Source of the DNA: Flavobacteriales bacterium
GTDB lineage: Bacteria; Bacteroidota; Bacteroidia; Flavobacteriales_D; Crocinitomicaceae
Direction: 5' to 3'
Length of the DNA: 64,000 nt
Assembly: GCA_022361195.1 (NCBI GenBank)
Contig: JAKSBJ010000229.1
Coordinates: 1 to 64,000, forward strand
This document shows positions 1-64,000 of the stretch, piece by piece (within the stretch, counting starts at the first letter, position 1; each line of letters starts with the position of its first letter). Made by a program: the position numbers and the translations under genes. The notes under the pieces are model-generated. The model did no database searches. It was not told the origin of the DNA and saw only the letters and a program-made list of their open reading frames with translations.

Positions 1-134
1 AAATGGTTTTAATGTTGGCCAAAATCGTACAAAAGGTAAAACTTGCTCCGAATCAAAAAAGTGAAGTAGAAATGGCTCCATTAATGACGTTACGTCCTAA
101 ACAGGATGTTATTCTTCAGTTTGAATTGAGGTAA
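1..134 (+). CDS. C-terminal end of a probable cytochrome P450 (partial)
   Basis: The window opens inside a gene. Reading from base 3 gives 43 codons without a stop, ending in TAA at 132-134. The tail reads APLMTLRPKQDVILQFELR, which resembles the end of many P450s, where a 'TLRPK' strand precedes the final beta hairpin. The heme-binding cysteine loop would lie upstream and outside the window, so the assignment rests on this short tail only. The AraC-type regulator that follows begins 17 bases downstream on the same strand. Any other protein ending in a similar beta strand cannot be excluded. Confidence 0.5.
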   Translation, partial: MVLMLAKIVQKVKLAPNQKSEVEMAPLMTLRPKQDVILQFELR

Positions 135-151
135 GTTCTTTAGCCAAAAAA

Positions 152-949
152 ATGATCTATCAGGAACACCTTATACAATCTCCAACTTTAAAAGAACAGG
201 TTTTATGCATCTGGAATATGAAAGGGGTTTTAAAAGAGAAAAAACAACTCATATCTCGTTTAATTCCTAAGGGGCAGAGTTTTTTAATTCTGAATTTTGG
301 TGATTCTATTTCCTTACAGGAAGAAGAGAAAACAACTACTATTTCACAAAAAGAAATTGTTGCTCCGATTGATTATAAGAGCAAGTTTCTGCTACAAGAA
401 GGAGAAGTTAACTTACTGGGAATTTCTTTTCTTGGAGACGGACTATTTCATTTTCTTTCCAATCCCATTGAGGATTTAGGATTTGAAGTTCCGACAAAAT
501 GTAAGAAAGTAATTGAGGGGTTTAGGAATAGTTATAAAGGAGATTCATTCACTGAGAGTTCTATGAATATTAAGCAATTTTTAGTTCAATCTTTTCAATC
601 TTTTTCTCCAGATAGGATTGATCGATTTATACAACTCATTCATGAAACGAACGGAACAGAAAACATAAACTCTATTTGCGATCAACTGAGTTTAAACATT
701 CGGTACGTCCAGCTCCAATTCAAAAAACGAATTGGGATTTCACCAAAGCGTTATGCTAAAATCATTCGTTTCAATCATTTTCTAGATCAGGTCTTAAGTG
801 AAGATAAAGCCGATTGGATGCAGATAGTAGCTGACTTAAATTATCACGATCAGTCTCACCTTATTCATGAATTCAGACAGTTGACAAACCTTTCTCCATC
901 TCAATTATTTGAAGCCAGAGACAGCCTTTATCATCGTTACATGGAATAA
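152..949 (+). CDS. AraC-family transcriptional regulator
   Basis: A 265-residue cytoplasmic DNA-binding protein. The C-terminal 100 residues carry the double helix-turn-helix of the AraC/XylS family. The segment around residues 165-260 includes 'INSICDQLSLNIRYVQLQFKK' split over the first helix pair, 'GISPKRYAKIIRF' between the pairs, and a second half ending 'HEFRQLTNLSPSQLF'. The N-terminal 150 residues look like the small beta-rich sensor domain of the DUF6597 type common in Bacteroidota, with no transmembrane segment. The ligand is unknown. It lies 17 bases after the P450-like gene and may regulate it or itself; that is inference. The family call is firm, the target is not. Confidence 0.85.
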   Translation: MIYQEHLIQSPTLKEQVLCIWNMKGVLKEKKQLISRLIPKGQSFLILNFGDSISLQEEEKTTTISQKEIVAPIDYKSKFLLQEGEVNLLGISFLGDGLFHFLSNPIEDLGFEVPTKCKKVIEGFRNSYKGDSFTESSMNIKQFLVQSFQSFSPDRIDRFIQLIHETNGTENINSICDQLSLNIRYVQLQFKKRIGISPKRYAKIIRFNHFLDQVLSEDKADWMQIVADLNYHDQSHLIHEFRQLTNLSPSQLFEARDSLYHRYME

Positions 950-1006
950 GTCATTCGCTTTTTTACAATTATTCGCAGGTAAATAACCAGAGTTTTGTCA
1001 GAAAAA

Positions 1007-1720
1007 ATGTCAGCAAAAACAAAACTTCTGCTCTTATTTGGAATTCCAGCTATTATTCCAGTTTTAGGACTAATTCTTTATTATTTCCTAGGGACACACG
1101 CCATTCCAAGTCTGGCTATTTTCATTTTAATTGAACTATTCATTACACTGCCAATCTTCTTTTGGATGATGTGCCAATTTGAACATCAATCTTTCAGTTT
1201 TTCATCCATCAAAAAAATCATTGGCCCACAAAATTGTGTTTCAGGCCTGCATTTTACGCTAATCTGTATTGGTACTTTAATTTGGGCGATGAGCATTTTT
1301 ATGTTGTCAAACAGCTTATCCTTATCCCTACAAAACAATCTTTTTTCATGGCTTCCTGAATGGGCAAATCTGGGAGACTACCTTTTAAACAAAGCCAATT
1401 ATTCAACTCTTTCACTCAAAACATCCTGGATTCTATTAGCTGTTGCATCATTGCTATTCCCCATTGCTGAGGAACTTTATTTCAGAGGCTATGTTTTGCC
1501 AAAAACCAATCATCTGGGAAAATGGTCGCCTGTCGTTCATACACTATTTTTTGCTCTGTATCATCTTTGGTCCATTTGGTTATTTCCAATACGATTTATT
1601 GCTACACTCCCACTCTATTACTTTGTTTGGAAGCACAAAAACATCTATTTAGGAATAGTAGTCCACTGCATCTTGAATATTGTAGGTGATGTAATTTTTA
1701 GTTACGGGGAGATTTTTTAA
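1007..1720 (+). CDS. CPBP-family intramembrane metalloprotease
   Basis: A polytopic membrane protein of about 237 residues with the three motifs of the CAAX-protease/bacteriocin-processing (CPBP, Abi) family: 'AEELYFRG' (EExxxR), 'FFALYHLW' (FxxxH) and 'HCILNIVGD' (HxxxN/D type). These residues form the intramembrane glutamate/histidine site. At least five hydrophobic spans precede and follow them. I prefer the ATG at 1007 (MSAKTK...). An in-frame TTG at 995 would add four residues. The natural substrate cannot be read from sequence; related proteins process peptides or act in immunity to bacteriocins. The next gene is convergent and ends only 6 bases away. Confidence 0.85.
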   Translation: MSAKTKLLLLFGIPAIIPVLGLILYYFLGTHAIPSLAIFILIELFITLPIFFWMMCQFEHQSFSFSSIKKIIGPQNCVSGLHFTLICIGTLIWAMSIFMLSNSLSLSLQNNLFSWLPEWANLGDYLLNKANYSTLSLKTSWILLAVASLLFPIAEELYFRGYVLPKTNHLGKWSPVVHTLFFALYHLWSIWLFPIRFIATLPLYYFVWKHKNIYLGIVVHCILNIVGDVIFSYGEIF

Positions 1721-1726
1721 TAAAGA

Positions 1727-2077
1727 CTAATGCGAAACCGAAAAGCTAAATCCAGCTGGTAAAAGTTGATCTAGTTTACCAATTAAAGGACTTACTAACG
1801 GAAATGCACTAAAAATACTTTCATGCGCAAAAGTGTTATAAGCGTATTTGATGGATTGAAATTCATACCACCCAATGGTCATTGTAAAGTCTTTAGATGT
1901 ATCTGACGGACGCCTTTTCATGAGCTTATGGATGAACTTTCCCATATCTCTCTTGACAAAACATTCTAAGCCTTCATCGGATAATTCGCCATGACAAACG
2001 GATAAATATTGAATGAGCTGAACTGCTTCCAAATTGTCAAACTTATATTTTAGCTTAAACTGCTCCTCAATGGTCAT
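1727..2077 (-). CDS. Hypothetical protein, 116 aa
   Basis: I do not recognise this family. The likely start is the internal ATG at 2077 (MTIEEQF...); an upstream in-frame ATG at 2125 would add 16 residues that look non-coding. The protein is soluble and mixed alpha/beta, without signal peptide or membrane span. It contains 'GELSDEGLECFVKRDMGKF' and ends in a hydrophobic stretch followed by 'FSFSVSH'. It is convergent with the CPBP protease gene and divergent from the NADAR gene, so it probably has its own promoter in the 127 bases before 2205. Alternating charged and hydrophobic residues support a real protein rather than a chance frame. Confidence 0.55.
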   Translation of the reverse strand: MTIEEQFKLKYKFDNLEAVQLIQYLSVCHGELSDEGLECFVKRDMGKFIHKLMKRRPSDTSKDFTMTIGWYEFQSIKYAYNTFAHESIFSAFPLVSPLIGKLDQLLPAGFSFSVSH

Positions 2078-2204
2078 TTTAGTAAACTCACAGTGAATTT
2101 GACGGCAAGATAGATGAAAGACCAATAGTAAGTTGATTCTGTGAATTTAAATTGTAAATATTATCTTGTTGACAAAGCTCCTTTTGAACACTTATTTTCA
2201 TTGA

Positions 2205-2756
2205 ATGAAATACAATAAAACACAAACGGAAAAGGATTATGACGCCGGTAAAAAGATGAAATATCTCTTTTTTTGGGGACATCAAAAATCTGCAAATGGA
2301 GAAATAAGCTCTTCCTGCTTTAGTCAATGGTGGGTTCAGGATTTTACAATTAACGGACATACCTACCCAACAGCCGAACATTGGATGATGGCCGAAAAAG
2401 CGCGTTTGTTTGAGGACAATGAAACTTTAGAGCGTATTCTTATAGCAAAGTCTCCTGGAGAAGCAAAAAAGCTAGGAAGACAGGTCAAAGGCTTTGATCA
2501 GCAAATTTGGGAAGAAAACAGATTTGAAATTGTGGTAAAAGGAAACTTGCATAAGTTTGAGCAGAATGGTGAGTTAAAAGAATATCTGCTAAATACCAAT
2601 AAACGGATTTTAGTTGAAGCGAGTCCCGTTGACGCTATTTGGGGAATTGGATTGGACCGAAATAGTGAATTTGCAGCAGTTCCTCCAAAATGGCGAGGAC
2701 TTAACCTACTAGGTTTTGCATTAATGGAAGTGAGAGATTTATTAGTAAATCAATAA
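2205..2756 (+). CDS. NADAR domain protein (YbiA/DUF1768 family)
   Basis: A 183-residue soluble protein matching the NADAR (YbiA-like) superfamily. Visible landmarks are 'YLFFWGH' (usual start 'FF..'), 'CFSQWW', 'YPTAEHWMMAEKARLF' (the hallmark Y-x-(T/S)-x-E-H-x-M-x-x-x-K region), and 'PVDAIWGIGL' followed by 'WRGLNLLGFALMEVRDLL' near the end. Family members are N-glycosidases acting on damaged riboflavin intermediates (YbiA) or on ADP-ribosylated bases or guanosine. Which of these applies here cannot be decided from sequence. There is no ADP-ribosyltransferase neighbour, so a stand-alone housekeeping role is more likely than a toxin/antitoxin role. It ends one base before the stop of the convergent hydroxylase gene. 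Confidence 0.88.
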   Translation: MKYNKTQTEKDYDAGKKMKYLFFWGHQKSANGEISSSCFSQWWVQDFTINGHTYPTAEHWMMAEKARLFEDNETLERILIAKSPGEAKKLGRQVKGFDQQIWEENRFEIVVKGNLHKFEQNGELKEYLLNTNKRILVEASPVDAIWGIGLDRNSEFAAVPPKWRGLNLLGFALMEVRDLLVNQ

Positions 2757-2757
2757 A

Positions 2758-3633
2758 CTACTCCCCTTTTGGCATCTTTCTAAACGGATAAACAAATTGT
2801 CGTACAACATTATGTGGTACATTTTCATCCACCCCAACCTCCTCTACTTCCTTATTTCTCGGCAAATAGAAAGTTCCAAACAACAAATCCCACAGAATTA
2901 AAGTTTTTCCGTAATTACGATTAGACTCCTTTTCAATAATAGAATGATGCCAACGGTGATGTTGAGCAGTGTTGAAAACATAATTTAAAAATCCAGCTTT
3001 AAAATCGACATTGATATGCTCCACAAATCCTGTCACCCCAGAAATGGACACCACACAAATCAAAACATCCTCAGAAACGCCTAAAATAACCAATGGGAAA
3101 AAGTAGAAGAATCCTGATATAAAAGCTTCTATAAAATGAAATCGGCCGGAATTCATCCAATACACCCTTTCAGCTCCGTGGTGAATTGAGTGAAAACGCC
3201 ACAAAAACTTCAGTTTATGAAAGGCTCTATGTGTCCAATAATAAAAGAACTCAGAAGCCAATATTGCCAATAGCAACTCAACTCCAAAACTAAATTCATA
3301 CTTGGTTAAGGAAATCCAATCGTGATTTACCAACCATATGACCGGATAAAAGAACAAAACCGGAATTAAAAATTCGGCCAATTTTGAAGCTGTGGGCAAA
3401 ACCACTAACGAACTAAAGAAATCACTCCAAAACTCTCCTTTCGCTTCATCCCAATCTTTACGATACATCAGCAAAAACTCTCCCGTTATCATCAATGGCA
3501 AAGTGAAAAGTAAACACAGCCCGGGCACATAAATCAATTCTGCCTTAGAGAACCATCTCAAGCCCAAATAACATCCCAAAAAGACCAAACCCAAGATAAT
3601 TGGGTAAAAAGCATATTGAATAAAGGTTCTCAT
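2758..3633 (-). CDS. Sterol desaturase / fatty acid hydroxylase family membrane protein
   Basis: A 291-residue integral membrane di-iron enzyme. The three histidine clusters of the fatty-acid hydroxylase superfamily are present: 'HRAFH' near residue 133, 'HSIHH' near residue 147, and 'HHRWHH' near residue 225. The N-terminus holds several hydrophobic helices and the C-terminal tail is charged and cytosolic. Family members insert hydroxyls or double bonds into sterols, carotenoids, ether lipids or acyl chains; the substrate here is open. A P450-like fragment is present 2.6 kb away, but no shared pathway can be shown. The gene is convergent with the NADAR gene. The 261 bases upstream to trhO show no convincing gene. 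Confidence 0.88.
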   Translation of the reverse strand: MRTFIQYAFYPIILGLVFLGCYLGLRWFSKAELIYVPGLCLLFTLPLMITGEFLLMYRKDWDEAKGEFWSDFFSSLVVLPTASKLAEFLIPVLFFYPVIWLVNHDWISLTKYEFSFGVELLLAILASEFFYYWTHRAFHKLKFLWRFHSIHHGAERVYWMNSGRFHFIEAFISGFFYFFPLVILGVSEDVLICVVSISGVTGFVEHINVDFKAGFLNYVFNTAQHHRWHHSIIEKESNRNYGKTLILWDLLFGTFYLPRNKEVEEVGVDENVPHNVVRQFVYPFRKMPKGE

Positions 3634-3894
3634 TAAAGGGTTTACACAAAAATCAACATTACAATCATCAAATAAAAGATAAAAAGAGCAACTGAGACAA
3701 TAAAATGTAAAATCTCTACACCTAATAAATGAGATGCAATACTCAAATAACTACTTTGATAAAGTCTTTTAGTGACCACAACAGAGTAAAAAGAGATACA
3801 AAACCCAACCAATCTGTCCTTCTATTTATCCAATCGGTCATTTATTCTTATCTTTATCCCGTTTTTAGGATTTACACTTAAATTATTTTATAGC

Positions 3895-4950
3895 ATGCAA
3901 CTGTACAATAGGCTAAGTGCTGAAGAAAGAAGAGCTCTAATTGAGCAGGCGGGAGAAGATCGTCTGACTATTTCTTTTTATCAGTATCACCAAATTAAAG
4001 ATCCGGAGTTATTTCGTAATGAGCTTTTTGAAGCCTGGGATAAATTGGACGTTTTAGGTCGAATTTACGTCGCTTATGAAGGTATTAATGCTCAACTCTC
4101 GGTTCCAGCCAAAAAATTCAATGAATTTAAAACGCATTTAGATAGTATTTCGTTCTTAAACGGAATTCGTTTAAACGTTGCCGTTGAACAAGATGATTAT
4201 TCTTTTTTGAAGTTAAAGGTTAAAGTCAGAGACAAAATTGTTGCTGACGGATTGGATGACGAAACCTTTGATGTAACGGATAAAGGAACTCACTTGAAAG
4301 CGGACAAATTCAATGAGATCATTTCAAAAGATGATACTATTCTCATTGATATGCGAAACCACTACGAAAGTGAAATAGGTCACTTTGATGGAGCCTGGAC
4401 TCCCGATGTAGATACATTTAGAGATTCTTTACCTATTATCCTTGATGAAATTAAAGGAAATGAGGATGACAAGAATATTGTGATGTATTGCACAGGTGGA
4501 ATTCGATGCGAAAAAGCTTCGGCTTACTTCAAACATCAGGGATTCAAAAATGTCTTTCAATTAGAGGGAGGAATTATTGAATACACGCGTCAAATCAAAG
4601 AACAAAACATTGAAAATAAATTCATTGGTAAAAACTTTGTATTTGATAACCGAATGGCTGAGCGAATTAGTGAGGACGTTATTGCAAACTGTCACCAATG
4701 TGGTGCACCTTGTGATAACCACACAAACTGCTCTAATGTAGACTGTAATCTTCTTTTTATTCAGTGTGACAGCTGTAAAGAGAAAATGCAAAACTGCTGT
4801 TCCGAAGAATGTATAGAGATTGTTAACTTACCTGAAGCAGAACAAAAAGCCCGTCGAAAAGGAAAAGACAACTCTAACCGTATTTTCCACAAAGGACGAT
4901 CGGATAAATTGAAATTTTTAAAGAAAGAAGAACAACCTTTTAAAGGATAA
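3895..4950 (+). CDS. trhO: tRNA uridine(34) hydroxylase
   Basis: A 351-residue homolog of TrhO (YceA), which hydroxylates uridine-34 of certain tRNAs at C5 in an oxygen-dependent way. An acylphosphatase-like N-terminal region ('YEGINAQLSV' around residue 61) is followed by a rhodanese domain at about 135-235. The rhodanese loop is 'CTGGIRCEKA', with the predicted catalytic cysteine at residue 199. The C-terminal third holds a cysteine-rich segment ('CHQCGAPCDNHTNC', 'CDSCKEKMQNCCSEEC') that probably binds metal and is typical of the longer family members. It stands alone and is followed by a strong terminator. The assignment is firm. Confidence 0.95.
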   Translation: MQLYNRLSAEERRALIEQAGEDRLTISFYQYHQIKDPELFRNELFEAWDKLDVLGRIYVAYEGINAQLSVPAKKFNEFKTHLDSISFLNGIRLNVAVEQDDYSFLKLKVKVRDKIVADGLDDETFDVTDKGTHLKADKFNEIISKDDTILIDMRNHYESEIGHFDGAWTPDVDTFRDSLPIILDEIKGNEDDKNIVMYCTGGIRCEKASAYFKHQGFKNVFQLEGGIIEYTRQIKEQNIENKFIGKNFVFDNRMAERISEDVIANCHQCGAPCDNHTNCSNVDCNLLFIQCDSCKEKMQNCCSEECIEIVNLPEAEQKARRKGKDNSNRIFHKGRSDKLKFLKKEEQPFKG

Positions 4951-4974
4951 TTCTTCTGACATATACTATTCATT

Positions 4975-5011
4975 GAAATCCGGTTATGCATAATATCCGG
5001 ATTTCTTTTTT
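4975..5011 (+). terminator. Rho-independent terminator after trhO
   Basis: Perfect 9-bp stem GAAATCCGG (4975-4983) / CCGGATTTC (4997-5005), directly followed by TTTTTT (5006-5011). It begins 25 bases after the trhO stop and precedes the next gene, so trhO appears to be a single-gene transcript. Confidence 0.85.
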
Positions 5012-5064
5012 GGAATTGAGCATGAAAGTTGAGAACTTTCGGTCACTTCAGCTGTTCCTAAATT

Positions 5065-5841
5065 GTGCAACAAGAACTGGAAAAAAAATATCGTCGTAAT
5101 AAAAGACTGCTTTACCTCAGTTTAATTTTGAATGTGCTCATCATTTCAACTTTAATTACAGCCTGGAAAATTTCGCAGGGAAGGTTGAATGATATCGGAG
5201 ATTTGATGGATGAAATTAGTGAGCAGCACATTATTACTGAAATTGACGTTATAGATACTATTGCTCTCAATTCGGATGTTGAAATTACCCAAGACACCGA
5301 AGTGGGAATTGACCTATTCCTTAATACCTCAATACCTTATCAAACAGAGATTCCAGTCAATGAACAAATGTTGATTCCTATTCGCATGGGAGTGAGCGAT
5401 GTAATTGAATTGGATACAACCATTCAAATTTTAGATGAAGTCACCATCTCGGTAAATGATTCCATTCCGTTAAATCAAAAAATGCGAATGTTTGGACCAA
5501 AAGGACCGAAAGTAAAAGTCATTGGCACCGTTCCAATGAATCAAGACTTAACGGTAGAATTCAATGAGTCTATTCCAATCAAAACCACCGTTCCGTTCGA
5601 CATTCCAATCGAAGATTCAATTGGCGTTAATTTGGACATGAGGATTCCGATTGATCTTCAAATTCCCGTAAAAATTCCTTTGAAAACAAGCGCAACCATT
5701 GCTTTTATGGAACCACTTCCATCAAAGTCCAATATCCCCATTCACCTAAAGGTTCCTGTTAATATACCAATGAAGGAAACCCAATTGGCTCCCATCTTCA
5801 ATGAAATGGCCAATAAGCTAAGAAATCTTGCTCAGCCCTAA
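5065..5841 (+). CDS. Membrane-anchored protein with Ile/Pro-rich beta repeats, unknown function
   Basis: I do not recognise the family. The start is GTG at 5065; no in-frame ATG lies before the membrane span. After a basic cytosolic tip ('KKYRRNKRLLYLSL') comes one hydrophobic helix (about residues 14-35), then a short coiled region and about 190 extracytoplasmic residues. These are dominated by alternating hydrophobic/polar strands punctuated by Ile-Pro or Val-Pro, for example 'IPYQTEIPVNEQMLIPI', 'IPIKTTVPFDIPIED' and 'IPIDLQIPVKIPLKT'. The pattern suggests a regular beta structure facing the periplasm. It lies between the trhO terminator and the convergent icmF, 11 bases from its end, and is probably monocistronic. 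Confidence 0.75.
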   Translation: MQQELEKKYRRNKRLLYLSLILNVLIISTLITAWKISQGRLNDIGDLMDEISEQHIITEIDVIDTIALNSDVEITQDTEVGIDLFLNTSIPYQTEIPVNEQMLIPIRMGVSDVIELDTTIQILDEVTISVNDSIPLNQKMRMFGPKGPKVKVIGTVPMNQDLTVEFNESIPIKTTVPFDIPIEDSIGVNLDMRIPIDLQIPVKIPLKTSATIAFMEPLPSKSNIPIHLKVPVNIPMKETQLAPIFNEMANKLRNLAQP

Positions 5842-5852
5842 TTAATACCTAA

Positions 5853-8800
5853 TTACATGTTTCGGCGGTACTGTCCTCCTACTTCAAACAAAGAAGCTGT
5901 AATTTGACCCAATGAACAAACTTTAGTCGTTTCCATCAATTGTTCAAAGACATTTTTGTTTTGAATCGCCGCTGTTTGAATATTCTTAATGGCTTCCTGT
6001 CGATGATCCTTTTTGGCTTCGTGAAGACTATTCAACATCGAAATTTGATATTGCTTTTCCTCTTCTGTAGCCCGAATTACCTCTGCAGGAACAACCGTTG
6101 GTGAACCTTTTGAACTTAAGAAAGTATTTACTCCAATAATTGGGAACTCTCCGGTATGCTTTAACGTTTCGTAATACAAGGACTCTTCCTGAATCTTAGA
6201 ACGTTGATACATCGTCTCCATAGCTCCTAATACCCCACCTCTTTCAGTAATTCTATCAAACTCTGACAATACGGCTTCTTCAACCAAATCAGTTAGCTCT
6301 TCAATGATAAACGATCCCTGAATTGGATTCTCATTCTTTGCCAATCCTAACTCTCGGTTAATGATTAGCTGAATAGCCATTGCTCTACGAACCGACTCTT
6401 CTGTTGGAGTGGTAATAGCCTCATCATAAGCATTTGTGTGCAATGAGTTGCAATTATCATAAATGGCATACAAAGCCTGAAGCGTTGTACGAATGTCGTT
6501 AAAGTCAATTTCCTGAGCGTGTAACGATCGTCCTGAAGTTTGAATGTGATACTTCAACATTTGTGCACGAGCATTGGCTCCGTATTTCTTTGCCAAAGCT
6601 TTTGACCAAATTCTTCGAGCAACACGACCAATCACCGCATATTCAGGATCAATTCCGTTTGAGAAGAAGAATGATAAGTTTGGACCAAACTTATTAATGT
6701 CCATTCCTCTGGAAAGGTAATACTCAACATAGGTGAATCCATTTGCCAATGTAAAAGCTAATTGCGAAATAGGATTGGCTCCTGCCTCAGCAATATGATA
6801 TCCCGAAATGGAAACAGAATAGAAGTTTCTCACCCCATTTTCGATGAAATACTCCTGTACATCTCCCATTAAACGTAAAGCAAATTCAGTCGAGAAAATA
6901 CACGTATTTTGAGCCTGATCTTCCTTCAAAATATCCGCCTGAACAGTTCCCCTTACTTTAGTTAAAGTTTCTGCTTTAATTTTTGCGTAAACATCAGCCG
7001 GAAGGACTTGATCACCAGTTAAACCGAGTAACATCAATCCTAAACCATCATTCCCCTCAGGGAGATCTCCCTGATAAGATGGACGTGTTAGTCCTTTATC
7101 ATCATAAAGTTCTTTGTACTTCGCTTCAACCTCTGCTTCTAACCCATTTTCTTTGATGTAAAACTCACATTCCTGATCAATTGCGGCATTCATGAAGAAA
7201 CCAAGCAACATTGGTGCTGGACCGTTAATCGTCATGGAAACAGAAGTTTTAGGATCAGATAAACGGAATCCAGAATAGAGTTTCTTGGCATCATCCAAGC
7301 AACAAATAGATACTCCTGAATTTCCAATTTTACCGTATATGTCAGGACGTAAATCCGGATCATTACCATAAAGTGTTACAGAATCAAAAGCCGTTGAAAG
7401 ACGCTTGGCAGGCATTCCCAAACTTACATAGTGAAAACGTCTGTTAGTTCTTTCAGGTCCACCTTCACCAGCAAACATTCGAGTTGGATCCTCCCCTTCT
7501 CTTTTGAACGGGAACAAACCAGAGGTATACGGGAATTCTCCTGGTACATTCTCCTGTAAGCTCCATCTTAACACATCTCCCCATCCCTGATATTTAGGCA
7601 ATGCCACCTTTGGAATTTGCAAATGTGACAATGATTCGGAATGCGTTTTAATCGATAATTCCTTATCTCGAACCTTGAATTTGTAAACAGGACTCTTATA
7701 ACGTTCCACTTTCTCTTTCCATCCTTCCAAAACCAACCAGTTTTTGGGATCAAGATTAAGTTTAGTCACCTCAAAAGTCTCTTGTAATCCTTTTATCAAA
7801 CGATCTTTATCTTCAAATTCTCCTGCCTCAATAGTTTCAATTGATTTTTGAATTCCGTAAAGCTGATCAGCCACTTTTACCTGCTCATCTACCCATTCAT
7901 CATATGAACGGTTATTCTCTGAAATCTCTGATAAATAACGAGTTCTTGCCGGAGGAATCACAAAGATTTTCTCTGACATTTCTTTGGTGATCTCAAAAGT
8001 TGATTTTAAATCAGCTCCTGTTTTCTCAACCAATTTATTCATGATCGCTACATAAAGCGAGTTCATTCCTGGATCGTTAAACTGCGAAGCGATGGTTCCA
8101 AAAACTGGAATATCATCATCGTCAGCCTCCCACATTTGGTGATTGCGTCTGTATTGCTTCTTCACATCACGTATTGCATCTAATGCTCCACGTTTATCGA
8201 ATTTATTCAAAGCAACAATGTCAGCAAAATCTAACATATCAATCTTCTCCAATTGGGTAGCTGCTCCAAATTCAGGAGTCATTACGTACAGTGAAGTATC
8301 TGAGTGATCTAAAATCTCCGTATCTGATTGACCAATTCCAGAAGTTTCCAAAATGATCAAATCAAAACTCGCTGCTTTTAAAATCTCTAAGGCTTCCGAA
8401 ACATGCTTAGACAAAGCTAAGTTAGACTGTCTGGTTGCTAGCGATCGCATATAAACTCTTTCATTTTTGATCGAGTTCATTCTAATTCTATCTCCCAATA
8501 GCGCTCCGCCTGTTTTTCGTTTAGAAGGATCGACAGAGACAATCGCAATATTTTTCTCTGGAAAGTCAATTAAAAATCGTCTTACCAATTCATCTACTAA
8601 AGAAGATTTTCCTGCTCCACCAGTTCCGGTAATTCCTAAAATTGGTGTATCTACCTTTTCAGCTAAAGCATGCACCTTATCCAATTCCCCTTTACTTTGT
8701 TCCGGGAAATTCTCAGCCGCAGAAATTAAACGTGCAATATCTGTTGCGTTTCGGTCAGACAAATGTCCAACTTCACCATTTAATTGATCTCCAACTGCAA

Positions 8801-9233
8801 AATCGCTCTGCTCAACCAAATCATTGATCATTCCCTGTAAGCCCATAGCTCTTCCATCATCGGGATGATAGATACGAGTGATACCATAAGCATGAAGTTC
8901 TTCAATTTCAGAAGGAAGAATTGTTCCACCTCCTCCAGCAAATATTTTGATGTGCCCTGCTCCTTTTTCTTTCAGGAGATCGTACATGTATTTTAAATAC
9001 TCGGTATGTCCTCCCTGGTAAGATGTCATAGCAATGGCCTGAACATCTTCCTGAATGGCGCAATTCACTACCTCTTCTACTGATCGGTCATGCCCTAAGT
9101 GAATAACTTCACAGCCGGTAGACTGGATAATTCTTCGCATGATGTTAATGGCAGCGTCGTGTCCGTCAAACAAAGAAGCGGCTGTTACAATTCGTACTTT
9201 ATTTTTTGGTTTGTATGGTTCAATTCTATCCAT
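5853..9233 (-). CDS. icmF: Fused isobutyryl-CoA mutase (B12 domain + MeaB-like GTPase + mutase)
   Basis: An 1126-residue adenosylcobalamin enzyme in which the cobalamin-binding domain, a G-protein chaperone and the mutase large subunit are one chain. Residues 10-140 are the B12 domain ('[13 protein letters not shown]' carries the lower-axial histidine). Residues 190-420 are MeaB-like, with P-loop 'GTGGAGKSS', 'SVDPSK' and 'LNKFDKRG' (NKxD). From about 520 the TIM-barrel mutase domain runs through '[15 protein letters not shown]' and '[19 protein letters not shown]'. The phenylalanine in 'GLFPFKR' sits where methylmalonyl-CoA mutases have tyrosine, which favours isobutyryl-CoA/butyryl-CoA or a related branched acyl-CoA over methylmalonyl-CoA. 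The length is normal for IcmF. It is transcribed alone. Confidence 0.93.
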
Positions 9234-9258
9234 GAAAAACTTCTTAGTGTATCACGGA

Positions 9259-9266
9259 CAAATATA
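9259..9266 (-). promoter_or_regulatory. Candidate -7 promoter element of icmF
   Basis: On the minus strand the element reads TATATTTG, a perfect match to the Bacteroidota TAnnTTTG consensus. It ends 25 bases before the icmF ATG. I could not find a TTG at the usual -33 spacing, so support is partial. Confidence 0.45.
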
Positions 9267-9331
9267 AGGATTCTCAAGCTGAAAAATTCATATGCAAGCC
9301 TAAGAACAAAGAAGGTTTTTTCAGAAAAAAA

Positions 9332-10039
9332 TTAAAAAACAAGTCTCAAATCCATACTTAGAGAATAGAGATGACGGGCTGGAAGCGAATCTAGGTTTTC
9401 ATCGTTCAATTGACCAGTAGAGGTAAAATAGCTTCGAAACAAGGGGCCAAATCCTAATTTAACATTTTCAAAATCAAAGGCATATCCAAAACCTATCTGA
9501 GTCCCCAAATTATAAAAACGATCTTCTCCATCCACTAAATACTCTTTCCCAGTTTCTGTAAAAGTAAGATGGTGCCTCTGTCCCGCAGAGAATGAGTTCA
9601 AAATTCCCGTGCGAACCGTAAATTGATCTGTTAAATGTAGTTTCAAACTAAATGGAATTGTTAAAAAAATGGTTTTCATTTTATAATAACGTTCCTCCAG
9701 ATAAAAATATCCAAACTCTTCTGCTTCCATAACCGTTGATTTGTCACCATACCGTTCAAATTGAAATCCATATTCGAGCCCCAACTTTTTATTAAACTGA
9801 TACTCCAACATAATTCCTACCGCAAAATGAAAAATGGAATTAGTTGGAAAATTATAGTCTACGTTTTCTTCTCCGGTATTAGATAAAAAACTTGAACTAT
9901 AGCCCAATGAAATAGAAGGAATGTAATGCCACTTTTTTGGAGGCACACTATCTTTTTTGGCTGCTTGAAAATTGTCCTGTGCCATCAATCCGCAAGGAAA
10001 GAGCATTAATGACAAGAAAAATAATCGTAGGCTATTCAC
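9332..10039 (-). CDS. Outer-membrane beta-barrel protein (PorT-like fold)
   Basis: A 235-residue exported protein. The GTG at 10039 is used as start because it keeps a complete signal peptide ('LRLFFLSLMLFPCGLMAQ', cleavage after AQ). The mature part is a run of amphipathic strands with turns such as 'YQFNKKLGLEYGFQFERYG' and 'IGFGYAFDFENVKLGFGP', and it ends in a terminal aromatic strand 'SLSMDLRLVF'. This is typical of 8-stranded outer-membrane protein beta-barrel domains. It resembles the PorT/OmpW-like proteins of Bacteroidota in length, but I cannot say it is PorT itself. It lies upstream of icmF in the same orientation, separated by 98 bases, and is divergent from hpt. Confidence 0.75.
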   Translation of the reverse strand: MNSLRLFFLSLMLFPCGLMAQDNFQAAKKDSVPPKKWHYIPSISLGYSSSFLSNTGEENVDYNFPTNSIFHFAVGIMLEYQFNKKLGLEYGFQFERYGDKSTVMEAEEFGYFYLEERYYKMKTIFLTIPFSLKLHLTDQFTVRTGILNSFSAGQRHHLTFTETGKEYLVDGEDRFYNLGTQIGFGYAFDFENVKLGFGPLFRSYFTSTGQLNDENLDSLPARHLYSLSMDLRLVF

Positions 10040-10104
10040 ATCGATAAAACGTCAAATTTTGTTAGAATGTTGTTTTGTCTTACAAGTTCCCGATTTAGAA
10101 ATAT

Positions 10105-10112
10105 TAATTTTG
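10105..10112 (+). promoter_or_regulatory. Candidate -7 element just before hpt
   Basis: TAATTTTG fits TAnnTTTG exactly and ends only 4 bases before the hpt ATG, which would give a leaderless or near-leaderless mRNA. No -33 TTG at 17-23 bases is visible, so this may be chance. Confidence 0.3.
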
Positions 10113-10116
10113 AACT

Positions 10117-10656
10117 ATGTCCAAAACGATAGAGCTGCACGATAAATCATTTGAACCGTATATTTCAGAATCTGAAATTGAAGATATTGTTTCTCGCTTA
10201 GTCATTGAAATTAATGCCAATTACAAAAATGAAACACCTGTTTTACTTGGAATTTTAAACGGTTCGTTCATGTTTATTTCTGATTTGATGAAAAAGCTCG
10301 ACATTGATGTTGAGTTGAGCTTTTTGAAACTTTCATCCTATGAAGGAACCGAAAGCAGTGGAAAGGTCAATGAACTCATTGGACTAAATTCAGACATTTC
10401 GGGTCGACCGGTTATTGTTGTTGAAGATATCGTAGACACAGGAAAAACTCTTCAGAAAATATTGGAAATGTTGCCACCTTTTCAACCTAAACAAGTTGAA
10501 GTATGTAGTTTATTGTTGAAACCTGAAGTATTTCAAGATCAATTTCCGCTTCATTATATCGGAAAAGAAATTCCAAACCGTTTTGTGGTAGGGTATGGTT
10601 TAGATTACGACGAATTGGGTCGTAATTTACCTGAAATTTATCAACTAAAGGGATAA
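10117..10656 (+). CDS. hpt: Hypoxanthine phosphoribosyltransferase
   Basis: A 179-residue cytosolic purine-salvage enzyme that transfers ribose-5-phosphate from PRPP to hypoxanthine (and usually guanine) to give IMP/GMP. The PRPP signature is 'VIVVEDIVDTGKT', with the acidic pair E103-D104 and the D107-TGK loop. The N-terminal 'GILNGSFMFISDLMK' matches the family's PPi loop region. The C-terminal 'VGYGLDYDELGRNLPEIY' supplies the base-binding segment. The length is usual. It is convergent with the DinB-like gene with only 4 bases between stops and no terminator hairpin visible there. Confidence 0.95.
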   Translation: MSKTIELHDKSFEPYISESEIEDIVSRLVIEINANYKNETPVLLGILNGSFMFISDLMKKLDIDVELSFLKLSSYEGTESSGKVNELIGLNSDISGRPVIVVEDIVDTGKTLQKILEMLPPFQPKQVEVCSLLLKPEVFQDQFPLHYIGKEIPNRFVVGYGLDYDELGRNLPEIYQLKG

Positions 10657-10660
10657 AATA

Positions 10661-11122
10661 TTACTCTACCAAACGTCTCAAACAAAGAATATAGCCTACA
10701 TGGGTTGCCTGATGGAAGTTTGAAAAAGCTATAGCTCCAGCTTTATCTTTAATGGTGTATCCTGTCATGGTTTTAAACTCACGATATTCGTCAGGAAAAG
10801 CTGCTGCCTCTAAATCAGTTTCAAATTCGTCTGCCTGTTCTATCAAACGTCTTTTGATAAATTCAATTTCTTCGTCAGATGTTTTCTCCTCCGGTTTAGC
10901 TCCTCTCACATACTTCAACAAAAACTCCTTTTCCATCCCTGATCGGTGACCTCCTAATTGGTACACCAATCCACGATGCGTAACCACCATATGTCCCAAA
11001 TGCCAAATGATGTTTCCGGTAAATCCTTCCGGGACCTCATTCAATTGGTCATTACTCAGCTTATTGACAATTTCAAGAATAAATTCTCTCCCATTTCTAA
11101 AAATTTCTAATTCAGTTTTCAT
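10661..11122 (-). CDS. DinB superfamily protein
   Basis: A 153-residue four-helix-bundle protein of the DinB/DfsB-type superfamily. The usual metal-ligand histidines are visible in 'IIWHLGHMVVTHRGLVYQLGG' (split at 'NIIWHLGH') and 'HQATHVGYILCLRRL' at the C-terminus. Family members include thiol-dependent transferases and proteins without known activity, so no reaction is claimed. It is read in the same direction as the PH-like gene, starting 9 bases after it ends, so it may be the last gene of the operon that runs from 12795 down. Confidence 0.85.
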   Translation of the reverse strand: MKTELEIFRNGREFILEIVNKLSNDQLNEVPEGFTGNIIWHLGHMVVTHRGLVYQLGGHRSGMEKEFLLKYVRGAKPEEKTSDEEIEFIKRRLIEQADEFETDLEAAAFPDEYREFKTMTGYTIKDKAGAIAFSNFHQATHVGYILCLRRLVE

Positions 11123-11131
11123 AATTCGATC

Positions 11132-11629
11132 CTATTTTTCCAATTCATTAGCCCACTCTGGCTTTTCTAGCTGAGGGAGTTTTTGTAACACAATCTCTTC
11201 TATTTGCCGATATGATCGATACATATCCGCATCCAACAAAATGGTATTAAAATTCAACGATTTATCTTTCTTTTCTTTTTTCACTAACCTCAAACCAGAA
11301 AATTTCATGGTCTCAGAAGTATGTCCAACTTTAAAAGTTGTTTTCATTGAAACCGGAAACCACCCCTCAAGCTCATGCCAATGAAATATTTTTTTGTGGA
11401 ACAAAAACCTAAACTCCATTCTGTCTTCCCACAATACAATCCATTTCAATGAAAAATAACCTAGAATGCTCAAGATCAAAGCAGCAATTCCTAAGACAAG
11501 TTTCAAAGCTCCAAATTGCTCATTGGGAATAATAAAAACGGCTGCTCCAAAAAGAAACAAGGCGAAAAGCACTACCATCCAGGTGGATGAATTCACCATA
11601 GCCATGAATATTGGTTTTGATAAGTCCAT
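11132..11629 (-). CDS. Two-helix membrane protein with PH-like domain, unknown function
   Basis: About 165 residues when started at the ATG at 11629 (MDLSKPIFMAMVNSS...), one base after the stop of the methylase gene; a longer frame from 11674 would overlap that gene by 44 bases and looks spurious. Two hydrophobic helices ('STWMVVLFALFLFGAAVFI' and 'LVLGIAALILSILGYFSL') are followed by a beta-rich C-terminal half ('WIVLWEDRMEFRFLF', 'FHWHELEGWFPVS') resembling a bacterial PH-like domain. The terminal helix is 'YRQIEEIVLQKL'. No function can be assigned. Its position suggests co-transcription with the RsmI-family methylase. Confidence 0.7.
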   Translation of the reverse strand: MDLSKPIFMAMVNSSTWMVVLFALFLFGAAVFIIPNEQFGALKLVLGIAALILSILGYFSLKWIVLWEDRMEFRFLFHKKIFHWHELEGWFPVSMKTTFKVGHTSETMKFSGLRLVKKEKKDKSLNFNTILLDADMYRSYRQIEEIVLQKLPQLEKPEWANELEK

Positions 11630-11630
11630 T

Positions 11631-12338
11631 TTAGTATCCGAGAATAAAAATACAAGGTGTTTTGTCAAATGCAAAAGAGGACTCTTTCCACTCTTTCACA
11701 GTTTTTGTTTGAATTTTTTCCTTTTCACCACTTACATCATAGGCAATGCATAATTTGATGGATGGGTCAAGCAATTTAATCACATCTTCAAAAAAGCGTT
11801 GATTTCGATAAGGAGTTTCGATGAAAATTTGAGCATAAACATTTCGCTTGGCCAAATCGCCACACTGTTTTAAACGCTTACTTCGCTCGGGGTCTTTTTG
11901 AGGTATATATCCATTAAAAGAAAAGCCTTGTCCATTTAATCCACTAGCGGCCAACGCCATAAAAATAGAACTTGGTCCAACTAAAGGAATGATCTCTATT
12001 TGTTTTTGATGCGCTTTTGCCACAAATTGGCTTCCGGGATCAGCAATAGTTGGATATCCTGATTCGGACATCAACCCTACATTATTTCCAGCTTCTAGTT
12101 CTTTGAAAATTCGATGATCAAAATCGTAATCATTATGTTTATTCAACTCAAAAAACTCCGAATCATCAATGGGAAAAGTACGGTCCATTTTTCGTAAAAA
12201 CTGCCGGGCGGTTTTCAACTTTTCAACCACAAAAAAACGCAACTCCTTTACAATATTATGATTAAAGTCCGGAATTACCTTTTCCAAGGTATTTTCACTA
12301 ATCGGAATAGGAACGATGTATAATTTACCTTTAGCCAT
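11631..12338 (-). CDS. SAM-dependent methyltransferase, RsmI/tetrapyrrole-methylase family
   Basis: A 235-residue protein of the tetrapyrrole-methylase fold to which RsmI (16S rRNA 2'-O-methylation of C1402) belongs. It carries 'GKLYIVPIPI' at the N-terminus, the hallmark 'GLMSESGYPTIADPGSQFV' in the middle, 'PLVGPSSIFMALAASGLNGQ', and 'IFIETPYRNQRFFEDVIKLL' further on. RsmI proper begins with 'LYvVaTPIGNL'; here the site reads 'PIPISENT'. This matches the shorter Bacteroidota branch usually labelled only SAM-dependent methyltransferase, so the rRNA target is probable but unproved. It overlaps the preceding phosphatase gene by 8 bases. Confidence 0.85.
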   Translation of the reverse strand: MAKGKLYIVPIPISENTLEKVIPDFNHNIVKELRFFVVEKLKTARQFLRKMDRTFPIDDSEFFELNKHNDYDFDHRIFKELEAGNNVGLMSESGYPTIADPGSQFVAKAHQKQIEIIPLVGPSSIFMALAASGLNGQGFSFNGYIPQKDPERSKRLKQCGDLAKRNVYAQIFIETPYRNQRFFEDVIKLLDPSIKLCIAYDVSGEKEKIQTKTVKEWKESSFAFDKTPCIFILGY

Positions 12339-12795
12339 TGATTTTTTGGATCACAACATCCATTGCGTCATTCAACATATCAATCACATCCTGAAATCCC
12401 TGGTCACCTCCGTAATAGGGATCTGGAACTTCATAGTTCATTCCAGGATTAGACTCATTTAAAATCATTCTAACTTTTGCTTCATCCTCTGCATTCCGAG
12501 CCAAAGCCATAATATTGTTGTAGTTTGATCGATCCATGGCGTAAATAATATCAAACTCATCAAAATCAGATACCACAAACTGCCGGGCTCTCAAATCAGA
12601 AATATCAATTCCATTCTTCAAAGCTGCTGCCCGCATTCGGGAATCGGGCTTTTCACCCACATGAAAAGATGATGTTCCTGCCGAATCCGTTTCTATATCC
12701 AATCCTTCTTTTTGGACACGATCTCTCAAAATACCCTCAGCAATTGGTGAACGGCAAATATTCCCGAGGCATACCATCAATACCCTTGTTTTCAT
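12331..12795 (-). CDS. Low-molecular-weight protein-tyrosine phosphatase
   Basis: A 154-residue cytosolic phosphatase with the P-loop 'CLGNICRSP' starting at residue 9 (nucleophile Cys9 and Arg15) and the general-acid loop 'DPYYGGDQGFQDV' near residue 121. 'DSAGTSSFHVGEKPDSRM' also matches the family. Substrates may be phosphotyrosine or phosphoarginine proteins; sequence does not decide. No capsule/exopolysaccharide kinase lies nearby. It is the first gene of a probable operon with the RsmI-like methylase and PH-like protein, and it is separated from dnaA by a terminator. Confidence 0.93.
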   Translation of the reverse strand: MKTRVLMVCLGNICRSPIAEGILRDRVQKEGLDIETDSAGTSSFHVGEKPDSRMRAAALKNGIDISDLRARQFVVSDFDEFDIIYAMDRSNYNNIMALARNAEDEAKVRMILNESNPGMNYEVPDPYYGGDQGFQDVIDMLNDAMDVVIQKING

Positions 12796-12823
12796 CTCTT
12801 TGTTTTAAGCGCGAAATTTAGTG

Positions 12824-12854
12824 ATAAAAAAACGCTCCTAAAAAAGGAGCGTTT
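12824..12854 (-). terminator. Rho-independent terminator after dnaA
   Basis: On the minus strand, stem AACGCTCCT / AGGAGCGTT (arms at 12845-12853 and 12831-12839) with a five-base loop, followed by a run of seven T (plus-strand A at 12826-12832). It starts 4 bases past the dnaA stop and separates dnaA from the phosphatase operon. Confidence 0.88.
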
Positions 12855-12857
12855 CTA

Positions 12858-14297
12858 TTAATTTACATTTAATTTTTTCTCAAGGTCTTCGAGATAACCT
12901 CTGAACTGCTTATCCGTTTCGGCTAAGTTATTCACCGTACGGCAAGCGTGCAATACCGTTGCGTGGTCTTTACCTCCACACTGAGCTCCAATACTTGCCA
13001 ACGACCATTTGGTCATCTTCTTAGCAAAGTACATGGCAATTTGTCTTGCCTGAACCACTTCTCTCTTTCTTGTTTTAGACTTCAACAACTCAATTGGTAA
13101 ATTGAAGTAATCACAAACAATTTTGTGGATGTAGTCCATTGAAACTTCTCTGGCCGTGTTCTTGACAAATTTGTCAATCATTTTCTTAGCCAATTCAATA
13201 GTAATAGCTTTCTTGTTCAAAGAAGCCTGAGCGATAAGGGAAGTTAAAGCTCCTTCCATTTCTCGGATGTTGGTATTAATGCTATACGCTAAATACTCCA
13301 ATACATCTTCAGGAAGATCAACTCCGTTACCGTAAATTTTTCTTTCTAGGATAGCGATTCTAGTTTCCAAGCCTGGCGCCTGTACATCTGCAGATAATCC
13401 CCATTTAAAACGTGACAACAAACGTTGTTCAATTCCTTTCATTTCAACCGGAGCTTTATCAGCTGTCAACACCAATTGTTTTCCCGATTGGTGAAGGTGG
13501 TTAAAGATGTGAAAGAATGCGTCCTGGGTTTTTTCTTTACCAGCAAAAAATTGAACATCATCAATAATCAACACATCCATTAGCTTATAAAAGTTAATGA
13601 AATCATTTGTCGTGTTGTTTTTGATGGAATCAATAAACTGACGGGTAAATGTTTCTGCTTGAGCGTAGAGAACAGTTTTGTTCGGAAACTGGTTTTTAAT
13701 ACCAATTCCGATTGCATGTGCCAAATGCGTTTTCCCAAGACCAACTCCTCCGTAAATTAACAAAGGATTAAAAGCTGTTCCTCCGGGTTTGTTCGACACT
13801 GCAAAGGCAGCAGATCGAGCCAATCGGTTACAATCTCCTTCAACAAAGTTGTCAAATGAGTAAGTTGGGTTAAGATTGGAATCTACGTTTACCTTTTTAA
13901 GACCAGGAATAACAAAAGGATTGCGAATTGGGTTCTCACCAATGTTTAAAGGCATTGACACCGGTGTGTTCGACAAATTCTTTTTACTAGAAGTTGGAAG
14001 ATTTACTGTATATGGGGTCTTTTTGCTATCCGCATTTTTATCCATAATAATAGAGTACTCCAATTTAGCTTCTGGTCCAATTTCTTTCTTGATTACCTTT
14101 TTCAAAAGGTCAATGTAATGTTCTTCTAACCACTCGTAGAAAAAATGAGATGGCACCTGCAACGTCAGAACCTTTCCTTTGAATCGAATAGGGACAATGG
14201 GCTCAAACCAAGTCTTATAGCTTTGAAGGCTTATATTGTCTTTGATTACTTTTAGACAATCATCCCAGATCAATTCATGATTTTTCTTGTTCTTCAT
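12858..14297 (-). CDS. dnaA: Chromosomal replication initiator protein DnaA
   Basis: A 479-residue initiator ATPase with all four domains. Domain I ('WDDCLKVIKDNISLQSYKTW') is followed by a linker rich in N, K and S (about 88-140). Domain III is the AAA+ module, with Walker A 'GGVGLGKT' at 183-190, Walker B 'LIIDDVQF', and sensor/arginine-finger region 'QRLLSRFKWGL'. Domain IV is the DNA-binding domain with signature 'GGKDHATVLHACRTV'. Length is normal. The gene is single, with a strong terminator behind it. The 238 bases upstream are very AT-rich but contain no recognisable DnaA box cluster, so the origin is probably elsewhere. Confidence 0.98.
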   Translation of the reverse strand: MKNKKNHELIWDDCLKVIKDNISLQSYKTWFEPIVPIRFKGKVLTLQVPSHFFYEWLEEHYIDLLKKVIKKEIGPEAKLEYSIIMDKNADSKKTPYTVNLPTSSKKNLSNTPVSMPLNIGENPIRNPFVIPGLKKVNVDSNLNPTYSFDNFVEGDCNRLARSAAFAVSNKPGGTAFNPLLIYGGVGLGKTHLAHAIGIGIKNQFPNKTVLYAQAETFTRQFIDSIKNNTTNDFINFYKLMDVLIIDDVQFFAGKEKTQDAFFHIFNHLHQSGKQLVLTADKAPVEMKGIEQRLLSRFKWGLSADVQAPGLETRIAILERKIYGNGVDLPEDVLEYLAYSINTNIREMEGALTSLIAQASLNKKAITIELAKKMIDKFVKNTAREVSMDYIHKIVCDYFNLPIELLKSKTRKREVVQARQIAMYFAKKMTKWSLASIGAQCGGKDHATVLHACRTVNNLAETDKQFRGYLEDLEKKLNVN

Positions 14298-14535
14298 TCA
14301 GGTGGGTTAAAAAGTAATTGCAAACGTTAACTGGCTGTAATTGACTGTTTGTCAAAAACAGCGAACAAATATTTGCATAAAAAAGTTATAAAAAAAATTT
14401 AAAGTGTATTGTTTTTTTAAAAAATTTTACTTGTCGATTTTTAGCTTTTTTTGTCTCAAATTTATTTGGCCAAAACCGAAAAAAAATTATATTAAAACAT
14501 TACATTTAGTCCCCTATTTTAGATTTAAATCAAAC

Positions 14536-14946
14536 ATGCTTTCACATTCAATTCAAACCAGAGTCCGATACAGTGAAACGGACAAAATGGGATTTTGTTA
14601 CTATGGAAATTACGCTCAGTTTTTTGAGATGGGAAGAGTCGAAACCCTTAGAGAAATAGGGGTTAGCTACGCATCGATGGAAGATCAGGGAATTCTTTTA
14701 CCAGTAGTAGATTTCAGCGTAAAATATTTTAAACCTGCATTTTACGATGAGTTATTAACAATTAAAACAACTTTAGTAAAAGAACCTTTAGTGAAGATCG
14801 AATTTGACTACGAAATTTTCAACGAAAAAAACGAACGATTAACCAAGGCAAATACAGTCTTAGTTTTTACAGATGCCGCTGAGCGAAAACCGATTAAGGC
14901 GCCGGACGAATTGATTCGAAAAATAAGAGAAAAACTCGCTGTTTAA
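14536..14946 (+). CDS. YbgC/4HBT-family acyl-CoA thioesterase
   Basis: A 136-residue hot-dog-fold protein. The start is the ATG at 14536 (MLSHSIQTRVRYSETDKMG); the longer frame from 14404 adds 44 residues of AT-rich non-coding character. The family signature 'RVRYSETDKMGFCYYGNYAQFFE' has the conserved aspartate and the tyrosine/asparagine pair of 4-hydroxybenzoyl-CoA thioesterase-like enzymes (motif split here as 'RYSETDKMG' and 'YYGNYAQFFE'). It hydrolyses acyl-CoA thioesters in the cytosol. Substrate chain length is not readable. It is divergent from dnaA and convergent with a lipoprotein gene. Confidence 0.9.
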   Translation: MLSHSIQTRVRYSETDKMGFCYYGNYAQFFEMGRVETLREIGVSYASMEDQGILLPVVDFSVKYFKPAFYDELLTIKTTLVKEPLVKIEFDYEIFNEKNERLTKANTVLVFTDAAERKPIKAPDELIRKIREKLAV

Positions 14947-14973
14947 ACGACTGAGGTGTTTAAAAAATTTATT

Positions 14974-15264
14974 TTAAACATCTACACATTCGTAGTCAAA
15001 ATTATCAAGGGTAGATTCTGCTTTTGCAGCCTCATAGAAATCTTCTATAGTAAAAGATTCATCTCGTTTAATACATTCTTCTCCAAAAGCAGCTCCATCA
15101 TCATCATTAAGAATGCCGCTTTTTTCAACCGTCTGTTCCTCTTCTCCATTAGGAGTTTGGATAATTGTAGTTTCAGTATAAGTATAACTACAACGCTTAC
15201 ACTTTTCACAAGACATCAAAGTAAAAAATGCAGCCGACAGGCTAATAAAAAGAAAACGAGACAT
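14974..15264 (-). CDS. Small cysteine-rich lipoprotein, 96 aa
   Basis: Start at ATG 15264 (MSRFLFISLSAAFF...); an upstream ATG at 15282 would add six residues in front of a complete signal peptide and lies in a promoter-like element. The lipobox is 'TLMSC'. After the lipidated cysteine come 'EKCKRCSY', a Thr/Glu-rich middle, 'FGEECIKRD', and the C-terminal 'DYECVDV', i.e. four more cysteines in two pairs. This layout matches the three tandem lipoproteins at 40747-41572, suggesting one family. It is probably anchored in the outer or inner membrane facing the periplasm. Function unknown. Confidence 0.7.
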   Translation of the reverse strand: MSRFLFISLSAAFFTLMSCEKCKRCSYTYTETTIIQTPNGEEEQTVEKSGILNDDDGAAFGEECIKRDESFTIEDFYEAAKAESTLDNFDYECVDV

Positions 15265-15279
15265 AATTTTGTGTTTGTC

Positions 15280-15287
15280 CAAAGATA
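15280..15287 (-). promoter_or_regulatory. Candidate -7 element of the 96-aa lipoprotein gene
   Basis: Minus-strand TATCTTTG matches TAnnTTTG exactly and ends 15 bases before the ATG at 15264. It overlaps the longer alternative start, which supports the shorter one. No -33 TTG at standard spacing was found. Confidence 0.4.
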
Positions 15288-15296
15288 GAAAAACAA

Positions 15297-15959
15297 ATGG
15301 AGAGAAAAACCATCCTAACCAGCGACAATTCCAAAACTTTGTTAATTCCGGAATTAAATGAAACTTACCATTCTACTAAAGGTGCCATGGTTGAAGCTCT
15401 ATATGTTTTTATTCAGGAAGGACTTTTTAAAGTGGACAAAAAAGCCATCAAAATCTTTGAGATGGGATTTGGAACAGGTTTAAATGCTTTAGTAACATTC
15501 AATGCCACCATCCAAAAAGAAATTTCGGTTGACTATCACAGCATTGAAAAATATCCCTTGTCAGTTGACCTCATTGAAGAATTAGATCACCTCAACAGTT
15601 TAGGTTATGAAAAGTGGCAAAAGGAATATCATACCATGCTCTCCAGCCCCTGGAACGAATCAATAGAGATTCATCCCAACTTCAAACTTCAAAAATTGGA
15701 AGGAGATCTTCTGAGCTATCAAATAGCTGCCACATATGACCTGATCTTCTTTGATGCATTTGGCCCTAAAATTCAAGCCAAACTGTGGAGTGAAGAAGTT
15801 TGTCAAAAAATGTATGATTGCCTTGAAAAAAATGGACTTTTAGTCACCTATTGTGCTCAGGGTCAATTTAAGCGAAACCTCAAAAGCGTTGGTTTTGAAG
15901 TCGAATCCTTGCCAGGTCCTCCCGGAAAAAGAGAAATGACCCGCGCATACAAAAAATAG
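15297..15959 (+). CDS. mnmD: tRNA 5-methylaminomethyl-2-thiouridine methyltransferase, MnmD type
   Basis: A 220-residue stand-alone methyltransferase corresponding to the methylating half of MnmC; it completes the mnm5s2U modification at tRNA wobble position 34. Landmarks are 'YHSTKGAMVEALYVF' near residue 24, the SAM-binding glycine loop 'EMGFGTGLNALVTF' near residue 59, 'LIFFDAFGPKIQAKLWS' near residue 150, and the C-terminal 'PGPPGKREMTRA'. MnmD families usually read 'FDAFSPxKxPELW', so the loop is slightly altered but keeps FDAF and LW. The FAD-dependent oxidase half is absent, as is normal outside gamma-proteobacteria. Confidence 0.9.
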   Translation: MERKTILTSDNSKTLLIPELNETYHSTKGAMVEALYVFIQEGLFKVDKKAIKIFEMGFGTGLNALVTFNATIQKEISVDYHSIEKYPLSVDLIEELDHLNSLGYEKWQKEYHTMLSSPWNESIEIHPNFKLQKLEGDLLSYQIAATYDLIFFDAFGPKIQAKLWSEEVCQKMYDCLEKNGLLVTYCAQGQFKRNLKSVGFEVESLPGPPGKREMTRAYKK

Positions 15960-16018
15960 CCCCGCCTAAAAAAGCGAATCAACAAAAACTCATTACTTTT
16001 AGTTCTCAAATCTGCTAC

Positions 16019-16852
16019 ATGACCGAAATATTTACACTTAGCAACATTTTTACCCTTTTCATGCTTATTATGCTGCAAGCTGTTTTGGGATTTGACAACC
16101 TCTTGTACATTTCACTAGAATCAAAAAAGACAGAAAAGTCAAAACAATCCAAAGTTCGGACCCTCGGAATTGGTTTGGCCATAATTTTAAGAATTGGCCT
16201 CCTCTTCTTATTAATGTCACTCATTGGAATTTTTCAGGACGAACTATTTGGAATTAACATAGAAGGAGTAATTCACTCCAGTTTTACCGGTCATAGTATC
16301 ATCGTTCTTTTTGGTGGAGGATTCATCATCTACACCGCCATTAAAGAAATTTGGCACATGATTTCACATGAGAACTTAAGTGAACAAGGCGGTGAAAAAA
16401 AGTTAAAATCTCCTGGTTCGGTTATTGCCATGATCGTTATCATGAACCTTGTCTTCTCTTTTGATTCAATCTTAAGTGCAATGGCTTTAACATCAGATAT
16501 CGGTGATTATACAGCCGAAATGGTATTGATGTCGATCGCTATCGTAATTAGCGGATTATTAATGATTTTACTAGCAGGAAGAGTAGCTCGTTTCCTTCAA
16601 AAAAACAGAATGTTTGAAGTTTTGGGACTTTTTGTTCTATTCATTGTCGGAATTATGCTTTTGACAGAAGGAGGACATTTAGCACATATTAAGCTATTTG
16701 GAAATGAAATTGTTCCAATGAGTAAAACGACCTTCTATTTTGTTATCGTTATTCTGGTTATTGTTGATATCGTTCAAAGCAGATACCAAAAGAAAATTAT
16801 TGAAATAGAAGCAAGAGAGGAAGAAGAACGATCTTCGGCTAAAGATCAATAA
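16019..16852 (+). CDS. TerC-family integral membrane protein
   Basis: A 277-residue protein with about seven hydrophobic helices. It carries the paired acidic membrane motifs of the TerC/YkoY family: 'VLGFDNLLYISLESKK' in the first helix and 'NLVFSFDSILSAMALT' in the fourth. The family is linked to metal (often manganese) export and to tellurite resistance; no ter operon is present here, so a metal-efflux role is more likely. The N-terminus is extracytoplasmic and the C-terminal tail is highly charged ('EAREEEERSSAKDQ'). ligA begins 12 bases downstream in the same direction. Confidence 0.85.
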   Translation: MTEIFTLSNIFTLFMLIMLQAVLGFDNLLYISLESKKTEKSKQSKVRTLGIGLAIILRIGLLFLLMSLIGIFQDELFGINIEGVIHSSFTGHSIIVLFGGGFIIYTAIKEIWHMISHENLSEQGGEKKLKSPGSVIAMIVIMNLVFSFDSILSAMALTSDIGDYTAEMVLMSIAIVISGLLMILLAGRVARFLQKNRMFEVLGLFVLFIVGIMLLTEGGHLAHIKLFGNEIVPMSKTTFYFVIVILVIVDIVQSRYQKKIIEIEAREEEERSSAKDQ

Positions 16853-18874
<2,022 letters not shown>

Positions 18875-19387
18875 ATGGAGAGATTAAGCGGATTGAAGAA
18901 AAGAGCCATTCGGAAAAAAATCGCTGGTATAAATCCAGCAAAAGCAATTCAAATAAAACCACCCACTTCATACAAGAAGATTTTATTGATTTCTGAAGAG
19001 GAAAAAGAAGGTTTTGAAAAACTGATTAAAACAGTCTTCCCTGATGCTAAAACACACCTTCTCCATTTTCGAAAAACCAAAGAAGACCAATCGGGACTCC
19101 ACGACTATAGTGTTCATGCCACGGACTTTAATTTAACAGGAAATTTGAAAAACGATAAATTGTCCGGACTCAGAAAGGCTCAGTTTGATTTAATCCTAGA
19201 TTTGTCAAGTGATTCGGTTATCATGGACTATTTTACACGATCTATAAAAGCCGAATTAGTTGTAGGAAAAAAAGGGACTCATAAAACAGCTCATGATTTA
19301 ACCATTGAATATGGGCATGATTATATCTCTTTTTTAGAAAATTTAAAGCACCAATTAGAATTATTAAGTAAAGATGGAATTGAATAA
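18875..19387 (+). CDS. DUF6913-like protein, unknown function
   Basis: A 170-residue soluble protein beginning immediately after ligA and overlapping dapA by 14 bases. It has a very basic N-terminus ('RLSGLKKRAIRKKIAG') and an alpha/beta body with 'FDLILDLSSDSVIMDYFTRS' and 'AELVVGKKG'. This is the arrangement of a conserved Flavobacteriales protein found beside dapA, to which I assign it from memory as DUF6913. The role is unknown. Tight coupling to dapA may mean no more than operon economy. No catalytic motif can be seen. Confidence 0.75.
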   Translation: MERLSGLKKRAIRKKIAGINPAKAIQIKPPTSYKKILLISEEEKEGFEKLIKTVFPDAKTHLLHFRKTKEDQSGLHDYSVHATDFNLTGNLKNDKLSGLRKAQFDLILDLSSDSVIMDYFTRSIKAELVVGKKGTHKTAHDLTIEYGHDYISFLENLKHQLELLSKDGIE

Positions 19388-20273
19388 TTTAAAAGGATTA
19401 GGAGTGGCAATGGTTACTCCATTTGACGCAGAAGGAGCAATTGATTTTCCAGCTCTGGAAAAACTAACGCAATTTTTAATTGATGGAGGAGTAAACTATT
19501 TGGTTGTTCAGGGAACAACGGGTGAATCTCCTGTTTTGACACAAGCCGAAAAGCAAGAGGTTTTAAATGCCGTTATCAAGGTAAATAGTGGTCGTTTACC
19601 TATTGTTTTTGGAATTGGAGGGAATAATACCGCTGCTTTGGTAGATGCTTTTTCTCAATTTGATTTGAGTGGAGTAGATGCCATTTTATCAGCCTCTCCT
19701 TATTACAACAAACCTACACAGGAAGGTATTTATCAGCATTATAAAACACTAGCAGCTGCTACCGACTTACCAATCATTTTATACAATGTTCCAGGTCGTA
19801 CAGCTTCTAATATAGCGCCTGAGACAACTCTTCGCTTAGCACGTGATATTTCAAACATTGTTGCCATTAAAGAGGCTTCGGGGAATATGGAACAAATTAT
19901 GGACATCATTGCCAATCGTCCAAAGGAGTTTTTAGTAATCTCTGGAGACGATGCCATCACCCTTCCGTTTATTGCTGCCGGAGGAGACGGAGTAATCTCT
20001 GTTGTAGGTAACGCATTCCCTTCTGAATTTGGAAAGATGGTTCAGGCCGCTTTAGCCGATGAAATGCAAATCGCTCGAGCTTACCATTACAAGGTTTTAC
20101 CAGTCATTTCCCCTCTGTTTCAGGAAGGAAATCCAGCCGGAGTTAAAGAAGCTTTACAACATCTTGGCATTATGTCAAACAAACTTCGCTTACCCTTAGT
20201 CAATGTTTCTGAGGAGCTTAAGTCTAAAATTATCGCACACACCGATAACATTTGTAAGCCCCTTTCCGTATAG
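19374..20273 (+). CDS. dapA: 4-hydroxy-tetrahydrodipicolinate synthase
   Basis: A 299-residue TIM-barrel aldolase that condenses pyruvate with aspartate semialdehyde in the lysine/diaminopimelate pathway. The Schiff-base lysine is K166 in 'IVAIKEASGN', the catalytic tyrosine is Y137 in 'ILYNVPGRTASN', the substrate-binding arginine is R142, and 'GTTGESPVLTQAEK' at residue 48 is the usual pyruvate-loop signature. The start is set by the only ATG that gives the canonical N-terminus 'LKGLGVAMVTPF'. It overlaps the previous gene by 14 bases. Confidence 0.98.
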   Translation: MELNNLKGLGVAMVTPFDAEGAIDFPALEKLTQFLIDGGVNYLVVQGTTGESPVLTQAEKQEVLNAVIKVNSGRLPIVFGIGGNNTAALVDAFSQFDLSGVDAILSASPYYNKPTQEGIYQHYKTLAAATDLPIILYNVPGRTASNIAPETTLRLARDISNIVAIKEASGNMEQIMDIIANRPKEFLVISGDDAITLPFIAAGGDGVISVVGNAFPSEFGKMVQAALADEMQIARAYHYKVLPVISPLFQEGNPAGVKEALQHLGIMSNKLRLPLVNVSEELKSKIIAHTDNICKPLSV

Positions 20274-20287
20274 ATCAAATAAAATAG

Positions 20288-20295
20288 TATATTTG
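20288..20295 (+). promoter_or_regulatory. Candidate -7 element of the 298-aa lipoprotein gene
   Basis: TATATTTG, a perfect TAnnTTTG match, ends 26 bases before the ATG at 20322 and 15 bases after the dapA stop. A -33 TTG at standard spacing is not present. Confidence 0.45.
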
Positions 20296-20321
20296 TTTTA
20301 ATTGATATAAGCTAAAATTTA

Positions 20322-21218
20322 ATGAAAACTATTAAGCTCACAGCAGGATTTCTGATGGCTTCTTCCGCACTAATTTTATCAAGTTGTGGTGGAGGTGAAG
20401 CCGAAGATGATGGATTACAACATGTTGATACGGCAGCTACTACATCCAACGAAGTAATCGAAGAAGAAATCATCGATTATGCTGTTCCAACACCTAATGA
20501 ATTATTTGAGATCGTCAAACTTCAGGGAGGCGAACAAAAAGTAGGTATTGTCAATCCTTTAGAGAATCGTGAAAAGTATATCGATCACAAATCAAAGTGT
20601 TTGAACTTTGGTGTTTACTCTGCTGACCTGGCTTATATGAGCTGTTTTGGAATTGGTACTGAGTTCCTTAAATACTTCTCTGCAATTGAAGAGCTTGGAG
20701 AAGAGTTAGGAATCTCAGGAGCTTTTGATGAGGATTTAATGGATCGAATCGAAAACAATGAAGGAGATTCTGATTCTTTATTCGCCATTTCAAATGACAC
20801 TTACTTTGATAGCTACTTGTATTTGGAAGAAAATGAAAAAGGTGTTGAATTAGCCTTAATTATGGCTGGAGGATATGTTGAGAGCCTTTACATTGTAACA
20901 AATTTGGTAGATACCTATAGCGAAGGAGATCCAATCATTGAAAAAATTGGAGATCAAAAACTTGTTCTTGAAAATCTATTGGATTTTATTCTAGAGTACT
21001 CTGACGATATGATGGTATCTGAAATCATGGATGACCTCATTTCTTTGAGTGATGTATTTGAGAACAGCATGGAGTTTGAAGAGTCTGGCACAAGCATTGA
21101 TAATAATGATGATGGAACCTTAATTTTATCAGGTGGAGGATCGTTTAAAATGAATGAGCAAGCTTTTACAGATATTAAAGCTAAAGCAGAAGAATTAAGA
21201 AACAACATTATTAATTAG
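20322..21218 (+). CDS. Lipoprotein, 298 aa, unknown function
   Basis: Unrecognised family. The signal peptide ends in lipobox 'ILSSCGGGEAEDDG', so the protein is lipidated and, given the acidic flank, probably sent to the outer membrane. The mature chain is strongly acidic and largely helical. A possible substrate-sensing part runs around 'FGVYSADLAYMSCFGIGTEF', and the C-terminal 'GGSFKMNEQAFTDIKAKAEEL' is amphipathic. Two internal cysteines (about residues 99 and 112) might pair. It stands between dapA and a small secreted protein, with a promoter-like element in front and a weak hairpin behind. Confidence 0.7.
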   Translation: MKTIKLTAGFLMASSALILSSCGGGEAEDDGLQHVDTAATTSNEVIEEEIIDYAVPTPNELFEIVKLQGGEQKVGIVNPLENREKYIDHKSKCLNFGVYSADLAYMSCFGIGTEFLKYFSAIEELGEELGISGAFDEDLMDRIENNEGDSDSLFAISNDTYFDSYLYLEENEKGVELALIMAGGYVESLYIVTNLVDTYSEGDPIIEKIGDQKLVLENLLDFILEYSDDMMVSEIMDDLISLSDVFENSMEFEESGTSIDNNDDGTLILSGGGSFKMNEQAFTDIKAKAEELRNNIIN

Positions 21219-21229
21219 ACCAAGCTGTG

Positions 21230-21248
21230 AAATACCATTCTGGTATTT
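21230..21248 (+). terminator. Weak hairpin after the 298-aa lipoprotein gene
   Basis: Perfect 8-bp stem AAATACCA / TGGTATTT with a three-base loop (21238-21240), 12 bases past the stop. Only a short broken T-tract follows, so it may be an attenuating or RNA-end structure rather than a full terminator. Confidence 0.4.
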
Positions 21249-21282
21249 TCTGTCTGACCCGAAGAATTTAAACCAATAACAG

Positions 21283-21747
21283 ATGAAAAGAGCACTATTA
21301 TTTTTAGCAATTATGATGAGTACCATCGTTTTAGAAGCGTATGCTCAGTGTAATAAAACCCACTATTTCTGTACATCACAATTAACAAAAGAACAACAGC
21401 AAGAATACTGGAACTTGAACAATCAATCTAAAAGTGCAGCCATTGCTAAAGGTGAAAAATACAGCCTTAGCTTTGTTGCTTACAAAGGATACGATTATCG
21501 TTTGAGTGTTTGTACTGATATCACAGAAGGATCTGGAGAAAAAGTTCAGTTCACCCTTTTCCAGGATGCTGTAGTTAGAGTAAAAGACGAATACGGTAAC
21601 ACCAACATTAAAAAGCAAAAAGAACCTATCTTTAAAAATGCTGATGAAGGAAATCAACCATTCGTTCAGTTTGCTACAGAGAAGACACGTAAGTTTTACC
21701 TTGAGGTAACCGTTCCTTCTTCTGGAGAGAGCAAAACAGAAAATTAA
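21283..21747 (+). CDS. Secreted protein, 154 aa, unknown function
   Basis: Unrecognised family. A signal peptide is clear ('RALLFLAIMMSTIVLEAYAQ', cleavage after AQ). The mature protein begins 'CNKTHYFC', giving two near-terminal cysteines, with a third at 'RLSVCTD'. It is beta-rich, with 'KGEKYSLSFVAYKGYDYRL' and 'KTRKFYLEVTVPSS', which suggests a small beta sandwich in the periplasm or outside the cell. Lys, Glu and Gln are common. It is followed by two hairpins, the second a strong terminator. I see nothing that fixes its job. Confidence 0.65.
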   Translation: MKRALLFLAIMMSTIVLEAYAQCNKTHYFCTSQLTKEQQQEYWNLNNQSKSAAIAKGEKYSLSFVAYKGYDYRLSVCTDITEGSGEKVQFTLFQDAVVRVKDEYGNTNIKKQKEPIFKNADEGNQPFVQFATEKTRKFYLEVTVPSSGESKTEN

Positions 21748-21765
21748 ATCAATCTGATAAATGTT

Positions 21766-21804
21766 GTTTAGGTGTGCTTTTAGAGCACCGCAAAACACCT
21801 AAAC
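21766..21804 (+). repeat. Inverted repeat (10-bp arms) after the 154-aa secreted protein gene
   Basis: Arms GTTTAGGTGT (21766-21775) and ACACCTAAAC (21795-21804) are perfect complements separated by 19 bases. The spacer itself contains GTGCT/AGCAC-like pairing, so a branched hairpin is possible. No T-tract follows. Confidence 0.6.
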
Positions 21805-21834
21805 TCGGATTTTAATTAATACATAAAATTTTAT

Positions 21835-21870
21835 AAGCCCAGACTTTTTTAAGGAGTCTGGGCTTTTTTA
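21835..21870 (+). terminator. Strong rho-independent terminator just before nrnA
   Basis: Perfect 11-bp stem AAGCCCAGACT (21835-21845) / AGTCTGGGCTT (21855-21865), nine-base loop, then TTTTT. It ends about 5 bases before the nrnA ATG at 21875, so little room remains for an nrnA promoter downstream of it. Confidence 0.85.
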
Positions 21871-21874
21871 TACG

Positions 21875-22906
21875 ATGACATTTACAAAAGAAAAATTAGC
21901 TCAATTAGATACCTTTTTAAATCAAGCAAAATCAGTTGTTATTACAGCTCATAAATCACCTGATGGTGATTCGGTTGGATCATCTCTTGGTTTAAAAAAC
22001 TACTTACAAAAACTTGGAATTAACGCAACAGTTTGTCATCCCGACCCGGCACCAGATTTTTTATGGTGGATGCCTGCTTATCAGGAAATCCTTAACTACG
22101 AAGAACATAAGTCCGAAACAGAAGCTGCTTTACTCAAAGCCGACCTGATCTTTTGTCTGGATTATAATTCCGCTGGAAGAATTGGAAAACTAGATGAAAT
22201 TTTAGAAAAAAGTACCGCCAAAAGAGTCATGATTGATCACCATCGTGACCCAGATGAGAACTTTTGTGATCTCATTTTTTCAGATCCAACCAACAGTTCA
22301 ACTTCTCAAATGATCTTTGAACTTGCAGAAGCCCAGGAAAACTTGAGTTTAATAGATTCAACCATTGGCTCTCCACTCTACTGTGGAATTGTAATGGACA
22401 CTGGATCATTTCGTTTTCCTTCAACTTCAGAGAAAACCTTTTTGGTAGCTGCAGCTTTGAAAAAAGCTGGTGTAAAACATTGGGAGATTCACGAAGCTAT
22501 CTATGATAACAATACCGAAAATAAAATTCGGATGACCTCCTATGCCCTACTTCAAAAATTGGTCATTTTAGAGGATTACAGGACTTCTTACCTCTCTTTA
22601 GATCGTTCAGAACAAGAACAGTATCAAGCTAAAAAAGGTGATACCGAAGGTCTTGTAAATCAAGCATTGGGGATTAAAGGGATTTCAATGGCCGTTTTCA
22701 TGAAAGAAGCAGATGGCTTAATTAAAATGTCATTCCGATCAAAAGGAGGTATCCCAGTTAATGATCTTGCCCGTGATTATTTTGGTGGTGGAGGTCATAA
22801 AAATGCCGCTGGGGGAAGGTTTATTGGCAAAATACAGGATGCCATTGCCAAATTTGAGGAAGTTTTGCCACTTTTCTTCGAAAAGAATAAAGAGCACTTT
22901 AGCTAA
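21875..22906 (+). CDS. nrnA: DHH phosphoesterase, NrnA-type oligoribonuclease/pAp phosphatase
   Basis: A 343-residue cytosolic DHH/DHHA1 enzyme that degrades short RNA oligonucleotides and, in this family, dephosphorylates 3'-phosphoadenosine 5'-phosphate. Metal-site motifs are 'HKSPDGDSVGS' near residue 29, 'DLIFCLDYNS' near residue 90, 'DHHRDPD' near residue 122, and 'DTGSFRF' near residue 172. The C-terminal substrate motif is 'GGGGHKNAAGG'. Length is normal. Two FKBP lipoprotein genes follow on the same strand, a neighbourhood I recall from the gldI locus of flavobacteria. Confidence 0.93.
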   Translation: MTFTKEKLAQLDTFLNQAKSVVITAHKSPDGDSVGSSLGLKNYLQKLGINATVCHPDPAPDFLWWMPAYQEILNYEEHKSETEAALLKADLIFCLDYNSAGRIGKLDEILEKSTAKRVMIDHHRDPDENFCDLIFSDPTNSSTSQMIFELAEAQENLSLIDSTIGSPLYCGIVMDTGSFRFPSTSEKTFLVAAALKKAGVKHWEIHEAIYDNNTENKIRMTSYALLQKLVILEDYRTSYLSLDRSEQEQYQAKKGDTEGLVNQALGIKGISMAVFMKEADGLIKMSFRSKGGIPVNDLARDYFGGGGHKNAAGGRFIGKIQDAIAKFEEVLPLFFEKNKEHFS

Positions 22907-23014
22907 ACTTTCTCCTTAAGCTGTTTACAAATAATTGTTAAAACAAAGCATTGAGCTTGTTATGGCATGTAACAATTCTTTCTAATTTCGTTTCAAGAAG
23001 CATAGTTTAAGCTC

Positions 23015-23548
23015 ATGAAAAACTACATTCCGGTTCTTATTTTATTTTTTGTTTCCTGTTCTTCGGAGGAAGAGCAAATGGAACTAAATCCAACCAATTG
23101 GACACAAGAAAATTCCATTGAAATGAACTCGGTCTTTTCAGAAGAAGAAGATGAAGAAATTGAGTTTTTTCTAGAAACACATCCCGATTGGAAAATGACC
23201 AAAACAGGAACCGGACTTCGCCATTTTGTTTATCAGCACAGTGGTAATACAGATTCTGTTCAGGTAGAAGATGTTGTTACAGTTGACTTTGAAATCACTT
23301 TGCTCGATGGAACCATTTGTTATACATCAGAAGAAAAAGGTCCCGAAAGTTTTGTTGTAGAAAAAACGGATATTGAAAGTGGACTTCACGAAGGAATAAA
23401 GCTCATGTGTATCGGTGATAGAGCCAAGTTTATTTTACCGAGTCATATGGCTCACGGCCTAATTGGAGACGATGATAAAATTCCACCTCTTACTCCTGTT
23501 ATTTACGACATTTCATTACTGAATATTGAAAAACCCATTGAAAAATGA
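23015..23548 (+). CDS. FKBP-type peptidyl-prolyl isomerase lipoprotein, GldI-like
   Basis: A 177-residue exported lipoprotein (lipobox 'LFFVSCSSEEE') with one FKBP domain in residues 70-175: 'VEDVVTVDFEITLLDGTICY', 'ESGLHEGIKLMCIGDRAKFI' and 'PSHMAHGLIGDDDKIPPLTP'. Size, single FKBP domain and place after nrnA fit GldI, the PPIase-like lipoprotein needed for gliding/T9SS in Flavobacterium. Some aromatic active-site residues of classical FKBPs are replaced, so activity may be low. The identification as GldI is tentative because it relies on remembered gene order. Its stop overlaps the next gene by 4 bases (ATGA). Confidence 0.8.
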   Translation: MKNYIPVLILFFVSCSSEEEQMELNPTNWTQENSIEMNSVFSEEEDEEIEFFLETHPDWKMTKTGTGLRHFVYQHSGNTDSVQVEDVVTVDFEITLLDGTICYTSEEKGPESFVVEKTDIESGLHEGIKLMCIGDRAKFILPSHMAHGLIGDDDKIPPLTPVIYDISLLNIEKPIEK

Positions 23549-24432
23549 AGAAGATTTTCTTAGCCACAATTTCCTTTTTAGCCTTAACGGCTTGTAATGT
23601 TTCCGGAGTAGATCAGGATGATATTGCTGAAGGAACCGGTAATGATTCTATTAAGGCAAACTCTTCAAAACAAGGTGATGAAGAAGCCGAAGATTTAAAT
23701 GAACTATTGACAGATACGATTAATGGGCAACCAAATGATATGGTTTATCAGTCCAAAGATGGTTTAAGGGTTGAATGGAAGAAAAAAACTGATAATCCTA
23801 AAATTGGTCCTCGTGATGTCGCTTTGGTAAATTATCATGCGCGGGTTGCGGGAGGAGAAGAATACGATAATAACGATGAAATAGGATTTCCAGTTCCTTT
23901 AAAGGGAGGAATTGGAATGATGATAGAAGGCTGGGAAAAAGGAATTCAGCAAATGGCTAAAGGAGATGAAGGACGAATTATGATTCCAAATGCTTTAGCC
24001 TATGGTGAAGATGGTTACTTAACCATAGTACCTCCTAATGCTGATATTATTGTTGATATTGAAATTATGGATGTTATAGAGCCTATTGCACTTGATGAAG
24101 GCGTGAAGGTTTATAAATGGAAGGAAGTTCCTGGTGGAAAAGTAGCCGAGAAGAATCAAACCATCACTTTTGATTATTTTGCCTACCATACAGGTGAAGG
24201 AGCCCATATGTATGACAACTCATTTAAAAACCAAACACCTTTTAGTTTTAAATTTGAGAATGACAATGTCATGGATGGTTTACATATTGGGATGCAAGTT
24301 GTCAAACAAGGCGAAAATGCTTTTATCGAAATCCCATCAAAACTAGCTTATGGTAAAAAGGGATTGGTAGACTTAGTACCTTCTAATCGTGATGTTGTTT
24401 ACGACGTAAGAGTTATTTCAATCAACGACTAA
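23545..24432 (+). CDS. Two-domain FKBP-type peptidyl-prolyl isomerase lipoprotein
   Basis: A 295-residue lipoprotein (lipobox 'LALTACNVSG') with two consecutive FKBP-like modules. The first (about 70-170) has 'VALVNYHARVAGGEEYDNND', 'GWEKGIQQMAKGDEGRIMIP' and 'YGEDGYLTIVPPNADIIV'. The second (about 190-293) has 'ITFDYFAYHTGEGAHMYDNS', 'GLHIGMQVVKQGENAFIEIP' and 'AYGKKGLVDLVPSNRDVVY'. It would catalyse or assist folding of exported proteins in the periplasm. Translation is coupled to the preceding FKBP gene. Its last four bases overlap the convergent outer-membrane protein gene. Confidence 0.88.
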   Translation: MKKIFLATISFLALTACNVSGVDQDDIAEGTGNDSIKANSSKQGDEEAEDLNELLTDTINGQPNDMVYQSKDGLRVEWKKKTDNPKIGPRDVALVNYHARVAGGEEYDNNDEIGFPVPLKGGIGMMIEGWEKGIQQMAKGDEGRIMIPNALAYGEDGYLTIVPPNADIIVDIEIMDVIEPIALDEGVKVYKWKEVPGGKVAEKNQTITFDYFAYHTGEGAHMYDNSFKNQTPFSFKFENDNVMDGLHIGMQVVKQGENAFIEIPSKLAYGKKGLVDLVPSNRDVVYDVRVISIND

Positions 24433-25301
24433 ACCTTCTTTTTTCGTTCAATTTTCTTGGCCAGAGATAGCGAATAAACTCCTGCCTGCCCTACGTCCCA
24501 TCCTGGTCCTCCTCCAACCGAGAACCATGCATACCAATTATTCCATTCGTAGCCCCATTTAAGATTAAGCGCTACATATCCCTGGTGATTTAAGTAGAGA
24601 TAAGTAAATTGTCTGAGTCCGTTAATTTGTAAATCTTCAACCGGACTACTTTTCACCAAAGGTAATTGTGTATTCATACTTACAATAAACCATCCTCTCT
24701 TACGCTTCCCAAAACGAGCCCCCCATTGCAAGTTTAATTTGTATTGAGGGCTATAATTATTAGTTCTAAGATTAACTCCTGTTGAAAGGGTGTAAAAATG
24801 CTTTGCAGTTCCATATCCTGCAGATAAAAAAGGTTCAAAACCAAAAGCATCATAACCTGTTGCCAAACCAGCCTCTACATTTCGATTAATAGAATTGGCA
24901 TAAACGCCAAAATGCGAACTAAACACAAAGCCTTTCTTTTTCAATAAATTATAGTTCACACCTCCATAAACGTTGCCAAAACCTACAAGATTTCCATTTG
25001 GAATACTAATTCCAACCCAATCCGAATCTAAACCAGAACTCTGGGTGTAATGAATGGGAACTGAAAGAGTTGTACTTAGTTTCTTTGTCAAACCAATTTC
25101 ACCATATAAAGGAACAATTACTTCTGTAACCGGTCGAGAAAGTTCAGAAAAATTCTGTGGGTCATCATAACCACTTGAATAACGAAAAAAATTGACTCCG
25201 CCTTGGACATAAGCACTCCCCTTTTCTTTCACCCAGGGACTTTGGGTTTTGGCCATTCCCCAGCATCCAATCAAAACAAAAAACATCAACCATTTTTTCA
25301 T
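24429..25301 (-). CDS. Outer-membrane beta-barrel protein, unknown substrate
   Basis: A 290-residue exported protein with signal peptide 'MKKWLMFFVLIGCWGMAKTQ' and a mature chain made of amphipathic strands: 'GSAYVQGGVNFFRY', 'GEIGLTKKLSTTLSVPIHY', 'FGVYANSINRNVEAGLATG', 'KLNLQWGARFGKRKRGWFIV'. The body resembles the transporter-like barrels of the FadL/'meta-pathway' type by general look only. It ends in a basic tail ('AKKIERKKKV') instead of an aromatic residue, which is unusual for a barrel terminus. It is convergent with the FKBP operon and shares four bases with it. Confidence 0.65.
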   Translation of the reverse strand: MKKWLMFFVLIGCWGMAKTQSPWVKEKGSAYVQGGVNFFRYSSGYDDPQNFSELSRPVTEVIVPLYGEIGLTKKLSTTLSVPIHYTQSSGLDSDWVGISIPNGNLVGFGNVYGGVNYNLLKKKGFVFSSHFGVYANSINRNVEAGLATGYDAFGFEPFLSAGYGTAKHFYTLSTGVNLRTNNYSPQYKLNLQWGARFGKRKRGWFIVSMNTQLPLVKSSPVEDLQINGLRQFTYLYLNHQGYVALNLKWGYEWNNWYAWFSVGGGPGWDVGQAGVYSLSLAKKIERKKKV

Positions 25302-25498
25302 AAAGTAAAGTTAGAGACTAAAATTTTAACTCTTTAGACAACCTTTCTTTTTTTACTCTGTAGATAGAGAAACAAGGAAATTAATAAACTATAATCAACG
25401 CCTAAGGACAAAAGTTCGTCTTGCTTAATAGTAAGGGAACATTTTTTCTGATATAGGCTAACAAAACAGAAAAAAGAACCTGGAATTTAATCTGACCG

Positions 25499-26071
25499 TT
25501 GGATAAAAATAAGCTCAAAGAAAAGTTTATTCGAGGGAATAAAAAAGCTTTTGACAGAATCTACCATGATTACTCGAAGGCCATGTATTCGGTATGCCTT
25601 CGCTACACTAACAATACCGATCAAGCTGCTGATATTCTTCAAGATGCCTTCATCAAAATCTACGAAAAAAGAAATCTGTTTAACCCCGAACTGAGCTTAG
25701 GTGCATGGATAAAACGAATTGTCATTAATGAAGCGATTAACCACTATCGCGTAAACAAACGATTTCAGTTTGTCGAAGATGATAATTACTTTGATGAGGA
25801 AGAAGCTCCTGTAGAAATTGCAGAAGAAACAAACCTTAAAGAAATTCTACTGGACACTTTAAGAGAGTTACCAGAAGGATATCGTACCGTTTTTAACATG
25901 TACGTTTTCGACAATCTAAAACACCAGGAAATTGCAGACTATTTAGGCGTATCCATTAATACGTCAAAAACACAACTAGCCAAAGCACGAAAAATGATTC
26001 AACGTAAGTTGGAAGAAAAAAATATAACCAGAATTAATATCATCAATGAGCAGGGAGTATCAAAATATTGA
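25499..26071 (+). CDS. ECF-type RNA polymerase sigma factor
   Basis: A 190-residue sigma-70 family factor. The start must be the TTG at 25499: a TGA stop lies two codons upstream and the first ATG would remove part of region 2. Region 2 reads 'RIYHDYSKAMYSVCLRYTNN' and 'ADILQDAFIKIYEKR', then 'LGAWIKRIVINEAINHYR'. Region 4 reads 'LPEGYRTVFNMYVFDNLKH' and 'EIADYLGVSINTSKTQLAKA'. It directs RNA polymerase to an extracytoplasmic-stress-type regulon. It overlaps the following trans-membrane gene by 26 bases, so that product is its probable regulator. Confidence 0.93.
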   Translation: MDKNKLKEKFIRGNKKAFDRIYHDYSKAMYSVCLRYTNNTDQAADILQDAFIKIYEKRNLFNPELSLGAWIKRIVINEAINHYRVNKRFQFVEDDNYFDEEEAPVEIAEETNLKEILLDTLRELPEGYRTVFNMYVFDNLKHQEIADYLGVSINTSKTQLAKARKMIQRKLEEKNITRINIINEQGVSKY

Positions 26072-27752
26072 CGATTTATTCCGGTCCGAATTAGCCAATT
26101 TAGACGCTGAAGTTCCAGCTGGTATTAAAGCCGGAATAGATTCTAAATTAAAATTCAAGCGATCTAAACCAGCCCTATTGTGGTTTGGATTACCACTTGT
26201 TGCATTGCTAATAACAGGAGCTATCTTAGTTCCTTACGGAATGGAAGAGGAAGATTTACACGGAAATGAGATGAATGTTTCTGAAAAGAAACACTCAGGT
26301 GACATATCCACAAATCAAACACAAAATGAAGAGGATCATTTATTCGCTAATAGCGACTTAGATGAAACTGATTCTGAAGCTGAAAACGCTTCTTTGGAAA
26401 AACAAGTGACGAGTTCTAATAGCAACACAACTCAACCAACAGCCAATTCAACTCCCAAATTGACTGAAAAGTTTTCTAAAAAGACAAATGCAATTAACAA
26501 TGCTTCTAAAGCAATTGTTCCTTCATCAGTTCAAACTGAGCAGAAAAAGCCGGTAAAAGTTAAGTCTGATGAAAAAAATTCGGAAACAGTAGCTTCTTCT
26601 ACAAACAATTCTTTTTCAACAGTTAACAAGAAGTCAGAGTCAGTAAATCAAACAAATACACAAACAGAACCAACAACTTCAAAGAACATAGAGAAGATTA
26701 ACAATTCCGAAAATACGACCACTAATTCTGGAGTTTCAACTTCTACTACTTTTCAAAATGAAGAGGAAAATCTTACACAAATAGCTCAACCGAATGATTC
26801 TGGCCTTGCAACAAGTGAGGAAGAAGAAACTTCTACTGACGAATCTTTAGAAGCTAAAAATGGAGAGAGCAAACAACAAAATCCGAATTCGGAAGTTCGA
26901 GAAGGAACAAATTCAACCACTGCCGAAGTAGCAGCAAATTCGGATGACGAAAAAGAAGATGTTGATGAAACAAATGAATCCAACAGTTTAGATGATTTGG
27001 ACAATGGAGTAACACTTGAACCTAAGGAAGTTTACAATCCATGGTTTATTACTGCGGAGGGTGGAGTAAACATCAGTCGCTCATTTTATTCAGCCAACAA
27101 TATGAATGAACAAGACTTATACAATTCGTCTTTGACCGATCAAATTGGACAAGAGTTTAGTATAATGGCCAATTACCGTTTCAAAAAAGGCTTAATCCTT
27201 GGTTCAGGACTTTCATATTCTCGATTCAGTGAAAACTTCCATTTTGTGGAGGAATATTGGGACAAAGACTCTTCTATTGTAAACGAAATTATCTGGGAAG
27301 ATACGGTTGCCATAGACACCATTGAAACAGTAGTTTATGATTCTACCTTCATCAGTAACTTTAACGAACAAGGCGTAAACAAAGCTTCTTATTTATCCAT
27401 TCCATTAAATCTTGGAACTCAAATTATATGGAATAAATTTCGTTTTGATTTATATGCATCCTTGCGTTATAACATACTTGTTAGCGCAAGTGGAAAATAT
27501 CATGTAGATGGGACTTTCCCTGGCGTTAGCGGAAACTTTTTAAGCTTTACTCAGAAATCCGGTAGCATTTACCGCGCGGGTTATTTTGACATGACTTTTG
27601 GAGGAAATGTTCACTATAACCTTTATAAGAATTTGTTTTTAACAGCTTCGGTCAGATACAAACCTGTATTTGGAGACACTTACCAATTAGATTATGTAAA
27701 ACGTAAATTCCATTACACTCATCTGGGATTAGGAATTAGTTTAAAACTTTGA
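26046..27752 (+). CDS. Putative anti-sigma factor fused to an outer-membrane beta-barrel
   Basis: A 568-residue protein with three zones. Residues 1-43 are cytosolic and charged ('DDLFRSELANLDAEVP'), followed by one membrane helix ('LLWFGLPLVALLITGAILV'). Residues 68-325 are a low-complexity linker of Ser, Thr, Asn, Glu and Gln. Residues 330-568 look like an outer-membrane barrel ('GFLVPW..' type start at 'NPWFITAEGGVNISRSFY', later 'GSGLSYSRFSENFHF' and the last strand 'HYTHLGLGISLKL'). Position behind an overlapping ECF sigma gene makes the N-terminus a likely sigma binder. The chain may therefore run from cytosol to outer membrane. The N-terminal role is inference; the barrel is well supported. 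Confidence 0.75.
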   Translation: MSREYQNIDDLFRSELANLDAEVPAGIKAGIDSKLKFKRSKPALLWFGLPLVALLITGAILVPYGMEEEDLHGNEMNVSEKKHSGDISTNQTQNEEDHLFANSDLDETDSEAENASLEKQVTSSNSNTTQPTANSTPKLTEKFSKKTNAINNASKAIVPSSVQTEQKKPVKVKSDEKNSETVASSTNNSFSTVNKKSESVNQTNTQTEPTTSKNIEKINNSENTTTNSGVSTSTTFQNEEENLTQIAQPNDSGLATSEEEETSTDESLEAKNGESKQQNPNSEVREGTNSTTAEVAANSDDEKEDVDETNESNSLDDLDNGVTLEPKEVYNPWFITAEGGVNISRSFYSANNMNEQDLYNSSLTDQIGQEFSIMANYRFKKGLILGSGLSYSRFSENFHFVEEYWDKDSSIVNEIIWEDTVAIDTIETVVYDSTFISNFNEQGVNKASYLSIPLNLGTQIIWNKFRFDLYASLRYNILVSASGKYHVDGTFPGVSGNFLSFTQKSGSIYRAGYFDMTFGGNVHYNLYKNLFLTASVRYKPVFGDTYQLDYVKRKFHYTHLGLGISLKL

Positions 27753-27772
27753 TTACGTTTTCCTAAAAACAC

Positions 27773-27808
27773 AAAAAAGGCCCGACAACTAAGTTGTCGG
27801 GCCTTTTT
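27773..27808. terminator. Bidirectional terminator between convergent genes
   Basis: Stem GGCCCGACAACT (27779-27790) / AGTTGTCGGGCC (27792-27803), flanked by AAAAAA on the left and TTTTT on the right. It sits between the sigma/anti-sigma operon and the oppositely oriented glycine-rich gene and can serve both. Confidence 0.92.
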
Positions 27809-27826
27809 GTTTATCTGATTATTATC

Positions 27827-29455
27827 TTATTCCTTAATCAACTTAAAGGTCTTTGTCTCCTCATTAGCCGAAACTTTCACAAAATAAGTTCCTACTGCCA
27901 TCTCTTCTAAATCAATTGTTGTTTGAGCTACTGCAGATCCGCTTAAAATAGTCTCTCCCAATACGTTCATCAACAAATAGTTGAATTGTCCCTCAGCAAC
28001 AATTTGAGTTTGTCCATTAGTTGGGTTAGGATAAACCTTCGCATTTAATGGAGATTCATTTTCATCAAAACCTACATGAACAACCTGACAAATAGATGTA
28101 TCTACACACCCTTCGTATGTTACTTCTACTGCATAATCAGCATCAGCTGATGGAGTAAAAGTTTGATCTGTTTCTCCTGAAATAGGTGTATAATCAGGAC
28201 ATTCTAACCACTGGTAAGTTGCTCCAGCCTGATTGGCCATTAAACTTCCTCCCGCAATCGACATTGAAACGTCTACAGCATTAACAGTTACGTCAACTTC
28301 ATCTGTAGCCATACATCCTGTAGAATCAATTGTTCCAGTCAATGTATAAGTTGTTGTTCCTGCTGTTGGTGTAAATGGTACTCCATTATCAACACCTCCG
28401 TCCCAGCTCCAATCTGTAGCTGTTCCAGTTCCTGAAAGAGTTACTTCGTCACCTTCACATGCGCTTACATCCGTTCCAGCATCAACCGTTGGTAACTCTC
28501 CAACGAAGATTACTATTGAAAACGGACAGTCATTATCATCATCAGATGTAGCAGTATATGTAGTTGATCCTGTAGGAGGTGTAAAAGCCTCTCCATCAAT
28601 CACTCCACCATCCCAGCTTATTGTTCCAGCTCCTGTAGCAGAAAGTGTAACCATATCTCCAACACACACTGTATCATCAGAAACAGTAGTCGACATCACA
28701 TTACACAATTCGTCAATAGTTATTTCTCCTAAAGCAGCATTATCGGCAGCTACATTAGCCTGAGCAGTTCCAATGTTGTAAGAACCTCCGGCTCCACCGC
28801 CTCCGGTTCCCCATCCACTGTCCATATCAACTCCTCCACCTCCGGAGTATCCTCCTCCGGCTCCAGCGGCAAAAGTAGTTCCGTAGCTTGCCATACATGG
28901 CATTGCTCCTCCTGGTGAACCAGTTCCGTCAGCACCAGCAGAAAGCCATCCGCCTCCTCCACCTGTACCCCAGGCTCCTGTTCCAGCTCCTCCGCCATTT
29001 CCTCCAGTTCCTGGAGCTCCATCAGCATATCCATCATGACTAATAGAAGCGGTTCCATCCTCTGTTACAGGCGCTCCAGCACCATTTTTAGAGTGAGTGG
29101 CACCACCACCACCTCCGGCAACAATTAATAAAGTTCCGGTAGTGGTATTCTCTACCCAGCTTCCGTCTCCTCCTGCTTTAATTCCTGCTGAATTTCCTCC
29201 AACATAAAAGGTTAAAACGTCTCCAGGACTTACGGTAAACTCACCATACATGGTAGCTCCATTTCCTCCGGTAGACGAGGCTCCATCAAGACCTTTAGAC
29301 CCTTTAGCTTCAATACTAATACTTCCTACTCCTGCTGGAACAATATAAGTGTCTGTTGATCCTGTGTAAGAGTAAGTAGTTTGCGCTGTTCCTGATGCTG
29401 ACATCAAGAAAAACAAACCTGCCGTTAAGACAATTTTTCGGTAAATTTTCTTCAT
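27827..29455 (-). CDS. Secreted glycine-rich protein with Ig-like domains and T9SS sorting tail
   Basis: A 542-residue cargo-like protein. Signal peptide 'LFFLMSASGTAQ' (cleavage after AQ). Residues 25-245 form a glycine-rich domain with many GG and GGGG runs ('VAGGGGGATHSKNGAGAP', 'GAGGGYSGGGGVDMDSGWG') of the kind seen in ALK-like glycine-rich folds. Two Ig/PKD-like modules follow ('VCVGDMVTLSATGAGTISWD', 'ACEGDEVTLSGTGTATDWSW'), then a third beta region with 'YQWLECPDYTPI'. The end is a type A sorting domain ('KVYPNPTNGQTQIVAEG' ... 'AVGTYFVKVSANEETKTFKL'). It is probably exported through the T9SS to the cell surface, possibly as an adhesin; that role is inference. Confidence 0.88.
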   Translation of the reverse strand: MKKIYRKIVLTAGLFFLMSASGTAQTTYSYTGSTDTYIVPAGVGSISIEAKGSKGLDGASSTGGNGATMYGEFTVSPGDVLTFYVGGNSAGIKAGGDGSWVENTTTGTLLIVAGGGGGATHSKNGAGAPVTEDGTASISHDGYADGAPGTGGNGGGAGTGAWGTGGGGGWLSAGADGTGSPGGAMPCMASYGTTFAAGAGGGYSGGGGVDMDSGWGTGGGGAGGSYNIGTAQANVAADNAALGEITIDELCNVMSTTVSDDTVCVGDMVTLSATGAGTISWDGGVIDGEAFTPPTGSTTYTATSDDDNDCPFSIVIFVGELPTVDAGTDVSACEGDEVTLSGTGTATDWSWDGGVDNGVPFTPTAGTTTYTLTGTIDSTGCMATDEVDVTVNAVDVSMSIAGGSLMANQAGATYQWLECPDYTPISGETDQTFTPSADADYAVEVTYEGCVDTSICQVVHVGFDENESPLNAKVYPNPTNGQTQIVAEGQFNYLLMNVLGETILSGSAVAQTTIDLEEMAVGTYFVKVSANEETKTFKLIKE

Positions 29456-29573
29456 CTTTTTGCGTTTAGTTTATGAAAATCAACTAAATGTAGGTGTTTT
29501 GAAGAAAAAAATGAAGAGGACTCAACTCAAATGATTATCTGGGCTCATTTTAATGGTAAACGGTCAAAATTAA

Positions 29574-29750
29574 TTAGTTATCCCCTTTTACTTTTTTGGA
29601 TTTATTTCGGTATCCCATTGTATAACCAACAACAAAAGCAACAGCTCCTACAATTGCAGTTTGCCAAAAAGTAAAAATGAGCTTGACAACGATCACAATT
29701 AAAATGATCGATACAATTATAATTGCCCAGGTTTGTTGTGTTTTAGTCAT
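29574..29750 (-). CDS. Small membrane protein, 58 aa
   Basis: A short frame with ATG at 29750 only 2 bases after the alaS stop and on the same strand. The product begins MTKTQQTWAI, has two hydrophobic stretches ('IIIVSIILIVIVVKLIFTFW' and 'AIVGAVAFVVGYTMGY'), and ends in a basic tail (RNKSKKVKGDN). The composition is that of a genuine two-helix inner-membrane protein. No family is recognised. Co-transcription with alaS is likely from the spacing. The 118 bases between it and the glycine-rich gene show no further feature. Confidence 0.65.
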   Translation of the reverse strand: MTKTQQTWAIIIVSIILIVIVVKLIFTFWQTAIVGAVAFVVGYTMGYRNKSKKVKGDN

Positions 29751-29752
29751 AC

Positions 29753-32371
29753 TTATATATTGGCTAGTTCTTTAACCTTATCAATAGCCGCCGATAAACC
29801 GTTAGCATCTTTACCTCCTGCAGTGGCGAAGAACGGTTGTCCTCCTCCTCCACCCTGAATTAGTTTGGCAGATTCTCTTACCATATTACCAGCATGGAAC
29901 TCTTTTTCCTTAGCCAGATCATCAGAAATTACAATGCTCAAAGTAGCTTTTCCTCCTGAACGACCACCAATTACAGCAAACAGATTTTCTTTCTCCGCTT
30001 TTAACTGGAAACAAAGGTCTTTAATTCCTCCTCCATCTAAATCAAGAATAGCAGAAACGAACTGAATTCCGCCTTTATCTTCGATTGAATTAACCAAATC
30101 AGTCTTAATTTGTTTCACTTTATCCTTTTTCAAGGATTCCACCTCTTTGGTTAACACTGAATTTTTATCAATAAGCTCCTGAACAGATTTTGCCAAATCT
30201 TTTGGCTTTTTCAACAAAGCACTCACAGCGTTATATTCCTGCAAAAGGTTCATGTAGTAAGCTTCTGCTCCATCAGCCGTTATGGCCTCAATTCTACGAA
30301 CACCAGCAGCAACAGACCCTTCTGAGATAATTTTAAACATCCCAATGTCACGACTTGAATTTACGTGTGTACCTCCACACAATTCAACCGAAGGTCCAAA
30401 TTGAATTACCCGAACCACATCTCCGTATTTTTCACCGAAAAGAGCCATAGCCCCCATTTCAGTAGCAATTTCCATTGGCACTGAACGTTTTTCGACCAAC
30501 GAAATATCTTCCCGAATCATTTGATTCACTTTTTTCTCAATGGTTAAAATTTCTTCATCCGTCACTTTAGAGAAGTGAGAAAAGTCAAATCTCAAATGCT
30601 CGGGACTTACCAATGATCCTTTTTGCTCAACATGTGTTCCTAACTCATCTCTTAACACATGATGCAATAAATGCGTTGCAGAGTGATTCGCCTGACTTAA
30701 GCGACGTCTGTCTCGACTTACATATGCTCTGAATTTAGCTGTAGGCTTTTGAGGAAGCTCTGGGGCTAAATGAATGATTAAATTATTTTCTTTCTTCGTA
30801 TCAAAAATGGTAACCGTTTCATTATCGTTACGGATTTCTCCACGATCACCAATTTGTCCACCACCTTCAGGATAAAAAGGAGTAATGTTAAATACTAATT
30901 GGTAAAACTCCTTTTTCTTTTGCTTTACTTTTCGATATTTTGTAATGTATACATCTGCTTCTAACAAATCATAGCCCACAAACTCTTCTACATCATCATC
31001 CATCAACACAACCCAATCATCTGATTCAACCTGCGTAGCTGCACGTGATCGTTGTTTTTGTTGTGCCAAACCTTCATTGAACCCCTCTTCATCAACGGTT
31101 AAATCATTCTCTCTTGCAATCAAAGACGTAAGGTCCATCGGAAAACCGAAAGTATCATATAACTCAAAGACATCATCTCCCTTCAATTGACTTTCTCCAT
31201 TTTTCTTCGCTTGATCAATTAAATCCTGAATACGTCCAATTCCTACTTCAAGTGTTCTAAAAAAGGATTGCTCCTCTTCACGAATCACCTTTTGAATAAG
31301 TTCTTTTTGCTTATTGATTTCCGGGAAAGCTTCTCCCATCATTTGGTCCAAATCCTCCACCAATTCCGTAATAAAAGGCTCTTTAAAACCAAGAATTTGA
31401 TAACCGTAACGCACTGCTCTTCTCAAAATACGGCGAATAACATATCCCGCTCCAGTGTTAGAAGGTAATTGTCCATCCGCAATTGAAAAAGCAATTGCTC
31501 TCAAGTGGTCAGCAACAACTCTAAAAGCTATATCTGTTTCTTCTTGCTCTCCATATTTTTTATCCGATAAAACCTCTAGTTTTTTAATAAAGTGCTGAAA
31601 CAAGTCAATATCATAATTAGATTGTTTAGCCTGCATAACCATAGCCAAACGTTCTAATCCCATCCCCGTATCCACATGCGTCATTGGAAGAGCCTCCAAA
31701 GACTTATCAGCCTTACGGTTGAACTGCATGAATACCAAATTCCAAATTTCAATAACCTGTGGGTGATCAGCATTCACGAGAGATTTACCATCAACTTTTG
31801 CTCTTTCTTCATCCGAACGGATGTCAATGTGGATTTCCGAACACGGTCCACACGGTCCGGTCTCACCCATTTCCCAAAAGTTGTCTTTTTTATCACATTT
31901 TAGAATACGATCTTCTGAAATATACTTCTTCCAAATGTCAATTGATTCCTGATCGACAGCCACACCATCTTTTTCGTCTCCTTCAAAAACGGTAATGTAA
32001 ATACGATCTTTATCAAGTTTATATACATTAATCAACAAATCCCAGGCCCACTCAATTGCTTCTTGCTTAAAATAGTCCCCAAAAGACCAGTTTCCAAGCA
32101 TTTCAAACATAGTGTGGTGATAGGTATCTACTCCTACTTCTTCCAAATCATTGTGTTTTCCAGAAACTCTCAAACATTTTTGAGTATTGGCGACACGTTT
32201 TGACTTGGGATCGTTATATCCCAAGAAATAATCCTTAAACTGATTCATTCCCGCATTGGTAAACATCAGTGTTGGATCATTTTTAATAACCATAGGTGCT
32301 GACTCCACAATTTGGTGTCCTTTGCCCTCAAAATACTTCAAAAAAGTCTGTCTGATTTGATTGATATCCAT
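29753..32371 (-). CDS. alaS: Alanyl-tRNA synthetase
   Basis: An 872-residue class II synthetase of usual length. The N-terminus has motif-1 context 'FLKYFEGKGHQIVESAP' and 'DPTLMFTNAGMNQFK'. Motif 3 is 'VDTGMGLERLAMV'. The editing domain carries 'HSATHLLHHVLRDEL' and later 'VELCGGTHV', which provide the zinc/histidine-cysteine site that clears mischarged Ser/Gly-tRNA(Ala). The C-terminal DHHA1-like C-Ala domain ends 'GGGGGQPFFATAGGKD'. A promoter element is visible upstream, and a 58-aa membrane protein gene follows after 2 bases. Confidence 0.98.
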   Translation of the reverse strand: MDINQIRQTFLKYFEGKGHQIVESAPMVIKNDPTLMFTNAGMNQFKDYFLGYNDPKSKRVANTQKCLRVSGKHNDLEEVGVDTYHHTMFEMLGNWSFGDYFKQEAIEWAWDLLINVYKLDKDRIYITVFEGDEKDGVAVDQESIDIWKKYISEDRILKCDKKDNFWEMGETGPCGPCSEIHIDIRSDEERAKVDGKSLVNADHPQVIEIWNLVFMQFNRKADKSLEALPMTHVDTGMGLERLAMVMQAKQSNYDIDLFQHFIKKLEVLSDKKYGEQEETDIAFRVVADHLRAIAFSIADGQLPSNTGAGYVIRRILRRAVRYGYQILGFKEPFITELVEDLDQMMGEAFPEINKQKELIQKVIREEEQSFFRTLEVGIGRIQDLIDQAKKNGESQLKGDDVFELYDTFGFPMDLTSLIARENDLTVDEEGFNEGLAQQKQRSRAATQVESDDWVVLMDDDVEEFVGYDLLEADVYITKYRKVKQKKKEFYQLVFNITPFYPEGGGQIGDRGEIRNDNETVTIFDTKKENNLIIHLAPELPQKPTAKFRAYVSRDRRRLSQANHSATHLLHHVLRDELGTHVEQKGSLVSPEHLRFDFSHFSKVTDEEILTIEKKVNQMIREDISLVEKRSVPMEIATEMGAMALFGEKYGDVVRVIQFGPSVELCGGTHVNSSRDIGMFKIISEGSVAAGVRRIEAITADGAEAYYMNLLQEYNAVSALLKKPKDLAKSVQELIDKNSVLTKEVESLKKDKVKQIKTDLVNSIEDKGGIQFVSAILDLDGGGIKDLCFQLKAEKENLFAVIGGRSGGKATLSIVISDDLAKEKEFHAGNMVRESAKLIQGGGGGQPFFATAGGKDANGLSAAIDKVKELANI

Positions 32372-32402
32372 CTGTGATTAGTGTTAACGATTGTTAATCG
32401 AA

Positions 32403-32432
32403 TTGCAAATTTATCTTTATTGGGTAAATTTG
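32403..32432 (+). promoter_or_regulatory. Promoter of the M23 peptidase gene (TTG-N19-TAAATTTG)
   Basis: TTG at 32403-32405, a 19-base spacer, and TAAATTTG at 32425-32432 match the Bacteroidota -33/-7 consensus exactly. The predicted start of transcription is about 40 bases before the ATG at 32479, and AAGGAG is visible at 32465-32470. Confidence 0.7.
32406..32413 (-). promoter_or_regulatory. Candidate -7 element of alaS
   Basis: Minus-strand TAAATTTG matches TAnnTTTG and ends 34 bases before the alaS ATG. It is embedded in the spacer of the divergent promoter on the other strand, so the two polymerase sites overlap. No -33 TTG is visible. Confidence 0.45.
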
Positions 32433-32478
32433 TGGCGAAATTGAAAATTTTTAATCAAAATTTCAAGGAGCAGGAAAA

Positions 32479-33450
32479 ATGAGAAAAGAGAAGTTTAGAT
32501 ATAATCCGGAAACCCTCTCTTATGAGAAGGTAAAGGTATCGTGGAAGGAAAACCTGATGCGTGTTATTTTGGTTATTGCACCTGCCATCATCTTAGGTTT
32601 TGTATTTCAAATCATTTTCGCTTCCCTGTTCAAGTCACCACACGAAAAGGAGCTGGAACAGGAGAATGCTTTTTTGAATGAACAATTAGAAGTAAATCGT
32701 AAAAACTATGCTTTAAGTTTAGCTGTTTTAAAGGACATCGAACGAAGAGATAATGAAATTTACCGGGTTATTTTTAATGCAGAGCCTTTCCCAGAGGAAT
32801 TAAGACAAATGGGAACGGGAGGTTCGGATGAATACGAAGACCTGATGGGTTATAATTCGTCGGAGAAAATTATAGAAAATGCAGAGATGCTAAAAGAACT
32901 GGAAAAGCGTATTTATGCTCAATCCATTTCATTTGACGAAGTCATTAAACTAGCTAAGGAAAAAGAAAAAATGCTGGCATCTATTCCAGCCATTCAGCCC
33001 GTTTCTAACGAAGATTTGACTCGTATTGCCTCTGGTTTTGGTTGGCGTACAGATCCAATTTATAAAACGACTCGAATGCACTGGGGAATGGATTTTACTG
33101 CTGAAACTGGTACAAATGTATATGCTACTGGAAATGGAGTTGTAAAAGAGATTGAAGTAAAACGTTGGGGTTATGGTAAATCTGTGATTATTGACCATGG
33201 TTTTGGTTATACAACCCGCTATGCTCACTTAAAAGATTTTAATTGTAAAAAAGGAGATAAGGTAGTACGTGGGCAAATTATTGGTTACGTTGGTTCTACC
33301 GGAAAATCAACGGCTCCTCACTTACATTACGAAGTAGAAAAGAACGGAAAAAAGATCAATCCAGTTCATTTCTTCCACTCAGATATTTCAGCAGACGAGT
33401 ATGAAAAAATGCTTGAAATGGCTGAAAATGCTAATCAATCTTTCGATTAA
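32479..33450 (+). CDS. M23-family metallopeptidase (membrane-anchored LytM-type)
   Basis: A 323-residue inner-membrane protein. A cytosolic tip is followed by a helix 'VILVIAPAIILGFVFQIIFA' (about residues 29-50), a coiled coil ('HEKELEQENAFLNEQLEVN'), and a C-terminal LytM domain facing the periplasm. The zinc site is complete: 'HWGMDF' (H and D), 'HGFGYTTRYAHL', and 'HLHYEV'. It should cut peptide cross-links in peptidoglycan. The layout is the common Bacteroidota M23 protein with a long N-terminal coiled coil. It has a well-formed promoter shared with alaS and a good ribosome-binding site. Confidence 0.93.
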   Translation: MRKEKFRYNPETLSYEKVKVSWKENLMRVILVIAPAIILGFVFQIIFASLFKSPHEKELEQENAFLNEQLEVNRKNYALSLAVLKDIERRDNEIYRVIFNAEPFPEELRQMGTGGSDEYEDLMGYNSSEKIIENAEMLKELEKRIYAQSISFDEVIKLAKEKEKMLASIPAIQPVSNEDLTRIASGFGWRTDPIYKTTRMHWGMDFTAETGTNVYATGNGVVKEIEVKRWGYGKSVIIDHGFGYTTRYAHLKDFNCKKGDKVVRGQIIGYVGSTGKSTAPHLHYEVEKNGKKINPVHFFHSDISADEYEKMLEMAENANQSFD

Positions 33451-33473
33451 GCCTACATCCTACTTGGATTTTG

Positions 33474-33481
33474 TACTTTTG
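33474..33481 (+). promoter_or_regulatory. Candidate -7 element just before the endonuclease I gene
   Basis: TACTTTTG fits TAnnTTTG exactly and ends 5 bases before the ATG at 33487, which would again give an almost leaderless mRNA. There is no TTG at standard spacing; the gene may instead be read from the upstream M23 promoter. Confidence 0.3.
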
Positions 33482-33486
33482 TTCCG

Positions 33487-34524
33487 ATGATTAGAGCACT
33501 ATTTTTATCGGTTTTCCTAAGTCTATGTATTGGTTTTGCACAGGTTCCTGCCTATTATAGTGGTATTGACTTTACCAAAGAAGGAGATGAATTAAAGGCT
33601 GAATTAGCCAGTTTAATTACCTCAACCCATACTCCAATTACTTACTCGCAATGTTGGGATGTGCTTAAAACTTCTGACTTAGATCCGGACAATTCAGCCA
33701 ATGTACTTTTGGTTTATGGTTATCAGGATGACAGTAATCCTGTTACTGACCGAACGCGAGATAAAAATGCAAATGGTGGTAGTCCAGGAGAATGGAACAG
33801 AGAACATGTTTATCCAAAATCACTGGGAACACCAGATTTGGGAAGTTCCGGGCCAGGATCGGATGCTCACAATTTACGAGCTTGTGATGTACAACAAAAT
33901 GGAAATCGGAATAATCGAAAATTTACGGACGGAAGTGGAAATCCAGGAACTGTTGGTGATCATTGGTACCCTGGTGATGAATGGAAAGGTGATTGTGCTC
34001 GAATTATTATGTACATGTATGTTCGTTACAATAGTCGATGTTTACCTTCTAATGCCGTAAATGGAACCGCAAATGCAATGGATCCCAATATGGTGGATTT
34101 ATTATTAGACTGGAATGCCGAAGATCCTGTTTCAACACATGAACAAAATAGAAACAATGGAATTTATGCCGGTCAAAACAACCGTAATCCTTTTATTGAC
34201 AACCCCTCTATTGCCAACAAAATTTGGGGAGGAACTCCAGCCGAAGACCCTTGGGGAGGATTAAGTACTGGTGTCGAAAAAATCACGAACGTACTTGTTT
34301 ATCCACAACCTTCTTTGGACCAAAGTATTTACATTTCTTCTTCGCAACTCAGTTCTTTAGATGAAATTCGAATCTTGTCCCTTAACGGGCAATTGCTACA
34401 AGAAATTCACTTTGGTTCACTTAACACAAATGAGTTGAGATTAGAAGAGTTACCACAAGGGAATTTAATTCTGCAACTACAATTTGAACAACAAATTATC
34501 CATAAACGCATTCTTATTCAATAA
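33487..34524 (+). CDS. Secreted endonuclease I with T9SS sorting tail
   Basis: A 345-residue exported nuclease. Signal peptide 'LFLSVFLSLCIGFAQ'. The endonuclease I (EndA/NucM) domain spans about 25-260, with the active-site region 'GEWNREHVYPKSLG' (His-Val-Tyr-Pro-Lys, the usual catalytic His) and the magnesium-binding 'DAHNLRACDVQQNGNRNNRKF' split as 'DAHNLRACDVQQNG' and 'NRNNRKF'. 'WNAEDPVSTHEQNRNN' also matches. The last 75 residues are a T9SS type A domain ('TNVLVYPQPSLDQSIYISS' ... 'LPQGNLILQLQFEQQIIHKR'). It degrades nonspecific DNA/RNA outside the cell, probably for nucleotide or phosphate scavenging. Confidence 0.93.
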   Translation: MIRALFLSVFLSLCIGFAQVPAYYSGIDFTKEGDELKAELASLITSTHTPITYSQCWDVLKTSDLDPDNSANVLLVYGYQDDSNPVTDRTRDKNANGGSPGEWNREHVYPKSLGTPDLGSSGPGSDAHNLRACDVQQNGNRNNRKFTDGSGNPGTVGDHWYPGDEWKGDCARIIMYMYVRYNSRCLPSNAVNGTANAMDPNMVDLLLDWNAEDPVSTHEQNRNNGIYAGQNNRNPFIDNPSIANKIWGGTPAEDPWGGLSTGVEKITNVLVYPQPSLDQSIYISSSQLSSLDEIRILSLNGQLLQEIHFGSLNTNELRLEELPQGNLILQLQFEQQIIHKRILIQ

Positions 34525-34760
34525 TGGACAGAAAGATCATACTGGTTTGGGATTTTCACGGTGAAGATGCTGAAAAGACAGCCGAACACCATTGCCGCCA
34601 CTTGGAAGAGTTTATGGTCCGTGAAAAAATGGAAATGCTCGAAAACTACGTCAATACAACCGATCCCATTCATTTTATGGCCTGTATGACGGTTTACGAA
34701 AAAGACATCCCTGTTTTAAGAGATACCTTAAAACCCCATCGAGCTTTTGTGGTAGAATAA
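34524..34760 (+). CDS. Small soluble protein, 78 aa, unknown function
   Basis: Unrecognised. The ATG overlaps the endonuclease stop by one base (TAATG), so translation is coupled. The sequence 'KIILVWDFHGEDAEKTAEHH' begins with a beta strand and a His/Asp/Glu-rich turn, then a helix 'CRHLEEFMVREKMEMLENY' and a second strand 'HFMACMTVYEKD'. This suggests a small alpha/beta sandwich of the Dabb/YCII size. There is no signal peptide, so it is cytosolic and not obviously a partner of the secreted nuclease. Confidence 0.7.
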   Translation: MDRKIILVWDFHGEDAEKTAEHHCRHLEEFMVREKMEMLENYVNTTDPIHFMACMTVYEKDIPVLRDTLKPHRAFVVE

Positions 34761-34827
34761 ATCCTTTCTTTTTTCGTTCATGAAACGGCCACCTTCCTTA
34801 TTTATTCATTTTAATTGATCGCTACAA

Positions 34828-35079
34828 ATGAAAAAAAGGAATCTTCATTTAATTGGAATTTGCACATTAGGATTAAATTCTTGTGCCTACCTTATCAATT
34901 CATGGATTTACGAAAATAAATGCCAAAAATGTACCCTTTACAATTGGGCGGGAAACGCTATTGCTGTTTACGAAAGTTGTGGCAGCGACATTGATGATGC
35001 TTGTGAAGAATGTGAAGAGAGTGTACAGTATCATCCAGATTCATACTGTTCGTGTTCTATTGAATCGAGAGATGACTAA
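34828..35079 (+). CDS. Small cysteine-rich lipoprotein, 83 aa
   Basis: An exported lipoprotein with lipobox 'LNSCAY'. The mature part has CxxC 'KCQKCTLYNW', a 'YESCGSD', 'DACEECEES' and a terminal 'YCSCSIES', at least nine cysteines including the lipidated one. The arrangement (CxxC after the anchor, acidic middle, terminal cysteine pair) is like the lipoproteins at 14974-15264 and 40747-41572 but richer in cysteine. It may be a metal- or thiol-redox-related surface protein; no evidence decides. It is convergent with the MBL gene with one base between stops. Confidence 0.65.
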   Translation: MKKRNLHLIGICTLGLNSCAYLINSWIYENKCQKCTLYNWAGNAIAVYESCGSDIDDACEECEESVQYHPDSYCSCSIESRDD

Positions 35080-35080
35080 A

Positions 35081-35731
35081 CTATAACTCCATCCAACGAA
35101 TAGGGTTGCTCTCTTTTTCAGTACCAATGGTAGTTTCAGCTCCATGACCAGTATAAACAACTGTATCATCGGGTAAGGCAAACATTTTTTCTAAAATGGT
35201 TTTCTTCAGAGTTGCAAAATCACCTCCCGGAAGGTCAACTCTACCGAAACTTCCTTGAAAAAGAATATCACCATTGATAACAAATTTATCCTCGGCCGAA
35301 TAAAAAGCGAGGTGCCCTGGAGCATGACCTGGTCCAAAAATGACATCCAGACTTGAATTCCCAAAAGTCAATTTATCTCCTCCATTTAAAAAATGAGAAG
35401 GTTGGGGAGATAATTGATATCCACCTAAACCATAAAGATCAGCATAGTTTTGAATGGCATTTAGAGTGGGAATATCCAATTCGTTCATCCAAAGCTCTAA
35501 TCCCCACTGCTCTGAAACAAAATAATTGCCCAAAACATGATCAATATGACAATGTGTATTAACCAACTTCACTGGTTTTAAGCCATTTCCTTCGATAAAT
35601 TGTTGAAGGTGGTCCCGCTCAACTTTCTCATAACATCCCGGATCAATAATGATACATTCTTTTGTTTCATCACTTAAGACATAGGTATTTTCCTGAAAAG
35701 GATTAAAAGTTAATTTGTGAACCTGAATCAT
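35081..35731 (-). CDS. MBL-fold metallo-hydrolase (glyoxalase II-like)
   Basis: A 216-residue cytosolic enzyme with the metallo-beta-lactamase signature 'NTHCHIDHVLGN' (THxHxDH type), then 'GPGHAPGHLAFYS', 'VINGDILFQGSFGRVDLPGG', and the final histidine 'VYTGHGAETTIGTE'. All metal ligands expected of a glyoxalase II/ hydroxyacylglutathione-hydrolase-like protein are in place. The substrate is uncertain, because flavobacteria often lack glutathione. The gene is alone, with a TAnnTTTG element upstream. Confidence 0.93.
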   Translation of the reverse strand: MIQVHKLTFNPFQENTYVLSDETKECIIIDPGCYEKVERDHLQQFIEGNGLKPVKLVNTHCHIDHVLGNYFVSEQWGLELWMNELDIPTLNAIQNYADLYGLGGYQLSPQPSHFLNGGDKLTFGNSSLDVIFGPGHAPGHLAFYSAEDKFVINGDILFQGSFGRVDLPGGDFATLKKTILEKMFALPDDTVVYTGHGAETTIGTEKESNPIRWMEL

Positions 35732-35753
35732 ATTTTATCAAATTTTTCGTTGA

Positions 35754-35761
35754 CAAATGTA
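35754..35761 (-). promoter_or_regulatory. Candidate -7 element of the MBL hydrolase gene
   Basis: Minus-strand TACATTTG fits TAnnTTTG exactly and ends 22 bases before the ATG at 35731. A -33 TTG at normal spacing is not seen. Confidence 0.4.
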
Positions 35762-35887
35762 CGGAATAGAACTGCACTGTGAAACGATGAAATGAATGGA
35801 TTTAGATTGATATAATTTTATCCGTGATTTGATGTCTTTGATAGTGGCAAAGCTCAAAGGATTTCCGTACCTTTACTGATTGTACTT

Positions 35888-38800
35888 ATGATTCGATTTT
35901 TAATTGTAGCCGTTTGCTTTTTGGGACTAGCTTTTCAGTCTAATCAGCTGTTTGCGCAATTTTATCAGGGATCGTATCAGGAATTTGGAAAAAGTAGAGT
36001 ACAATACAACAGCTTTGGTTGGAAGTATCACAATTACAAACGATTCAAAATTTATTATTCGGGGATCAATGAAGATATCTCTGTTTATGTCGCCAGAACC
36101 TTGCATCATTACCTCAACAAGGCTGAATCAAAGTTAGATTACTCTTTTCCCGAAAAACTGGAGGTAATTGTTTACCAAAGTCAATCTAAGTACCGCCAAA
36201 GCAATTTGGGAGTAACCAATGATGAACAAAGCAATGTAGGGGGAACTACCCGAATTGTTGGCTCAAAAATCTTCATGTATTTTGAAGGAGATCATCAAAA
36301 ATTTAATCAAAACATTAAAGCCGCCGTCTATGAGGTTCTACTCAAGCACATGTTTTTTGGCGGAGACTGGAAAGATCAACTCAAGTCTACTGTAAACTCT
36401 GGTATTCCTGATTGGTTAGAAAAAGGACTGATTAGCTATTTTGTTAAAGGCTGGGATGCAGATACCGAAAGTCAGGTAAAAGACCTTATTCTCACCAAAA
36501 AAATTGACAAGTTCAACGATTTAACGCCAGAGGAAAAAAATTATGCCGGACATGCTATTTGGAATTACATAGCCGAAACACACGGCGCATCGATCATTCC
36601 CAATATCATTTACATTACCCGAGTAACTAAAAACGTAGAACGTGGATTCTTTAGTCTATTGGGGATGGACTTTACGAAATTAACCAATGCTTACATTTCC
36701 TTTTATCGTTCACGTTATATAGAAGAATATAAAAATCAGCAAGAGGCTGTGGGAGATGCTGTTAAATTCAAGCACAAAAAAGAATCACATTACTACTCTG
36801 CCAAAATAAGTCCACAAGGTGATAAAATTGTTTACGTAGAAAATCAATTGGGACGGTATCGCATTAAAATTCTGGACCTGGAGAGTGGAAAAACAAAGAA
36901 AATCTTCTCGGCAGAGCCTAAAATGGAACGAATTCAGGATCATTCTTACCCTGTGGTAGAATGGCACCCTTCAGGAGATGCACTTTGCTTTTTCTCTGAA
37001 CTAAAAGGAGAAGTTTTACAGTTTATTTATGTTCTTGAGAGCAAATCCTTTACTACGAAGCCAATTAAAGGCCTGGATAAGGTATTAGACTTCAGTTATT
37101 CGCCTGATGGGAAAAAGATTGTTTTATCCGGAGTGGTGAAAGGACAATCAGATTTGTATTTGCTCGACAATATGAGCAATTCCAAAACTCAAATCACAGA
37201 CGATATTTGGGATGACTTACACCCTAGCTTTGTAGATAAAGGCAGCAGAGTTATATTTTCATCCAACCGTGTAAGTGATACCATTTTTAAAGCTCCAGAC
37301 ATTGATTTTATCGATCGTAAAAACGACCTTTTCATCTATGATCTCAAAGAAATTAAACGAACATACAAATACCTTGAACGAGTTACCAATACTGAAGATG
37401 AAAATGAAATAAATGCATATCAATTAGCAAGAGATAAGTACATCTACCTTTCCGATCAAAATGGTCTCTACAATCGCTTTATTGCACAAAAAGACAGTTT
37501 CATTAGTTTTATTGATACCGCTACTCATTATGCTTACAAAACGGAGTCTCATCCTCAAACCAATTTTGTAACAAGCATTCGAGAGCAACACATGAACTAT
37601 CGTAATCAAATTGTATATACCATCTACCAAAACGGGAAATACAAGTTTTTAACTACGAAAGGAAATGACGAAAAAATTGATGTATTGTGGAACACCACTT
37701 ACCGTCAAAAAGAACTCGATAAACAAAACAAACGCAAAAAGAAAAATCAAAACTCCGAAGAAAAAAATGACACCTTACAAATCAACGGGATCAAGTATCA
37801 AAAGGTAATCGTCAATATTGGAGAAGATTCGCAACTCAAAAACACAACACAGGATACCTCATCCAAAGACAGTATCATTGTCAAGGTAAAAAAATTCAGA
37901 CCTCCGAAATACTTAATCTACAAAGCCAATTTTGCAAAAGATTACGTACTGTCTCAATTTGACAACAACTTTTTATTCCCTAACTACCAGCCTTATTCTG
38001 GTCCGGGATCGGTTTATTTTAACCCTGGGATGAACATGTTACTTAAAATTGGAGCCAGTGATTTGTTCGACGATTATAAACTCCTGGGAGGAGTCCGAAT
38101 TCCAACCTCTTTCAACAGTGGAGGTGAGTTCTTATTTATGATTCAGAATTTGAAAAAACGATTAGATCATCGTTTGGTTTTCTATCGCCAAAAAACAGTA
38201 AGTGGAGAAGGTTTTTATAAATGGTTAACGCATGATATTCGATATAGAATGTCTTACCCTATTTCGGAAGTTTGGAGTGTGCGAGGAACCGGAAACGTTC
38301 GTAAGGACAGACAAATTTTCATTCCATTTAGTGACAATTCTCTCATCCGTCCTTCGCAAGAGCTTTACAACAGTGGATTAAATTTAGAGTTGGTATTGGA
38401 TAATACCATTCCAATGGAACTTAACATTCGCAGAGGAACACGCTTTAAGATTTTTGCAGAATGGCTTCAGGAACTGGGAGGCGAATATGAACCAACTTTC
38501 AACTTTGGTTTAGATTTTAGACAATACACCCGTATTAAGCGAAATTTCATTTGGGTGAATCGTTTTGCAGCGGCTACCTCACAAGGTGGACGTAAGTTAC
38601 TCTACTATCTAGGCGGAGTTGACAATTGGATGCTAAGACGAAACCCTGATTTTGATCAAGATATTACAGTTGACCCAACACAAAACTTCGGTTTCCAAAC
38701 CATTGCCACTCCAATGCGTGGATTTATTCAAAACATCCGAAACGGAAATAGCTTCGCACTTTATAATACCGAATTACGATTACCTATTTTCAGCTATTTC

Positions 38801-39106
38801 TCATCTTACCCAATTAAAAGTGACATGTTGAGACATTTCCAAATTGTTGGCTTTGGAGACTTGGGAGTCGCCTGGACAGGTCCCCATCCTTTCCATCCTG
38901 ACAATTACTTCAATACTCAGGTTATTGAAGATAAACCTGTGACGATTAATGTTGAAAATCTCCGTGAACCTATCGTAGGAGGATTCGGTTTAGGATTCCG
39001 TTCAAAAATATGGGGCTACTTTGTTCGCCTCGACTTTGCATGGGGTGTTGAAGATTTTGAAGTCCAAAAACCGTTGACTTATTTATCTTTGACAAAAGAT
39101 ATATGA
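35888..39106 (+). CDS. TolB-like propeller / surface-antigen barrel fusion, 1072 aa
   Basis: A large exported protein in three parts. Signal peptide 'FLGLAFQSNQLFAQ'. Residues 50-280 resemble a peptidase-MA/gluzincin domain, but the zinc motif is broken ('AAVYEVLLKHMFF' instead of HExxH) while 'IPDWLEKGLISYFVKGW' keeps the family's second motif, so it is probably inactive. Residues 290-500 are a TolB-like propeller ('KISPQGDKIVYVENQLG', 'FSYSPDGKKIVLSG', 'HPSFVDKGSRVIFSSNR'). From about 700 to the end is a bacterial surface antigen barrel ('FNPGMNMLLKIGASDLFDDY', 'PIVGGFGLGFRSKIWGYFVR'). It is an outer-membrane assembly or surface protein of unknown task. The TSUP gene follows with a 4-base overlap. 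Confidence 0.85.
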   Translation: MIRFLIVAVCFLGLAFQSNQLFAQFYQGSYQEFGKSRVQYNSFGWKYHNYKRFKIYYSGINEDISVYVARTLHHYLNKAESKLDYSFPEKLEVIVYQSQSKYRQSNLGVTNDEQSNVGGTTRIVGSKIFMYFEGDHQKFNQNIKAAVYEVLLKHMFFGGDWKDQLKSTVNSGIPDWLEKGLISYFVKGWDADTESQVKDLILTKKIDKFNDLTPEEKNYAGHAIWNYIAETHGASIIPNIIYITRVTKNVERGFFSLLGMDFTKLTNAYISFYRSRYIEEYKNQQEAVGDAVKFKHKKESHYYSAKISPQGDKIVYVENQLGRYRIKILDLESGKTKKIFSAEPKMERIQDHSYPVVEWHPSGDALCFFSELKGEVLQFIYVLESKSFTTKPIKGLDKVLDFSYSPDGKKIVLSGVVKGQSDLYLLDNMSNSKTQITDDIWDDLHPSFVDKGSRVIFSSNRVSDTIFKAPDIDFIDRKNDLFIYDLKEIKRTYKYLERVTNTEDENEINAYQLARDKYIYLSDQNGLYNRFIAQKDSFISFIDTATHYAYKTESHPQTNFVTSIREQHMNYRNQIVYTIYQNGKYKFLTTKGNDEKIDVLWNTTYRQKELDKQNKRKKKNQNSEEKNDTLQINGIKYQKVIVNIGEDSQLKNTTQDTSSKDSIIVKVKKFRPPKYLIYKANFAKDYVLSQFDNNFLFPNYQPYSGPGSVYFNPGMNMLLKIGASDLFDDYKLLGGVRIPTSFNSGGEFLFMIQNLKKRLDHRLVFYRQKTVSGEGFYKWLTHDIRYRMSYPISEVWSVRGTGNVRKDRQIFIPFSDNSLIRPSQELYNSGLNLELVLDNTIPMELNIRRGTRFKIFAEWLQELGGEYEPTFNFGLDFRQYTRIKRNFIWVNRFAAATSQGGRKLLYYLGGVDNWMLRRNPDFDQDITVDPTQNFGFQTIATPMRGFIQNIRNGNSFALYNTELRLPIFSYFSSYPIKSDMLRHFQIVGFGDLGVAWTGPHPFHPDNYFNTQVIEDKPVTINVENLREPIVGGFGLGFRSKIWGYFVRLDFAWGVEDFEVQKPLTYLSLTKDI

Positions 39107-39531
39107 CCTTTCAGACTATTATAATTCTTGTTTTAATTGGCTTACTTGCCGGTATTGCCTCAGGTTTTGTTGGTGTTGGTGGTGGAATTATCATTGTACC
39201 TTCTTTGGTTTATTTACTTGGCCTAAGTCAACATTCAGCTCAAGGAACCAGTCTATTGCTAATGCTTCCTCCTATTGGAATATTGGCGGTAATGAATTAT
39301 TATAAAACCGGGCAACTCAATATCAATTATGCCATTATTATAGCCATTGCATTTGTAATAGGAGGTTATTTTGGTTCTAAAATAGCACTACGCCTCAGTC
39401 CATCTTTGGTGAAGTTGATTTTTGGAATTTTAATGTTATATGTCGCTATAAAAATGGTTTATAGTGGCTATAAAGGAGTTAAAGAAGACAATGCAGGAAC
39501 TAATTCGACAGAAATCACAGGAAATTCTTAA
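39103..39531 (+). CDS. Half-size TSUP (TauE/SafE) transporter
   Basis: A 142-residue membrane protein with four hydrophobic helices. It carries the TSUP signature 'GLLAGIASGFVGVGGGIIIV', split as 'LLAGIASGFVGVGGGI' and 'IVPSLVYLLG', followed by 'AQGTSLLLMLPPIGILAV' and 'IGGYFGSKIALRLSPSLVKL'. Most TSUP proteins are about 250 residues with two such repeats; here only one repeat is present and no second half lies downstream. It presumably dimerises. Substrate may be sulfite, sulfonate or another anion. It overlaps the surface-antigen gene by 4 bases, and its 3' end overlaps the M20 start by 41 bases. Confidence 0.85.
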   Translation: MTFQTIIILVLIGLLAGIASGFVGVGGGIIIVPSLVYLLGLSQHSAQGTSLLLMLPPIGILAVMNYYKTGQLNINYAIIIAIAFVIGGYFGSKIALRLSPSLVKLIFGILMLYVAIKMVYSGYKGVKEDNAGTNSTEITGNS

Positions 39532-40666
39532 TGAAGTCGTTGCAATAAGAAGGCACATTCATCAAAACCCGGAACTTTCTTTTCAGGAATTTGAAACTTC
39601 AAAATTTGTTCAGTCCAAACTTGGTGAATGGGGAATTGAATTCAGTATTTTATCAGAAACAGGAGTAGTTGGTTTTATTCCATCTCCTAAAGAAGGAGCA
39701 GACTGCATTGGTCTTAGAGCTGATATGGATGCTCTCCCTATTTTAGAGCAAAATGAGGTTGAATACAAGTCAAAAAATGAAGGTGTCATGCATGCTTGCG
39801 GACATGATGTACATACTTCTATTTTATTAGGTACAGCTAAGATTTTAAAAGAATTGCAGGCTGAATTGACTTCTAACATCAAACTTATTTTTCAACCTGG
39901 TGAAGAAAAATTACCTGGAGGTGCCAGCTTGATGATTGCTGAAAAAGTATTGGAATCCCCCGCCGTTGATCGAATTTACGCCTTGCATGTTTTTCCAGAA
40001 ATGGAAAAGGGAAATATTGGCTTAAAGGCAGGCATGTACATGGCCTCCTGTGATGAAATATACCTTACCGTTAAGGGTAAAGGAGGACACGCCGCCATGC
40101 CACACCAAAACGTTGACCCTATTTATGGAGCTTCAAAAATGATTTTGGCCCTACAGGAATCCATTAAATCTAATAAACCCGAAGATGTTCCTTGCGTTTT
40201 GGCTTTTGGCCGAATTGAAGGTTTAGGAGCCACTAACGTAATACCTAACGAAGTACACATTCAAGGAACATTCCGAACGATGAATGAGGATTGGCGAGCA
40301 AAGGCTCATGCCTTAATTCAACAAAAGTCTAAAGAGATTCTGCAAGAAATGGGTGGAGACGTTGACGTAGATATTCGAGTAGGATACCCCTATCTGGAAA
40401 ATGATCCTAATCTCACCGAAAAAAGTCGGGAAATTCTAAAAAACCAACTCGGAACAGAACGTGTTCACGATCTACCATTAAGAATGACAGGAGAGGATTT
40501 TGCATATTTCTCTCAGCAAATTCCTGCAACATTTATTCGCTTAGGTGTTAGAAATGAAGCAAAAGGGATTGTTCATCCAGTTCATAATGCTAAATTTGAT
40601 ATAGATGAGTCTGCTTTATCGGTAGGTGTTGAAACATTTTTGGCCCTATCTTTGTTAGGTAGGTGA
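39491..40666 (+). CDS. M20-family amidohydrolase / peptidase
   Basis: A 391-residue cytosolic metallo-amidohydrolase of the M20D branch (IAA-amino acid/N-acyl-amino acid hydrolase type). Start is the ATG at 39491 (MQELIRQKSQ); an upstream GTG at 39464 is less likely. Motifs: 'GLRADMDALPI', 'MHACGHDVHTSILLG' (cysteine and histidine ligands), 'IFQPGEEKLPGGA', 'HVFPEMEKGNIGLKAG', 'GKGGHAAMPHQNVDP' and 'MTGEDFAYFSQQIP'. All expected ligands are visible. It removes an acyl group from an amino acid or dipeptide. It overlaps the TSUP gene in another frame, so the two are translationally linked. Confidence 0.92.
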   Translation: MQELIRQKSQEILNEVVAIRRHIHQNPELSFQEFETSKFVQSKLGEWGIEFSILSETGVVGFIPSPKEGADCIGLRADMDALPILEQNEVEYKSKNEGVMHACGHDVHTSILLGTAKILKELQAELTSNIKLIFQPGEEKLPGGASLMIAEKVLESPAVDRIYALHVFPEMEKGNIGLKAGMYMASCDEIYLTVKGKGGHAAMPHQNVDPIYGASKMILALQESIKSNKPEDVPCVLAFGRIEGLGATNVIPNEVHIQGTFRTMNEDWRAKAHALIQQKSKEILQEMGGDVDVDIRVGYPYLENDPNLTEKSREILKNQLGTERVHDLPLRMTGEDFAYFSQQIPATFIRLGVRNEAKGIVHPVHNAKFDIDESALSVGVETFLALSLLGR

Positions 40667-40746
40667 AAAATTGATGGAGAGAATTGAAACCTTGAAGTCA
40701 AAAAATCTGTATTTATTATAAATTAACAACATCTAAAAAGTAAATT

Positions 40747-40986
40747 ATGAAAAAAATGATGATTATGGTTGCAGTTGTCGGAGGATTAACTGTATTAGCT
40801 TCTTGTAAGAAAGATCACACTTGTGAGTGTGTAGTTGAAACTTCTGGTCTTATCAACTCAACAAGTACTGTAGATACTACTCTTGCTGACATGACTAAGA
40901 AAGATGCTGAAGCTGCTTGTGAAGGATTAAACTCTTCTACTTCTGCATTTGGACAAACAGTTACTTCTACTTGTAGCTTGAAATAA
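40747..40986 (+). CDS. Small cysteine-rich lipoprotein A (tandem family)
   Basis: A 79-residue lipoprotein, first of three paralogs. Signal peptide 'MMIMVAVVGGLTVLASC' with lipobox LASC. The mature part starts 'CKKDHTCECVVETSG', is rich in Thr and Ser, and has two further cysteines ('AEAACEGLN' and the terminal 'STCSLK'), making four cysteines besides the lipidated one. A conserved 'DMTKKDAEAAC' helix precedes the fourth. The product is periplasm- or surface-facing. No catalytic motif is visible. The 80-base upstream region has a weak TATTTATT promoter-like element. Confidence 0.8.
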   Translation: MKKMMIMVAVVGGLTVLASCKKDHTCECVVETSGLINSTSTVDTTLADMTKKDAEAACEGLNSSTSAFGQTVTSTCSLK

Positions 40987-41021
40987 GTTGAATTTTAGTT
41001 CGACGTTCAAATTAGATATTA

Positions 41022-41258
41022 ATGAAAAACGTTATTTGGTTATTGACTGTCGGATTGATGATGGTGTTCACTTCCTGTAAAAAGGATTACACATGTGAGT
41101 GTGTAACTACTACGGAAACACCTAATTCGTCCATAACAGCAACAACAAATACAGCGATCAAGAACACGAAGAAAAACGCCACCACCATTTGTGATGACGG
41201 TGATTCTTCATCAAGTATTGACGATGTGACAACTTCGGTTGAATGTGAAATCAAATAA
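41022..41258 (+). CDS. Small cysteine-rich lipoprotein B (tandem family)
   Basis: A 78-residue paralog of the preceding gene, 35 bases downstream. Lipobox 'VFTSC', then 'CKKDYTCECVTTTETP', a Thr/Asn/Ser middle, 'KKNATTICDDGD', and terminal 'VECEIK'. The cysteine spacing is the same as in copy A. A terminator follows at 41281-41307, so copies A and B appear to share a transcript. Function unknown. Confidence 0.8.
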   Translation: MKNVIWLLTVGLMMVFTSCKKDYTCECVTTTETPNSSITATTNTAIKNTKKNATTICDDGDSSSSIDDVTTSVECEIK

Positions 41259-41280
41259 CTTTATTTCGATATTTGATCTA

Positions 41281-41307
41281 AGGGAGAATTTATTTCTCCC
41301 TTTTTTT
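41281..41307 (+). terminator. Rho-independent terminator between lipoprotein copies B and C
   Basis: Stem AGGGAGAA (41281-41288) / TTCTCCCT (41294-41301), five-base loop, then a run of T to 41307. It lies 22 bases past the stop of copy B. Confidence 0.85.
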
Positions 41308-41332
41308 ATTCTTTATCATAAAACACCTCTTA

Positions 41333-41572
41333 ATGAAAAAAACAATCCTCTTGACTTTAACAACGAGCCTCATCGCTTTAGCTTCATGCAAAAAAGACCA
41401 CACTTGTACATGTACAACTGTAGTAACTTCTCCCGGTGGAAGTACAACTACTGTTTCTGACACTCTATTATCTGATATGTCAAAACGTAAAGCCAAAAAG
41501 ACTTGTACGGATTGGAACAGTACAAAAACGGTGGTCTCAAATACCATTACAATCGATTGTAAATTGAATTAA
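41333..41572 (+). CDS. Small cysteine-rich lipoprotein C (tandem family)
   Basis: A 79-residue paralog, third in the array and behind its own terminator-separated upstream region of 74 bases. Lipobox 'ALASC', then 'CKKDHTCTCTTVVTSPGGST', 'DMSKRKAKKTCTDWN', and terminal 'TIDCKLN'. It keeps the five-cysteine plan of copies A and B, and the 'DMxKxxA' helix of copy A. It may be separately regulated, since the terminator isolates it. Function unknown. Confidence 0.8.
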   Translation: MKKTILLTLTTSLIALASCKKDHTCTCTTVVTSPGGSTTTVSDTLLSDMSKRKAKKTCTDWNSTKTVVSNTITIDCKLN

Positions 41573-41595
41573 GACTATCACACTTTTATATACTC

Positions 41596-41617
41596 GGGGC
41601 TTATGCCCCTTTTTTTT
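41596..41617 (+). terminator. Rho-independent terminator after lipoprotein copy C
   Basis: Stem GGGGC / GCCCC with a TTAT loop, followed by eight T (41610-41617). It is 23 bases after the stop of copy C. Confidence 0.85.
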
Positions 41618-41699
41618 GCTCCTGAATTGTGCTTTTTCACTAATTTTAGTGTCTTAAATTCAGGATCAATCCATATCAATACTTTATAAAATTCATTTT

Positions 41700-42401
41700 A
41701 TGGCCATTCGACTTATTATAGCCGTTCTTTCACTTAGCATGTGCTTTGTTATTCCGCTGTTTTTCAATGATCTATTGGAATTTTTCGTTACCAAACTTGG
41801 AAGTGGTTGGGTATTTAGCACACTATTCATTCGGCTTTTGGTAGTAATAATGCTCACCATTTGTTTGAGAGAAATTTTTTCACTTTGGAAAAAAAGTAGA
41901 AAAATTAAGGTTTGGATTATCTTTTTAATAGCCCTTTTACCTGGAATTGGAATTTCTATGCTCCATCCAGTTTATGTGGGAGATTATGGGACACCAGCAG
42001 CTAATACAGAAGAAATTGAATTAGACATTACCGAGCTTTCTCAAGCTACAGGAAATGAATTTGAATTGGGGGAAGGGAACCACATTATCGCTTTTTTCAC
42101 TTCAACTTGTCCACATTGTAAAGCCACATCCAATAAGTTGGGAATTAATGTAGAAGCCGGACAAAAAGTTCCTGTAACAGTATTCTTTCCTAGTTTGAGA
42201 GAAGATGCAGATCGTTTCTTGAATGAGAACAGAGGAACTAAATTTGACTCTTACTGTATTAGTGACCAGGTATTTACCAACAATGCCGGAAATTCATTTC
42301 CAATTACCTTTTTAGTTGATAAAGACGGAAAAACATTGAATTACTGGCGAGGAGATGTTATCAGCTACAACGTTTTGGATGATTTATTGGACATGGAGTA
42401 A
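41700..42401 (+). CDS. Membrane-anchored thioredoxin-like protein
   Basis: A 233-residue inner-membrane protein with an N-terminal block of three helices (residues about 3-21, 35-57 and 70-90, e.g. 'VWIIFLIALLPGIGISML') and a periplasmic thioredoxin-fold domain. The redox site is 'FFTSTCPHCKATSNK' (CPHC). The later 'FPITFLVDKDGKTLNYWRGD' carries the cis-proline strand. The proteins in this group resemble the DoxX-like/thioredoxin hybrids of Bacteroidota. A disulfide oxidoreductase role for exported proteins is likely, and the upstream cysteine-rich lipoproteins could be clients, but this is inference. Confidence 0.85.
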   Translation: MAIRLIIAVLSLSMCFVIPLFFNDLLEFFVTKLGSGWVFSTLFIRLLVVIMLTICLREIFSLWKKSRKIKVWIIFLIALLPGIGISMLHPVYVGDYGTPAANTEEIELDITELSQATGNEFELGEGNHIIAFFTSTCPHCKATSNKLGINVEAGQKVPVTVFFPSLREDADRFLNENRGTKFDSYCISDQVFTNNAGNSFPITFLVDKDGKTLNYWRGDVISYNVLDDLLDME

Positions 42402-42446
42402 ATGAACAAGCTTTAAACCGAATTGTTATACTAAAAAACATCAGCA

Positions 42447-43688
42447 TTGAAATCCTTTAACATCCCAGAATATTATCGTTCTCCAATCATTTCACGAGTT
42501 AAAAACATTCGTTCGGCGGCTGATAAACGAAAAAAAGATTTTTCTCCGTCCGTTCTGAATTTTGGAAAGGTTGAATTTGTCTTAGCTCGTCATTTTGGTT
42601 TTTGTTTTGGAGTTGAAAATGCCATTGAGATTTCCTATCGTGCTATTGAAGAAAATCCGAACAAACGAATTTTTCTTTTGAGTCAAATGATTCATAATCC
42701 GGGTGTTAACGATGACTTAGAAGCTCACGGCATTCGGTTCATACAAGACACTTTGGGCAATCAACTTATTGATTGGAATGAATTAAGTGCTGAGGATATT
42801 GTCATTATACCAGCTTTTGGTACCACCGTTGAAATTGAAGAACGACTGAAGAACATTGGTATTGAATTACAACAATACGATACTACCTGCCCATTTGTAA
42901 CCAGAGTTTGGAAAAAGTCGGAGAAGCTAGGAACAGATGATCATACAGTAATTATTCACGGAAAGGATAAACATGAAGAAACACGGGCGACTTTTTCACA
43001 CAGTCGCCAGCATGCAAAATCGGTAGTAATTCGGGATATATCAGAAGCCAAAATGCTAGGCGAAGTTATTTTGGGCGAAAAGAACAAAGCCGATTTTGAA
43101 CATATTTTTGGAGGAAGGTACAGTGAAAACTTTGATTCGGACCGTGATTTGGATAAAATAGGCGTGGTTAACCAAACTACCATGCTTGCATCAGAAACTC
43201 AGGAAATTTCGGACTACCTACATCAAATCATGCTTCAAAAATTTGGACAGGAAAAGGTTTCAAATCACTTTGCCAATACAAGAGATACCTTGTGTTATGC
43301 TACAAACGACAATCAAACCGCTACATCTAACTTATTGAATGAGCAAGCTGACTTAGCCATTGTGGTGGGCGGATATAATAGTTCTAATACCTCACATTTA
43401 GTGGAGTTATTGGAACAAAATTTTTCAACTTATTTCATCAAAAATGAAGATGAGTTGTTATCTACAAACACGATTCGTCATTTCAACCTTCACCAAAAAG
43501 AAGTACTGGAAAGTGAGAACTATCTTCCTCAAAAAGAACAAATCAGAATTATTTTGACCAGTGGTGCCTCTTGCCCTGATGCAACGGTTGACCGCATTAT
43601 ACAAAAAATTCTCTCGTTTACCGGAGCGGACGTGGATTTGGATGAAGTCATGAATAACCTTCAAAAAAAATTCGGCGATGGAGTTTAA
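42447..43688 (+). CDS. ispH: 4-hydroxy-3-methylbut-2-enyl diphosphate reductase
   Basis: A 413-residue long-form IspH, the last enzyme of the MEP isoprenoid pathway, which makes IPP and DMAPP with an iron-sulfur cluster. Three cluster cysteines are visible: '[11 protein letters not shown]', '[12 protein letters not shown]' and '[11 protein letters not shown]'. Substrate histidines occur in '[11 protein letters not shown]' and '[11 protein letters not shown]'. The TTG at 42447 is taken as start because the N-terminal extension '[19 protein letters not shown]' is conserved in Bacteroidota homologs. The end overlaps the uvrB start by 11 bases. Confidence 0.95.
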
Positions 43689-45693
43689 AATAGAGAGTGA
43701 ATTCAAACCTATGGGTGATCAGCCCGGGGCTATACAACAGCTAGTTGAAGGCTTGAATGAAGGGGTTCCTTTTCAAACCCTTCTGGGAGTAACGGGAAGT
43801 GGAAAAACCTTTACAATGGCAAATGTCATTGAAGGAGTAAATCGTCCAACACTTATCCTCTCTCACAATAAAACATTAGCCGCTCAACTATACGGGGAGT
43901 TCAAACAGTTTTTTCCTAATAATGCAGTAGAATACTTTGTTTCTTACTACGATTATTATCAGCCTGAAGCATACCTGCCGGTAACAGACACTTTCATTGA
44001 AAAGGACATGTCCATCAATGACGAAATTGAAAAACTACGACTTTCTGCTACCTCTGCCCTACTATCAGGACGACGAGATGTGATTATTGTCGCCTCTGTT
44101 TCCTGTATTTATGGGATTGGAAATCCGGAAGAATTTCAAAATGGAATTATTGAGATAAAAAAAGGGCAGGAAGTCAGTCGGAATAAATTCCTTTTACGAT
44201 TAGTTGAAAATCTATACTCTCGTAACGATACAGCCCCTGAAAGGGGTAATTTTAGAGTAAAAGGAGATACTGTAGATGTATTTTTAGCTTATGTAGATTA
44301 TGCGTTAAGAATTATCTTTTGGGGTGATGAAATTGAGCAGATCTACACCTTTGATCCATTAAACAATTCTAAGCTGGAGGATTTTGATTCAATCAATATC
44401 TTCCCCGCCAACATATTTGTTACATCCCAGGCCACTATCAATAAAGCTATTGGTGATATTGAGATTGATTTAGGAAAGCATTTGGAATACCTGAGAGGAG
44501 AAGGCAAAATGCTGGAAGCGAAACGAATTGAAGATAGAGTCACCTACGACCTGGAAATGATTCGAGAATTGGGATATTGCTCAGGAATTGAGAATTATTC
44601 CCGCTATTTTGATCAAAGAGCTCCGGGCTCAAGACCTTTCTGCCTTATTGATTATTTCCCGGACGATTTTGTTTTGATGATTGACGAAAGTCATGTGACA
44701 CTTCCTCAAATTAGAGCCATGTATGGTGGAGATCGTTCGAGAAAGCAAAATTTGGTTGAATTTGGATTCCGCCTACCCGCCGCAATGGATAATCGACCTT
44801 TAAAGTTTGAAGAATTTGAGACCGTCACCGGACAAACGATCTACGTCAGCGCAACTCCGGCCAATTATGAATTGGAGAATTCTGAAGGAATTTATGTGGA
44901 GCAAATAATTCGTCCAACAGGCTTGTTAGATCCGATTATTGAGGTTCGTCCAAGTAAAAATCAAATTGATGATTTGATTGAGGAAATTCAAATTAGACGG
45001 GAAAAAGACGAACGTACCCTGGTGACTACCCTAACAAAACGAATGGCAGAAGAACTCCAGAAGTATTTAGATCGATTGGGAATACCATGTCGATACATTC
45101 ATTCGGACGTAGATACATTGGAACGAGTTGAAATTTTACGCCAATTGCGTTTGGGAGATTTTGATGTTTTGATTGGAGTGAACTTACTGAGAGAAGGATT
45201 AGATCTTCCGGAAGTATCTTTAGTCGCCATTTTAGATGCCGATAAAGAAGGTTTCTTACGTTCGGAACGGGCCTTGGTACAAACTGTTGGTAGAGCAGCT
45301 CGTAATGTCAATGGAAGAGTATTGATGTATGCCGATAATATCACGGACTCTATGGATAAGACCATTACGGAAACCAATCGTAGAAGGGAAATTCAGGAAG
45401 AATACAATCGCGATAATAACATTGTTCCTACTCAAATTAAAAAGTCAAAAGAAAGTATTTTACAACAGACCAAGGTAGCGGATGGTGATAATGAAACAGC
45501 CATTTATGAAATTGAGACCGAAAAGTCCATGGCTGCTGATCCGGTTTTTGATTATATGAGTCAGGAACAAATTGAAAAAGCCATCAAGAAAACGAAAAAG
45601 GAAATGGAGAAAGCGGCCAAAGATCTTGATTTTATTGAGGCGGCACGCTTGAGAGATGAAATGTATGTCTTACAAAAGAAACTGAATAAATAA
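43678..45693 (+). CDS. uvrB: Excinuclease ABC subunit B
   Basis: A 671-residue damage-recognition helicase of the UvrABC nucleotide excision repair system. Walker A '[16 protein letters not shown]' lies near residue 37. The DNA-binding beta hairpin is '[20 protein letters not shown]', followed by '[20 protein letters not shown]'. Motif VI region is '[20 protein letters not shown]' and '[19 protein letters not shown]'. The C-terminal UVR motif is '[18 protein letters not shown]'. The length is normal. It is translationally coupled to ispH (11-base overlap) and to the next gene (stop/start overlap at 45693). Confidence 0.98.
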
Positions 45694-46094
45694 TGGAATT
45701 ATCAGACGAAATTCTAAACACAATAGAGCACTGTAAAGAATATGCAGTTGATTTATTAACCGAAACCGGGGAAGCTTATCCTTTTGGAGCTTTTATTGAC
45801 ACCATTGGGAATGTTCATCCATTGGAAATGGAAATCGACAAAAAAAACGTTCCAACTATCGGAAAGGTAGTAGAAACCTTAGGTAAATACTGCGAAACTG
45901 AAATGGCCGATAACAAAATGAACGGTTATGCACTTTGCTACGAAGTTTCTTACGAACTAGAAGAAGGTCAAAAACAGGATGCCATCGCCATTGACTTAAA
46001 GCACCAAACGGAGTCAACTCCCCTCTTCTACCTTCCTTTTGAAAAGGCAGAAGAAATGCAAATTGGAGAACTTTTTGCCGTAGCCCGAAACTAA
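45693..46094 (+). CDS. Conserved hypothetical protein, 133 aa, downstream of uvrB
   Basis: No family recognised with certainty. A cytosolic alpha/beta protein with no signal peptide. It starts on the last base of the uvrB stop codon. Features include 'GEAYPFGAFIDTIGNVHPLE', a strand-turn pattern with conserved Pro/Phe/Gly, 'NGYALCYEVSYELEEGQKQD', and the terminal 'PLFYLPFEKAEEMQIGELF'. The general form suggests a small regulator or stress protein. It is convergent with the CWC-protein gene with a 4-base overlap. Confidence 0.7.
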   Translation: MELSDEILNTIEHCKEYAVDLLTETGEAYPFGAFIDTIGNVHPLEMEIDKKNVPTIGKVVETLGKYCETEMADNKMNGYALCYEVSYELEEGQKQDAIAIDLKHQTESTPLFYLPFEKAEEMQIGELFAVARN

Positions 46095-46291
46095 TCGGCT
46101 TTTCCTTCTTGAGAGTCGATCAGTTCCTTTAAACAATCAGGGCAATAACAACCTTTACTTTCTTGTTCGGGAAGTTGGATGATGTGTGGGAGCTGATGAC
46201 ACCAGCATTCTTCGTTTGTCAATTCTACTCCGCATAAAAAGCCTTTCCCACAATTACTGCAGCGACTTCTTTTCCATTCTTCTTTCATCAT
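46091..46291 (-). CDS. Cysteine-rich CWC-family protein, 66 aa
   Basis: A small protein with 'RCSNCGKGFLCGVELTNEECWCHQLPHI' read as CxxC ... CG ... CWC, then 'GCYCPDCLKEL'. This is the layout of the cysteine-rich CWC family, whose cysteines probably bind zinc or another metal. It is cytosolic. Its 3' end shares four bases with the convergent 133-aa gene, and the PorP/SprF gene ends just 3 bases upstream of its start on the same strand. Confidence 0.88.
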   Translation of the reverse strand: MMKEEWKRSRCSNCGKGFLCGVELTNEECWCHQLPHIIQLPEQESKGCYCPDCLKELIDSQEGKAD

Positions 46292-46294
46292 GAA

Positions 46295-47209
46295 TTAAAA
46301 AGGTGGTACACCAATGGTTTTAAAAACAGGAGTTAATCGGTCTCCAATTCGGAATCCCAAACTCAATTCGTGTCCAAATGTTGAAGCAGTTGTTAAAGGA
46401 GATGTATTCAATATGAAATAATAAGACAATCTAAACTTCTTGTAATCTCCAACTACGGCAGCAATTAATTCTTGTCGAGCTCCACCTAAACCAACTCTAA
46501 TGTTCTTTCCTATTTGCCCAAATTCAGCAAATAAAATTCCTCTCAAATACTGAAATCCGGTTTGGTATCGGTAAGTCGCCATTGGCATTAAGGCAAATCT
46601 TCTTCTTAATCTAAGATGATAAGCTCCATCAACCGAATACTGAATAGGCAGATCATGACTTAAGTGTTCAAAATCTTCATTATTAAGATGGTTGGCTGCA
46701 AATCCCAAATACCAGTGATCCTGATAAATCATTAATCCAGCTCCAAAAGAAAATTGACTTTCTTGGAAGCTTGGTGCACCTGTAAAATAACTTTCTTGTT
46801 TAATTCTGGTCATTCCCGGAGCAACACCTAAACTAATGGCCATTTTCTTAAAAATGAACTGATAATTGATGTTAACGGTTAGTTGACTGTAGGCGTTTGA
46901 AAAGAACTGATCAGCTTTAATTCGTTCGTCAGAATAACTCACTCCCATTCCAATAGCACCAAAACGTTTTTCCTCTTTATTTTCAAGGGAGAGTTTATAT
47001 TCAGCATTTCCCAAATATGTCCCATGATACTGAATGTCAAAAGGAAAATTAAGCCTGCTTGTTACGCTAGCGGATACCTTGTTCCAACTACCATATGAGG
47101 CTGGATTTTGATATTGAGGAGTTAAGCCTTCAGAAAAATAGTAAGGATCTAATTGACTGTTTGCGGTAAAAACAGATAGCAAAAAAATGTAGAAAACAAA
47201 TCGTCTCAT
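46295..47209 (-). CDS. PorP/SprF-family type IX secretion membrane protein
   Basis: A 304-residue outer-membrane protein. Signal peptide 'FVFYIFLLSVFTANS', followed by 'LTPQYQNPASYGSWNKVSAS' (the early 'NPA' motif), 'RFGAIGMGVSYSDERI', 'IFKKMAISLGVAPGMTRI', 'GAGLMIYQDHWYLGFAANHL' and the C-terminal 'STFGHELSLGFRI'. This is the standard PorP/SprF pattern. These proteins anchor or deliver T9SS substrates carrying type B sorting domains. No type B cargo gene is adjacent, which is a little unusual. The next gene on the strand is the CWC protein. Confidence 0.9.
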   Translation of the reverse strand: MRRFVFYIFLLSVFTANSQLDPYYFSEGLTPQYQNPASYGSWNKVSASVTSRLNFPFDIQYHGTYLGNAEYKLSLENKEEKRFGAIGMGVSYSDERIKADQFFSNAYSQLTVNINYQFIFKKMAISLGVAPGMTRIKQESYFTGAPSFQESQFSFGAGLMIYQDHWYLGFAANHLNNEDFEHLSHDLPIQYSVDGAYHLRLRRRFALMPMATYRYQTGFQYLRGILFAEFGQIGKNIRVGLGGARQELIAAVVGDYKKFRLSYYFILNTSPLTTASTFGHELSLGFRIGDRLTPVFKTIGVPPF

Positions 47210-47314
47210 TATTGCACGGATTTTAAGTTACGATTGGTCATCTCTGGTTTGGTTATTTCTAAAACAAACAATTGCTTAAAATGTTACATGCAATTGTTTT
47301 TTTATCTTCAAAGT

Positions 47315-47605
47315 ATGAAAACTTCTCGTCTCGTTCCGGCCATTATTTTGGATGCTTTAGCTATTGTACTGGCTATTTTAGGTTACAATGATTATTACAA
47401 GGCCACTGTTTTAAATGATTATTTGGACACACCCTTTTTTGGAGATTTAAATGCTTCGGCTCAAAAATCGCACGAACTGTATTACAAACTTGAATTTGGT
47501 GGAGCTGCTGTGGCTTTTATTATTGCAGCTGTTTTAATTGTTAAAGGAGTGAAAGAGAAAAAAGCTGAAAACCAACAAAAAAATGAATGGAAGGATATTC
47601 GGTGA
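47315..47605 (+). CDS. Small membrane protein, 96 aa, unknown function
   Basis: Start at ATG 47315 (MKTSRLVPAIILDA); a longer frame from 47234 adds 27 residues of weak coding character. Two hydrophobic helices ('VPAIILDALAIVLAILGYND' and 'EFGGAAVAFIIAAVLIVKGV') flank an extracytoplasmic loop with 'YLDTPFFGDLNASAQKSHEL'. A charged C-terminal tail ends 'KNEWKDIR'. No family is recognised. It lies between the divergent PorP/SprF gene and the PP2C receptor, whose start is 102 bases further on. Confidence 0.65.
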   Translation: MKTSRLVPAIILDALAIVLAILGYNDYYKATVLNDYLDTPFFGDLNASAQKSHELYYKLEFGGAAVAFIIAAVLIVKGVKEKKAENQQKNEWKDIR

Positions 47606-47707
47606 TGATTCTAAACTCAAAGAATGCCCTTAAATTGTCTTATTTCTAGCCACTTAATTACGCTTTTATTTCTAATTTCGTTTCGTTTTAGAGCCTTACT
47701 TCCCAAA

Positions 47708-50700
47708 ATGTCAAACTACTCAAAACTTATCTTAATTCTGGGAGTGATTTATTCACTCTTTCCCGGCAGTTTGAACGCTCAAAGAATCATCTCTTATGGT
47801 CCTCCCAAAAAGGTTCGTTTAGAAACTCCTTTTAAAGGAATGCCTCTAAAGTACTTAACCTATCAGTTTGACATTAGTACCGGACTTAATACCAACTCTA
47901 TTTTCCAAATTACAGAGGACGACAAAGGGAGAATTTGGTTTGGTACCTCTCATTCGGGATTTGGTTGTTTAGATGGAGAAAATTTCTATGCTTATGGGGC
48001 GCACAACGGATTTTTCGAACGCTCGAGTCGAATTAATTCCAACGGTGATGGTAGTATTTGGATTGGAGGGAATGGAATTGGAGTTAGTTGCCTAAAAGAT
48101 GGTTATAAGAATGTGCAGTACATTGATATCGGTAATACCATTTCGGATGTCCATATTCAAGGGATAAAGAGTGACTCTAAAAATAATGTTTGGGTAAGTA
48201 CACGACTTGGTGGTGTTTCCTGTATTAAAAAGGATACTACTTTAATGTGGAATCATGAAGCATTTGGTTTTGAAGGATCAGAAAATGATAAGCGAGCTTA
48301 TATCCGTCAAATGACCATTGATGCTGAAGATAGAGTTTGGGGAATTGTAGATAAGAAGGTTTTTTACATTGAAAATGGCGAAATCATTTATCCTGATTAT
48401 CCCTTATGCCGAGGCAAAAAGTTTAAACGATTAGGAGCCGATGGAGAAGATTATATTATTGCATTGGACGAAGAAGGTCAGTTTTATAAATTAACTCCTC
48501 AACTATCTCAAAATCTAGACATCAAATTTCCTATTCCGGATCATCCTAAAATAGAATTGATAAAAACGGATCGTAATGGGGTTTTATTCATGTCTACCAG
48601 CCAACATTTATTTAGAGTAATTGGACTTGAAGCTGAAGAAATGCTGAATAATCATCGCAATGAATTTAACATTAGTGATTTTTATTTTGATCGGAATAAT
48701 TCTCTGTGGATTGGAACATCAGGAAAAGGATTGCTCTACATACCCAAATTTAACCTCATTCGTGTGGATGGACTGCAAACACTACGAACCAGCGAACATT
48801 TAAAGCTAATGAACAACGGGAGTCATTTTGTCAATATTAGTTTAGATGAAAAAGGCTTTTTAAAATATGATACCCTCCAAAAAATCTCTGATCCTAACCC
48901 CCAAATAGATGCTTATGAGCTGAGTAAGGGGATGTACCTAACCGTCAATAATAAAAGCTACTTTTTTGACAAAAATGGAACTTCAAAACCAGCAAAAGCC
49001 GCTAAGTATAGTCAGTACTACGACTTAAAGACCCTATATGGAATTAACTGGATGTGGGATAAAAATTGGAACTTAGTATTTGAAAATGAATCGGGGAAGT
49101 TTATTACCACTTCCATCAAAGGGCGGGAAAGTAACTTATTTCACCGCAAGGGAGATGACTTATTCTTTTGGTCTACCCCCAATCATCAAAATGAGTTTGG
49201 TATTTACCGCTCTAATTCCAAAGGTGAAACGGAAACCGTAATGGAACATATTTTGGGCGATTCTTTGAAGTTAACAGGCTTTAAGTATGTCAACGATACT
49301 ACTTTTTTGATTTCTTCCTGGGGATATTTTCTCTTTAAAGTAACTCCACATACAGCCGAAAGGTTTTCTCGAAATTTAGGCTCTAATATCCTTTATAATT
49401 TTCGCCTAGACCAATTAGATGGCCTTTGGGTCGGAGGAATTGAAGGAGGATTAAATTATTTCAACGCCATAACAGATTCTGCCGTAAACATACAACCGCG
49501 TAATGGACTCAGTGGGGGAAGGTTGACCGATTTGAGAATTACAAAAGATAATAATGCCTTAGTTGGAACACAATTGGGAATTGATATTTTCCGCTTAATC
49601 AATCAAGATCAAACCGTTAAATCAGAAGAGGATTTCTTTCAACGTTATAAACACACCTCTTACACCTTTAAAAATGGTTTAATTGGACAAGGATTCAGAG
49701 ATTTATATCAGGATCAATATGGGAATGTCTGGTTTAGTGGTTACCGAGGTGTTCCCCACATCCTGCTAAAGGATGATTCTTTGCAATTAAAACCTCAGCA
49801 CCTACTATTTGAATCAATCATTTTAGAAGAACGAGATGGTAAACACAAGACATTATTTGACTGGATTCCAGGTCGTGAGTATCAAGCTCCAACAAACTTA
49901 AGTTGTAACTATGATGAATCACTTTTATTGACCGTTAGATCAGTTTATTTTGAAAATCACGCCCAACAAGCTTATAGCTTCAAATTGGATGATAACAATT
50001 GGACTCCTCCCCACAAATCTTCCTTTTTCCGCTTGGGAGGACTCAGTTCAGGAGAACATCAGCTGGCAATAAAAGCCATTGGAGACCATAACCTTGAGTC
50101 GGAAGTTATCACAATAAAGGTGATGATTTCTGGTCCTCTCTATCAATCAGCACTTTTTTGGTCAATCATCATTCCACTCTTCCTTTTGCTGATCTATCTA
50201 ATCTTCCGTTGGAGGTTACATATTTTGAAAGAACGAGAAAAGCAACTGGAACAAACCATTAAGGATAGAACTGAAGAAATTCAATTACAAAAGGTTGAAA
50301 TTGAAACGCAGCATAACGAAATCAAAGACAGTATTAGTTACGCCAAACGAATTCAGGAAGCCATTTTACCCGCACCAAGGTTAATTAAATCCTTTTTGCC
50401 GGAGAGTTTTGTCTTGTACAGACCAAAGGACATTGTTGCTGGTGATTTTTATTGGTTTGAGTCGATAGGAGACACTGTCATATTTGCTGCTGCGGATTGT
50501 ACTGGTCATGGAGTTCCGGGGGCCATGGTCTCTGTGGTATGTCACAATGCCTTAAACAGGGCCGTGAGGGAGTTCAAGCTAACTCAACCAGATCAGATTT
50601 TGAATAAAACGCGGGAATTGGTTATTGAAACCTTTGAAAAGTCAGAATCCAACGTTAAAGATGGAATGGACATCGCTATTTGCAGTATCAATACAAAAAC

Positions 50701-51061
50701 ACTCGAACTTAATTTTGCGGGAGCGAATAACCCTATTTACATTGTAAACGAAGGGGAACTCAATGAATTAAAAGGTGATAAACAACCTGTTGGTATCTTC
50801 GAGAATCCTCGGCCCTTTACCAACCATACCGTTCAATTAAAAAAGGGTAATCTTGTTTACAGTTTTACCGACGGATTCGCCGATCAGTTTGGTGGTGAGA
50901 AAGGAAAAAAATTCAAATACCGTCCCTTTAAAGAATTATTGGTTCATCAGTGGCAATCAAAAATGAGTGATCAGCATGATACCATCAATGACATTTTTGA
51001 AAGTTGGAAGGGAGATTTAGAACAAGTTGACGATGTTTGTATTATCGGAATTCGACTTTAA
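47708..51061 (+). CDS. Two-component-regulator propeller receptor with PP2C (SpoIIE) phosphatase output
   Basis: About 1117 residues from ATG 47708 (MSNYSKLILILGVIYSLFPG); the frame from 47624 is longer but lacks a good start. Signal peptide ends 'SLNAQ'. A periplasmic Reg_prop propeller follows ('IFQITEDDKGRIWFGTSHSG', 'DRNNSLWIGTSGKGLLYIP'), then a Y_Y_Y domain ('HAQQAYSFKLDDNNWTPP'). A helix ('SIIIPLFLLLIYLIFRW') leads to a coiled coil and a SpoIIE/PP2C phosphatase with 'RPKDIVAGDFYWFE' and 'ADCTGHGVPGAMVSVVCHNA'. It converts an external signal into serine/threonine dephosphorylation, possibly of an anti-anti-sigma protein. None is adjacent. Confidence 0.92.
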   Translation: MSNYSKLILILGVIYSLFPGSLNAQRIISYGPPKKVRLETPFKGMPLKYLTYQFDISTGLNTNSIFQITEDDKGRIWFGTSHSGFGCLDGENFYAYGAHNGFFERSSRINSNGDGSIWIGGNGIGVSCLKDGYKNVQYIDIGNTISDVHIQGIKSDSKNNVWVSTRLGGVSCIKKDTTLMWNHEAFGFEGSENDKRAYIRQMTIDAEDRVWGIVDKKVFYIENGEIIYPDYPLCRGKKFKRLGADGEDYIIALDEEGQFYKLTPQLSQNLDIKFPIPDHPKIELIKTDRNGVLFMSTSQHLFRVIGLEAEEMLNNHRNEFNISDFYFDRNNSLWIGTSGKGLLYIPKFNLIRVDGLQTLRTSEHLKLMNNGSHFVNISLDEKGFLKYDTLQKISDPNPQIDAYELSKGMYLTVNNKSYFFDKNGTSKPAKAAKYSQYYDLKTLYGINWMWDKNWNLVFENESGKFITTSIKGRESNLFHRKGDDLFFWSTPNHQNEFGIYRSNSKGETETVMEHILGDSLKLTGFKYVNDTTFLISSWGYFLFKVTPHTAERFSRNLGSNILYNFRLDQLDGLWVGGIEGGLNYFNAITDSAVNIQPRNGLSGGRLTDLRITKDNNALVGTQLGIDIFRLINQDQTVKSEEDFFQRYKHTSYTFKNGLIGQGFRDLYQDQYGNVWFSGYRGVPHILLKDDSLQLKPQHLLFESIILEERDGKHKTLFDWIPGREYQAPTNLSCNYDESLLLTVRSVYFENHAQQAYSFKLDDNNWTPPHKSSFFRLGGLSSGEHQLAIKAIGDHNLESEVITIKVMISGPLYQSALFWSIIIPLFLLLIYLIFRWRLHILKEREKQLEQTIKDRTEEIQLQKVEIETQHNEIKDSISYAKRIQEAILPAPRLIKSFLPESFVLYRPKDIVAGDFYWFESIGDTVIFAAADCTGHGVPGAMVSVVCHNALNRAVREFKLTQPDQILNKTRELVIETFEKSESNVKDGMDIAICSINTKTLELNFAGANNPIYIVNEGELNELKGDKQPVGIFENPRPFTNHTVQLKKGNLVYSFTDGFADQFGGEKGKKFKYRPFKELLVHQWQSKMSDQHDTINDIFESWKGDLEQVDDVCIIGIRL

Positions 51062-51193
51062 TTTTCACAGGGAAACAATAGTATTACGTTGGGATTGAAT
51101 GCTTATCTGGACAGAAGCATTTTGTTGTTTTTTTAACCTTTTTTGCTTAAATTGCGTTTTGTTAACCAGAAGCTACTTATAATCTTTTAATCC

Positions 51194-51505
51194 ATGAAAA
51201 TCTTTGCCCTGATTTTTATCGTGATGTTTGGGGTATGCTCATTTGCTCAGGAATCCTCGAATTCAAAGAACTTCTATTATTTCAAAATAGAGTCTGTTGA
51301 TAATTACGATGATGCTAAGCATACCATCTATGAGCTGCGTCAAATCCTGGGAGATGTTCCCATGTACTTTGACGACGAAACAGACAAATTCAAAATGGTA
51401 ACTCACTTACATTTTTTGGAAGAGGAAATTGTAAATCGTCTTGCCATTGCAGGATTTGAGATTGTTGAACCGATGACCATTATTTACCATTTAGCAACAG
51501 AATGA
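51194..51505 (+). CDS. Secreted 103-aa protein, copy 1 of duplicated module
   Basis: A small exported protein with signal peptide 'FALIFIVMFGVCSFAQ'. The mature 84 residues read as strand-helix-strand-strand-helix-strand ('FYYFKIESVDNYDDAKHTI', 'ELRQILGDVPMYFDDE', 'KMVTHLHFLEEEIVNRL', 'EPMTIIYHLA'), which fits a ferredoxin-like alpha/beta sandwich. No family is recognised. It overlaps the P-domain protein gene by 4 bases and has a close copy at 53180-53491. Pairing and coupled translation suggest the two products act together. Confidence 0.78.
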   Translation: MKIFALIFIVMFGVCSFAQESSNSKNFYYFKIESVDNYDDAKHTIYELRQILGDVPMYFDDETDKFKMVTHLHFLEEEIVNRLAIAGFEIVEPMTIIYHLATE

Positions 51506-52908
51506 AAAAAAGGATTTTATATCTGTTCTTAATGATCCTAGGGACATTGAGTGGAAAAGCACAGACTACTTTTTCTACTTCCCCTTCTGCTGCTATTCCA
51601 GGATTGGTAACAACTACCTCCAATATTACAGTAAGTGGTATAGGGAACATCAGCTGCGCAATGGGATTAACTGAGGTTTGTATTAATATCACCCACCCAT
51701 GGGATAGTGATTTAGACATCTTTTTAAGGGATCCGTCTGGAACCGATTATGAACTAACAACAGACAATGGAGGTGGTGGAAATAATTACATCGTCACCTG
51801 CTTTGATATGACAGCTGCAACCAATGTAACAGCTGGTACAGCTCCATTTAATGGCTCTTTTGTTCCGGAAGGAGATTTGGCAGCTGTAAACAACGGGCAA
51901 AATGCCGACGGAGTATGGCAATTGCGAATTTTTGATGACTTTATTGCTGATGACGGAATTTTAAATAGTTGGTCATTAACTTTTGATAACTCTCCTCCTT
52001 GTCCTCCTCCACCATTGATTGAGGATTGTTTAGGTGGAACCACCGTTTGTTCGGATGCAACATTCTCAGGAAATAGTTCTGGTTCAGGAGATGATGTAGA
52101 CCTTACAGGAGCCAATGATGGTTGCTTAAATGGTGAAAATGAAAGCTCATGGTACTATTTTTCATCGTCAACAGCAGGAGATATTGAATTTACCATTATT
52201 ACAACTGTAGATTATGATTTTGCAGTTTGGGGACCTTATACCTCAGCTACTTTAAGCTGTCCTCCATCCGGTCCTCCAATTCGTTGCTCTTACTCTGGAA
52301 GTGTTGGTAATACAGGACTCGCCTCCGGATCTGGTGATAATTCCGAAGGATCAGGTGGTGATGCATTTGTTAATGAGATTAATGCCTCTGCCGGAGATGC
52401 TTTTATCATGGTGATTGATAATTATAGTTCTGATGGTTCAACCTTTACACTAGATTGGACAGTTTCAGGTGGAGCTTCGTTAGACTGTACACCTTTACCT
52501 ATCGATTTTGGCAAATTAAACGGACAGGTTCTCGGAACAAATGAGAACTTACTGCTTTGGTCCACTCTTTCCGAATCAGATAACGCTCATTTTTTACTTC
52601 AACGTAGAACGGAATTTTCCGACTTTGAAACAATTGCTCAAATTGATGGAGCTGGAACAACTTCAGAAAAACAATTCTATTCTTACACAGATCGTACTGC
52701 TCCAAGAGAACTGAATTATTACCGCTTAATTCAAGTTGATTATGACGGAGATGAAGAGATTTTAGAAACCATTTCATTGGACAATCGCATCGATGAAGAA
52801 AAAATTCTGAAAGTGGTTAACTACCTCGGACAAGAAGTCTCAGATAGTTATAAAGGAATGGTAATCATCTATTATAAAGATGGTACAAGCCGTAAAGCTA
52901 TTCGGTAA
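51502..52908 (+). CDS. Secreted P-domain protein with sorting-like tail, copy 1
   Basis: A 468-residue exported protein. Signal peptide 'LYLFLMILGTLSGKAQ'. Residues 30-160 form a proprotein convertase P-domain ('CINITHPWDSDLDIFLRDPS', 'GSFVPEGDLAAVNN', 'GVWQLRIFDDFIADDGILNS', 'WSLTF'). A proline link 'PPCPPPPLIEDC' leads to a cysteine-containing beta domain (about 175-345, 'SSWYYFSSSTAGDIEFTI'). The C-terminal part has 'LLLWSTLSESDNAHFLLQRR' and 'ELNYYRLIQVDYDGDEE', then a tail 'VVNYLGQEVSDSYKGMVIIY' like a shortened T9SS type A sorting domain. It is presumably delivered to the surface by the T9SS. No catalytic domain is visible, which is odd for a P-domain. Confidence 0.85.
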   Translation: MKKRILYLFLMILGTLSGKAQTTFSTSPSAAIPGLVTTTSNITVSGIGNISCAMGLTEVCINITHPWDSDLDIFLRDPSGTDYELTTDNGGGGNNYIVTCFDMTAATNVTAGTAPFNGSFVPEGDLAAVNNGQNADGVWQLRIFDDFIADDGILNSWSLTFDNSPPCPPPPLIEDCLGGTTVCSDATFSGNSSGSGDDVDLTGANDGCLNGENESSWYYFSSSTAGDIEFTIITTVDYDFAVWGPYTSATLSCPPSGPPIRCSYSGSVGNTGLASGSGDNSEGSGGDAFVNEINASAGDAFIMVIDNYSSDGSTFTLDWTVSGGASLDCTPLPIDFGKLNGQVLGTNENLLLWSTLSESDNAHFLLQRRTEFSDFETIAQIDGAGTTSEKQFYSYTDRTAPRELNYYRLIQVDYDGDEEILETISLDNRIDEEKILKVVNYLGQEVSDSYKGMVIIYYKDGTSRKAIR

Positions 52909-53179
52909 TTTCATTACTATCAACTTTTCAATTAGAACAACAAAGAAGTTCTAGACAGCTTTGATTTTTCTTGGCTCACATCGCCTGTAGCAAAAAATAT
53001 TGCTTCAGATTTTATACTAAGCATTCTTCTTACAAATAGCATCCGAACTTGATTTTCTTTCGGAAACTGCACTCCTGCGTTAGTTTTTAATATTGCGCTC
53101 TACGGAAATTATTGGTTGTTTCTACCCTTTTCTTTTCCATAATTTGAATTCTGTCACATCACAAATTACTTTAAAACCC

Positions 53180-53491
53180 ATGAAAATCTTTACCCTCATT
53201 TTTATGATGATGTTTGGAGTATCCTCATTTGCTCAACAATCACCAAATTCCCGAAACTATTATTATTTCAAAATAGAGTCTATTGATAATTATGCTGATG
53301 CTAAGCATACCATTCATGAACTACGCCAAATTTTCTCAGATGTTCCTATGTACTTCGACGATAACGCAGACAAATTTAAAATGGTAACGCATTTGTTTTT
53401 TACTGAAGAAGAAATCACAAATCGCCTATCAACTGCAGGTTTTAATCTTACTGAGCCAGTAACAATTATTTACCAAAAAGTATCGGAATGA
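53180..53491 (+). CDS. Secreted 103-aa protein, copy 2 of duplicated module
   Basis: Paralog of the gene at 51194, same length, gapless by eye and roughly 70 percent identical. Start at ATG 53180 (MKIFTLIFMMMFG); the frame from 53093 is longer but spurious. Signal peptide ends 'VSSFAQ'. The mature part keeps the 'YYYFKIESIDNYADAKHTIH' and 'VPMYFDDNADKFKMVTHL' strand-helix pattern. Changes sit mostly at surface-type positions, so the protein is under selection. It overlaps the second P-domain gene by 4 bases. Confidence 0.78.
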   Translation: MKIFTLIFMMMFGVSSFAQQSPNSRNYYYFKIESIDNYADAKHTIHELRQIFSDVPMYFDDNADKFKMVTHLFFTEEEITNRLSTAGFNLTEPVTIIYQKVSE

Positions 53492-54894
53492 TAAAAAAGG
53501 GTTTATATCTATTTTTAATGCTATTGGGGACTGTAAGTGGTAGAACACAAACGACCTTTTCAGCATCACCCTCTTCAGCTATTACAGGGCTATCAACAAC
53601 CACTTCTGACATTACCGTTAGTGGCATTGGTAACATTAGTTGTGCTATGGGATTAACTGAGGTTTGTATTAATATCACACATCCATGGGATGGCGATTTG
53701 GATATCTACCTACGCGATCCTTCAGGTACCGATTATGAATTGACGACAGATAATGGAGGGAGCGGAGACAACTACATTGTCACTTGCTTTGATATGAATG
53801 CTACAACCAATATAGACGATGGCTCAGCCCCTTTTAATGGTTCTTATGTACCAGAAGGAGATTTGGCTGCTGTCAACAATGGTCAAAACGCCAATGGCAC
53901 ATGGCAGTTAAGAGTTTATGATGACTTTAGTGATGATGATGGGGTTTTAAATAGTTGGTCTTTGACCTTTGATAACTCTCCTCCTTGTCCCCCTCCACCA
54001 TTGATTGAAGACTGCTTGGGGGGAACAACCGTTTGCTCAGATGAAACCTTCTCAGGAAACAGCTCAGGTTCTGGAGATGATATAGACCTGACAAGTGCTA
54101 ATGAAGGTTGTTTAGATGGAGAAAATGAAAGCTCATGGTATTACTTTTCATCTTCATCAGCTGGAGATATTGAATTTACCATTGTTAACTCTGTAGATTA
54201 TGATTTTGCAGTTTGGGGACCTTATACAACAGCAACTTTAAGTTGTCCTCCCTCTGGGGCTCCGCTTCGTTGTTCCTATTCTGGAAACATAGGAGATACG
54301 GGCTTGGCAATTGGTTCGGGAGATAATTCCGAAGGATCAGGTGGTGATGCCTGGGTAAATGAAATCAATGCTTCAGCTGGAGATGCCTTTATTCTGCTTA
54401 TTGACAATTATACTGCCGATAATTCAACTTTTACGTTAAACTGGACAGTTTCTGGAGGAGCTTCATTAGACTGCACTCAATTACCCATTGATTTTAATCA
54501 ACTTAGTGGTCAAATATTGGATCCTAACACAAATTTATTGTTTTGGTCAACGCTTTCAGAATTAGACAATTCACACTTTATTCTCCAACGTAGGTCAGAG
54601 TTTTCGGACTTTAAGACAATTGCACAAGTTGAAGGAGCGGGAACAACTTTAGAAAAGCAATTTTATTCCTATACCGATCGTACAGCTCCTAATGAATTGA
54701 ATTATTATCGTCTAATTCAGGTGGATTTTGATGGTGATGAGGAGATTCTAGAAACCATTTCATTGGACAATCGCATCGATGAACAAGAAATTCTGAAAGT
54801 GGTTAATTATCTTGGACAAGAAGTTTCTGACAGCTACAGAGGGCCTGTTATCATCTATTACAAGAATGGTACAAGTCGAAAAGCAGTTCGCTAG
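53488..54894 (+). CDS. Secreted P-domain protein with sorting-like tail, copy 2
   Basis: Paralog of the gene at 51502, exactly 468 residues and collinear without gaps; by eye about four fifths of residues agree. Signal peptide 'LYLFLMLLGTVSGRTQ', P-domain ('CINITHPWDGDLDIYLRDPS', 'GTWQLRVYDDFSDDDGVLNS'), proline link, cysteine beta domain ('SSWYYFSSSSAGDIEFTI') and the same tail ('VVNYLGQEVSDSYRGPVIIY'). Most changes are conservative. It is translationally coupled to its small partner. Confidence 0.85.
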   Translation: MIKKGLYLFLMLLGTVSGRTQTTFSASPSSAITGLSTTTSDITVSGIGNISCAMGLTEVCINITHPWDGDLDIYLRDPSGTDYELTTDNGGSGDNYIVTCFDMNATTNIDDGSAPFNGSYVPEGDLAAVNNGQNANGTWQLRVYDDFSDDDGVLNSWSLTFDNSPPCPPPPLIEDCLGGTTVCSDETFSGNSSGSGDDIDLTSANEGCLDGENESSWYYFSSSSAGDIEFTIVNSVDYDFAVWGPYTTATLSCPPSGAPLRCSYSGNIGDTGLAIGSGDNSEGSGGDAWVNEINASAGDAFILLIDNYTADNSTFTLNWTVSGGASLDCTQLPIDFNQLSGQILDPNTNLLFWSTLSELDNSHFILQRRSEFSDFKTIAQVEGAGTTLEKQFYSYTDRTAPNELNYYRLIQVDFDGDEEILETISLDNRIDEQEILKVVNYLGQEVSDSYRGPVIIYYKNGTSRKAVR

Positions 54895-54943
54895 AATTCA
54901 TTTATTTCCTTAATTTCATCGACACAATTACACACAATTGTCG

Positions 54944-56026
54944 ATGACTTACCACTACATACTACTTTTTCTTTTCTCAATCTTATTTGTTAATTTGAAT
55001 GCTCAAACCTTCAACCGCGATGTTGAAATTGAGTCCAAACCTTATCATGATGATGTGTACAAAGCAGATTATTCAGAAAAAAAGGGCATCAAAGAAGAAA
55101 TTTTGTTCAAATCAACTTCTCCCGCGGTAAACACTTCAGATACATTGATGATATACCATTATGATGAAAAGGGGCGTGAAATCAAAAAAATAAAATTCGA
55201 TGAGAATGGACGTGACTATGTAAGCATCACTGAATGGAGAGGAGACTTAAAACTAACAGTAAAATCACATGATTGTACAACACTAAAACCAAAAATACAT
55301 TCTTTTTACACCTACAACTCTAACAATTTAGTGTCCGAGCACCGGGTTATCCATTTCAGAGAAAATGGAGACACCTCTTATATTCAACTCGCTATTTTCA
55401 CTTACGATTCACAACAAAACCTTATTGATAAAAAGCGTTATGCTGCTCAAAGCTCCAAATATTTGTTCAAATCGATCTCGCAACAAGGAGAATTCAAATA
55501 CGATTCTGCTGGGAACCTCATAAAATATTCTCATTTTTCAGGAATGGGTAAAATGCGTCCCGTAGAATACAATTATTACAACGGAACTTTATTGGACAGC
55601 TCAAAACGTTATTCACTATCAGATACAGCTGAAACACTCTATGACTATTGTTACTATAAGTACAATGAAAAAGGTCAATTAATCTATAAGGAAACTCCCA
55701 CTAAAATTAGGATTGGTGATGATAATTGGGGAGTCCGAACATCTCATTATGAGTATGATGAGCAAGGTCATTTAACTCATGCCTATGCATTTAAAGACGA
55801 TCAAAAGTTGGTTGATGTCAAATACACCTTTGAAAAGGGACGAATCAAGCAAATTGAAGCTCAAAAATTAAATGAAAAATACTCAAGTGAAATTTATTTC
55901 TTCTTTCGCGGTCGCACTGTAAAAGAGGTTTATTACAGAAATGAGCACAATCATGTCATAAAACATGAACGATATTTAGACGGAGTTCTTTCCGACATAA
56001 GTACAACCGTTTACACCTACTACTAG
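54944..56026 (+). CDS. Secreted protein with YD-like repeats, 360 aa
   Basis: Start at ATG 54944 (a TTG six bases upstream is less likely). Signal peptide 'YHYILLFLFSILFVNLNAQ'. The body has repeating beta-turn units of the YD/RHS kind: 'YDEKGREIKKIKFDENG', 'YDSAGNLIKYSHFSG', 'YNEKGQLIYKETP' and 'YDEQGHLTHAYAFKDDQKL'. They suggest a short extracellular beta structure without the toxin core of true RHS proteins. It begins 49 bases after the duplicated module and may be lineage-specific. Function unknown. The next gene is convergent. Confidence 0.7.
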   Translation: MTYHYILLFLFSILFVNLNAQTFNRDVEIESKPYHDDVYKADYSEKKGIKEEILFKSTSPAVNTSDTLMIYHYDEKGREIKKIKFDENGRDYVSITEWRGDLKLTVKSHDCTTLKPKIHSFYTYNSNNLVSEHRVIHFRENGDTSYIQLAIFTYDSQQNLIDKKRYAAQSSKYLFKSISQQGEFKYDSAGNLIKYSHFSGMGKMRPVEYNYYNGTLLDSSKRYSLSDTAETLYDYCYYKYNEKGQLIYKETPTKIRIGDDNWGVRTSHYEYDEQGHLTHAYAFKDDQKLVDVKYTFEKGRIKQIEAQKLNEKYSSEIYFFFRGRTVKEVYYRNEHNHVIKHERYLDGVLSDISTTVYTYY

Positions 56027-56038
56027 AAATTAAACCTT

Positions 56039-57337
56039 CTATTTAATTGTCTCAGGTTTATCGTGGATAAAATCAGCCACCATTTCTCCTTTGTGGTTCA
56101 TCATCCCCCATTTTCCGTCTTTCTTGAGATAAAACCCTTTTTCTCCGCCTTTAATCTCCTCATATTCAAATGTTGGGTTAGGTTCGTTCTCTGGTTCGTA
56201 AACCAAAGCCCATTTATCTCCCTGACGTAAGCATAACCGAACCCCCATTTCACAACGAACGATTGAAATCTCATCGATTTGAATTTCGGCATAGTAGCGT
56301 TTTCCTGCCTCATCAATCAAACAATAATCGGATCCTTTTTTACCAAAAATAAGGTGGAAGTAAAACTCCTTTTTGTCACTATGCTCAAAACTGTCATATT
56401 CAAAATCCGAAAATTTAGCAGCTTCTGGCGCTAGTACACCCCATTTCCCGTTTTGTTCACCAATTCCAAAGGCTCTGATCACTTCAAAATTCTCAACAGG
56501 ATTCTCCGAACTTAAAGTAGGATACTCACCACCATAAACATAGGGTTTCTCTTCTCCATCTGCATAACACAAATAAAATGACCTTTGGCCAAAACGACTT
56601 TCTTTACGCTCTACTTTGGCATACTCCTTATTGTCCACTCTTTTTAAATCCATGTCCAATAAATGCCATTTTTCTCCTTTTCGCACAGCAAGGTTTCCAT
56701 CAAAATCAATTGGAGTTGCTGCTTCAAATGGCTCTTCATTAAGAGGAAAACCATCCAGATTAATGACGTAATATCCTTTTGAATTTTTAACCAAAAAGGT
56801 TCTGGCCCGATTTTGAATATCCAAATCCAACTCATACGGAATAGGTTTTACGACCTCTTTACCTCTGTATATAATAGACTGTGTTCCGTCCCTTTTTACT
56901 AAAATTCGGTAACGAGCATAGGGAGACCGTTTTTCATCTACAATATCTGCAGCAATGGTATTTCCTCGAACTCCAATGTAATTATAAGCTCCGTCCTCAA
57001 ATTTTATTTTGTAGGCATCTTTTGAGCGTAACAACCACATAGTATCTGCCTTTAAGGGCTCAAATAATTCTTTTCCCTGCTCATCCAACACCCCCCATTT
57101 ATTGTCCTGTTTACTAATAAAATAAGGACTTCTTCCAGGTCCATCAGCATCCGCAATTAAATGTGCTTCACTGATGTAATCATATACATGCTCTTTAATA
57201 ATAGCTTCTTTATTGCCTTCTTCATTGGCAAACACCAGCCCGTATTTACCGGACTTGTTTTGTTGTGGTTTAATTTTTGTTTGAGCGTTCAACGTAACAA
57301 AAACGACAGAAGCAGCAAGGGTTAAAACGGTCTTCAT
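56039..57337 (-). CDS. Secreted WG-repeat protein
   Basis: A 432-residue exported protein with signal peptide 'VLTLAASVVFVTLNAQ'. It contains WG-type repeats, e.g. 'KYGLVFANEEGNKEAIIKEH', 'NKWGVLDEQGKELFEPLKAD', 'GKWGVLAPEAAKFSDFEYDS' and 'GKWGMMNHKGEMVADFIHD'. These predict a beta-propeller-like or elongated repeat structure at the cell surface or periplasm. WG-repeat proteins have no settled function. A -33/-7 promoter is visible upstream. Confidence 0.82.
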   Translation of the reverse strand: MKTVLTLAASVVFVTLNAQTKIKPQQNKSGKYGLVFANEEGNKEAIIKEHVYDYISEAHLIADADGPGRSPYFISKQDNKWGVLDEQGKELFEPLKADTMWLLRSKDAYKIKFEDGAYNYIGVRGNTIAADIVDEKRSPYARYRILVKRDGTQSIIYRGKEVVKPIPYELDLDIQNRARTFLVKNSKGYYVINLDGFPLNEEPFEAATPIDFDGNLAVRKGEKWHLLDMDLKRVDNKEYAKVERKESRFGQRSFYLCYADGEEKPYVYGGEYPTLSSENPVENFEVIRAFGIGEQNGKWGVLAPEAAKFSDFEYDSFEHSDKKEFYFHLIFGKKGSDYCLIDEAGKRYYAEIQIDEISIVRCEMGVRLCLRQGDKWALVYEPENEPNPTFEYEEIKGGEKGFYLKKDGKWGMMNHKGEMVADFIHDKPETIK

Positions 57338-57364
57338 TTTTTAAGGGGTAGTTGCTAATTTATT

Positions 57365-57398
57365 CAAAGATAAGCATCTATAAATATCTTAAAAGCAA
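57365..57398 (-). promoter_or_regulatory. Candidate promoter of the WG-repeat gene
   Basis: Minus-strand TTG (plus 57396-57398), a 23-base spacer, and TATCTTTG (plus 57365-57372), matching TAnnTTTG exactly. The spacer is at the long end of the accepted range. The element ends 27 bases before the ATG at 57337. Confidence 0.45.
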
Positions 57399-57424
57399 AA
57401 GTCTAAAGAAGGTGAGGGATTAAT

Positions 57425-57432
57425 TAATTTTG
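57425..57432 (+). promoter_or_regulatory. Candidate -7 element of the 167-aa secreted protein gene
   Basis: TAATTTTG fits TAnnTTTG exactly and ends 33 bases before the ATG at 57466. No -33 TTG is visible at the proper spacing. Confidence 0.4.
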
Positions 57433-57465
57433 TTCGACTTGAGTATAAATTTAACACACACCATT

Positions 57466-57969
57466 ATGATTAGAGTTATCATTTTCATCAGCATTTTAAG
57501 TTTAGGAGAATTCAGCTGGTCACAAGAGGGAGAAGCATACAATTTATTTCAATGTATTCCCGCAAGAGTTGATTACAATAAAATGGACAATGGAGAAGAT
57601 GATGATCCTTACAAATCAATTGATATTGCCGTGATTGATGAAGATGGAACAAAAGGACAGTTGGAAGTCTATTTTGCCATGCCCATTGTTGGAATGAAGC
57701 CTTTTGACAAAGCAAAATTAATCATGAACATTCCGGATATTGGAGATGCTTCTTCGGCAAATGGAGTGAGTATTTATTACAACGACCATAAACTGGGATC
57801 GTGTGATAAAATTGAAGCTAATACCGTAGTTGAAATTGATCTTGATTTAAATCCGGATCTAAAATACGGACGATCATTTGCTTTAACCATCAAAGCAAAT
57901 GGAGCAGACAATACTTACGTTTACCGCTGGCATTCAGGATGGGGAGTGATGCTCGCACTCTACAAATAA
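57466..57969 (+). CDS. Secreted protein, 167 aa, unknown function
   Basis: Start at ATG 57466 (MIRVIIFISILSLG); an upstream TTG would add twelve residues ahead of a complete signal peptide. Cleavage is likely after 'FSWSQ'. The mature part is acidic and beta-rich ('DDDPYKSIDIAVIDEDGTKG', 'GQLEVYFAMPIVGMKP', 'VVEIDLDLNPDLKYGRSFAL') and ends 'YVYRWHSGWGVMLALYK'. This resembles a small immunoglobulin-like or carbohydrate-binding sandwich. No family recognised. The gene precedes the AhpD-like gene by 30 bases. Confidence 0.65.
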   Translation: MIRVIIFISILSLGEFSWSQEGEAYNLFQCIPARVDYNKMDNGEDDDPYKSIDIAVIDEDGTKGQLEVYFAMPIVGMKPFDKAKLIMNIPDIGDASSANGVSIYYNDHKLGSCDKIEANTVVEIDLDLNPDLKYGRSFALTIKANGADNTYVYRWHSGWGVMLALYK

Positions 57970-57999
57970 ACTGTATCTTAAGCTCATCAAAAAAATGAA

Positions 58000-58605
58000 A
58001 TGAGCTGGATTAAAGAAATTCCTTTCGATGAAGCAGAAGGGAAATTAAAACAACTGTATAAACGCGTTTGTGGACCTGATAATAATGTAGATAATGTAAT
58101 GTCTGTTCATAGTTTAAGACCTCACTCCATGGAAGGTCATATGAGCTTATACAAAAACGTATTACACCATTCGGGCAATCAACTACCAAAGCATTACCTT
58201 GAAACACTCGGAGTTTATGTGAGCCACTTAAATCAATGTGCTTATTGTGTAGAACACCACTTTGCAGGACTGAGTAGGCTTTTACAAGATGAAGATCGAG
58301 CTACTACAATTCGTAAAGCTTTAGAGACAGAAGAATTTGACACAACCTTTTCAACGAAAGAAAAAGCCGGACTGATCTACGCTAAAAAGCTCACTCTGCA
58401 CCACATTCAAATGGTTCAGGAAGATATTCAAGCACTTAGAGACAATCAATTTGATGACGGTGAAATACTGGAAGTCAACCAATTGGTGAGTTATTTCAAC
58501 TACGTAAACAGAACCGTTTTAGGATTAGGAGTAGATACAATTGGTGATATTTTAGGGCTTTCTCCAAATCAATCAGACGATCCAAATAACTGGAACCATA
58601 GCTAA
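58000..58605 (+). CDS. AhpD-like / carboxymuconolactone decarboxylase family protein
   Basis: A 201-residue cytosolic protein with the family's redox motif 'NQCAYCVEHHFAGLSRLL' (CxxC followed by HH, as in AhpD-type peroxidase-related enzymes) and the N-terminal 'EIPFDEAEGKLKQLYKRVCG'. The later 'KAGLIYAKKLTLHHIQMVQE' fits the second helical repeat. A thiol-dependent peroxide-reducing role is the natural expectation, but the reductant is unknown. It is translationally coupled (TAATG) to the DUF3298-like gene. Confidence 0.88.
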   Translation: MSWIKEIPFDEAEGKLKQLYKRVCGPDNNVDNVMSVHSLRPHSMEGHMSLYKNVLHHSGNQLPKHYLETLGVYVSHLNQCAYCVEHHFAGLSRLLQDEDRATTIRKALETEEFDTTFSTKEKAGLIYAKKLTLHHIQMVQEDIQALRDNQFDDGEILEVNQLVSYFNYVNRTVLGLGVDTIGDILGLSPNQSDDPNNWNHS

Positions 58606-59315
58606 TGAAAACGCTACTTTTTTTTAGCCTGTTACTTTTAACCATAGTTGGTAAAGGGCAAAGTTCCAACTACATGGTTTTAGATTACCAACACAAACGT
58701 TCTAGGGTAATTTATGGCTATGAAATTGACTATACTTACTCTGTTGTTAAGGGATTAGGTAAAAAAAAGGATAGTCTTTTAAATGCTTTGGTAAAACAAC
58801 ATGGACGGTTGGAAGAGGTAGAATCAGGATTTGAAGAAATCTTGAGAGAGCAACAAAACAGCCTGGACACTACATCTCATTCCATTAGCCATTACGATTG
58901 CAACATCATTATTGAGATTATTTGCGAAGATTTAGCCACTATTACTGTTAGTGGATATGAATATAACTCTGGTGCTGCCCATGGTGGAACCTTTGATTAT
59001 GTTTTAAATGTGGATTTAAACACCTTTTCGATTTTGGAACCGGAAGATTTGTTTGTTGATCAAGACAACGCCATACACTATTTTACAGAACAAATTAACC
59101 AACGTTTGAGCTCATCTGACAATAAAGAAGTTCACTTACTCAAAGAAGATGATTTTTATGAGTACCTAAACCAGTTTGAATTGGGTAAAGATCAAATTAC
59201 CTTTAGTTTATCCGAAAATGGTGTGTTCCCTTATTTGGAATGGGGAAAGGAAGCTTTTCAATTAGACGAAATTCAGTCACTCATGAAATGGAAAAATCCC
59301 TGCTCAAAGGATTAG
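58605..59315 (+). CDS. Exported DUF3298/RsiV-like domain protein
   Basis: A 236-residue protein with signal peptide 'LFFSLLLLTIVGKGQ'. The core has the DUF4163/DUF3298 pattern: 'ATITVSGYEYNSGAAHGGTF' (the AHG turn), 'FDYVLNVDLNTFSILEPEDL', then 'DQITFSLSENGVFPYLEW'. RsiV uses this fold to bind lysozyme in the periplasm; here no anti-sigma part is present, so it could be a soluble lysozyme- or glycan-binding protein. That is inference. One base overlap with the upstream gene. Confidence 0.78.
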   Translation: MKTLLFFSLLLLTIVGKGQSSNYMVLDYQHKRSRVIYGYEIDYTYSVVKGLGKKKDSLLNALVKQHGRLEEVESGFEEILREQQNSLDTTSHSISHYDCNIIIEIICEDLATITVSGYEYNSGAAHGGTFDYVLNVDLNTFSILEPEDLFVDQDNAIHYFTEQINQRLSSSDNKEVHLLKEDDFYEYLNQFELGKDQITFSLSENGVFPYLEWGKEAFQLDEIQSLMKWKNPCSKD

Positions 59316-59386
59316 TTTTAATCTTAAAAAGGCTGTTTTTAGGTGAAAAGGAACCTTTTAGGGGCAAATGAGTATATTTAAACCAT

Positions 59387-60211
59387 ATGAAATGCCAAGG
59401 TTTCATATTACTATTCTGCTTGCTTTCATTTAAGGTTTCGGCTCAGTTTAACAACATGAGTCAGGATTTTATTATGGAACATAACATTGGCTGGATTAAA
59501 GCTTCCTATTTTGAAAAAGATGACAATCCAAACTATCAGATTTTTTATCAATTTGACAGTCTTGGACGGATCATAGAATCTACCACCTCGGATGATATTA
59601 TAACCAGCTGGAAGTACAATGATGAAGATGAAACCATCATCAAAACAACCCTAAATCCTGATATTGGAAACAAAATCATTGAATTTTCAAAAGGCTGGCA
59701 AAACCACCTCATCATCATTTATAGTTCGTCAGGAGATAGTCTTTACCACAAAATTTTATACGATACGGTTAGCACTTTTGAAGGTACCTTCATTGAAGCC
59801 TATGATGTTGTTTATCCTGAAAGAGATACCACCTACCGTCAGGTATTTGACATGGAAGGACACCTTCTTCGCTACGAAATTCTATCCGAAATTGGACAGG
59901 TACTTGCCTCCTACTCCTATGTTTATATAGATGGTAAATTGGACTATACCGAATATTTTGAAGGAGATACTTTTGTGTATAAAGAAAAGTTCAGCTACCA
60001 TGAAGATTCCGAAATGCGTAAACAGCGGGTATCTGTTCCGGGAGATGATATGTTCTCCAACGAGGAAACCCGTTATGTCACCATTTACCTCATCAATGAT
60101 GATGGCCTCCTTTATGAAGAGGTAGAATACCTGGGTAAGGAACACACCTCCACCATTGGATATAATTACGAATACTTTGGTAGTCGAAAAAAAGAAGAGG
60201 AAGAAAACTAA
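59387..60211 (+). CDS. Secreted protein with YD-like repeats, 274 aa
   Basis: Signal peptide 'FILLFCLLSFKVSAQ', then 'FDSLGRIIESTTSDDI', 'FDMEGHLLRYEILSEIGQ' and 'DDGLLYEEVEYLGKEHTST', the same YD-like repeat style as the gene at 54944. The ends are charged ('FGSRKKEEEEN'). It is extracytoplasmic and of unknown function. It is convergent with argS, with only 4 bases between stops. The upstream TATATTTA at about 59372 is one mismatch from TAnnTTTG. Confidence 0.68.
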   Translation: MKCQGFILLFCLLSFKVSAQFNNMSQDFIMEHNIGWIKASYFEKDDNPNYQIFYQFDSLGRIIESTTSDDIITSWKYNDEDETIIKTTLNPDIGNKIIEFSKGWQNHLIIIYSSSGDSLYHKILYDTVSTFEGTFIEAYDVVYPERDTTYRQVFDMEGHLLRYEILSEIGQVLASYSYVYIDGKLDYTEYFEGDTFVYKEKFSYHEDSEMRKQRVSVPGDDMFSNEETRYVTIYLINDDGLLYEEVEYLGKEHTSTIGYNYEYFGSRKKEEEEN

Positions 60212-60215
60212 CCTT

Positions 60216-62099
60216 CTACATTCTCTCAGGAACTTCAATTCCCAATAGCTGCATTCCGGTTTTAATCACTCTACCAACCATTTGGCTCAAATGCAAACGC
60301 ATTTGTTTAATTGCTTCATTCTCCTCTTTAAAGATAGAAACAGATTGGTAAAACGAATTATACATTTTTACCAAATCATACGTATAATTCGCAATTAAAG
60401 CCGGTGAATATTCCTTAGCCGCTTCTGCTGTTATTTCAGGGAAGTCTGCTAATTGTTTGATTAATTCTTTCTCAGAAACATGCAAATCCAAAGATGAGTC
60501 AATCCCCTGTAATTGATCCGCTTTTCTTAACAATGAACAAATTCGGGCATGTGCATATTGAATAAAAGGACCAGTATTTCCATTCAAATCAACTGACTCT
60601 TCCGGATTGAACATCATTCGTTTTTTAGGATCTACTTTAAGCAAATAATACTTCAATCCTCCCAGACCAATCATACGGTACAGCGCCTCCTTCTCAGCTT
60701 CATCCATTCCTTCAATATGTCCGCGCTCCTGAGTCATCTCTTTAGCCTTATCGATCACTTCCTGCATCAAGTCATCAGCATCAACCACTGTTCCTTCACG
60801 TGATTTCATTTTACCAGTTGGTAAATCAACCATTCCGTAAGAAAGGTGGTAACAGTTTTTTGCCCACTCATACCCTAACTTCTGAAGAATCAAGAACAAT
60901 ACCTTAAAGTGATAATCTTGCTCATTTCCAACAGTATAAACTATTCCATTCAAATCTGCATAATCATCCATACGGTTTTTAGCAGTTCCAATGTCCTGAG
61001 TCATATAAACAGCGGTTCCATCAGCACGTAAAACCAGTTTTTCATCCAAACCTTCATCAGAAAGGTCTATCCAAACTGAACCGTCTTCTTTTTGGTAAAA
61101 AACACCTTTTTTAAGCCCTTCTTCCACCATCTCTTTTCCTGAAATGAAGGTGTTAGACTCATAATACAACGTATCAAAGGAAACGCCCATAGTTTTGTAG
61201 GTTTTATCAAACCCACTGTACACCCATCCGTTCATTTTCTCCCAAAGGGCATAAACTTCCGGGTCTTTGGCTTCCCATTTTTTCAACATCTCCTTAGCTT
61301 CCTGCATAATTGGAGTTTGATTGGTTACCAACTCTTTGATTTTACCTTCAATTCCCTTTCGGGCTTTATCATCTTCTTTCTCTGCAGCGGCAGCACTTAA
61401 ACGCTCATACTCTTCTTTGGCACTTTCACCAACGCTAAAATCTCCTGCTGCCCATTTCTGAAGCAAATCACTTACCTCAACTCGTAGAGCTTTATCAAAC
61501 TCCACGTAATATTTACCGACAAGCTTATCTCCTTTTAATCCGCTTGTTTCAGGAGTTTCTCCATCCCCAAATCGCTGCCAGGCCAACATACTTTTACAAA
61601 TATGAATTCCACGGTCATTGATAATTTGTGTACGTACAATAGGATGTCCATTGGCCTGGAGAATTTCTGAAACTGAATGTCCTAAAAAGATGTTTCTTAA
61701 ATGCCCTAAATGCAAAGGCTTATTTGTGTTTGGAGAAGAATATTCTACCATCCATCTTCCTTTGGTGTTATGCTCTGTCCCATAGTTTTCAACTCCTTGG
61801 ATTTCATCCAAAACGGATAACCAGTAGTTGTTGGAAATCACCAAATTCAAAAAGCCTTTAACCGTATTATAATCTTCTACAAAATCCAGCTCAGCTTTGA
61901 TTTTTTCTCCAATTTCAGCTCCCGTTTGTTCAGGACCTTTTTTGGATAATTTCAAGAAAGGGAATACAACTAAAGTGATATCTCCTTCAAAATCTTTTCT
62001 GGTTTTTTGAAGTTGTATAGTGGATTCATCCAAATCGGATGAATAAAGTTCGTTTAAAATGTTTTTTAGAGGTGTGAGTAGTTTTTCAGCTAAACTCAT
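60216..62099 (-). CDS. argS: Arginyl-tRNA synthetase
   Basis: A 627-residue class I synthetase. The HIGH-type signature is 'SSPNTNKPLHLGHLRNIFLG' (HLGH) near residue 123. The KMSKS-like loop is 'GKMKSREGTVVDADDL' near residue 425, and 'GPFIQYAHARICSLLRKADQ' is the usual anticodon-domain entry. The N-terminal ArgRS-specific domain ('DFEGDITLVVFPFLKLSKK') is present. Length is slightly above the usual 560-580 because of an insertion rich in Lys/Glu around residues 220-270. Its start is 1 base after the arginase stop. Confidence 0.97.
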   Translation of the reverse strand: MSLAEKLLTPLKNILNELYSSDLDESTIQLQKTRKDFEGDITLVVFPFLKLSKKGPEQTGAEIGEKIKAELDFVEDYNTVKGFLNLVISNNYWLSVLDEIQGVENYGTEHNTKGRWMVEYSSPNTNKPLHLGHLRNIFLGHSVSEILQANGHPIVRTQIINDRGIHICKSMLAWQRFGDGETPETSGLKGDKLVGKYYVEFDKALRVEVSDLLQKWAAGDFSVGESAKEEYERLSAAAAEKEDDKARKGIEGKIKELVTNQTPIMQEAKEMLKKWEAKDPEVYALWEKMNGWVYSGFDKTYKTMGVSFDTLYYESNTFISGKEMVEEGLKKGVFYQKEDGSVWIDLSDEGLDEKLVLRADGTAVYMTQDIGTAKNRMDDYADLNGIVYTVGNEQDYHFKVLFLILQKLGYEWAKNCYHLSYGMVDLPTGKMKSREGTVVDADDLMQEVIDKAKEMTQERGHIEGMDEAEKEALYRMIGLGGLKYYLLKVDPKKRMMFNPEESVDLNGNTGPFIQYAHARICSLLRKADQLQGIDSSLDLHVSEKELIKQLADFPEITAEAAKEYSPALIANYTYDLVKMYNSFYQSVSIFKEENEAIKQMRLHLSQMVGRVIKTGMQLLGIEVPERM

Positions 62100-62100
62100 T

Positions 62101-63057
62101 TTATAATCTGTTTTCTAAGTCAATAAGGGTTTTATCTAAAATATCAAAGGCTACTTCGGCCATTTTGTTGATTTTGTTATCGAGACAGGGATTAATCTCT
62201 ACAAACTCTACGCAGCAGCACTTATCCCAGCTACTAAACTGCCTGACAAAATGTTCAGCCTCCTCGGGAGTAAGTCCGTTTTCAACTGGAGTTCCGGTTC
62301 CTTTAGAAACCAAAATACAATCCATACTGTCAACATCAAAGGAAACATAAACAATGTCACAATCACTTAATTTTTCTTTGATTTCTGTAACAACAGTTTG
62401 TAATCCTTTTTGACGGACTTCATCCACCGAAAAATTACGAATACCCCGCCTCTCCATTAAATCATCCTCGGGTTTTTCAGTATCTCTAACAGCAATAAAA
62501 ACCAAATCTTCAGACTGAATTTTAGGAGTAACTCCATTCAAGTCTTTCATTTGATTCCAATAGGTTTTCACCTCCTCAACCGGATCATTGATTTGAGACT
62601 CCAGATTATCAGTACCCAAAGCTGTCGCTAATGGCATTCCGTGAATATTTCCGGAAGGTGTTGTATAAGGCGTATGCAAATCGGCATGAGCGTCAATCCA
62701 AATAACTCCCAAACGCTTGTCAGGATGCGATTTTTTAATCCCGGCAATTGTTCCTCCAGCTGAAGCATGATCTCCTGCTAAAACCAACGGAAAATTGTCA
62801 TTATCCAAGACATGTGAAACAACATCCGAAACATTTTGATATACCTGTACCACTCCTTCAATTCGCTTAGCGGTTGGGTATTGAACCGGACGATTTAAAA
62901 GTTCATTTTCGTCTTCGACAATGTATCTTTCATACTTTCCAAAAAGCTCACTTTCATGGTTATGAGCAACTACTTTAAGGGCACCTACCCCAAGGCTTGC
63001 TCCACGTGTTCCTGCAGCTATTTCAGAAGTGTTTTCAATTATTTTAATTTCAGTCAT
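62101..63057 (-). CDS. Arginase-family ureohydrolase
   Basis: A 318-residue manganese enzyme. ATG 63057 (MTEIKIIENTSE) is chosen; a TTG at 63078 would add seven residues and lies in a promoter element. Metal ligands: 'LVLAGDHASAGGT', 'VIWIDAHADLHTPYTTPSG', and 'YVSFDVDSMDCILVSKGTG' (DVD, with the later D). 'GTGTPVENGLTPEEAEHF' matches the family. It hydrolyses arginine to ornithine and urea, or a related guanidino substrate such as agmatine or formiminoglutamate. The operon with argS supports arginine. Confidence 0.88.
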   Translation of the reverse strand: MTEIKIIENTSEIAAGTRGASLGVGALKVVAHNHESELFGKYERYIVEDENELLNRPVQYPTAKRIEGVVQVYQNVSDVVSHVLDNDNFPLVLAGDHASAGGTIAGIKKSHPDKRLGVIWIDAHADLHTPYTTPSGNIHGMPLATALGTDNLESQINDPVEEVKTYWNQMKDLNGVTPKIQSEDLVFIAVRDTEKPEDDLMERRGIRNFSVDEVRQKGLQTVVTEIKEKLSDCDIVYVSFDVDSMDCILVSKGTGTPVENGLTPEEAEHFVRQFSSWDKCCCVEFVEINPCLDNKINKMAEVAFDILDKTLIDLENRL

Positions 63058-63075
63058 GGGCTTTTTTTGCTTGGG

Positions 63076-63083
63076 CAAATTTA
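63076..63083 (-). promoter_or_regulatory. Candidate -7 element of the arginase-argS operon
   Basis: Minus-strand TAAATTTG fits TAnnTTTG exactly and ends 18 bases before the ATG at 63057. No standard -33 TTG is seen. Confidence 0.45.
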
Positions 63084-63160
63084 ATCTTTTTATCGCGCAC
63101 TGGGTTATGATTAAAGTAATATCTGGAATTTGCCTATTGACATACTTTGGGGATAGTCAT

Positions 63161-63188
63161 TTGTAAATCAATTAAAATGATATATTTG
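63161..63188 (+). promoter_or_regulatory. Promoter of the 225-aa lipoprotein gene (TTG-N17-TATATTTG)
   Basis: TTG at 63161-63163, 17-base spacer, TATATTTG at 63181-63188, both matching the Bacteroidota consensus. The ATG lies 23 bases downstream. Confidence 0.65.
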
Positions 63189-63211
63189 CTTAACCTTATC
63201 AATCTAGACCT

Positions 63212-63889
63212 ATGAAAAAGCATTTTTTCCTATTGTTTTCGTTATGTCTGTTGCTATTTTCATGTGGTGATAATAAGATACCGGAAGGAGAAATTGAATA
63301 CATCATATCTTACCCTCATTCTGATGTTTCTGGCTTCATGGAGCATATCTTACCTGAAACTATGACCTTAACATTTAAGGGTAGTAAGGTTAAATCTCAA
63401 ATTGCTAGAGGAAAGATTTTCAAAACTGAGGTAGTTTCGGATGAAGCGGACAATTCCATTGAAATGCGACTCGATTTTGGAGATAAGATTTTTTACTGTG
63501 TTTTAAACGAGGAAGAGGTAAAAAAGCTAAAAGATTCACAACCGACTTATGATGTGACTGAAACAGGAAAAGCTGATTCAGTTCAGGGAATGTGGTCGAA
63601 AGAATATACCGTAAATTCGAATGACACTATTGATCACGACAATGCTTGGTTTACGGAAGATTTAGCACCACAAAGTGCTTATTTCTATTCTTCTTATCAT
63701 GATATTAAGGGACTTCCTTTGGTGTTTGATATTGAACGTTACGGAATTATTATGCATCTAGAAGCGACTAAATTCATTCGTAGAGAAGTAAAAGAAGAAG
63801 AATTTAATCGTGATCCGGCCCTGGAAGAAGTTAGCTTTGACGAATACGAAGCGGAAGTTCAGGAACTATTCGACATCCTGATGAATTAA
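63212..63889 (+). CDS. Lipoprotein, 225 aa, unknown function
   Basis: Exported lipoprotein with lipobox 'LLFSCGDNK'. The mature chain is acidic and beta-rich: 'EGEIEYIISYPHSDVSGFM', 'TMTLTFKGSKVKSQIARG', 'GLPLVFDIERYGIIMHLEAT', and a C-terminal acidic helix 'DEYEAEVQELFDIL'. The 'GLPL-x(5)-Y-G' strand followed by 'EATKF' resembles the DUF4412-type periplasmic sandwich, but I do not claim that family. It has a good promoter and is divergent from the arginase operon. Confidence 0.7.
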   Translation: MKKHFFLLFSLCLLLFSCGDNKIPEGEIEYIISYPHSDVSGFMEHILPETMTLTFKGSKVKSQIARGKIFKTEVVSDEADNSIEMRLDFGDKIFYCVLNEEEVKKLKDSQPTYDVTETGKADSVQGMWSKEYTVNSNDTIDHDNAWFTEDLAPQSAYFYSSYHDIKGLPLVFDIERYGIIMHLEATKFIRREVKEEEFNRDPALEEVSFDEYEAEVQELFDILMN

Positions 63890-63945
63890 CCTATCTCTTT
63901 TTAAAATTTGATTTGGGGTAAAGTACATTTTCTTTGTTCAATTGT

Positions 63946-64000
63946 ATGTCAATTATTCATTCACCCGAAATTTTAACAGCATTCTCTTTATTTGATCAAA
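63946..64000 (+). CDS. Possible start of a gene cut by the window end
   Basis: An ATG at 63946 opens a frame (MSIIHSPEILTAFSLFDQ) that is still open at the last base. Only 18 codons are visible, so coding is unproved. A TTTCTTTG element one mismatch from TAnnTTTG stands at about 63929-63936. Confidence 0.3.
   Translation, partial: MSIIHSPEILTAFSLFDQ

Follow-up and report, generated by a model that had tools for sequence, protein, structure and literature searches.

A putative exported partner protein encoded in front of GNS-domain proteins, probable type IX secretion cargos, in Crocinitomicaceae

A single shuttle, PorV, is described as recognising every type A cargo protein of the type IX secretion system, T9SS (PMC12618676). 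Type B cargos need a PorP/SprF shuttle of their own, which is encoded adjacent to the cargo gene, commonly downstream of it, and recognises the C-terminal signal (PMC12618676, PMC9143113). Short T9SS signals are known from Prevotella intermedia, the only species reported to possess both short and long signals; they comprise 43–55 aa and contain the motifs B, D, and E, of which B and D have invariant glycines and are 1–6 aa apart and E has a basic residue (PMC11969387). In a review of T9SS effectors the words "chaperone" and "partner" are both absent (PMC10202324), and among the papers searched on co-secreted or chaperoned T9SS cargos no pair of the kind reported here was found described.

The DNA analysed here, referred to as the window, is a stretch of 64,000 nucleotides from a Flavobacteriales bacterium of the family Crocinitomicaceae. 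It contains, twice in tandem, a gene for a 103-aa protein followed by a gene for a 468-aa protein, both predicted to be exported.

A duplicated gene pair and its products

Direct reading of the sequence places the first small gene at 51194–51505 and the first large gene at 51502–52908, and the second pair at 53180–53491 and 53488–54894, all on the forward strand. Both small genes start with ATG; in the second copy, the program listing open reading frames prolongs the small frame in 5' direction to a TTG, but by homology the gene begins with the ATG at 53180. In both pairs the stop of the small gene and the start of the large gene share an ATGA (51502–51505 in the first copy), an overlap that suggests translational coupling of both genes. 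The period of the unit is 1986 bp, with 271 bp separating the units. The copies are 73% identical in their small and 83% in their large proteins, close to the 70 and 80% that the first-pass annotation had estimated by eye. That annotation had also taken the equal lengths and the conserved overlap as a sign of co-evolution. However, both follow from the duplication and on their own are no evidence of co-evolution, for which the evidence comes from other genomes and not from the tandem copies. The dN/dS comparison that it had proposed gave 0.17 for the small and 0.07 for the large gene at dS values of about 1.0 and 1.4, so that the duplication is not fresh and purifying selection acts on both genes. 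Both copies of the module were retained, and no further copy of the small gene was found in the window genome.

The gene immediately upstream of the module (47624–51061, forward strand) encodes a 1145-aa protein with a two-component-regulator propeller and a SpoIIE phosphatase domain, possibly a signalling neighbour. A gene of the PorP/SprF family (46298–47209, reverse strand; PF11751, E 9.4e-16) lies further upstream, at a distance of about 4 kb from the module.

The large protein is composed of a predicted signal peptide, a P-domain, a middle domain which is named GNS in this analysis, a fibronectin type III (FnIII) domain, and a 45-aa tail. The P-domain had been recognised before, as had the lack of a catalytic domain, and both observations stand; that GNS, FnIII domain, and short tail make up most of the protein had been missed. 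The P-domain occupies residues 58–161 in both copies (51673–51984, forward strand, in copy 1) and matches PF01483 with E values of 1.7e-11 and 5.8e-15 in copies 1 and 2, its scores of 44.5 and 55.6 bits lying above the gathering cut-off of 21 in both. It is the sole Pfam match of the 468-aa protein, in which no catalytic or protease domain was found by Pfam and no toxin domain by Pfam or NCBIfam. GNS has about 165 aa and the pattern VCSDxxFxGNSxGxG ... ENxSSWYYF ... DYDFAVWGP ... CPPxxxPxRCSY, and was located with profile A3 at 52018–52509 (E 3.1e-72) and 54004–54495 (E 2.8e-70), both on the forward strand. Comparison of GNS with Pfam yielded no match and comparison with solved structures no confident one, and a sequence search with both window proteins against solved structures gave nothing useful. 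The structural model of the 468-aa protein is of fair confidence for the FnIII domain and the tail only; for GNS its confidence is low and therefore no fold is claimed. The FnIII domain of copy 1 (residues 333–428; 52498–52785, forward strand) was assigned by VIA-align with a Z of about 10–11, and pLDDT values in this part are mostly about 65–86. In other genomes of the same class (L131–L136), GNS is found directly behind the signal peptide of proteins of about 700 aa, often in tandem and without the small partner.

The tail, a candidate short T9SS signal, lies at 52771–52905 and 54757–54891 on the forward strand (profile A10, E 6.7e-22 and 2.1e-18). Related tails in alignment A10 have 40–48 aa, two invariant glycines (G20 and G29) at a short distance from each other, and a basic residue close to their end; the position of motif D is mostly not G-x-Y/N. 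Neither copy matches TIGR04183, the canonical T9SS sorting domain, which is matched with 33–44 bits by five GNS proteins with long tails and has at least 150 matches in the window genome; the short-tail profile matches only the two large proteins of the window there. With its make-up from signal peptide to candidate C-terminal signal, the large protein is a probable cargo of type IX secretion.

The small protein is predicted to consist of a signal peptide of about 19 residues (residues 1–19) and an alpha/beta domain, modelled as strand-helix-strand-strand-helix-strand with a core pLDDT of about 94, which supports the ferredoxin-like fold that the first-pass annotation had ascribed to it. The best Foldseek match is Atx1 (E 4.4e-3). 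Superposition by VIA-align on Atx1 and heavy-metal-associated (HMA) domains gave a Z of 7.8 over 75 residues with an rmsd of 2.7. Neither result is decisive alone, and Z values below 8 may reflect no more than a common arrangement. The predicted structure resembles that of HMA domains. The mature parts of both window small proteins contain no cysteine and hence no CxxC, and no match to HMA was obtained in Pfam; matches to Lit, Sipho_tail, and DUF3736 were below the cut-off and were taken as chance.

Occurrence of the small gene with GNS in other genomes

The closest pairs are those of Crocinitomix (C. catalasitica, C. algicola, and two metagenome-assembled genomes), where the pair recurs with its 4-bp ATGA overlap in all 4 fetched loci (L057–L060) and so is no chance arrangement. 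As judged from translations read by eye, these pairs lie downstream of a DUF4197 gene, and the gene behind them resembles either pheT or a glycosyltransferase gene, neighbours that differ from those of the window module. A separate tandem duplication of the module is present in one of these loci (L058, 5702–9621), with small proteins 42% and GNS domains 84% identical. Across the family the pair is found again, and the commonest overlap is 4 bp.

In genome G022, a galactose-binding-like domain (PF23759, E 2.7e-7) stands in place of the P-domain, and small gene, GNS, FnIII domain, and tail are all kept. Similarly, a cargo of G069 (L097) is composed of signal peptide, GNS, FnIII domain, and tail with no N-terminal domain, and the small gene overlaps its start by 4 bases. 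When 149 genomes were searched with the profile of the small family (F1), all 13 confident matches (E <1e-6) adjoined a GNS gene, including one in G032 whose sequence was absent from the set used to build the profile. No F1 gene was seen in front of P-domain proteins lacking GNS, and since the partner is kept where the P-domain is missing, the idea that it belongs to the P-domain was discarded. The first-pass annotation had held that wide occurrence of the small gene away from P-domain genes would speak against the pair; such occurrence is real with regard to the P-domain, whereas 13 of 13 confident small genes accompany a GNS protein. Distances among small proteins and among GNS domains were correlated over 13 pairs (Mantel r 0.70), a value expected from shared ancestry alone and thus no evidence of contact.

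Upstream regions were compared in three sets: GNS cargos, cargos that have a P-domain or FnIII domain but lack GNS, and long-tail cargos from the window's own genome. As partner was counted an open reading frame of 60–175 aa with a signal-peptide-like start, on the same strand and ending between –35 and +80 bases from the cargo start. A small exported partner was detected for 26 of 26 short-tail GNS cargos from nine genera, several of them from one genus; 19 have a separate partner gene (18 by the rule, L097 by hand) and 7 a fused one. Most of these partners belong to F1, two (L099, L103) to a second family, F2, and one (L036) falls outside this assignment. Among short-tail cargos without GNS only 4/28 possess a partner, so that the short tail was rejected as the feature which the partner follows, and the count of 0/34 among the own genome's long-tail cargos likewise speaks against a partner common to every T9SS cargo, an idea that was rejected. 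For long-tail GNS cargos in the order, the rule detected 16/25 and inspection adds L039, L230, L232, L235 (fused), and L236; no partner was seen for L107 and L118, and for L231 and L234 none was found by the automatic rule. With automatic counts only, Fisher tests gave p = 1.7e-9 for short-tail GNS cargos against the own genome, p = 7e-5 against short-tail cargos without GNS, and p = 1.9e-8 for long-tail GNS cargos against the own genome; these statistics ignore kinship, the GNS cargos were picked by their likeness to those of the window, and the additions by inspection were not blind. An earlier, broader control had given 39/53 versus 10/51 (p 2.5e-8). Several of its ten positives plainly have no exported partner, and five (L178, L186, L195, L214, L215) look real, so that the link to GNS is strong but not exclusive. 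These results show that the small gene tracks GNS, strongly though not absolutely, and not the P-domain.

In seven GNS cargos (L034, L035/L104, L038, L041, L096, L098, L116) the small domain is fused to the N-terminus of the cargo. Genes which are separate in some genomes and fused in others are a classical sign of joint function. One genome (G026) holds both a separate and a fused form, related to each other at a blastp E of 1e-13. The fused group, together with two related separate proteins, aligns with the main family by hhalign at E 3e-5 with a probability of 73% over 61 columns; a relationship of the most divergent fused small domains to the separate ones is weakly indicated. Such fusions are equally compatible with a chaperone that escorts the cargo, a folding helper of the propeptide kind, and a subunit exported together with it. 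The earlier proposal that both proteins are co-evolving partners rather than a passive cargo is borne out as to a lasting partnership by the conserved pair, the seven fusions, and the purifying selection, but the P-domain on which that proposal centred is not what the partner follows.

F2 (alignment A7) is a family of small, presumably exported proteins that precedes CUB-like GNS cargos and has no match in Pfam. Its profile gave 32 matches in the 149 genomes, about 22 of which adjoin a GNS gene by coordinates. In G069, F2 and F1 genes both stand before one GNS cargo (L301, 1402–1815 and 2057–2416 in reverse-complement coordinates), and in G025 another large exported protein has an F1-like and an F2 gene in front (L320, 959–1321 and 1414–1788, reverse-complement coordinates). 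F2-like genes from one genus (L315, L323, L324, L325) have no downstream cargo gene in the stretch fetched.

Possible roles of the small protein

It is, in our judgement, rather probable, with ample room for doubt, that the small protein is a dedicated exported partner, either an escort chaperone or a co-secreted subunit, of a T9SS cargo with exchangeable binding domains. It would reach the periplasm by means of its own signal peptide, fold as a cysteine-free HMA-like domain, and meet the cargo there, binding to its constant part, most likely GNS, and leaving the exchangeable front domain free. It might then act as a cargo-specific escort ahead of the passage through the outer membrane, or be exported as a subunit together with the cargo. 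The first-pass annotation had named a secreted complex or a carrier with its chaperone, and such a pair is plausible. A wider reading, which we offer tentatively and as somewhat short of probable, is that cargos defined by GNS each possess a small exported partner, F1 with its HMA-like fold or the apparently unrelated F2, encoded in front, sometimes both, or fused; this partner would escort or complete the cargo, the domain preceding GNS being freely swapped, and the whole would form an undescribed layer of the T9SS.

A narrower version of the favoured explanation, in which the small protein is a permanent surface-bound subunit of an adhesin-like cargo, appears doubtful as the full account. 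It would fit the fused forms, which hold the small domain in the same polypeptide as the C-terminal signal, and the separate small protein, which itself lacks such a signal, but a domain fused at the N-terminus may just as well be a chaperone of the propeptide kind that can be removed. That the two genes are ordinary operon neighbours, the small one being kept by linkage and functionally unconnected to the cargo, is improbable: small exported genes do precede some non-GNS cargos, yet the contrast of 26/26 short-tail GNS cargos, from several genera and different loci, with 0/34 in the own genome argues against it, as does repeated fusion.

Much less credence still is given to two further readings. 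Atx1 and HMA domains being its best structural matches, the small protein might bring a metal ion to the cargo in the manner of Atx1; this is very unlikely given the mature window proteins free of cysteine and CxxC, the missing Pfam HMA match, and the Z below 8. The other reading, a large protein that harms competitors and a small one that shields the producer, takes up the immunity role once suggested for the small protein and would be in line with paired small and large exported genes, in tandem and divergent. It is likewise very unlikely, as the parts found are P-domain, galactose-binding-like, CUB-like, and FnIII domains only with no recognisable toxin domain among them, as seven loci have both parts joined in one protein, and as selection is purifying, not diversifying.

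Comparison with known systems

If the favoured reading of a dedicated exported partner is true, a class of cargos has a conserved small partner, and a dedicated factor is required by some T9SS cargos. This would further yield one domain and two families of small proteins absent from Pfam, along with a compact two-gene system. If the short tails are T9SS signals, the known range of this kind of signal, to date reported for a single species, would widen. These tails share with the short signals of P. intermedia a length of about 45 aa, two invariant glycines at close distance as in motifs B and D, and a basic residue towards the end, but differ in occurring in Crocinitomicaceae and relatives and in a motif D that is mostly not G-x-Y/N, and their role in secretion is putative. 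Proprotein convertase P-domains (PF01483) are usually joined to a protease domain, whereas the window protein, which matches at residues 58–161, has none, and in related modules the P-domain is dispensable. The small protein shares, by prediction, the strand-helix order of Atx1-like HMA domains, its best structural matches, but lacks CxxC, any cysteine in the mature window proteins, and a Pfam match, and its gene is linked to that of a presumably secreted partner. Although it is a 103-aa alpha/beta protein with a predicted signal peptide, is encoded upstream, follows an internal domain, and does not belong to the PorP/SprF family, the arrangement resembles that of type B cargos and SprF in that a cargo-specific partner is encoded next to the secreted cargo.
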